25,668 bases of DNA from the IMG/VR virus record IMGVR_UViG_3300028800_000293, positions 1-25,668 of that record. One strand, given 5' to 3'. Under the pieces are notes generated by a model. That model saw only the letters and a program-made list of their open reading frames with translations, made no database searches and was not told the origin of the DNA. Made by a program: the position numbers and the translations under genes. Positions 1 to 25,668 of this stretch are shown here, one piece after another (the stretch's first letter is position 1; every line of letters starts with the position of its first letter). Origin of the DNA: a virus.

Positions 1-189
1 GGTGGCGATCCCGATTCGTCGGCCCGGCCGATCGACCAGTGGCAAAACCTTGTCGTAGGTACGTCACGGCGCGCGCATCGTGAGGGGTACGTACGGCTGC
101 GCATACTGAACATTAACAATAGCGACGGAACCGGCGTCGTGATGGATATGCAAGTCTCGCGTACGGGTGACGTGGGAGCATCGACCTAA
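1..189 (+). CDS. C-terminal end of a probable tail protein (5' truncated)
   Basis: The reading frame is open from the first base and stops with TAA at 187-189, giving the last 62 residues of a protein that begins upstream of the window. It ends in DMQVSRTGDVGAST and contains alternating polar and aliphatic residues (YVRLRILNINN), as in a beta-rich domain. No family can be assigned from so short a piece. It is followed one base later by a tail-appendage gene in the same direction, so a tail fibre or tail-tip protein is the likeliest identity by position only. Confidence 0.6.
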   Translation, partial: GGDPDSSARPIDQWQNLVVGTSRRAHREGYVRLRILNINNSDGTGVVMDMQVSRTGDVGAST

Positions 190-190
190 C

Positions 191-820
191 ATGGCCGGTC
201 ACGACAACGCCAGTTCGCAGCACGGCATATTCTTTCAAGCCAAGCAGTTTGGCTCGATCCTGCGTGGCAGTGGACCGCCAGTGCCGGCGGCAGGCGTTGT
301 TGGTGATTTGTACATCGATACGCAGGCTTGGTTTCTGTACGAAAAGCGCAGTTCGGAAGCCACAGACCCGTGGGGCAACTACCTGTTTGCTATCCCGGTT
401 GCATATCAATCCGCCCTGAAATGGTTTAGTTCCTCACTGCCGACAAATGATTTCGGTGTAGATGGTGACTACTGCCTGTTGTGGGGCGGCTTTAACAACT
501 ACGGACTTCAGCCATCCATTTGCGGCCCGAAAGCGAACGATTGCTGGCCTGAAAGTGGTGATGGGCCTGATATCTTGCTCGATCCGACGTACGCCGGTTA
601 TTCGCTGCCTGCGGGTCTTTCGGACGAAGGTGCGCCGATCGTATTCAGCAATTCATGGCAGGCCGTAGTTGCCGGACTGGATACGGAATACATCCTTGCC
701 ATTCCGGTTTCGCAGCTTCCAAACACGTCCGTACTTGAGCGTGGCTTGCGCTCGGCGCCGGTTGTCGTTCTTGTGGTTCTCGATCCGCTGTACACCGCCG
801 TAAACGAGCACGCAGTCTAA
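191..820 (+). CDS. Tail appendage protein, long paralogue
   Basis: A 209-residue protein starting at the ATG one base after the preceding stop. An upstream in-frame start at 167 would overlap the previous gene and is not needed. About the first 118 residues align almost without gaps with the next protein. Both carry a GxGxP....GxxGDxYxDT...FLY.K module (residues about 26-55) and a W-F-S-S...DGDYCLLWGG block (about 77-102). After that, this copy has 67 extra residues before the shared ending DPLYTAxNEHA. The extra piece begins near another LDPxYxA-like string, as if an LDP-Y unit was duplicated. The GD-Y...LY module is common in phage tail fibres and collagen-like tips. A role as a receptor-binding appendage is inferred from this module and from position. 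The stop overlaps the next start (TAATG). Confidence 0.82.
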   Translation: MAGHDNASSQHGIFFQAKQFGSILRGSGPPVPAAGVVGDLYIDTQAWFLYEKRSSEATDPWGNYLFAIPVAYQSALKWFSSSLPTNDFGVDGDYCLLWGGFNNYGLQPSICGPKANDCWPESGDGPDILLDPTYAGYSLPAGLSDEGAPIVFSNSWQAVVAGLDTEYILAIPVSQLPNTSVLERGLRSAPVVVLVVLDPLYTAVNEHAV

Positions 821-1248
821 TGGCCGGTTTTGACAATGGAACGCTACAGCAAGGCGTGTTTGCGCAGACGAAGCAATTCGGCTCCGTATTGCGCGGCACT
901 GGCGAGCCGTTGCCGACTGTGGGTGTCGTCGGTGACGTGTACGTGGATACGCAGACGTGGTTTCTGTACGTCAAACGCTCCAACGAAGGGCCAAGTTCGT
1001 GGGGTAATTACCTCTTTGCTGTCTCGGCAACGTACCAGGCTACACTGAAGTGGTTCAGCTCGGCACAGCCAGCGAACACACTAGGCTTGGACGGTGATTA
1101 CTGTTTGCTGTGGGGCGGATATCCGAATTACGGTTTGCAACCGTCCATCCTAGGCCCGAAGGCGGCTGGTGCATGGCCCGCAAATCCGGCTGCTGTCGCA
1201 GTTGCACTTAATCCGCTGTACACGGCTGAAAATGAGCACGCGATATGA
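820..1248 (+). CDS. Tail appendage protein, short paralogue
   Basis: A 142-residue protein whose ATG overlaps the previous stop (TAATG), so translation is probably coupled. It is a shorter paralogue of its upstream neighbour: MAGxDN start, KQFGSxLRG, GVVGDxYxDTQ.WFLY.KRS, WGNYLFA, DGDYCLLWGG, YGLQPSI.GPKA and a final PLYTAENEHA are shared. It lacks the 67-residue insertion of the longer copy. Together the pair look like a tandem duplication that diverged. Role inferred: component of a tail spike or fibre complex, perhaps hetero-oligomeric. The end overlaps the next gene by ATGA. Confidence 0.82.
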   Translation: MAGFDNGTLQQGVFAQTKQFGSVLRGTGEPLPTVGVVGDVYVDTQTWFLYVKRSNEGPSSWGNYLFAVSATYQATLKWFSSAQPANTLGLDGDYCLLWGGYPNYGLQPSILGPKAAGAWPANPAAVAVALNPLYTAENEHAI

Positions 1249-1859
1249 GCTACAACTACACGACGGATTTTCTTGGACTGTTGCGGCTCGTCGGTAGCTC
1301 TCTCCGATCGGAGCGCATGCCGGGACTCGATTGGCTTGTTGCCGCGCTGAATCGCATGGGGCTGTTCGCGCTCTCGGTGGGTCAGACGGCGCCGACCGTA
1401 AATCAGGCAACGACCGTTTGGTTTCAGCCCGCCATTCCGTCGTGGACCGCCGAAGGTACAATCTACCTATGGAATCCCGTCGCTGGCGCATATCAGGTGG
1501 CGACGCCTGCGCTGTGGCAGTCATTCTTGTCAACGTCCGGTCCAGTGTTTCAGTCGTTGCCGAATGCGAACAACGTCATAAACTCAGGCGTATCGCTTGC
1601 AGCCGTACAGCGTGTCGCGCCCGCCAATACGTCGGTTACGTTGCCAACGCTTGCAGCTCAATACCTTACGAAAAAGGATATCGAGCTGGTTGATTTTTCG
1701 ACCGGCGTAGTTGCCCATACGATACTGGTCACGCCGGCCGCAGACGGTTCCACGATCATGCAAAAGGCGTCGTGGCAGCTTCTATCCACCGCCGACAGTC
1801 TCGCAGGCGTGCGCCTGCGTCCGTCTCCCGATCTTAACTCGTGGATCATCGCCCCATGA
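1245..1859 (+). CDS. Phage tail-associated hypothetical protein
   Basis: A 204-residue protein beginning at the ATG of an ATGA overlap. It has an amphipathic N-terminus (FLGLLRLVGSSLRSER), then a region with WLVAALNRMGLFALSVGQTA and ATTVWFQPAIPSW, a strand-rich middle (GTIYLWNPVAGAYQVATP) and a terminal W-Q-L-L...LAGVRLRPSPDLNSW.IAP. I recall this pattern from uncharacterised tail-region proteins of phages and prophages of Rhizobiales, but I cannot name a family. Its position after the appendage paralogues suggests a tail-fibre or distal-tail component. The stop overlaps the next start by ATGA (1856-1859). Confidence 0.75.
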   Translation: MSYNYTTDFLGLLRLVGSSLRSERMPGLDWLVAALNRMGLFALSVGQTAPTVNQATTVWFQPAIPSWTAEGTIYLWNPVAGAYQVATPALWQSFLSTSGPVFQSLPNANNVINSGVSLAAVQRVAPANTSVTLPTLAAQYLTKKDIELVDFSTGVVAHTILVTPAADGSTIMQKASWQLLSTADSLAGVRLRPSPDLNSWIIAP

Positions 1860-3148
1860 AAATCGCTATCCGTGCTGTTGCTCTTGCGCTGCTTTTGGTC
1901 GCCAGCCCTGCGTTGGCGCAATGGCAGACGCCGAATCACTCCGTACCGATCGGACGCGGCGGCGGTGTAACGGGATTCGGCAACGCCGCGCCCGGCACTT
2001 CAGGGCAACCGCTCGTCAGCGGCGGTTCCACCGTAGACCCAGCTTTCGGCCCTATCGGCAACAGCGGCTTTACGGTAGGGCCAGCCAATACAGCCAAGGG
2101 CACACTTGACGGCGTGTCCACGACCGACCTTCCATTGCCGGGCTGCACTGGTGTTAATCAGGCGTGGCGCTACACCAGCGGTACCGGCATTAACTGCGGC
2201 AACATAACCGTACAGACCGGCTACGACATGCCGATCAATCTCGGCTTGTCGGCGTCGGCTGCCGGGAGTGCGCTGACGATCGGCTTGACGCAGGCCAACG
2301 GGAGTGCGCCTACCGGCAGCAATCCGGTGCTGGTGCCATTCCGGTCCACGTCGCTAACGACGGGAACGGTTGTCTGGGACACGATCACTGCAAGCACGTC
2401 TCTTACCATCCCATCCGGTGCGACGCTCGGCACGTCGTCCAGCAACGTATCGTTCCGCATCTGGATTTTTCTTGAGCATAACGGGGGTGCGCCTGCGCTG
2501 GCAGTGGCGACGTGCAGCAACGCCACGAATATCTTTCCGTGCTCGGCTTGGGAGAGCACGCTCAAGACCAGCACGACGATCAGCGGCAGCGCCGGAACTG
2601 CTGGTGTGCTGTACGCGGCAAATGGCGTGTCTGCAGACGCCGTACGCATCGTTGGTTTTTGTGATTTCTCAGGCGGTTTGACGACCGCAGGAACGTGGGC
2701 AAGTTCATGTACGACGCTGCAGATGATGGGGCCTGGCGTTAAGAAGCCGGGTGACATCGTACAAACTGGTTCGTTCGGAACGTCGTCCACGACGAGTTGC
2801 ACGAGCGCCGGCATTACTGTTGCAACTGCGGTCACGAAATCCATATCTCCGACGAGCGCCGCCAATCTGGTGTCAGTGCGCGGCCAGACGACCAGCGGCG
2901 GTCCGAACGCCACGAACGGCGGTGCAGCCACGCAACTCGCCCGTGGCGCCGGGACGCTGATCGGGCAGTCGTCCAGTCCGTCTTTCTCGATTGGTGGCGG
3001 TGCGATCATTGGCTTCAGTCAGTTCTCTGAAGCCTTGGACCAGCCCAACACGGTATCCAGCACGGCGTACACGATTTATTGCGGCGGCGCGGCCGGGACG
3101 TGGACGCACGGCGGCGGTAGTATCCGCGTCGAAGAGATCATGGGGTGA
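1856..3148 (+). CDS. Secreted, Gly/Ser/Thr-rich protein with signal peptide
   Basis: A 430-residue protein whose ATG at 1856 overlaps the previous stop. The N-terminus is a clear signal peptide: KIAIR, a hydrophobic core AVALALLLVAS and the cleavage site PALA|Q. Starting at 1841 instead would put five residues (MDHRP) in front and is less natural. The mature protein is rich in Gly, Ser and Thr and predicted beta-rich. It holds about nine cysteines (for example LPGCTG, INCGN, ATCSN, FPCSAW, GFCDF, SSCTT, TSCTS, IYCGG) that could form disulfides after export. The cluster position suggests a tail protein, but tail proteins are assembled in the cytoplasm and do not carry signal peptides. An exported surface or periplasmic protein expressed with the late genes is therefore the alternative. 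Function unknown. Confidence 0.8.
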   Translation: MKIAIRAVALALLLVASPALAQWQTPNHSVPIGRGGGVTGFGNAAPGTSGQPLVSGGSTVDPAFGPIGNSGFTVGPANTAKGTLDGVSTTDLPLPGCTGVNQAWRYTSGTGINCGNITVQTGYDMPINLGLSASAAGSALTIGLTQANGSAPTGSNPVLVPFRSTSLTTGTVVWDTITASTSLTIPSGATLGTSSSNVSFRIWIFLEHNGGAPALAVATCSNATNIFPCSAWESTLKTSTTISGSAGTAGVLYAANGVSADAVRIVGFCDFSGGLTTAGTWASSCTTLQMMGPGVKKPGDIVQTGSFGTSSTTSCTSAGITVATAVTKSISPTSAANLVSVRGQTTSGGPNATNGGAATQLARGAGTLIGQSSSPSFSIGGGAIIGFSQFSEALDQPNTVSSTAYTIYCGGAAGTWTHGGGSIRVEEIMG

Positions 3149-3154
3149 CGTGAA

Positions 3155-3721
3155 ATGAGGTACGGAACGAAGTGGCCAACCTACGCAAAGCAATGGGATG
3201 CGATGGTCATTAACCCGTCGCGCGTTGCGGAGTTCGGCAGGCTTGCGAAGTTCGCGTTCGATCATAAAGCGCAGTACCTGGCAAGTGTTGCTGGGCAAGT
3301 GCCATGGTACGGAGTCGCGATACTTCACCGTCGCGAGAGTGACGCGAATTTTTCGACCTACCTCGGTAATGGCGATCCGCTCGACCGTCCGACGCGCCAC
3401 GTTCCCAAAAATCGCGGGCCGTTTCCTGACTTTCCGTCCGGTGTGCGCGATGCGCTGCACCTTGACGGACTCGATTCGGTGACCGACTGGCGACTTGAGA
3501 AACTTCTGTACTATTTTGAAATTTTCAACGGCACCGGCTACGACCTGCGTGGCAAGCCTTCTCCTTACATATGGGGTGGAACAAACGTTCAAGTGCGCGG
3601 CAAGTACACTGGCGACGGGCATTTCGACGGCGGCACGATGGATACGCAGCCGGGGTGCGCGCCGCTGCTGAAGGCAATCATGGCGCTAGATCCTTCGGTT
3701 AATCCCGTGCGAGAATCGTAG
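3155..3721 (+). CDS. Endolysin, lysozyme family (COG5526-like)
   Basis: A 188-residue peptidoglycan hydrolase that would cut the cell wall at the end of infection. The middle of the protein carries the pattern of the COG5526 lysozyme-family proteins frequent in alphaproteobacteria and their phages. The visible blocks are AILHRRESDANF (about 50-61, E the probable catalytic acid), YLGNGDPLDRPTRHVPKNRG (about 63-82), ALHLDGLD, TDWRLEKLLYYFEIFNGTGYD and PYIWGG. No signal peptide or transmembrane segment is seen, so release should depend on a holin, in keeping with the small membrane proteins encoded just downstream. Three genes, a small membrane protein, a DUF3309 protein and a holin candidate, follow in the same direction. 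The catalytic assignment rests on recalled family similarity. Confidence 0.88.
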   Translation: MRYGTKWPTYAKQWDAMVINPSRVAEFGRLAKFAFDHKAQYLASVAGQVPWYGVAILHRRESDANFSTYLGNGDPLDRPTRHVPKNRGPFPDFPSGVRDALHLDGLDSVTDWRLEKLLYYFEIFNGTGYDLRGKPSPYIWGGTNVQVRGKYTGDGHFDGGTMDTQPGCAPLLKAIMALDPSVNPVRES

Positions 3722-3743
3722 TTGGTCAACGCGGAGCGGACCA

Positions 3744-3962
3744 GTGAACGACACGGCGCAAATCATCGTGGCGGTATCCACGCTGCTTGGCGTCGCTGGC
3801 GGTCTTTTTCTGCAAGGCTGGTCGTTACGGGCGTCGCTGTTGAACAGCAAAGTGATCAACGAAGTACATACAGCCACCAACGGAATGGCGAAGCGGCTGG
3901 AAGCTGCTGCGGAAGCCAAGGGCAATCTTCAAGGTCGGAAAGACGAGAGAGCAGGAACATAA
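3744..3962 (+). CDS. Small single-span membrane protein of the lysis cassette
   Basis: A 72-residue protein using a GTG start at 3744, preceded by GGAGCGGA as ribosome binding site. Residues about 6-32 are hydrophobic (IIVAVSTLLGVAGGLFLQG), followed by a polar, probably helical tail (VHTATNGMAKRLEAAAEAKG...) ending in charged residues. Small proteins with an N-terminal span followed by an HTxTN-type polar helix commonly sit beside phage lysis genes. It could be a holin, antiholin or spanin-like partner. No lipobox or paired Rz1 frame was seen. It lies between the endolysin (23-bp gap) and a DUF3309 gene (4-bp gap). Confidence 0.75.
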   Translation: MNDTAQIIVAVSTLLGVAGGLFLQGWSLRASLLNSKVINEVHTATNGMAKRLEAAAEAKGNLQGRKDERAGT

Positions 3963-3965
3963 GCC

Positions 3966-4130
3966 ATGTCTGTTAGTATGATCGTTCTTATCATCCTGGT
4001 TATTTTGCTGCTGGGCGGCTTCAGCGGACTTGGTGGCGGTCCCTTCTACGGCACCGGCTACTATGGTGGCGGCGGCCTCGGACTTATCGTCGTCATCCTT
4101 GTGATTCTGCTGGTACTCGGCCGAATTTAG
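3966..4130 (+). CDS. DUF3309-like small membrane protein
   Basis: A 54-residue ORF starting at ATG 3966, four bases after the previous stop, and ending TAG at 4130. It is two hydrophobic stretches, SMIVLIILVILLLGGF and LGLIVVILVILLVLGRI, joined by a Gly/Tyr-rich turn (GLGGGPFYGTGYYGGGG). This layout (MS-x-IxLIIL.LLLG ... GxxGLxLVILLxLLLGRI) matches the DUF3309 family, common in alphaproteobacterial genomes. In this context it may act as a holin or holin modulator, which is inference. The assignment is by pattern recall, but the two-span architecture is plain in the sequence. Confidence 0.8.
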   Translation: MSVSMIVLIILVILLLGGFSGLGGGPFYGTGYYGGGGLGLIVVILVILLVLGRI

Positions 4131-4165
4131 GACCGTTGCCCGGCTGTCTGACAAATGCTATGTAG

Positions 4166-4191
4166 GGTGCGACCTTTAACGGGAGCGCACC
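4166..4191 (+). promoter_or_regulatory. Hairpin enclosing the holin ribosome binding site
   Basis: A perfect 6-bp inverted repeat, GGTGCG (4166-4171) and CGCACC (4186-4191), ends one base before the holin-like ATG at 4193. The 14-base loop contains the Shine-Dalgarno-like GGGAG (4181-4185). Folding would place the ribosome binding site in a loop and the start codon at the base of the stem, which could tune translation. A weak promoter-like pair, TTGCCC (4136) and TATGTA (4159) with 17 bases between, lies just upstream but is too poor to call. Confidence 0.45.
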
Positions 4192-4192
4192 T

Positions 4193-4636
4193 ATGGGCTG
4201 GAAACCTGACTGGAATTGGAATCAGTATAAGTCGGTCGGCCGGCACGTCATAACCGGCGTCGGCTGCGTCACCGCGACTCTTGTTGCCGTACATTTCATC
4301 AGTCCGGCGCAGCAGACCGACATCATCAACAACGTGTCCACGATCTACGATGGCGTTGTTAAGGTCGTCACCGGAATCGCTGGTCTGATCGGCGTGCTTG
4401 CCCCGATCTATGCAGCTCTGAAATCCAAGGACGCCGCAAGTCCAGCCTCGCAGGTTAACTCAGTCGTGAAGAATCTGTCGGCACCGGAAATCACGCAGGC
4501 CGCGAATGCGGTTGCCGATCCTGGCTCTCGCGCCAAACTGATCGAAGCCGTGGCGGATATGCCGGAAGTCAAAAAGATCATTCCGGCGGATCCTGCGCTT
4601 GCGCTCTCGACGCTCAGTCCAAAGGTTGCCGTGTGA
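4193..4636 (+). CDS. Holin-like membrane protein
   Basis: A 147-residue protein with two hydrophobic segments: about residues 18-36 (HVITGVGCVTATLVAVHFI) and about 55-72 (VVKVVTGIAGLIGVLAPIYAAL). A polar, alanine-rich C-terminal half follows (ASQVNSVVKNLSAPEITQAANAVADP...). The N-terminus WKPDWNWNQYKSVGRHV is basic and aromatic. This fits holins found beside COG5526 endolysins in Rhizobiales phages, which form inner-membrane holes that let the endolysin out. It is the last gene of the lysis group and overlaps the terminase start (GTGA at 4633-4636), so it is co-translated with a late gene. A non-holin membrane role cannot be excluded. Confidence 0.72.
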   Translation: MGWKPDWNWNQYKSVGRHVITGVGCVTATLVAVHFISPAQQTDIINNVSTIYDGVVKVVTGIAGLIGVLAPIYAALKSKDAASPASQVNSVVKNLSAPEITQAANAVADPGSRAKLIEAVADMPEVKKIIPADPALALSTLSPKVAV

Positions 4637-6177
4637 ACTTTCCGTGGACCGTTGCGGAGCGTTCCGTACAGACCAAGGAAGATGTACGGGCGAAACTTCG
4701 CAATTTTGATTACTATCGCGAAAAGTTTCTATGTGTACGTCCGCGTAAAGGCGGCGAACGCATACCGTTCATTCTAAACAATGCACAACGCGTTTTGCAT
4801 GCCCGGATAGAGCGTGAGCGCGAAGTGTTCGGCATGGTGCGTGCGCTTATTCCAAAAGCACGGCGGATGGGCGTCAGTACGTATGTAGGTGGCCGTTTCT
4901 TCCATCAGACTGCAACCATGTTTGGTCGCAGGGCTCAAGTTATTGCGCATCGTGCGGATAGCGCGCGTAATTTGCATCGTGAAATTAAGGAATTTGCCGC
5001 TGGGCTGCCGCCAGCCGTACGCCCGTCTATTGGTGCCACTAATGCTCAAGAGCTGATTTTCGACAGGCTAAAGTCTCTGTACAAAGTATCATCGGCCGAT
5101 GGCGGCGATATCGGCCGTTCTGACGATTTTCATTTGCTGCACATGTCCGAAGCGGCGCTTTTTGAAAACGTCGAAGATTTGTCGTCCGGGTTGCTTAAAA
5201 CAGTTTCAAGCCTACCCGGTACTGAGATTGCGATGGAAAGCACCGGCAATGGTCAGTCCGGTATGTTTTTCAATATGTGTGAACAAGCAAACGCGGACGG
5301 CAATAAAGGTGAGTGGCGCATTCATTTTCTGCCGTGGTCTTTGATGCCTGAATATCGTACGGCAGTTCCAGTTGGCTGGAGGGCACCAAAAGATTTTGAG
5401 GATTATGCACAACTGCATCAGCTCGACCGTGAGCAACTTTACTGGTTTTGGAGAGAAAACTATTCGCTGGCAACAATGAACGGCGGGCAGCCTGAGACGA
5501 TTCATAGGCTAACGCGTCAAGAGTTCCCGGCCGTTTATAGTGAATGCTTCATGGCCGACAGTACGCTGGATTTCTACCCGGCGTCGCTGGTTGTCGCGGC
5601 CATGACCAACAAGCCAGCGCCGTCCGCTGGTGCGTTGAAATTGCTTTGCGTGGACCCAGCAGGGGACGGTCAGGATAAACCATTCGTGTGTGACCGGCAG
5701 GGTTCCGCGATCGGCGCGCGGGTGTGGGGTGAACTGGCCAGCCGGGACGGCAATGTGGCCTCGGACTGGTTGGTGACGACGTTCAAGCGTTTTGATATGG
5801 ATGCTATTCTCATTGACGGAACTGGCGGCTACGGGCGCGACCTGGTTGCCGGCTGCAGGCTTCGCATGCGCTCGCTGGGGCCTGAAAAGATCGTGCCCGT
5901 CATTTTCAGTCACGGCGCCAACAACTCTGTTATGTACGGCAACAGGCGTGCGGAGTTGCACGATAAGTTGTTGCGCTGGCTCGGCGGCAACGTGTCGATG
6001 CCGAACGACAAGATGGCGCAAGAGGAAGCAGCGGCGTACAAGTGGGGCCGTCAAGGTTGCCACCGTGACGAGAAAGCGCGGCTGTTCATGACGCCGAAAG
6101 AGACGATCAGGAAAGAATTAAGTCGTTCGCCGGATCGCTGGGACTGCTGCGCTATTTCGATGGCGATTGAGGGTTGA
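4633..6177 (+). CDS. terL: Terminase large subunit (DNA packaging ATPase/nuclease)
   Basis: A 514-residue protein starting at the GTG overlapping the holin-like stop. It pumps phage DNA into the procapsid and cuts it. The ATPase half shows a Walker A-like KARRMGVST at about 75-83, then a Walker B region FHLLHMSEAALFE at about 166-178 with the catalytic Glu after the Asp-substituted MSE, and a coupling-motif-like MESTGNGQSG at about 201-210. The nuclease half shows CVDPAGDGQDK (Asp about 341), ILIDGTGGYG (Asp about 395) and a terminal DRWDCCAISMAI. The length is typical. No small terminase subunit was recognised nearby. The next genes are on the other strand, so this ends the rightward late block. 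Confidence 0.9.
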   Translation: MNFPWTVAERSVQTKEDVRAKLRNFDYYREKFLCVRPRKGGERIPFILNNAQRVLHARIEREREVFGMVRALIPKARRMGVSTYVGGRFFHQTATMFGRRAQVIAHRADSARNLHREIKEFAAGLPPAVRPSIGATNAQELIFDRLKSLYKVSSADGGDIGRSDDFHLLHMSEAALFENVEDLSSGLLKTVSSLPGTEIAMESTGNGQSGMFFNMCEQANADGNKGEWRIHFLPWSLMPEYRTAVPVGWRAPKDFEDYAQLHQLDREQLYWFWRENYSLATMNGGQPETIHRLTRQEFPAVYSECFMADSTLDFYPASLVVAAMTNKPAPSAGALKLLCVDPAGDGQDKPFVCDRQGSAIGARVWGELASRDGNVASDWLVTTFKRFDMDAILIDGTGGYGRDLVAGCRLRMRSLGPEKIVPVIFSHGANNSVMYGNRRAELHDKLLRWLGGNVSMPNDKMAQEEAAAYKWGRQGCHRDEKARLFMTPKETIRKELSRSPDRWDCCAISMAIEG

Positions 6178-6209
6178 GGGCAGCGGCAGCATCATCGGGG
6201 CCGTGGCCA

Positions 6210-6401
6210 TCAGAGGCACCCAGGACGACGGTGGCACCATTCCCCATCTTCTTGGTAGATGCGCCAGCCTTCGGCCTTGGCCCCTTCAATGAAGGCATCC
6301 CAGAATGCCGGGCACGCACTCGCGTCGCTTGGGCCTTCGTAGCCTTCGCCGCAATCATCGCAGACCATGACGGGTTTGCCGTACTGCTTATCGATCGACA
6401 T
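6210..6401 (-). CDS. Small Cys-rich, possible zinc-binding protein
   Basis: A 63-residue protein with GTGAGGACAACGA ahead of the ATG, a reasonable ribosome binding site. Cysteines occur as CDDCGEG (about 14-17), a further C near residue 30 (ASACPAFWDAF) and WCHRRPGC at the end, which together could hold zinc. The AFxxGAKAEGWRIYQEDGEWCH segment resembles short phage proteins of unknown role. It is the last gene of a leftward group of very small genes after 6698. No function can be assigned. Confidence 0.65.
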   Translation of the reverse strand: MSIDKQYGKPVMVCDDCGEGYEGPSDASACPAFWDAFIEGAKAEGWRIYQEDGEWCHRRPGCL

Positions 6402-6489
6402 TCGTTGTCCTCACTGGCGCGTCCGAACGCTGGCCCACAAGCTGGCGCGCGCAATTCGAGGCACACCTGCTCGATTATTTGATTGCCGG

Positions 6490-6570
6490 TCAGCAGCCGC
6501 GCGGCCTGCCTGCGGCGTACCGTTCGAATGCGGCGTCCACCTCTTCCTTGCTCGGCTCGCGGTCGGTCAT
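6490..6570 (-). CDS. 26-residue peptide, translationally coupled
   Basis: ATG at 6570 overlaps the stop of the gene upstream (AAATGA), and TGA lies at 6490-6492. The product begins MTDREPSKEEVDAAFERYAAGR and is charged and probably helical. The overlap is the main reason to call it. The stretch between this stop and the next start at 6401 is about 88 bp. A frame that continues with LLTGNQIIEQV exists there but has no start or clear end, so a longer ancestral gene broken by a frameshift is possible. Confidence 0.4.
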   Translation of the reverse strand: MTDREPSKEEVDAAFERYAAGRPRGC

Positions 6571-6698
6571 TTGCCGCGCTCCGCGTAAACAGCGGCAAAA
6601 GCGAATCCCATGATAATTCCGATCGTGATCCAGCCACTAACCGTGGTGCAGTCAATATGGCCGTAACCAGAAATGCACGCAACGTTGTTCGCCAGCAT
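6567..6698 (-). CDS. 43-residue small membrane protein
   Basis: A small ORF from ATG 6698, preceded by AAAGGATACGAC (AAAGGA as ribosome binding site), to TGA at 6567-6569. It has a hydrophobic segment SGWITIGIIMGFAFAAVY followed by a charged end AERGK. Two cysteines lie in the N-terminal part (NVACISGYGHIDC), possibly a short periplasmic loop. The good ribosome site and the ATGA overlap with the downstream peptide support translation. Function unknown. Confidence 0.6.
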   Translation of the reverse strand: MLANNVACISGYGHIDCTTVSGWITIGIIMGFAFAAVYAERGK

Positions 6699-6718
6699 GT
6701 CGTATCCTTTGAATTGAT

Positions 6719-6754
6719 GGCCCTCCGTACGTTAGTACAGAGGGCCGTTTGTTG
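6719..6754 (+). terminator. Terminator-like hairpin
   Basis: GGCCCTC (6719-6725) pairs with GAGGGCC (6740-6746). An inner GTAC/GTAC pair surrounds a GTTA loop, with one mismatch between the two stems. The + strand continues gtttgttgt, a weak U tract. It could stop rightward transcription leaking from the terminase. It also separates two leftward genes, but there is no U tract on that side. Confidence 0.45.
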
Positions 6755-6940
6755 TCAGTCTTCCGGCGATCCGTCGGGACCGCCCTGCTTGTCGGTCGCG
6801 TCACGATCAGCCTGAGTGGTCGGCGGGTTCGGCGCCTTCGGGTTCGGCTTGTTCGATTCGGCGGCCGTCTTGGACTGACCTTCGTTGTTGTTATCGTCGT
6901 CGGGATCGCTGCGCTTTTCGTGATGCTTCGGATGGTTCAT
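6755..6940 (-). CDS. Small disordered acidic/polar protein
   Basis: A 61-residue protein beginning MNHPKHHEKRSDPDDDNNNE and ending PDGSPED. It has no hydrophobic core: Asp, Asn, Pro, Lys and Thr dominate, so it should be intrinsically disordered. The ribosome binding site GAAAGGACACCTC precedes the ATG at 6940. A divergent promoter box faces this gene at 6994-7022. Low-complexity proteins of this type are frequent in phage accessory regions. Function unknown. Confidence 0.65.
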   Translation of the reverse strand: MNHPKHHEKRSDPDDDNNNEGQSKTAAESNKPNPKAPNPPTTQADRDATDKQGGPDGSPED

Positions 6941-6979
6941 GAGGTGTCCTTTCGCTGCAAAGCCAACGACGTACCTGTG

Positions 6980-7008
6980 TTGACTTGTACGCCATCGTAC
7001 GCTATTAG
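6980..7008 (+). promoter_or_regulatory. Sigma70-like promoter for the H1-like gene
   Basis: TTGACT (6980-6985), a 17-bp spacer, then TATTAG (7003-7008). The spacer contains GTACG (6987-6991) and CGTAC (6996-7000) around CCAT, an inverted repeat placed where an operator could block RNA polymerase. The start codon at 7045 lies 37 bp beyond the -10. Confidence 0.55.
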
Positions 7009-7022
7009 TCGGGCACCGTCAA
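6994..7022 (-). promoter_or_regulatory. Divergent sigma70-like promoter overlapping the rightward one
   Basis: Read leftward: TTGACG (7022-7017), a 17-bp spacer, then TACGAT (6999-6994). It points at the small disordered protein starting at 6940. It occupies nearly the same DNA as the rightward promoter, so the two polymerases would exclude one another. Confidence 0.5.
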
Positions 7023-7044
7023 CTCACGTACAGGGATTGCACAT

Positions 7045-7350
7045 ATGGAAGAGGATTTTAGCGCATCGCCTGATGAGCCAAAGCCGAAGGCCAAAAAGGC
7101 CGCGAAGCGCAAGTCAGCCAAGGCGAAGAAAAAGCGACCGGCGAAATCAAAGACCAAGCGCCCGGCGCCGAAGGCCAAAAAGGCTGCGAAGCGTAAGCCA
7201 GCCAAGGCGAAATCGGTGTTCATCGCGCGGCCGGAACGTCTCGATATGCGTTTGACCAAGGCCGAAAAAGCTAAGATCAACGCCAAGGCCAAAGAGCTGC
7301 GGCGTACGGTCACGAGCATTGTTCTGGAGGCTATCGAGAAAATCGGGTAA
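7045..7350 (+). CDS. Histone H1-like Lys/Ala-rich domain fused to a ribbon-helix-helix domain
   Basis: A 101-residue, strongly basic protein. Residues about 12-57 are Lys/Ala/Pro repeats, with two copies of PKAKKAAKRKxAKAK separated by KKRPAKSKTKRPA, resembling bacterial histone H1-like tails that bind DNA without sequence specificity. Residues about 66-101 (RLDMRLTKAEKAKINAKAKE then LRRTVTSIVLEAIEKIG) fit a ribbon-helix-helix DNA-binding unit: a short strand, then two helices. It could be a phage nucleoid protein or a regulator of its own divergent promoters, since the spacer carries an inverted repeat. AGGGA lies before the ATG. A strong terminator follows. It is the only rightward gene in this accessory block. 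Confidence 0.78.
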   Translation: MEEDFSASPDEPKPKAKKAAKRKSAKAKKKRPAKSKTKRPAPKAKKAAKRKPAKAKSVFIARPERLDMRLTKAEKAKINAKAKELRRTVTSIVLEAIEKIG

Positions 7351-7367
7351 CGCGTCTTTCTCGACAG

Positions 7368-7400
7368 AAAGGGGGCCTCAAACCGAGGCCCCCTTTTTTA
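7368..7400 (+). terminator. Strong intrinsic terminator between convergent genes
   Basis: GGGGGCCTC (7371-7379) pairs perfectly with GAGGCCCCC (7385-7393) around a 5-base loop, followed by TTTTTT (7394-7399). On the other strand the hairpin is followed by CTTT only, so it works best for the rightward H1-like gene, with some effect on the leftward Omp transcript. Confidence 0.9.
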
Positions 7401-7414
7401 TCGGTCCGACGTGC

Positions 7415-8077
7415 TTAGTTTTTATAGTTCAGCTTAAGGAACACGAAATTTGCGGCAGGCAGGCCGTCCATGGCCGGGGCGTACAGGTACGACAAATCAA
7501 GATCGACGTGCGAAGACAGTACGAAGCCAACTCCACCGCCATTGACTTCCTGAGACTTGCCGCCGCGCCACATTGAACCGATTTGAACGTACGGCGAGAG
7601 AAGCGCGGATGCCAGCGACGCCGGAACGGATACTGTGGTGGGTGCCTGGCTTGGTGACGTGGGAGCCGTGCTAGCCAATCCGAGCAATCCGTCCAGTCCC
7701 ATGCCGCCTTTGATGAGTACAAACTCGATATCGCGACGGTTGCTGCCGAGCACCGGCGTTGTTGGATTGCTGCTGTTGGTTTCGTACATGGCACCGATTT
7801 CGGCCGCTGCGAAATATTTGCCATTCCAGAGTTGGTAACCTGCTTGTCCGCCCATGTAACCGCCACCGGCAAGCGCACCGTTGATGCCCTGACCGATGAA
7901 ATCAACAGTCGTACCGATGCCGGCGATAGAAGCACCGACGTACCAGCCAGAGCACTGCGTAACGGTGCAGCCGGTGGACAGCGGCGGGGCCTTGACGATA
8001 AGGGGCTTCAGGTCGGCCGCAGCGGCCGGAACAGCGAGTGCAGCCGTGATGACTGCCAATGCCAGAAATCGCTTCAT
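7415..8077 (-). CDS. Phage-encoded outer membrane beta-barrel protein (Omp-like)
   Basis: A 220-residue protein with a signal peptide (KRFLALAVITAALAVPAAA|ADL), then ADLKPLIVKAPPL, the N-terminus typical of small surface Omps in Bradyrhizobium-like bacteria. The body alternates Gly/aromatic strands: SGWYVGASIAGIGTT, GGGYMGGQAGYQLW, KYFAAAEIGAMYE, SPYVQIGSMWRG, VGFVLSSHVDLDLSYLYAP. It ends in an aromatic-containing last strand, NFVFLKLNYKN. The export route is Sec then outer-membrane insertion. AGGAG lies 8 bases before the ATG. Known phage Omps alter receptors or exclude other phages, and such a role here is inference. It may have been captured from a host genome. Confidence 0.85.
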   Translation of the reverse strand: MKRFLALAVITAALAVPAAAADLKPLIVKAPPLSTGCTVTQCSGWYVGASIAGIGTTVDFIGQGINGALAGGGYMGGQAGYQLWNGKYFAAAEIGAMYETNSSNPTTPVLGSNRRDIEFVLIKGGMGLDGLLGLASTAPTSPSQAPTTVSVPASLASALLSPYVQIGSMWRGGKSQEVNGGGVGFVLSSHVDLDLSYLYAPAMDGLPAANFVFLKLNYKN

Positions 8078-8094
8078 TGTGTACGCTCCTGCGT

Positions 8095-8128
8095 TGGGTT
8101 GAACCCAGCAACAGCGTACACCTGTACG
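8095..8128. promoter_or_regulatory. Two inverted repeats in the Omp leader
   Basis: TGGGTT-G-AACCCA (8095-8107) lies just upstream of the Omp ribosome binding site, and CGTAC-ACCT-GTACG (8115-8128) lies further upstream. The second belongs to the GTACG inverted-repeat pattern seen at other gene starts in this window. They may be operator or leader-RNA structures. No convincing promoter hexamers were found here. Confidence 0.35.
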
Positions 8129-8158
8129 GCGTGTCTTTTACGTCACAGTACGGCTAAA

Positions 8159-8434
8159 TCAGACGTGCGTAGGGTGTTGAACGCGCGTGGCTTCGTCAAC
8201 ATCTTTGGCTGACAATTCGACGGGAGCGCCAAGAACTTCTTTCAGTGCCGCCAGGGCGTCATCGCATAGATTGTTGGCGTTCAACTGTGGCCAGTGCTTT
8301 TTGATGACGGGGACCGCTGCAGCCGCGATATCGAGTATAAGCGATGACTGAGCGCCGGTTCCGCTCTTGGGGATCATCGCGTTGATTTGTTGGCCGTGCT
8401 TCCAGTAGAAACCGACGATTGGCATTATGTTCAT
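8159..8434 (-). CDS. Small hypothetical protein
   Basis: A 91-residue protein. The start at 8434 is chosen because CGGAGG lies eight bases upstream. A start at 8500 would run through the structured leader. The sequence begins MNIMPIVGFYWKHGQQINAM, then a helical AQSSLILDIAAAAVPVIKKHW and a terminal helix DDALAALKEVLGAPVELSAK. No transmembrane segment or motif is recognised. It is last in the leftward head-gene block and is separated from it by about 200 bp of non-coding DNA. Confidence 0.65.
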   Translation of the reverse strand: MNIMPIVGFYWKHGQQINAMIPKSGTGAQSSLILDIAAAAVPVIKKHWPQLNANNLCDDALAALKEVLGAPVELSAKDVDEATRVQHPTHV

Positions 8435-8461
8435 GTCGTGAACCTCCGTAGGATAAAAGGC

Positions 8462-8629
8462 GGTGCGCTGTTCTCTCTCGGGGTGACTGGATAAACCCAC
8501 GGACTGCCTGCTTCTGCGCGAGCCGGATCGTACCCAAATCCGTCCGTCAGCTACCGCGATTTAACTGCTGACGATGTGTTGCGGGCATCTGCTGGTCCTA
8601 GCGGCTTTCGCCTCCCAGGCCGTCGCACC
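8462..8629 (-). ncRNA. Candidate structured RNA in a non-coding gap
   Basis: The 203-bp gap between two leftward genes holds several nested inverted repeats. Outer GGTGCG/CGCACC arms lie at 8462-8467 and 8624-8629. Inside are CGTCAGC (8545-8551) with GCTGACG (8567-8573), CGGAT (8524-8528) with ATCCG (8538-8542), and on the minus strand GGC-GAAA-GCC (8612-8603), a GNRA-type tetraloop. No tRNA signature was found. It could be a leader or regulatory RNA for the 91-residue protein. The pairing was found by eye and not tested by energy or conservation. Confidence 0.3.
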
Positions 8630-8637
8630 TAACTTAA

Positions 8638-9195
8638 TTATGTTGGCCCCATTTTGATTCGGAAACCGGCGCCAGTGAACTGGCCTTTCGTGCCGTCCTT
8701 GGCGTCTACGTTTCCGGTGTACTTGCCGCTCAAGTCCTTGTTGCTCGGGTCCATGCCCGCATACAGGCTGGCGAGCTGCTTGCGGTGTAGGTTGGCGATG
8801 TGCCTGCCTACGGCCTTGGGTCGTCCGTACAGAAGCGGGTAGTATGCCTTGCCTGTTTTATCGGTGCCTGCCACGAGGCCGTTGAACAGCGCGACGGCTT
8901 CCGGGTCCGTCACTTCCTTGAAACCAAGATTCCCCGCTTGCGCGATTTCGGATGGGATGCTGTTGATGATTCGGAACTCGACTTGCGGGAACCGCGCCAT
9001 GATCTGTCGCGGAATGAACAGTTTCAGCGGCCTGTCGATTTCCAGATTTTTGATGATTTCATCGATATCCAGCGGTTCTTTGAATGGCGACGCGTTGGAC
9101 ATGGCGTCACTAGCCGCCTGCGGCTCCGGTACGGGTGCCGGCGGATGGGGCGCGAGCGCGTCGGGTAATCCTGCGAACGGATTTTCTTCGGTCAT
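8638..9195 (-). CDS. Hypothetical protein of the head operon
   Basis: A 185-residue protein. The first 40 residues are Pro/Ala-rich and probably flexible. Then come IDEIIKNLEIDRPLKLFIPR, FPQVEFRIINSIPSEIAQAG, a compact region FKEVTDPEAVALFNGLVAGTD, RPKAVGRHIANLHRKQLAS and a Gly/Lys-rich end. The start at 9195 has AGGTAG close upstream. It follows portal, GroES-like and scaffold-like genes in one leftward operon with short gaps, so a virion or assembly role is inferred. I recognise no family. Confidence 0.75.
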   Translation of the reverse strand: MTEENPFAGLPDALAPHPPAPVPEPQAASDAMSNASPFKEPLDIDEIIKNLEIDRPLKLFIPRQIMARFPQVEFRIINSIPSEIAQAGNLGFKEVTDPEAVALFNGLVAGTDKTGKAYYPLLYGRPKAVGRHIANLHRKQLASLYAGMDPSNKDLSGKYTGNVDAKDGTKGQFTGAGFRIKMGPT

Positions 9196-9202
9196 GGTCT
9201 AC

Positions 9203-9841
9203 CTATTTCTTTCCCTTGGCGCGTTGGTGTGCAGCGTACTGCGCTTCAAGCGCCTTCGCCACGTATTTTTCGCGCTCCTCTTTATCTTTTCGAGCGAACT
9301 TGTCGGCGGTGCGGTTGATTTCCTTTTGCACGTCGGCGGGCGCGTCGGACATTTTGGCCCACGGTCCCGACGTACGACGTGCGCGAGTGCCGGTCGTATC
9401 GGTGTCCGCTGGGCCGTCGCTGGCGCGTGTTTTCTTTGGCGGCTTCTTTTCCTCGTCGGTTTCGTCTTCCTCGTCGGTTTCGTTTTCTTCACCATCGCCG
9501 GCCGCCGGAACTGGTTTGAACTCTTCGTCTACGGCTTTTACGAGCGCCGTCGCGAACTCGGCAGCCGTGCCGAATTTCTTGACATCCATGCTCTTGCCAA
9601 GTTCCACAGTACGGCCGGTTTTCTTCGGATCGGCGCCGAACCAGGGTAGCTTATTCAGTTCGGCACGGATTTCCGCGTCACCGTACGGTGGCGCTTTTGG
9701 TGCGGTGGCGCTGCTGAGTTTGCCGAGTTCGTCCGATACCTTGCGGGCGGCCTCTGTGTCGCCGTCCGTCACGGCTTTGTCGAGCTGCGCTTGCAGACCG
9801 GCGCGGGCGTGCTCCAGTAACATTACGTTCAAATCGGCCAT
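9203..9841 (-). CDS. Scaffold-like head assembly protein
   Basis: A 212-residue protein, highly charged and mostly helical by composition. It has an N-terminal helix (LEHARAGLQAQLDKAVTDGD), a central LPWFGADPKKTGRTVELGKS motif followed by VKKFGTAAEFATALVKAVDEEF, an acidic linker (ETDEEDETDEEKK), and a basic C-terminal helix KEEREKYVAKALEAQYAAHQ ending RAKGKK. Length, charge pattern and position between portal-side genes and the rest of the head cluster resemble podovirus scaffolding proteins, whose basic C-terminal helices bind coat protein. GGACTCTGAAAC precedes the ATG. It is not proven to be scaffold. No protease domain was seen. Confidence 0.6.
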   Translation of the reverse strand: MADLNVMLLEHARAGLQAQLDKAVTDGDTEAARKVSDELGKLSSATAPKAPPYGDAEIRAELNKLPWFGADPKKTGRTVELGKSMDVKKFGTAAEFATALVKAVDEEFKPVPAAGDGEENETDEEDETDEEKKPPKKTRASDGPADTDTTGTRARRTSGPWAKMSDAPADVQKEINRTADKFARKDKEEREKYVAKALEAQYAAHQRAKGKK

Positions 9842-9844
9842 GTT

Positions 9845-10318
9845 TCAGAGTCCTGTGACTTTTTCGCGTGGCTTGCCGCCAAACTCTTTTACGGGCGGCA
9901 CTGCGGCGGGCGTGTCTTCGTCGTCCCATATCAACGTTGCCGGGTCCGGCATTTTGTCGGCCGGCAGTATGGCTATTACATCTTGGAAACTGGAGAGGTA
10001 GCGCCAGTTTCCAAGGCCGGTCACTTTGCCGCCTATCGTCTGCGTCCCTGCGTACGGGCGGAACTCCACCCAATCTCCGATATTCGCGCAGTCCTTTGCC
10101 ACGTTGCCGGTGCCGTCTTTGTACGTGAAAGCAAGCGGCCCCATTGCGACGATGCGACCCGCCATGACGTTATATTGCGCCATGTCGCGGAACATATCTG
10201 GCATTTCCAGACTGCCGATTTTCTTCGGCGGTAAGGGCAGCCGAACGATGATCAAGTCTCGCAATGGATGCGCAAATTCATGCGGGATCGCGAAATCATG
10301 TACGCCGATATTGCTCAT
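9845..10318 (-). CDS. GroES-like co-chaperonin in the head operon
   Basis: A 157-residue protein whose core follows the Cpn10 layout: PLRDLIIVRLPLPPKKIGSL (about 18-37), EMPDMFRDMAQ in the mobile-loop position, NVMAGRIVAMGP, IGDWVEFRPYAGTQTIGGKV (about 81-100) and FQDVIAILP, matching the GroES order of P-L-D...V-R, G-x-V-x-A-V-G, V-G-D-x-V...Y-x-G and D-D-x-L-A. It is longer than GroES (about 97 residues), with an acidic Pro-rich tail. It would cap a chaperonin, probably the host GroEL, to fold a phage head protein, as T4 gp31 does for gp23. AGGAACTTAA lies before the ATG. It overlaps the upstream 82-residue gene by 23 bp. Confidence 0.75.
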   Translation of the reverse strand: MSNIGVHDFAIPHEFAHPLRDLIIVRLPLPPKKIGSLEMPDMFRDMAQYNVMAGRIVAMGPLAFTYKDGTGNVAKDCANIGDWVEFRPYAGTQTIGGKVTGLGNWRYLSSFQDVIAILPADKMPDPATLIWDDEDTPAAVPPVKEFGGKPREKVTGL

Positions 10319-10544
10319 TTAAGTTCCTAGCTGCGTTTTCAAATGCTTCGGCAATTCGTTCCGGCGGTTCCGCTAACAGCCGGATAGTCTCATGATGTGC
10401 CGCCGCTCGCCCCTGCGCTGTCTGGTCCGCCGGTTGCCCCGCCAAGTACGTCTCCACCAGCGGCATTAGGCGGTATCTGAGGTACGTTACCAGGGCTTTG
10501 GTTTCCGGGCTGTTGAGCCATTCCGTTAAGGATGCCGTCTGCAC
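10296..10544 (-). CDS. 82-residue protein overlapping the portal gene out of frame
   Basis: A compact, helical protein: EWLNSPETKALVTYLRYRLM, PLVETYLAGQPADQT, AHHETIRLLAEPPERIAEAF, ENAARNLNEQYRRT. Its first 155 bp lie inside the 3' end of the portal gene in a different frame, and its stop overlaps the GroES-like start. Composition is ordinary for a real phage protein and unlike a random shadow frame. Start ATG at 10544. Small proteins after the portal sometimes act in head assembly. No function is assigned. Confidence 0.6.
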   Translation of the reverse strand: MQTASLTEWLNSPETKALVTYLRYRLMPLVETYLAGQPADQTAQGRAAAHHETIRLLAEPPERIAEAFENAARNLNEQYRRT

Positions 10545-12336
10545 TGCTTGCGCCCTCTATCAACGACTGTACGGCTTGCTCTAGCTGAGCCATTTGCAGC
10601 AACGCCATGCGGTTGTCAAGCATGCCGCCGCTGGCGTCAACCATGTTTTTCAGTGCCTGCGTAAGCTGTACGGCGACTGCAGCCGTAACTTTGATTTTGT
10701 CTAGCTGCAGCTTGCCAAGTCCGATCATGCCTTTCAGCTTTTCATCGGGCGTAGCTTGCGGCTGTCCCGGAGGCGGCGCAATCAGTTTTTCAGGGTCGGG
10801 CAGCCGCATGACTTGGCAGAAACGAAGTGCAGCTTCCTGTACAACAAATGACGGCGCTTTAGAGCCGAGTTCGATCATTTGCAGGTACAGAGCGGCTAGT
10901 GCGCTGCGCTGCATTTCAGTGGCAAGCGCCGGATCGGCCGTGACTGCTATGCCTTCCTTGTTGGACGCCGATACGCCATCCGGCAGCATGTCGTACGCGT
11001 CCGCCATCTGGACGAACATGCGCAATTCTTGCGTCAGGGAAGTCACAAGCCGCCGATGTACGGCAGACTGAACTTGCGTTCCGCTGTCAATGATGCCCTT
11101 CGCCATCGTGGCAGTCATGGACGCGGGCGCGTTCTCCAATAGATTCAGCGTACCGGCCAGCCGATCACCAAGCGTCATGATTTTTTCGAGTACCGAAACG
11201 GAACCCGGCGAAACGGACTTGACGGGGAACGGCGAGAACTTGTTAGCGAGCGGTGCGCCGTCTGTGTTGACCGTTGCGATGCGGTTATTTTTCAACTCGA
11301 TCTTGTCAGGCAGGCCGAAGCCACCGCCAGCAAAGACACCGCCGTTTTCGCTTTCGCTCTTGGCCGTGTCTACGATCGATCCCAAGAGCCGATCAGCCGA
11401 ACTTTCCGCGCGGTCCAGTAATTTGCCGAAGCCCATCGGAAAGAAGCCGCCTTTCGGGTCCGGTAAAAAGCGGTACGGATAAAACCGGCGGATGGCGTTG
11501 AAGAATAGAACTTCCTCGGTGTCCACGATTGTCTTCTTAGACCAGCGCGGGCGTATCCGTACGACTTCCGGCGTGTCGTCACGCGCGATAACGACCGTCC
11601 ACGGCTCGTCGATGCCGTCGCCGTCCAGGTCAATCCATAGGTCTGTTTCGTAGAACTGCTTTGGTGCCTGCGGGTCGTTCTCGTCAAAACGTGGTTCGTA
11701 GTCGATCCATTTCTTGCGCTCGATGGATCGTTCAATTTCGTACGGATAGCGTTCAAACTGATCCGTGACGCGTGGCGCACGTTCAATGGATCGCACGCTG
11801 CTGTTTATGATGACATCCGTACATGCACGGAATGACGAATGGAATACGCGGTCGATATCGTCAAAATCACGCTTGCGCCAGCCAAGTCCGGTTACCGCCA
11901 TGTGAACCACGAGCGGGTCGGTATCGAGTGTCCAGTTTGGGTCTTTCGTACGGAGTTGACTGGATACCCACGTCGCGAGAGCTTCGCCACCGGGTTCGCT
12001 TGCACGCGCCAAATCAGGTTCGCCTAGCAGCGCATCAGTAGCGCGGGCCGAAAACTGAATGACCGCCGATAGCGTCATTTCGGTTTTCGGCGGCGGTTCC
12101 TCGTCCGCGCCTTCCTGTTCGCGGTCGTTCGGATTGTCGTTTTCGTCTTCGTCAATCTTGTCTAGATAGCCCTTGGCTTTTCCAAGCCAGTCCGACATGG
12201 AATTTTCGTCAACCCGGACCAGTTCGATAATATCGGTTGCGAGCGTACGCCGTTCCTCCGGGCTGAGTTTTTCAGCGACGTTGCCGAAGTTTTCCGGCTC
12301 AGTGAGCTTCAGCTTTAGTACGGGAAGGTCGCGCAT
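10390..12336 (-). CDS. Portal protein
   Basis: A 648-residue protein forming the ring at the DNA entry vertex. Recognisable portal features are an acidic, helical N-terminal third, then WTLDTDPLVVHMAVTGLGWR, RDFDDIDRVFHSSFRACTD, VIINSSVRSIERAPRVTDQF and YPYEIERSI. These match large portals of podovirus and N4-type phages in which a conserved YxxPxDxxVN...RxT block marks the wing. Later come FLPDPKGGFFPMGFGKLLD and TLGDRLAGTLNLLENAPAS. The end is Gly/Pro/Asn-rich and disordered. It is first in the leftward head operon, with only 6 bp from the HNH stop. The C-terminal coding region is shared with the 82-residue gene. Confidence 0.85.
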   Translation of the reverse strand: MRDLPVLKLKLTEPENFGNVAEKLSPEERRTLATDIIELVRVDENSMSDWLGKAKGYLDKIDEDENDNPNDREQEGADEEPPPKTEMTLSAVIQFSARATDALLGEPDLARASEPGGEALATWVSSQLRTKDPNWTLDTDPLVVHMAVTGLGWRKRDFDDIDRVFHSSFRACTDVIINSSVRSIERAPRVTDQFERYPYEIERSIERKKWIDYEPRFDENDPQAPKQFYETDLWIDLDGDGIDEPWTVVIARDDTPEVVRIRPRWSKKTIVDTEEVLFFNAIRRFYPYRFLPDPKGGFFPMGFGKLLDRAESSADRLLGSIVDTAKSESENGGVFAGGGFGLPDKIELKNNRIATVNTDGAPLANKFSPFPVKSVSPGSVSVLEKIMTLGDRLAGTLNLLENAPASMTATMAKGIIDSGTQVQSAVHRRLVTSLTQELRMFVQMADAYDMLPDGVSASNKEGIAVTADPALATEMQRSALAALYLQMIELGSKAPSFVVQEAALRFCQVMRLPDPEKLIAPPPGQPQATPDEKLKGMIGLGKLQLDKIKVTAAVAVQLTQALKNMVDASGGMLDNRMALLQMAQLEQAVQSLIEGASSADGILNGMAQQPGNQSPGNVPQIPPNAAGGDVLGGATGGPDSAGASGGTS

Positions 12337-12342
12337 GATTTG

Positions 12343-12966
12343 TCATACACCCGATTTGCGATGAGCGTCAACAACTGCTTGGCAAAACGTCAGCAGTTGC
12401 GCGTCACTATACTCATTTTTAGCAATGTTGTACCATGAGCATACAATCTGGATGTTGCCTTTTGCGTAACCTTTCGCTCCGTCAATTCGGTCTATAGAAG
12501 GCGAAAACGGATTACGATGGTGGCTGGTGTGTGGGTTCAGGTCGAATTTGAAACCCGTGCGGGGGCACGTTCCGATTTCAATCAACGGGAGTACGTCAGC
12601 CAGCAATAAGTCGCACGTACGGTCACGCATGCGTGCCGCAGTTAACAGAGCGGACGCGCGGCCTTTTACTGTGCGCAAGCGTGCTGCATTTCGGGTAGCT
12701 TCTTTTGGATTGTTCTTTTCTGCGTTTTTGGCACTTCGCGCACGGCGTTTAGCTAAGTGACGCTCTTTATACGCCGCGTCTGTACGGAGTTTATTTTGAT
12801 GCCAGTCATTGCGTTGTTTCTGAATTGCACGGCGTGTAATTTCATTTTTAGATTTTTTTGCGTACCAAGCTTTAGTAGCAAGAGACGCACACTTTTTACA
12901 ACGCCGTCCTTTATTTGGAAAATATTCGTCGTGTTTTGTTTGATCGCACGTACTGCATGTTTTCAT
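12343..12966 (-). CDS. HNH endonuclease, homing-type, with N-terminal zinc finger
   Basis: A 207-residue protein, start chosen at ATG 12966. An upstream ATG at 13014 would start before the predicted transcript. The N-terminus has C4xxC7 and C23xxC26, a zinc-ribbon pair, and a Lys/Arg-rich region (KWYAKK..., KRRARSAKNAEKNN) for DNA binding. The C-terminal catalytic region is GTCPRTGFKFDLNPH, then NPFSPSIDRIDGAKGYAKGN and IQIVCSWYNIAKNEY, the HNH layout seen in many phage nucleases. It sits between portal and capsid, an intrusion point often used by free-standing homing endonucleases, and the DNA looks AT-richer than the neighbours. It may be mobile. Confidence 0.85.
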   Translation of the reverse strand: MKTCSTCDQTKHDEYFPNKGRRCKKCASLATKAWYAKKSKNEITRRAIQKQRNDWHQNKLRTDAAYKERHLAKRRARSAKNAEKNNPKEATRNAARLRTVKGRASALLTAARMRDRTCDLLLADVLPLIEIGTCPRTGFKFDLNPHTSHHRNPFSPSIDRIDGAKGYAKGNIQIVCSWYNIAKNEYSDAQLLTFCQAVVDAHRKSGV

Positions 12967-13002
12967 AATATTATTCCCGTACGCATAATATTGATAAAAT
13001 GT

Positions 13003-13031
13003 CATACAGCACAAGTTTGCCAGTGCGTCAA
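13003..13031 (-). promoter_or_regulatory. Sigma70-like promoter for the HNH and portal operon
   Basis: Leftward TTGACG (13031-13026), a 17-bp spacer, then TGTATG (13008-13003). TATGAC two bases on would give a 19-bp spacer. The HNH start at 12966 follows at a good distance. Only the -35 is strong. Confidence 0.4.
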
Positions 13032-13093
13032 TACAGTGCTAGCATCTCTTCGCTAATAAGAAAGTTTTCACTGTTCACGCGCATAGAACCCTA

Positions 13094-13119
13094 GGCCGCT
13101 GGCGGCCGTACATGTACGG
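13094..13119. repeat. Two stacked palindromes in the capsid leader
   Basis: GGCCGC-TG-GCGGCC (13094-13107) is immediately joined, sharing two C bases, to CCGTACATGTACGG (13106-13119), a perfect 14-bp palindrome. The right arm ends in GG of the capsid Shine-Dalgarno GGAG (13118-13121), so folding could hide the ribosome site. As DNA, the second palindrome could be an operator. Confidence 0.5.
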
Positions 13120-13128
13120 AGAACTACC

Positions 13129-14061
13129 TTGCAAGTGATCGATAGAAGTCTCCAGCCCAGCCAGTACTGGCCAGGATTATATGCCTTATTTGGCCTCGAC
13201 TACGAAAGACTGAGTCCGATCTACACTCAGTTTTTCGACACGAAGCCGTCTGAAAAAGCCTTCGAAGAGTTCATGACCGAACGCGCTGGCCTTGGACTCG
13301 CCGTCCAACAGCCGGAATTGGAGCCGGTTCAGTTTGACGTTCCGAACGAAGGCTATCGTACTCAGGTCACGCACGCTTCGTACGGCCTCGCCGTCGCGAT
13401 CTCTCGCGAAGCCAAGGACGACAACCTCTACGAAGACGTTGGCGCCCGCATGATGAAAGAACTGGCGTTCAGCGCACGGCAGACCGAAGAATACATCGCA
13501 CACGCGCCGCTGCAGGTCGCGACCGATAGCGTGAACGGGCTTCGCGCTGACGGCGTACCGCTGATTTCTCCGAGCCATCCCACGGCGTCGGGGTTGCAGA
13601 GCAACCAGCTCGTCTCGGCCAACGTGTCGGAACTGGCGTTTGAAAACGCCGTGATCCAGATTTCGTACACGCGCAATGGCCGGGGGTTCATCATCAACGA
13701 ACTGCCGCGCCGCGTGATCCTGTCGCCGGAAAACGGCCCGGAAACCCGGCGCATTCTCGGATCGCCGTTGCAGTGGAACGCGCAGACGAACAACATCAAC
13801 GTCCTGCGCTCGACCGGCGCCCTGCCGGAAGTGGTCGAAACTCCGTACCTGGTGGACAAGAATAACTACTTCATCCAGACATCGGAACAGGATAAGGACA
13901 ACGGGCAGGGCTTCACGTTTTGGGAGCGTTCCGCGCTGGAAATGCGCGAGGACAGCAACTGGAGCAACCAAGCATCACTGATGGCGCTGTGGTTCCGGTG
14001 TGCCGCTTCCATCGTTGACTGGCGTACGGTGTACGGCAGCCCAGGCGCCGATGGGGTTTAG
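13129..14061 (+). CDS. Major capsid protein
   Basis: A 310-residue coat protein using a TTG start seven bases after GGAG; a GTG two codons on is too far from it. HK97-fold-type features include an N-terminal arm YALFGLDYERLSPIYTQFFD, an E-loop-like region LEPVQFDVPNEGYRTQVTH, then ASYGLAVAISREAKDDNLYE and DVGARMMKELAFSARQTEEY. HASYGLAVxISREAxxDxLY resembles major head proteins of several phages. The C-terminal half contains LISPSHPTASG, RRVILSPENG and DSNWSNQASL. It is transcribed away from the portal operon and followed by a strong terminator. The next gene starts 90 bp later on the same strand. Confidence 0.85.
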   Translation: MQVIDRSLQPSQYWPGLYALFGLDYERLSPIYTQFFDTKPSEKAFEEFMTERAGLGLAVQQPELEPVQFDVPNEGYRTQVTHASYGLAVAISREAKDDNLYEDVGARMMKELAFSARQTEEYIAHAPLQVATDSVNGLRADGVPLISPSHPTASGLQSNQLVSANVSELAFENAVIQISYTRNGRGFIINELPRRVILSPENGPETRRILGSPLQWNAQTNNINVLRSTGALPEVVETPYLVDKNNYFIQTSEQDKDNGQGFTFWERSALEMREDSNWSNQASLMALWFRCAASIVDWRTVYGSPGADGV

Positions 14062-14093
14062 TTCGGCGGGTTAATCCTCCCCAACGACTTGGC

Positions 14094-14123
14094 AGGGGCC
14101 TCCGGTCGGAGGCCCCTATTTTC
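14094..14123 (+). terminator. Strong intrinsic terminator after the capsid gene
   Basis: AGGGGCCTCC (14094-14103) pairs with GGAGGCCCCT (14108-14117) around a GGTC tetraloop, followed by ATTTTC. It should end most capsid transcripts, giving high capsid and lower tail-gene expression. Confidence 0.9.
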
Positions 14124-14151
14124 TAGACGGCTGCCGTGATACAGTCATCGC

Positions 14152-14769
14152 ATGGCCGCGCCACGACACACAGCCAAGCCCAAGTTCCGCTTCGCGGAAG
14201 TGTGGGGCGCGTGCTCACGCTGTAATGCACGCGTCAGGTACTCTACGCTGGCGCGGGAGCGGCTTACGGGCTTACTGGTGTGTACGAAGTCCAGCGGACG
14301 CGCCACGCGACCTTGCTGGGATCCGTGGCCCGAAGTCTACGACTTTCAGGCGCTCCCGGATAACTCGCTAAACCCGCCGCCGGAACCGTTGCCGCTCCGC
14401 TACAATCTGGACGCCATATGGGGCAACGGGCCTGTAAGTGGCACGACGGCGACATTTGCTAATGCACCGGCTGCAGCTCCCGACGATGCGACACGGCTGG
14501 CAAACCTGCTAACGACGGTACCGTACTACGCCAACATCGGAAAGTCGGCTGCGTTCATGGGACCGAATGCGCCGTTGTCATCCAAGGTTTTCAATTTGAC
14601 GACGATCGTACCGCAGGACTACGACGGTACTTTCATCCCAAGTAATTCCGTCCGTACGGTCACGCCGCCGAATGAAGCTGATGAGTTGGCGAACGTCACA
14701 AAGACGGATAAGGACTTTCCGAACGATCAGTTATGGTCGCCGCCTTGGGCGGCCGTGAAACAGGTGTGA
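14152..14769 (+). CDS. Virion-region protein with a four-cysteine zinc motif
   Basis: A 205-residue protein. The N-terminal 60 residues contain C21xxC24 and C44, C55 in WGACSRCNARVRYSTLARER then LTGLLVCTKS and RATRPCWDPWP, which fits a zinc ribbon. I recall this pattern in proteins encoded just after phage capsid genes. The remainder is Asn/Pro-rich with LANLLTTVPYYANIGKSAAF and FNLTTIVPQDYDGTFI, and is probably extended. No strong Shine-Dalgarno is visible before ATG 14152. Position after the capsid suggests a neck or connector component. Identity is uncertain. Confidence 0.7.
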   Translation: MAAPRHTAKPKFRFAEVWGACSRCNARVRYSTLARERLTGLLVCTKSSGRATRPCWDPWPEVYDFQALPDNSLNPPPEPLPLRYNLDAIWGNGPVSGTTATFANAPAAAPDDATRLANLLTTVPYYANIGKSAAFMGPNAPLSSKVFNLTTIVPQDYDGTFIPSNSVRTVTPPNEADELANVTKTDKDFPNDQLWSPPWAAVKQV

Positions 14770-14799
14770 TTACCCATGTTACCAAAAACAGGTGTTAAA

Positions 14800-15027
14800 A
14801 TGACACAGACAGTATATCCCGTGTTCAAGAAATACAGACGAAAACAAATTGCTGAAATGGCAGATTGGGAACCAGGTTACGACATGACCGGCGTGTCGGT
14901 TTCCGACGTTGATAAGGCTGCAGGTTCTCCGAAAACGGGCGACAAGATCGCGCGTAATCCAAAGAACCACAATGACAAATGGCTTGTATCGGCTGCATAC
15001 TTTGCTGAAAATTTCGGATCTGTCTAA
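14800..15027 (+). CDS. Small virion-region protein
   Basis: A 75-residue protein. The start at 14800 is chosen because AGGTG lies six bases upstream. An in-frame ATG at 14776 has no ribosome site. The sequence begins MTQTVYPVFKKYRRKQIAEM, then DWEPGYDMTGVSVSDVDKAA, PKTGDKIARNPKNHNDKWLV and AAYFAENF. Short proteins with the block GVSVSxxDKxAGSPxxGDxIARNP occur in tail-gene regions of other phages by recall. Function unknown. The stop overlaps the next start (TAATG). Confidence 0.72.
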   Translation: MTQTVYPVFKKYRRKQIAEMADWEPGYDMTGVSVSDVDKAAGSPKTGDKIARNPKNHNDKWLVSAAYFAENFGSV

Positions 15028-15701
15028 TGACAACCGCCAAAGAAGTCATAACAAAGGCGTTGCATCTGTTCGGAATCGTTGACCAGACTGAGCAACCTAC
15101 GCCAACAGATATAGCGAACAACGTCACGATCCTGAATGACCTACTTCGCGCCGAACAGGCGGATGGTGCGTGTCAGTATCTTATCAAGCGCGCGACCGTA
15201 GTGCTGCCGATCGGCGTCAACCAGCAAGTCTATACGTTTGTTGTCGGTACGGGTGCCGTCGTAAACGTGGACGCGGTTGCCGTACGCTCTATCTGGATGA
15301 ACGACATAAATCTGACCGTCAACCGCGAAACGCGCATGGCGCCAATCGCGGATGTTGTGCGTACGACGTACCCCGGCATCATCACGAAATGGCATCAGGA
15401 ACGCCAGTCTGACGGCTCCGTATTGATTACAGCATGGCAGCCGCCCCGCGCTCCCGCAAAGGCGCTTATCGAGTACGGCGGCCGGCTGCCTCTGATATCG
15501 GCACCGGATGGTAGCGATACGGTGGCGCTTCCGCCGGAAGGAATCCACGACGCCACACTGTTACTTGGCCGTCGTGTCATGGGATCGTACGGTCGCGTAC
15601 TGAGTCCTACCGATCCGATCATCATGGACGCTGAACGCGTCAACGCGCGCTGGCGTGATTGGGCGCGCGGGCAGCAGTGGTTGCGATTCGTGAGGAACTG
15701 A
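15027..15701 (+). CDS. Head-to-tail adaptor, P22 gp4-like
   Basis: A 224-residue protein starting inside the previous stop (TAATG). Its layout follows the P22 gp4 tail-accessory family that attaches to the portal: an N-terminal helix TAKEVITKALHLFGIVDQTE, NVTILNDLLRAEQADGACQY, a strand-rich middle (QQVYTFVVGTGAVVNV, VRSIWMNDINLTVNRETRMA) with PGIITKWHQERQSDGSVLIT, and a C-terminal helix GIHDATLLLGRRVMGSYGRV. It is followed directly by the gp10-like protein, the same order as in P22-type tail machines. Confidence 0.78.
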   Translation: MTTAKEVITKALHLFGIVDQTEQPTPTDIANNVTILNDLLRAEQADGACQYLIKRATVVLPIGVNQQVYTFVVGTGAVVNVDAVAVRSIWMNDINLTVNRETRMAPIADVVRTTYPGIITKWHQERQSDGSVLITAWQPPRAPAKALIEYGGRLPLISAPDGSDTVALPPEGIHDATLLLGRRVMGSYGRVLSPTDPIIMDAERVNARWRDWARGQQWLRFVRN

Positions 15702-15702
15702 C

Positions 15703-17145
15703 GTGCCTGCGATTAACATACTTGGCAGCTTCCAAGACCCGAAGAATCTGGACGAAGGCGCCGGACGCCTTGTCAACGTACGGATCGTACCGCGTCAGCA
15801 GTCTGAAGGAAAACCGGCGCCGGTACGTTTCGTCGGCGCTCCCGGACTGACGCAGGTTTGCAAACCAACATCGGCGCCATGCATTTCCATCTGTCACGCA
15901 CTGCAAACGATATGGACCGGGCATGCTGACGGCTCGATCTTCTACGGCGTAGAGACGCCCGCGCCGACGCTGGCTGGCTTTGTCGCGGTAGATCCAACGC
16001 AGCCGATCATTCGCTTTGCCGAAGACCGCACGGCGCTTGTGATCGCGTCCAACCGGAACACCAACAATCCGGCAGAATACGGAACTGGCTACACGGCAAC
16101 GCAGAGCGCTGGCGTTGTCAATGCTGGTTTTGACACGAGTATTGACTTTGATCCGTCCGCCTGCGCTGAACTGAACAACGTCGCTGTATGGTCCGGCGCA
16201 TCGAATTTCTACGCCAATCAAAATGCCAAAATGTACAGCTCGGAACCGCTGGATCCGGCCAACGTCCTGCCTAACAGTTTCGCAACGAAGGAAGCCCGCG
16301 CCGATCGCGTCGTTGATTTGGCTGTGTCCGGGCTGGTGCTGTGGCCGCTCGGTGCCAGGTCGCTGGAACAGTGGTATGCGCCTGGCGGACAGACGGATTT
16401 CGCATTTACCGCCTATCCCAACTCTCTTTATTCCGTGGGACTCGCCGCTCGGCTATCGCTGGCCGTGCTCCGCGATATCATCATGTTTGTTGGCACCGAC
16501 CGCCGCTTGTGGCTTTGCACCGGACAGTCGGGCCAGCCAATATCACCGCCGTGGGTTGATTTGCTCTTGCAGCAACTAACGGCGGCAGAGCTATCAACAC
16601 TGACGGCCTATGCGTACGGGCAGGGCGGTGGCGACTTCTACGTCCTGACACTCCCCGGTCAGTGGACGCTGGAACTGTGCTCTACGACTCGCGCGTGGTC
16701 CTATCGGCAAACGCCGGGTGGCCGTCTCGATCACGCCGGCCGATGTGCCACGGAAGATAACGGCGGCATTACGTACGTCGGATTGGACACGGGCGAAATT
16801 TGCACGATTGATATCAACAATGCCTCGGAACCGGCCGGCACGCTGCAACGGATGATTGTATCGCCGTGGGTCGGAAGCGAAGAAACCCGACAGACGTACA
16901 ACTCGATTGACGTAACATCGTCAATGGGTCCGGCGGCCGGAAACTTCCAGCTCGATTGGTCCGAAGATAAGGCCGTGACATGGCGCGGCGCCCGACAAAT
17001 CACCATGCCCCAGCCAGGCCAGCGTCGCGCGATCGGTCGTGAATTTGGAACGGGGCGTCGCCGTCAGTTCCGTTTGCAGTACAGTGGTGTGCAGTCGCCG
17101 TTTACGATCGATGAGTTATTCGCCAACATCACGCCTGGCACGTGA
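15703..17145 (+). CDS. Packaged-DNA stabilisation protein, P22 gp10-like
   Basis: A 480-residue tail protein with a GTG start one base after the preceding stop. In P22-like virions gp10 extends the tail tube below gp4 and keeps DNA inside. Visible features are MPAINILGSFQDPKNLDEGA and VNVRIVPRQQSEGKPAP at the start, repeated short strands with turn Gly/Asp throughout (beta-propeller-like), VVDLAVSGLVLWPLGARSLE, QWYAPGGQTDFAFTAYPNSL, SVGLAARLSLAVLRDIIMF, VGTDRRLWLCTGQSGQP and a final strand set EFGTGRRRQFRLQYSGVQSP. DRRLW and the W-P-L-G...E-x-W-Y block fit the family. The neighbours support it. Confidence 0.8.
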   Translation: MPAINILGSFQDPKNLDEGAGRLVNVRIVPRQQSEGKPAPVRFVGAPGLTQVCKPTSAPCISICHALQTIWTGHADGSIFYGVETPAPTLAGFVAVDPTQPIIRFAEDRTALVIASNRNTNNPAEYGTGYTATQSAGVVNAGFDTSIDFDPSACAELNNVAVWSGASNFYANQNAKMYSSEPLDPANVLPNSFATKEARADRVVDLAVSGLVLWPLGARSLEQWYAPGGQTDFAFTAYPNSLYSVGLAARLSLAVLRDIIMFVGTDRRLWLCTGQSGQPISPPWVDLLLQQLTAAELSTLTAYAYGQGGGDFYVLTLPGQWTLELCSTTRAWSYRQTPGGRLDHAGRCATEDNGGITYVGLDTGEICTIDINNASEPAGTLQRMIVSPWVGSEETRQTYNSIDVTSSMGPAAGNFQLDWSEDKAVTWRGARQITMPQPGQRRAIGREFGTGRRRQFRLQYSGVQSPFTIDELFANITPGT

Positions 17146-17200
17146 CGTTGGGGTGTGAGGCATGACGTTGAAATAAAATATGACGCTTTAAAGCGAAACC

Positions 17201-17608
17201 ATGACGCTCAAGATACCGCCACCGCCGACGCTAACGAGAGAGTTTCAGCAGCTCAATAGGTGGCTGCTGGAGATTCAGTCTATCCTGAACGACCAGGGCG
17301 CAATCGATCCTTCGAACGTCGCCGGATTGCCTGCGCTGTTTACGCAAGTCGCTGCGCTGGCGTTGCAGGTCGCCGGGCTGAGTACAACGGTTATAAACCA
17401 AGGTACTCAGATTGCCGCGAACACGACTGCGATCACAGCAAACACCACTGCAATCACGGCATTACAGGCACGCAATCAAGTCCTGAACGGTGCCGGCGTG
17501 CCTGCGGCCGGACTTGGCAACAACGGCGATTTGTACCTGAACAACACGGGCACCGCCGGGAGTCTACTGTACGGCAAAATTGGCGGTACGTGGACGGCTA
17601 TTGCTTAG
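17201..17608 (+). CDS. Tail fibre-like protein with coiled coil and GD-Y-LY tip module
   Basis: A 135-residue protein. Residues about 8-33 are helical (TREFQQLNRWLLEIQSILND), then an Ala/Thr/Asn repeat (AANTTAITANTTAITALQAR), probably a trimeric coiled coil. The last 45 residues, LNGAGVPAAGLGNNGDLYLN...GSLLYGKIGGTWTAIA, are the same GxGxP...GDxYxN...LYxK...W module found in the two appendage proteins at 191-1248. A short fibre or needle tip is inferred. Two mini-ORFs starting ATGACG (17162 and 17180) precede the real ATGACG start. End of the rightward structural block. Confidence 0.72.
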   Translation: MTLKIPPPPTLTREFQQLNRWLLEIQSILNDQGAIDPSNVAGLPALFTQVAALALQVAGLSTTVINQGTQIAANTTAITANTTAITALQARNQVLNGAGVPAAGLGNNGDLYLNNTGTAGSLLYGKIGGTWTAIA

Positions 17609-17623
17609 ATTTACGGCTTGTAC

Positions 17624-17884
17624 CTACGTCGGTGCGTCTAGCACTCTATCCAAACCAGCCAGTACGGCGAGCCATTTATTCTCTCGATCGTATTCGCAAG
17701 TGAGAGTTGCGCCGCCTTCCATCGTAAATTCAATCACCCATTTCTTGTTGCCGTAGCCTTCACGCCATGATTGATGCGCTAGATACTTTGTCACATCAAT
17801 CCGTACGTGAGTAACACCGCTAAAGGAAATGCGAAGTGCATTGTAATTTAGGTCTACTGAAATATCATTCAGTGGTTTTGACAC
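17624..17884 (-). CDS. Small hypothetical protein
   Basis: An 86-residue protein with a GTG start, AAGGA seven bases upstream. Strand-rich: DISVDLNYNALRISFSGVTH, VRIDVTKYLAHQSWREGYG, KKWVIEFTMEGGATLTCEYD, RENKWLAVLAGLDRVLDAPT. No family is recognised. It is last in a four-gene leftward operon behind a VRR-NUC nuclease (15-bp gap), so an accessory role to that nuclease is possible. Confidence 0.68.
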   Translation of the reverse strand: MSKPLNDISVDLNYNALRISFSGVTHVRIDVTKYLAHQSWREGYGNKKWVIEFTMEGGATLTCEYDRENKWLAVLAGLDRVLDAPT

Positions 17885-17899
17885 TTGCGATTCCTTGGT

Positions 17900-18286
17900 T
17901 CAAGCAAACATCACGATAGCCTGAAAGTCCTCCAGCGTCCGTACAAGGTAGTAGTCACCGCCAGCGCGTTCCCATCGCTTTTGGAATTTCTTCTGACCTT
18001 CGGTCTGTACGCCTTCGCCGTCTTTCAATTCAATAGCGATCTTCCGAGGGCCGGGCGGGAACACCAGCCAGTCAGCCACGCCGTCGAGCAAGCCAAGACG
18101 CTTCAATTTCATGTGGAACTGTACGGATGCTTTGCGTTCATTGGCAACATGGAATGCCAGTAAACTGGGGTATGTATCAGCCAGCCACTTGGCACACTTC
18201 ATGTGGATTTCGTTTTCGGACGGTCCATGCTGCCTAGCCGAAGTTTTGCGAATCCGCTTGATTGGTTTCTTTTTCTTGACGGTCAT
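17900..18286 (-). CDS. VRR-NUC domain endonuclease
   Basis: A 128-residue PD-(D/E)XK nuclease. A basic leader (MTVKKKKPIKRIRKTS) precedes SENEIHMKCAKWLADTYPSL (E26 of the first helix), FHVANERKAS, LKRLGLLDGVADWLVF with Asp about 72, IAIELKDGEGVQTEGQKKF with E86, K88 and Q98, and GGDYYLVRTLEDFQAI. This is the compact VRR-NUC arrangement found in phage stand-alone proteins, which act on structured or modified DNA, typically in recombination or maturation. Its ATG overlaps the stop of a 25-residue membrane peptide (ATGA). Confidence 0.9.
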   Translation of the reverse strand: MTVKKKKPIKRIRKTSARQHGPSENEIHMKCAKWLADTYPSLLAFHVANERKASVQFHMKLKRLGLLDGVADWLVFPPGPRKIAIELKDGEGVQTEGQKKFQKRWERAGGDYYLVRTLEDFQAIVMFA

Positions 18287-18360
18287 AGGAACCCGAAAGC
18301 GTACGCAATGAACGTGATGAAAATTGCCATGCTGATGTAAATGGCGGTGCGTTCGGTCAT
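18283..18360 (-). CDS. 25-residue membrane peptide, coupled at both ends
   Basis: MTERTAIYISMAIFITFIAY then AFGFL: a short polar start and one hydrophobic helix. Its ATG overlaps the stop of the ribbon-helix-helix gene (AAATGA) and its stop overlaps the nuclease start (ATGA). The two exact overlaps argue that it is translated. Function unknown. Confidence 0.6.
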   Translation of the reverse strand: MTERTAIYISMAIFITFIAYAFGFL

Positions 18361-18554
18361 TTCCGCACCTTCGCCATAATGCCCAGCTCCCGGAGTCGAT
18401 CTTCGCGGCCCGGCAGCCATGCCTCCAGCGCCTCGCGCAAGGCCGCTGAGCGGTTTTTCACGGTTTCGCTATCGATGTTCCGGGTCACGTAGTCCAGACG
18501 CTCCACGAGCGCCGCTGGCAGCCGCCCGGATATCATGATGGTGTTTACAGCCAT
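18357..18554 (-). CDS. Ribbon-helix-helix DNA-binding protein
   Basis: A 65-residue protein starting at ATG 18554. A longer frame reaching 18809 lies antisense to the ejection-like gene and was not used. VNTIMISGRLPAALVERLDY forms a strand then helix A, and VKNRSAALREALEAWLPGRE helix B, the RHH/CopG plan. It may autoregulate its operon, as RHH antitoxins and phage repressors do. The -10-like region upstream is poor, so no promoter is called. First gene of the operon with the nuclease. Confidence 0.72.
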   Translation of the reverse strand: MAVNTIMISGRLPAALVERLDYVTRNIDSETVKNRSAALREALEAWLPGREDRLRELGIMAKVRK

Positions 18555-18602
18555 GGATGGTATACTTAGTCGAATTGTCATACAAACGCAAGGGCCTGCA
18601 AC

Positions 18603-19229
18603 ATGGCGGCGGACTTCGGCGGTGGCCTCGGAACTGTCATCGGTGCCAACCTGGCGGCCGGCGATCTTAGCAACGCCATGGGCTCGGTCAACGGCATGGC
18701 GTCGGGCTTCGGCAGCACCGTCGCACCGTACAACAGTTTCGGTCAGTCGTTCCTGCAGCCAACCACGAACGCAATCGGTGGCGTTTCCAGCTTTGCGAAC
18801 AATACGCAAGGTTACGACCAGTTCATGTCTACGTACACGAACACGCCAGCCGCGCAGTACCAGCTACAGCAGGCGGACAAGGTGCAGAATGACAGCGCCG
18901 CATCGAAAGGCAGCCTTTTGTCCGGCGCTAATGAGCGCGCGCTTGGCACCATCAACAGCGGCATCGTCGCACAGAACGCCAACAATGCGTACGGAGAATA
19001 CCTGGCAGGTAATAATCAGCAGTTCGGCCAGCTCGAAAGTGCGCTTGGTAATATGTTCAGTGCAATCGGCGTCGGTACGACCGCGACGGGCCAGCAGGCC
19101 AGTGTGACGAATGCCGACATCAACGCCAACTCGCAGATTGCGCAGGCGCAGGCCAAGAACGATCAGAGCAAGGGCAGCGGCATCGGGTCTATGTTCGGCG
19201 GTTTGGGTGCCATGAAGTTCCCGTTTTAA
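18603..19229 (+). CDS. Ejection (internal virion) protein-like
   Basis: A 208-residue Ala/Gly/Asn/Gln-rich protein without Cys, starting at ATG 18603. N-terminal GGLGTVIGANLAAGDLSNAM and a TTNAIGGVSSFANNTQGYDQ segment precede a helical middle (YQLQQADKVQNDSAASKGSL, SGANERALGTINSGIVAQNA, NNAYGEYLAGNNQQFGQLES). The end is QIAQAQAKNDQSKGSGIGSM FGG. This composition and the S-K-G-S-L-L-S-G block fit DNA-transfer proteins of P22-type phages that leave the head with the DNA. It lies alone, rightward, between two leftward operons; its TAA shares bases with the stop of the convergent gene (TTAA at 19226-19229). Confidence 0.7.
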   Translation: MAADFGGGLGTVIGANLAAGDLSNAMGSVNGMASGFGSTVAPYNSFGQSFLQPTTNAIGGVSSFANNTQGYDQFMSTYTNTPAAQYQLQQADKVQNDSAASKGSLLSGANERALGTINSGIVAQNANNAYGEYLAGNNQQFGQLESALGNMFSAIGVGTTATGQQASVTNADINANSQIAQAQAKNDQSKGSGIGSMFGGLGAMKFPF

Positions 19230-19459
19230 CCCGGAATTTCCATCCATTCGTCAAAGTGATCGTGGACCATCATGCCGAACTGTTGGTTACCGAAAAATAT
19301 CGGTACGCCGGGACACGGATAGAAATGCCCGCCGGGTGTGGGTCCGCATTCGCTCCAGATAACAACCATAGGGCCGGTTCCTGTGTGCCCCTTGCATCGC
19401 GTCAAAATCGGGAAGTGTTCGTCTTCTAGCGTTTTGTATTCCGTACGCGGCTTCCACAT
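19226..19459 (-). CDS. Small hypothetical protein
   Basis: A 77-residue protein beginning MWKPRTEYKTLEDEHFPILT, with RCKGHTGTGPMVVIWSECGP, PGGHFYPCPGVPIFFGNQQF and MMVHDHFDEWMEIPG. Three Cys and several His could bind metal. A run of ten A on the coding strand sits between the acetyltransferase TGA and this ATG. GGGAG lies 12 bases upstream of ATG. A GTG four codons earlier (giving MKKKM) is in frame but has no spacing from GGGAG. Last gene of the replication operon. Unknown function. Confidence 0.65.
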   Translation of the reverse strand: MWKPRTEYKTLEDEHFPILTRCKGHTGTGPMVVIWSECGPTPGGHFYPCPGVPIFFGNQQFGMMVHDHFDEWMEIPG

Positions 19460-19467
19460 TTTTTTTT

Positions 19468-19983
19468 TCACTCCCGTACAATCGCGTAAACGTAGCAATC
19501 TTGCGGCTCTGTACTGACGTTCGGGAAAAACTCGAATCGGTGTAGCAGACCCTCGCACGTCGCACCCATGCGCTCCAGTACGCGTTGCGCTTCGGTGTTG
19601 TCAACGTGACAGTACGCCCATACACGCCAAATTTGCGGATGTGTGAAAATCCACTGTACGAACGGCTTGGAGAACTCGCGCCCGGCTCCGCGCGCTTTCC
19701 AATCTGGCCGGAACATGATTGCCATAGTTGCTTGGTGCCGCTGTATCTCGAAACCGGCTATGCCTAGGATGTCGGTAACGTCATTATTTGGACAGACAGC
19801 TAAGTACTTTCTTGTAGGGTCTTTATTGTATGCTTCGATAAGCCCTGCCGTATCTTCTGCGTTCCTGTGTGTACGGAAACCCATGTATTGCGTTACGCGA
19901 GGGTTGCCAGTCAGCACGAACAGGCGTTCTGCATCCCACGGAGTCAGGTCGCGTACGGTGAAGCGTCCTAGCTGGGCAATCAT
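19468..19983 (-). CDS. GNAT-family acetyltransferase
   Basis: A 171-residue protein, start at the ATG overlapping the methyltransferase stop (ATGA). It follows the RimJ/RimL-type N-acetyltransferase pattern: FTVRDLTPWDAERLFVLTGN, YMGFRTHRNAEDTAGLIEAY, a beta-4 strand DILGIAGFEIQRHQATMAIM, then RPDWKARGAGREFSKPFVQW with the acetyl-CoA-binding R-x-x-G-x-G-type turn (ARGAGRE), IWRVWAYCHVDNTEAQRVLE, then RMGATCEGLLHRFEFFP. It could acetylate a protein or a modified base. The substrate is unknown, although coupling to a DNA methyltransferase hints at modification. Confidence 0.87.
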   Translation of the reverse strand: MIAQLGRFTVRDLTPWDAERLFVLTGNPRVTQYMGFRTHRNAEDTAGLIEAYNKDPTRKYLAVCPNNDVTDILGIAGFEIQRHQATMAIMFRPDWKARGAGREFSKPFVQWIFTHPQIWRVWAYCHVDNTEAQRVLERMGATCEGLLHRFEFFPNVSTEPQDCYVYAIVRE

Positions 19984-21284
19984 GGCGTGTTCCAAGGAAA
20001 CGGCGTTTTTGGTGGCGCATCCCAAGGCATTTGCAGGTTAAGGCGGCGTTTTATATCAGCTACGTACTGCGCCTCGCGCTCGCAAAGGATTGCATTGAAG
20101 CCTTCCAGCGCACATGCGGCGCCAGTCGTGCCCGATCCCGCGAATGGGTCCAGCACCGTTCCGCCTGGTGGTGTAGTGAGCCGCGCGAGCCACTGCATAA
20201 GCGACACGGGCTTGACTGTGGGGTGTTTACTGCCGGCGCGGTCGGCTTTTGAGGCTTTGGCGCTGTAAAAGAACCGCGCGGCGGAGCCGGAGTCGCCGCG
20301 CGGTTCTGCTCGAGGTCTAGGCCCGACACCGTTATTGTAGACGTTGCGTCGTGATGTTTGGCCGTCAACTACGCCTTGCTGCCCCGCACTTTGCGGAAAC
20401 GCCTCGACCACCTCCGCAGAGCCGTCATGGCACACGTTCGCGGGCCAACGTCCGTTAGCGTTTCCAGACTGCGGAACTTGACCATCTCCCTTTTTCTGAC
20501 CGCGCCACATATGATTCGGATCGCTACCGCCCGCGCCGTTCGGATACGAGTATGGTTGTTCACCGTCCGCAAGTCCTATCCGACTCGCGTCAATATTCAA
20601 CGCTCCCGTACGCCAGCGCAGCACATTCGCCGCAACGGTAGGCTCGGACAGCGGCTTGCGCGCAAGCACGATTGGTTCGAATGCGGGCTTTAGCGCAGTG
20701 CCCCATCCATCCCATTCGGCGGCTTGTGATGTGATTCCGGTCGGCTTTACATAGTCGGGATGGTCGCTGCGAAACTTGCTGCCGCCGTTTGATTTATATT
20801 TATATTTATATCCGGCACCGAGTCCAGCGACGTTAAATCTGTGGCTGTCGTGCCCGCGCACGCCCGCTGCCTTGTCTATACCTTTCGACACATTATGCGA
20901 CTTGGGAAATCCGGTTCCGTACAGCCACGCCAACGAATCGCGAATTTCAAAACCTGCGTCCTCGATCGCGCACGCCATCCGATGATAACCACGCGTTGCT
21001 CCGAACGCGACCAGGAAAGCCCCCGGTTTTAGTACGCGCCATACCTCCGCCCAAAACGCAGGCGACATGGCGCATTCGCCCGTGTCCCATTGCTGACCCG
21101 TGAAACCGGCGGACGCGCGCATGTACGCTTCGTTGCCGCGAGCTGGCGCCGCGTTCAGTGCGCCGAACCGTTTCACTATGGACACGAGCGCATAGGGCGG
21201 ATCAGTGACGCAGGAATCTATGGAATCGGAAGCGATGCCGCGCAGTGTTTCTCTGCAATCGCCTTCCAACAAACGTACGCTCAT
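19980..21284 (-). CDS. DNA methyltransferase, beta-type order (DPPY before FAGSGTTG)
   Basis: A 434-residue AdoMet-dependent DNA amino-methyltransferase. The start at 21284 overlaps the polymerase stop (ATGA). The catalytic DPPY lies at residues 28-31 in SIDSCVTDPPYAL, and the AdoMet site VLDPFAGSGTTGAACALEGF near the C-terminus, preceded by SKHPTVKPVSLMQWLARLT. This IV-then-I order is the beta group. A long middle region, about residues 100-330, with KYKYKSNGG and many Gly/Ser, is the target recognition part. DPPY fits N6-adenine or N4-cytosine methylation. No restriction partner is seen, so it probably protects phage DNA or marks replication. Confidence 0.9.
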   Translation of the reverse strand: MSVRLLEGDCRETLRGIASDSIDSCVTDPPYALVSIVKRFGALNAAPARGNEAYMRASAGFTGQQWDTGECAMSPAFWAEVWRVLKPGAFLVAFGATRGYHRMACAIEDAGFEIRDSLAWLYGTGFPKSHNVSKGIDKAAGVRGHDSHRFNVAGLGAGYKYKYKSNGGSKFRSDHPDYVKPTGITSQAAEWDGWGTALKPAFEPIVLARKPLSEPTVAANVLRWRTGALNIDASRIGLADGEQPYSYPNGAGGSDPNHMWRGQKKGDGQVPQSGNANGRWPANVCHDGSAEVVEAFPQSAGQQGVVDGQTSRRNVYNNGVGPRPRAEPRGDSGSAARFFYSAKASKADRAGSKHPTVKPVSLMQWLARLTTPPGGTVLDPFAGSGTTGAACALEGFNAILCEREAQYVADIKRRLNLQMPWDAPPKTPFPWNTP

Positions 21285-23218
21285 TTCCGCATTCTTTCGC
21301 TCTCGTACCCTTCGCAATCCAGTGGCAGTCCAGAAGTCCAATGACGTGGACGCTTCATGATATCGCGCATCTGCGCGGATCGTACAGCAGCCACGTCCGT
21401 ACGCGCAAGAGCCAAAATCGAATCATAGACATCAAGAATCAAAACAACGTCCGGCAGTTCGCGTTCAATGTCGGCTTCGGCCGCCGTCACCAGGTCGCGC
21501 GTCATGGACTGGCAGGCAATTTCCAGCAGCGAACCGCCAAACGCCTTTTGTCGAAGCATGGCGCCGAACTTGCCACGAAAGAACGCCATTTCGCCGCCGT
21601 ACGTGATGTGTGCCGAGTAGTGCGGCACGGCGCGGCCGGATGGCAACAGCATCCAAACCGTGCCGTGCGCGTCTTTCTGAAATGCGACTTTGCCGGCAGG
21701 GAAAATGCGACCCGGTTGTTCGTAGATCGCAAACTTAAAAGCGTCAGCCAGCGCGTACCACAGTGAAACTAGCAGCGGATTTGCCTGGCGATAGCCGTCA
21801 ATATCCGAGCGGGCTTTGATTTCGTCCATGTTATTGCCGGCGCGGCGTTGGTGCGCCATGTACGTGCGATACCCAAGCTGATAGTTACCGCCGAGCGTCA
21901 CGGATTTGTAGCTCTGCCGCTCGTGCGGATGCGTCTTTTTGGTAGAACCCGGCGGACAGCGTCCCATTGCGATGGCGTTGTATATGTACGGATCGCCGCC
22001 CGTCGCCAGCACGTTCAAGCGGTCGGTATCACCAGCCATCCAAAGCGCAATGCGGTATTCTGCATTTGACAGGTCGTTGTCGCAAACCATCCAGCCCGGC
22101 GGCGCTACGATCATCCCCCGCAGACAGTCGGTTAACGCGACGTTGTCGTACCGGAATCCGCCTTTAAGCCCGGCTATGACGCTATCGATCGTTGGGCGCC
22201 CATCCTGCCCGTCGTACTTGCCGGACGGTCGCGCAATGTTGAAGGTATTGACGCCTTCGGACGTACCCCGGCCTGATCGCGCGCCGAAGTACCGGGTTGC
22301 GTCTTTGTAAAAACCGTTAACGTGGCGATCTAACAATGCCTGCGCTTTAAGCGGTGCCGAGCCGCCTTCGGATTGTAGCAGTTCCAAAACAATCCGTACG
22401 TCAGGGTGCAGGTTTTCGTCAGTCAGTTTTTCCGCAATGATGTGCTTCTGTGTGCTCTCCAGCCCGGCGGCGCGGTTGCCGCTATTGCACCATTCGAGTA
22501 TGCGTGTGCGCTGCGATAGCTTGGTGACCGCGTTCTGCGTCAGTTCCATAAGAATCGCAGTGCTCTCTTGCTCGATTTCCTGCCGCCGCATGGCAATGGC
22601 GGTCGCCAGGTGAACGTCGATCGGAAGCCCGATTTCATTCTTACGCCATGTACGCTCAAAGATCAGACGCTCATCCGGTGTCAACGACGGCAATCGGCCA
22701 TCCAGCTCGATCAGACAACTAACGTCCTGCCGGTTGTACGAAAGCAAATCGCGATAGACCTGTACGTCTTCGTTGAATGTACCGTCGCGTAACGGTTTGC
22801 ATGTTTTCATGACAAGTTCGCGCCCGCGCGGATCTTTGCCTTTGATGCCGAGTGCTGTGCAAACCTGATCCAATCCGCCGGGGAGTGCCAGCGATTGTGC
22901 GCGGCCCATCGTACAGTCAATTTTTGAAAGCGGCAGTTCTAAGAACGGATTGACCGCACGCAGGATTGAAACGTCAAAATTAGCGTGGTGGGCAACGAAC
23001 CGATGACACAACCGCACGTCGGTGTACAGGTCCGCCAGCGTGTGTGTGCCTAAATGTAGGTGTACGGGGCATGCAGTTTTCCAGACACCACGGAAGTACC
23101 AGACGACCGATGTAATGCCGGTGGACGGGTCCGCTGCATAGCGCCTAGCGCCAGCGCGTTTAAGATCGACGCGACTCCGGGTCTCAAAGTCCGCCCATAG
23201 GTCGTCGGGGTGTGGCAT
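21281..23218 (-). CDS. Family A DNA polymerase with 3'-5' exonuclease
   Basis: A 645-residue replicative polymerase. The exonuclease has D10 and E12 (WADFETRSRVDL), HHANFD at 77-82 and YNRQDV at 161-166. The polymerase has motif A DNDLSNAEYR (D382, E387, R389), motif B RQSYKSVTLGGNYQLGY (R434, K438) and motif C DVYDS (D599). Motif C reads V-Y-D-S where V-H-D-E is usual, so the histidine and glutamate are replaced while the metal-binding Asp remains. The only start is ATG 23218, as no ATG/GTG/TTG follows the upstream in-frame TAG. A hairpin lies immediately before it. The stop overlaps the methyltransferase start. Confidence 0.92.
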   Translation of the reverse strand: MPHPDDLWADFETRSRVDLKRAGARRYAADPSTGITSVVWYFRGVWKTACPVHLHLGTHTLADLYTDVRLCHRFVAHHANFDVSILRAVNPFLELPLSKIDCTMGRAQSLALPGGLDQVCTALGIKGKDPRGRELVMKTCKPLRDGTFNEDVQVYRDLLSYNRQDVSCLIELDGRLPSLTPDERLIFERTWRKNEIGLPIDVHLATAIAMRRQEIEQESTAILMELTQNAVTKLSQRTRILEWCNSGNRAAGLESTQKHIIAEKLTDENLHPDVRIVLELLQSEGGSAPLKAQALLDRHVNGFYKDATRYFGARSGRGTSEGVNTFNIARPSGKYDGQDGRPTIDSVIAGLKGGFRYDNVALTDCLRGMIVAPPGWMVCDNDLSNAEYRIALWMAGDTDRLNVLATGGDPYIYNAIAMGRCPPGSTKKTHPHERQSYKSVTLGGNYQLGYRTYMAHQRRAGNNMDEIKARSDIDGYRQANPLLVSLWYALADAFKFAIYEQPGRIFPAGKVAFQKDAHGTVWMLLPSGRAVPHYSAHITYGGEMAFFRGKFGAMLRQKAFGGSLLEIACQSMTRDLVTAAEADIERELPDVVLILDVYDSILALARTDVAAVRSAQMRDIMKRPRHWTSGLPLDCEGYESERMRK

Positions 23219-23251
23219 TGGAAAAAGCGGGGCCGAAGCCCCGCCGTCCTT
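23218..23251 (-). promoter_or_regulatory. Hairpin between Shine-Dalgarno and polymerase start
   Basis: Read leftward: AAGGA (23251-23247), then GCGGGGC-TTCG-GCCCCGC (23244-23227), TTTTTCCA and the ATG at 23218. The hairpin plus T run looks like an intrinsic terminator. Unfolded, the Shine-Dalgarno is about 28 bases from the ATG. Folded, the hairpin brings it to a normal distance, as in T4 gene 38. It can therefore act as an attenuator, a translational bridge or both. Confidence 0.65.
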
Positions 23252-23257
23252 AGAATG

Positions 23258-24076
23258 CTAGCGGCCGAATGGATTCGGCGGTGTGTTAGAAGGGAATGCA
23301 GTCGTCACATTCCCACCGGAAGCCGGACCAGCGTGGCCCGGCGCACCCCCGAATGCAGGGGCGCCCGGTGTCGGGGCAAACCCGCCTGCCGGCGGCGTAA
23401 AACCCCCACCACTCTGACCCTGCTGCGGCTGGAAGGGCTGTCCACCAGTAGGCGCACCAAAGCTGGGTGCCCCACCAAAACCGCCCGGCGACGGGCTGAA
23501 GCCCGCAGGACGCAAGCCCTGCTGTTCCGCCATCCTCATGAGTTCGGCGCCGCTGACTGAGTTGGCAAACACGATTTCTTCGCCTGGCCCGGAGAACACG
23601 ACGGCGTTAAGATATAGCTTCACGCCGCGCGGATCGTTCTGTTTGACGGCTGCTGTTACGCCAGCCATCACGTAGTCGCCGGACTTGACGCCGACCTTTT
23701 GCGTCAGCTTCGTGAGTACACCGCCGGCCTGTACGATCTCGACATTGGGCGGGTTGCCGCTCGAGGCCGAGAACAGCCAATGACCCTTGGCAAACTCGGA
23801 AGACTTGCCTTCAGGACTCGGCATGTCGCCGTCAACGACCGGCCAAGTGAGGATATGCGGATTGCTCTGATAGATTTTGCCGCACGCCGCTGTGATGCCC
23901 GCAAGTGCCGGTTCGGCAGTCCATTGCGCCACGGTCTTTTTGACCAGAAACATGGCGAAGTAGTTCGGCTTCTGCGTCTGCTGCCCCTTGTACGTCGTGC
24001 TTGGCGTCCAAAGGTGCCGCATATCCGCGATGCGTGCATTAAAGACGGTCGCGGCTTCGTATTGTCGCTGTGCCAT
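23258..24076 (-). CDS. Single-strand DNA-binding protein (phage DUF2815-like)
   Basis: A 272-residue protein. The N-terminal 170 residues form the OB-like part: FNARIADMRHLWTPSTTYKG, KPNYFAMFLVKKTVAQWTAE, GKSSEFAKGHWLFSASSG, VGVKSGDYVMAGVTAAVKQN and DPRGVKLYLNAVVFSGPGEE, the plan of phage SSBs that coat exposed strands near the polymerase. The remaining 100 residues are Gly/Pro/Phe/Ala repeats (GGFGGAPSFGAPTGG...), a disordered tail ending PNPFGR rather than the acidic tip usual in SSBs. AAAGGA precedes the ATG. The promoter at 24123-24151 serves it and the polymerase. Confidence 0.8.
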   Translation of the reverse strand: MAQRQYEAATVFNARIADMRHLWTPSTTYKGQQTQKPNYFAMFLVKKTVAQWTAEPALAGITAACGKIYQSNPHILTWPVVDGDMPSPEGKSSEFAKGHWLFSASSGNPPNVEIVQAGGVLTKLTQKVGVKSGDYVMAGVTAAVKQNDPRGVKLYLNAVVFSGPGEEIVFANSVSGAELMRMAEQQGLRPAGFSPSPGGFGGAPSFGAPTGGQPFQPQQGQSGGGFTPPAGGFAPTPGAPAFGGAPGHAGPASGGNVTTAFPSNTPPNPFGR

Positions 24077-24122
24077 TGTGTAGTTTTCCTTTTGTCAGAT
24101 TTGCCAAATAATCAACGTGCGT

Positions 24123-24151
24123 AGTGTAATTGTACGGTTAGGGTGCGTCAA
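24123..24151 (-). promoter_or_regulatory. Sigma70-like promoter for SSB/polymerase
   Basis: TTGACG (24151-24146), a 17-bp spacer, TACACT (24128-24123), pointing left to the SSB start at 24076. It lies just past the stop of the 46-residue membrane gene. Confidence 0.6.
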
Positions 24152-24155
24152 GTAG

Positions 24156-24296
24156 CTAAAAGGTTACGCATGAAGTGAGGGTGGCAGCCGCCATCCAATA
24201 GATTGAGCGCCGCCAGTCACCGTCAAAGGCGTACGCCACGCTCGCGCACATATCTAGGACAACCAGGGCTACCGGAAAGACTGCCGCCAATGTCAT
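24156..24296 (-). CDS. 46-residue two-span membrane protein
   Basis: MTLAAVFPVALVVLDMCASV, then AYAFDGDWRRSIYWMAAATL and TSCVTF: one hydrophobic stretch, a GDWRR turn and a second short one. The GDWRR-x-x-YWxAAAxLTxxVTF pattern is seen in small proteins near phage nuclease or SSB genes by recall. The ATG follows the nuclease stop by one base, and the stop lies just before the promoter. Function unknown, possibly a membrane anchor for replication or part of superinfection exclusion. Confidence 0.65.
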   Translation of the reverse strand: MTLAAVFPVALVVLDMCASVAYAFDGDWRRSIYWMAAATLTSCVTF

Positions 24297-24297
24297 A

Positions 24298-25284
24298 TCA
24301 GTACGTCGCTTTCAGTTCGCCTTGCGGCTTGTGCGATCCAACTGCCGCGTACTGCTTACCAGCCAAACCCAATTTTTCCGCCTGCGCTGGCGACACTGGC
24401 TTGATACCGCGCGGGCCGAAATTTTCGTACAGCACTTTGGCGGCTTGTTCATTGTCGTTCCACGCACGGAAGGAACGTGCAGGCTTTAACACCGCGCCGA
24501 CCGCTGTACGGCCTATTTTCAGGTGCGTGGATAGTGCATCTTCGTAAACCGCCTTCACGTCGCCAAGAGCACGGATCAGGCGCAACAATCGCACAAGCTC
24601 CTCGGTCGTTAGCGTCTCAGGTGCGCGAGACATGGCACCCATGACGAAACCGGCGTCCGTCGCCATTGCGGGGCATTGCTGGAACGCCTTACACCAGCGG
24701 CACCAAGGACCGGGGCGCGGGGCGCTTCGGTCCGCGATAGCTCGCAATACCCGTTCCCGGTGTGCGATGATTTCGCTGCGATGCGCGATCCATTGCTTAA
24801 ACGGATCTTCGTCCAAGCCGAATGGCTGGAAGATGACAAGACGCCACCATTCAGCTTCCGAGCGGTGCAGATTCATGGCGGCGTATGATAGCATCTGTTT
24901 GTTGTGATACGCGTCAACGTCCCACTTGCCGAACTTGTTATCCAGCACCGTAACGATGTACGGATCATATGGGATGTTCAGTAAGTCCGTCGTACCGCCG
25001 CATTCGGGGGATAGCTCGCCTTTCAACTCCACGAAGATTTCGCCAGGTTCAAGCTGACGTACAAAATCAAGTCCGAGCGCGATGGCTTCCGCCTTGGCGT
25101 CGTCTTCGTGCGGCATGTCGTGAGATACCGCAGCGGCGAACAGTTCGTGCGCTCGCGTGCCTTCGTCCGCTGCCGCTTGCGTCTTGGGAGGCTTCGGCGG
25201 CTCCGGTACGCTGTTACGCGCACTGAAAGAGCACTCCAGCCAAGTGGCGGCGGACGACGGTGCGAAGAGTGCGTGGGAGGGCAT
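24298..25284 (-). CDS. RecB/Cas4-like exonuclease (DUF2800-type)
   Basis: A 328-residue protein starting at ATG 25284, one base after the upstream stop (TAGC-ATG); translational coupling is likely. The conserved start is PSHALFAPSSAATWLECSFS then EGTRAHELFAAAVSH with the His of the family. The nuclease core is ELKGELSPECGGTTDLLNI (Asp of GTTDL), VTVLDNKFGKWDVD (D and K) and YHNKQMLSYA (Q). PWCRWCKAFQQCPAM supplies cysteines for an Fe-S cluster or zinc. These are marks of the phage DUF2800/Cas4-like nucleases that resect DNA ends for recombination, commonly beside an SSB, as here. Confidence 0.88.
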   Translation of the reverse strand: MPSHALFAPSSAATWLECSFSARNSVPEPPKPPKTQAAADEGTRAHELFAAAVSHDMPHEDDAKAEAIALGLDFVRQLEPGEIFVELKGELSPECGGTTDLLNIPYDPYIVTVLDNKFGKWDVDAYHNKQMLSYAAMNLHRSEAEWWRLVIFQPFGLDEDPFKQWIAHRSEIIAHRERVLRAIADRSAPRPGPWCRWCKAFQQCPAMATDAGFVMGAMSRAPETLTTEELVRLLRLIRALGDVKAVYEDALSTHLKIGRTAVGAVLKPARSFRAWNDNEQAAKVLYENFGPRGIKPVSPAQAEKLGLAGKQYAAVGSHKPQGELKATY

Positions 25285-25285
25285 G

Positions 25286-25507
25286 CTACGCCGGCCAATC
25301 AACGTATGAAGGAAAGAAACCGCACAGAGCGTCAGCAGCTTGACGGACAAGACTAGGAATCTCGGACGCTTCTGCGGTGCCTTGTCGGTAGTTAAACCTG
25401 TCTTTTCCGACTTCACACCAGTAGTAGACACCATTCCCGTCTTTGCGGACATAGCGGCTGTACTTTTCTTTCGGATTGTATTTTTCACTGATGTACGTGG
25501 CTATCAT
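25286..25507 (-). CDS. Small hypothetical protein
   Basis: A 73-residue protein starting at ATG 25507 with AAAGGACG nine bases upstream. Sequence MIATYISEKYNPKEKYSRYV, RKDGNGVYYWCEVGKDRFNY, RQGTAEASEIPSLVRQAADA, LCGFFPSYVDWPA. Strands with paired aromatics at the start, helix later. No family is recognised. It leads the replication operon in this window and is one base from the nuclease start. Confidence 0.68.
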   Translation of the reverse strand: MIATYISEKYNPKEKYSRYVRKDGNGVYYWCEVGKDRFNYRQGTAEASEIPSLVRQAADALCGFFPSYVDWPA

Positions 25508-25626
25508 GTCTGTACGTCCTTTAATTAAACAGCCGGGGTGCGGTATGAGTTTGCATCTACACCAGTCGTTCTCTCGTCGCTTACTCTTAACGCTGCGGCA
25601 TTGTCGGCCTTCGGCTGTAGAAGTTC

Positions 25627-25666
25627 GGGAATCCGGCTTAGTTGCTATTTTGCAAACCGGATTCCC
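25627..25666. repeat. 10-bp inverted repeat at the window end
   Basis: GGGAATCCGG (25627-25636) and CCGGATTCCC (25657-25666) are perfect complements around a 20-base loop. On the minus strand the loop holds a smaller TTGC/GCAA pair and an in-frame TAG. It could be a terminator, operator or leader element. It has no U tract. The rest of 25508-25626 has no start codon supporting a gene. Confidence 0.55.
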
Positions 25667-25668
25667 AG

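Follow-up and report, generated by a model that had tools for sequence, protein, structure and literature searches.

A terminator-like hairpin after a phage SSB gene abuts the DNA polymerase start in one clade and may take part in polymerase translation initiation

What does a hairpin with the features of an intrinsic terminator do when it stands almost against the start codon of the next gene? The question is raised by a virus, IMG/VR record IMGVR_UViG_3300028800_000293, of which we analysed a stretch of 25,668 bases (hereafter the window). On its minus strand, a DUF2800/PD-(D/E)XK gene is followed by a gene for an Enc34-type single-stranded DNA-binding protein (SSB) and then by one for a DNA polymerase, and within the 39 nt that separate the last two lie a Shine-Dalgarno (SD)-like sequence, a hairpin and a run of T residues. 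An earlier reading of this DNA, made from the sequence only, had proposed that one element serves both as a terminator that sets the ratio of SSB to polymerase and as part of the polymerase translation start. This dual-role reading appears to be the best overall account, and comparison with relatives lends better support to its terminator side than to the split SD it invoked.

Results

A GC-rich hairpin and T-run precede the polymerase start

The SSB gene (positions 23258..24076, minus strand) encodes a protein of 272 residues that matches Pfam PF10991 (E 7.6e-10), and ends in a TAG stop codon at 23260-23258. The polymerase gene (21281..23218, minus strand) encodes 645 residues from an ATG (23218-23216) located 8 nt past the stem. 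The polymerase is probably of family A; its match to Pfam DNA_pol_A is weak (E 2.5e-4; 20.6 bits, below the curated cut-off of 34.3), and in tblastn searches it was ~27-28% identical, near full length, to annotated phage DNA polymerases among the 60 of 1,501 matches listed, so that these are too distant for a comparison of junctions.

Between the two genes on the minus strand, AAGGA (23251-23247) occupies nt 7-11 past the SSB stop, 28 nt upstream of the polymerase ATG. There follows a terminator-like hairpin (23227..23244) with a 7-bp GC stem, composed of GCGGGGC (23244-23238), a TTCG loop (23237-23234) and GCCCCGC (23233-23227), then directly a T-run, TTTTT (23226-23222), and then CCA and the ATG. 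All of these parts are present on the minus strand as the sequence-only reading described them. That reading also took the ATG to be the only usable start, and indeed the upstream in-frame stop is the SSB stop, with no ATG, GTG or TTG between, leaving no alternative upstream start for the polymerase in the window. In an alignment of 18 polymerases, M1, H3 and D5 are nearly invariant and D6 is invariant.

The hairpin exceeds what chance would give. Folding of the 52-nt region yields -23.9 kcal/mol (z -3.57), a value reached by 1 of 200 dinucleotide shuffles, and in a context of 123 nt the same hairpin gives z -2.08 (4 of 200 shuffles). Its GC-rich stem and immediate T-run are those of an intrinsic terminator; a simple terminator scan of the window did not list it, probably because a G-U pair at the stem foot, in an 8-bp version, uses one T of the run. 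No known RNA family matched at the gathering threshold, and we rejected a terminator serving the opposite strand, where the T-run is absent. (Elsewhere in the window, at 14094-14117 on the plus strand, two ORFs of that strand are separated by a 10-bp hairpin, AGGGGCCTCC-GGTC-GGAGGCCCCT, with ATTTTCT behind it, which is likely a terminator.)

A terminator-like hairpin after SSB is common among relatives

Annotated phages gave no DNA match to the window at the E-value limit, and two scans of bacterial and archaeal genomes found no relative. Searches of IMG/VR with the polymerase and SSB returned 21, 33 and 57 loci, with contigs often repeated between them; later pattern matches included, 117 loci had a polymerase match. 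These loci of relatives are designated by L-numbers. Once two loci in which the polymerase N-terminus is missing (L094 and L112) and three without an SSB match (L064, L080 and L102) were left out, the remaining 112, with both, collapsed to 47 distinct SSB-gene ends, or junctions. Some of the polymerase genes are interrupted: L015 carries an in-frame insert (~5735-6522) that is intein-like by eye (it begins CFAGDTEV and ends HNC), with an overlapping frame (L015:5761-6567) that is HNH endonuclease-like by eye, and similar breaks occur in L018, L045 and loci of the same contigs. Pieces of the L015 insert and of the overlapping frame had no Pfam or NCBIfam match at E 0.01.

Downstream of the SSB stop we counted stems with 7 or more pairs, and T-runs of at least four T in a row, and compared the counts with dinucleotide shuffles made from the same SSB-downstream gaps. 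A hairpin was present 3' of the SSB stop in 38 of the 47 distinct junctions (15.2 expected), and a hairpin with a T-run in 24 (0.8 expected). In the clade described below, the stem is found in 11/11 junctions (2.9 expected) and the stem followed by a T-run in 7/11 (0.1 expected); for the other relatives the counts are 27/36 (12.3 expected) and 17/36 (0.7 expected), respectively. Stems and T-runs in excess of the shuffles mean that terminator-like hairpins commonly follow SSB in this phage family, and the absence of a hairpin in 9 of the 36 other relatives means that the family does not need it. Together with the stem and T-run of the window itself, the relatives therefore support the original identification of a terminator-like hairpin between SSB and polymerase.

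The hairpin is found 3' of SSB even where the next gene is not the polymerase (L004, L012 and L053), and in L012 and L053 an SD after the hairpin serves, by eye, that different gene. Nine of the other relatives have a T-run and the polymerase directly next, and in seven of these a clear SD lies between hairpin and start, at -6 kcal/mol or better within -20 to -4 (L034, L041, L045, L090, L104, L106 and L109); L040 (-2.5) and L092 (-3.2) do not reach that strength. Two junctions differ in other ways: in L084 a tRNA-Asn (gtt) gene (2143-2217) stands directly after the SSB hairpin, and in L044 the terminator is absent, the SD is GGGAGG, and its stretch GGGAGGTCGTCA is able to base-pair with polymerase codons close to the start, placing the ATG in a loop.

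In one clade the hairpin abuts a start codon

In 11 of the junctions, the window included (13 contigs), an ATG lies 7, 8 or 9 nt past the end of the core stem. In a tree of the 47 polymerases (N-terminal 560 residues or less) these 11 make up one side of one branch (SH-aLRT 94, not starred, from a quick method without bootstrap), and on this tree the abutting form is a single change, with a single origin. The neighbours of the clade are L039 and other hairpin-bearing relatives; labels outside the clade were set by hand before the rule-based count, and some labelled as having terminator and SD lack a T-run (for example L013, L020, L099 and L111). The nearest outgroup, L039, is a borderline case whose hairpin ends 10 nt before the chosen start, with no T-run and with an SD in the 3' arm; counting it in gives 12/12 on the next branch, with support of 89. 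DNA-pattern searches for extra clade members returned only known contigs and L118, L119 and L120, of which L119 and L120 were rejected because tblastn found no polymerase in them, and L118, with neither a polymerase nor an SSB match, was treated as chance. An assembly artefact is unlikely, since the hairpin is at the same place in 10 other distinct junctions on 12 other contigs.

The gene behind the abutting hairpin is the polymerase in 10 of the 11 junctions. In L004 it is a 128-aa HNH gene (L004:3609-3992; Pfam HNH, 1.6e-5) that stands at the polymerase initiator and starts as hairpin-TTTTTCC-ATG; the L004 polymerase most likely begins at a GTG overlapping the HNH stop. That the HNH gene took over exactly this start means that the hairpin there has remained with the end of SSB. 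Stop-codon read-through from SSB into the polymerase was rejected as an explanation: the two genes are in frame in the window (39 nt), but the gaps in the clade are 39, 40, 41, 42, 43 and 57 nt, and the SSB-polymerase frame is not conserved.

Core stems were set by hand. (Note that a longest-pairing rule extends the stem to within 1-2 nt of the start in L003, L005 and L006, and that a T-run rule places its end 12 nt upstream of the start in L002, L011 and L022.) Pairing in the stem is kept through two-sided changes: pair 7 is C-G, G-C or A-U, pair 2 is C-G or G-C and pair 3 is G-C or A-U, the latter two co-varying between GCGGGG and GGAGGGG types. As judged from these comparisons, the hairpin is inherited, and the parts that are constant in the clade are the stem and its distance to the start. 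The T-run is not among them. In four of the 11 junctions (L015, L002, L011 and L022) it is degraded, with no four T in a row, and the terminator scores of L002, L011 and L022 are -8.7, -11.1 and 7.4 (by a formula whose shuffles keep single-base composition only), so that termination is not strictly conserved. In particular, L015 has a perfect stem of 8 bp, whose end is 7 nt from the ATG, yet no full T-run (TTTCACC) and no SD. All 11 linkers from stem to start contain at least three T in a row.

The loops differ most. Nine different loops of 3-18 nt occur among the 11 junctions, in hairpins of 18-40 nt, and only TTCG (window and L005) and CTAAAAA (L015 and L004) are common to two junctions. This bears on the idea that the hairpin is an RNA operator through which the polymerase or SSB represses its own synthesis. 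The location, before a phage DNA polymerase start and after SSB, invites the idea, and there are precedents in phage T4, whose gp43 and gp32 repress themselves through RNA operators (PMC3014915). However, the gp43 operators of T4 and RB69 have an identical loop, according to the same source, whereas the nine loops seen here leave no conserved loop of the T4 gp43 type. Moreover, the stem sequence has changed, and a hairpin also follows SSB where another gene is next, as in L004, L012 and L053. We consider such an operator extremely unlikely.

A promoter-like site precedes SSB

Upstream of SSB in the window we found a candidate sigma-70-type promoter (24123..24151, minus strand; TTGACG-17-TACACT, with the spacer motif ACCGTAC) and an SD, AAAAGGAA (24086..24093, minus strand; duplex energy -5.8). 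This promoter-like site is the sole match in the window to TTGAC-N8-ACCGTAC-N3-TAYANT with up to three mismatches. A TTGAC-17/18-TA(C/T/A)ANT site is found in all 10 clade members with enough sequence, 42-52 nt upstream of the SSB start; altogether 12 of 44 loci have a match, where single-base shuffles predict 0.04, the count being made without L003, L054 and L106, which are too short. None of the same 44 loci has such a site in the 300 nt before the polymerase. The spacer contains CCGTAC in eight of the 10 (the window, L002, L004, L006, L009, L011, L015 and L022) and CCGTAT in L021, and is different in L005; the CCGTAC motif may be an operator or activator site. The promoter-like site makes SSB likely to be a transcription unit of its own, and we infer that the polymerase is transcribed by read-through from this site or from an upstream promoter. 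The presence of the site before SSB in 10/10 clade members with enough sequence, with none before the polymerase in 44 loci, makes a role of the hairpin in the SSB:polymerase ratio plausible.

The clade lacks a Shine-Dalgarno sequence near the start and varies in the one before the stem

As the sequence-only reading had implied, the polymerase has no SD at normal spacing. Within -20 to -4 the mean SD strength is -1.2 kcal/mol in the clade (n=10), compared with -6.4 in 20 other relatives (rank test p 8e-5, with relatedness ignored), and the best clade value, -5.1, lies in the 3' arm of L002. In these 20 relatives the polymerase directly follows SSB, the start codons were hand-chosen, and two (L042 and L046) have no gap that could hold a hairpin; because in L004 the hairpin stands before the HNH gene, that locus was excluded. 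Weak starts are found elsewhere in the window too: 7 of 28 other ORF starts are as weak as that of the polymerase or weaker, and six of the seven are GTG or TTG and perhaps not real starts. One conceivable function of the hairpin is mainly to protect the 3' end of the SSB message, or to serve as its processing site, with the polymerase unaffected. A stable GC hairpin directly after what is likely an abundant gene would suit this function, which would nevertheless leave both the kept distance to the start and the missing SD unexplained, and we regard it as very unlikely.

Since SD values taken over a wide upstream region include the G-rich arm of the stem, we scored the segment before the core stem separately, which resolves this. 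An SD match is present there in the window (-4.8 kcal/mol), L003 (-5.8), L005 (-5.9) and L006 (-4.3). The match is weak in L021 (-3.3) and absent in L009 (-0.5) and L015 (-0.4), two junctions with a perfect stem; L004 gives -0.5. In L002, L011 and L022 the segment gives ~-2, and -10.9 when eight stem bases are added; the strong match there takes in the 5' foot of the stem. The SD is thus not conserved together with the hairpin in close relatives: among 10 it is clear in four, runs into the stem in three, is weak in one and is absent in two.

These values bear on a split ribosome binding site, in which approach of a distant SD through folding of the hairpin would be the conserved function, as in T4 genes 38 and 25. 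In T4, folding reduces the spacing from 22 to 5 nt (gene 38) and from 27 to 11 nt (gene 25) (PMC3014915). The window has this geometry, a distant SD with a hairpin between and a folded spacing within ~5-11 nt: with the 18-nt hairpin folded out, 28 nt becomes 10 nt, near the T4 values. By hand count, L003, L005 and L006 fit as well, at ~7-9 nt. The likeness to gene 38 that the sequence-only reading drew is therefore partly supported: it fits these four (SD of -4.3 to -5.9 before the stem), but not L009 and L015, which have no SD there, L021, where it is weak, or L002, L011 and L022, where it runs into the stem. In addition, the SD region is paired in the minimum-energy folds of the window and of L003, L005 and L006, either to the linker or to codons early in the polymerase gene. 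In the window, GGA of the SD pairs with UCC before the ATG, and the ATG pairs with GCAUU at the SSB stop; with both paired, the predicted fold does not present the SD. The claim that folding gives the SD normal spacing holds as arithmetic for the window, but in its predicted fold the SD is paired. As the conserved function of the hairpin, a split site is in our judgement quite unlikely.

The same variation can be turned to another account, namely that a plain terminator came by chance to lie beside the polymerase start and has no translational role, the ribosome using an SD-less start by means of the U-containing linker (S1-type) and the AUG. A hairpin with a T-run after SSB is, after all, common in the family (24/47), the SD before the stem is absent in L009 and L015 and weak in L021, other ORF starts in the window also score weakly, and all 11 linkers have at least three T in a row; there is precedent in the finding that A/U-rich stretches can enhance the translation of coupled genes downstream, with S1 the likely mediator (PMC12548453). 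A pure terminator, however, would not predict that the spacing of 7-9 nt persists despite decay of the T-run in 4/11 junctions, and a strong SD lies before the stem or runs into its foot in 7/10. We therefore think this account somewhat unlikely.

Covering the SSB stop is predicted to open the region before the start

In the clade the SSB stop lies 8-13 nt from the stem (13 nt in the window). The distance is 11-13 nt in the seven members with a T-run, whereas the 17 other relatives that have one show a median of 19 (p 0.006, in a rank test that ignores relatedness and was conceived after seeing the numbers). Distances of this order matter to termination: Li et al. found that termination was <10% with a stop codon 5 bp before the terminator and ~90% at 28 bp, the reason given being that 10-15 or more free nt are needed for termination (PMC4824070).

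In a folding model we covered the SSB stop and 10 nt, imitating a ribosome, and compared unpaired probabilities. The unpaired probability of the window ATG rose from 0.01 in free RNA to 0.98 with the stop covered, and the core stem stayed. Over ten clade junctions, that of the nucleotides from -8 to -1 rose from 0.38 to 0.75, compared with 0.43 to 0.49 in 18 relatives (means added by hand). The ATG itself is already unpaired with a probability of 0.44-0.97 in the free RNA of the other nine clade junctions, and in L011 covering the stop lowers it from 0.44 to 0.25. The free-RNA mean for the ATG is 0.71 in the clade, above the 0.53 of the 18 relatives; in this model, then, the ATG is clade-wide not more hidden than in relatives, and is hidden only in the window.

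The pairing of the segment before the stem exceeded shuffles weakly overall (combined p of 0.019 by energy and 0.069 by linker pairing, with rows that are related) and did not exceed them in L009, L015 and L021, so that the sign of selection for this lower pairing is weak. When segments were exchanged between members in the model, the native segment was favoured in L003, L005, L006 and the window, and most foreign segments paired better in L009, L015 and L021 (8, 9 and 7 of 9, respectively). Because an SD and lower pairing come from the same purines, sequence alone cannot separate the two.

Published distances bear on what a ribosome at the SSB stop could do. Reinitiation was nearly lost by ~20 nt in one study (PMC10666635), and the gap of 39 nt here, beyond that limit, counts against coupling. 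In a review, coupling drops ~3- to 10-fold as the spacing rises to ~+40 (PMC12548453). Coupling through RNA unfolding may occur at +39 nt.

Discussion

Our preferred reading is that the hairpin is the intrinsic terminator of SSB, which in one clade has come to stand against the polymerase start and there is also part of its translation initiation region, with read-through and with coupling to SSB translation; we put its probability at about 0.48. What the comparison shows is an inherited hairpin, a core stem held 7-9 nt from the start, and loss in the clade of the SD that relatives have between terminator and start. Under the preferred reading, part of transcription would stop at the T-run, giving more SSB message than polymerase message. 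In the message that reads through, pairing below the core stem would hide the stretch immediately upstream of the polymerase start. A ribosome that finishes SSB translation, 8-13 nt short of the stem, would weaken this lower pairing, and would weaken termination also, so that polymerase synthesis would follow SSB translation. In the window, help may also come from the distant SD, drawn close by folding of the core stem, a step that would be optional in the clade.

A bolder version holds that the one hairpin is both the SSB terminator and the gate of polymerase translation, with the ribosome finishing SSB as the switch for both: stationed 8-13 nt short of the stem, it would weaken termination and free the polymerase start, each round of SSB translation licensing transcription and translation of the polymerase. 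It is an improbable proposition as we see it, and one with a consequence: if it were true, and if SSB in excess represses its own translation, polymerase output would fall too.

The arrangement, which on the tree arose once, would be a compact means of setting how much of each of two replication proteins is made, all from a single gap of 39 nt. Natural variants in the clade separate its parts, with the T-run lost, the SD lost, the SD within the stem, or the start taken by an HNH gene. They allow one to ask which parts of an overlapping terminator and start matter, and whether an SD-less AUG 7 nt past a stem is usable.

Among the open-licence literature matches listed, we recognised no description of a terminator fused to a downstream start in this manner; several known systems share some of its features. 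At the 5' end of T4 mobE, between nrdA and nrdB, a weak terminator has been described whose partial read-through is proposed to coordinate both ribonucleotide reductase subunits (PMC2988022). That terminator resembles the present one in its GC stem, its T-run and the proposal of read-through for two proteins. In contrast, the hairpin here is noncoding and stands against the next start, with no SD intervening. Translational coupling by RNA unfolding (PMC12548453) is similar in having pairing near a downstream start that an upstream ribosome could open, across a gap of ~40 nt, but here the core stem lies beyond the stop codon and would be only partly reached. The T4 gene 43 operator is likewise a hairpin upstream of a phage DNA polymerase start; unlike it, the present hairpin has terminator features and no common loop, and precedes a polymerase that is probably of family A.

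The nearest precedent on the side of translation is provided by T4 genes 25 and 38, in which a hairpin lies between a distant SD and the AUG. The split form of gene 25 is confined to close T-even phages (PMC3014915), a narrow spread like that of the abutting form within one clade. The differences are that the hairpin here is terminator-like, with a T-run, and follows a promoter-SSB unit, and that a clear SD before the core stem is found in only 4/10 clade members. Because the clade does not keep the SD, we do not place it with the T4 split-SD genes; the window itself may work as they do.
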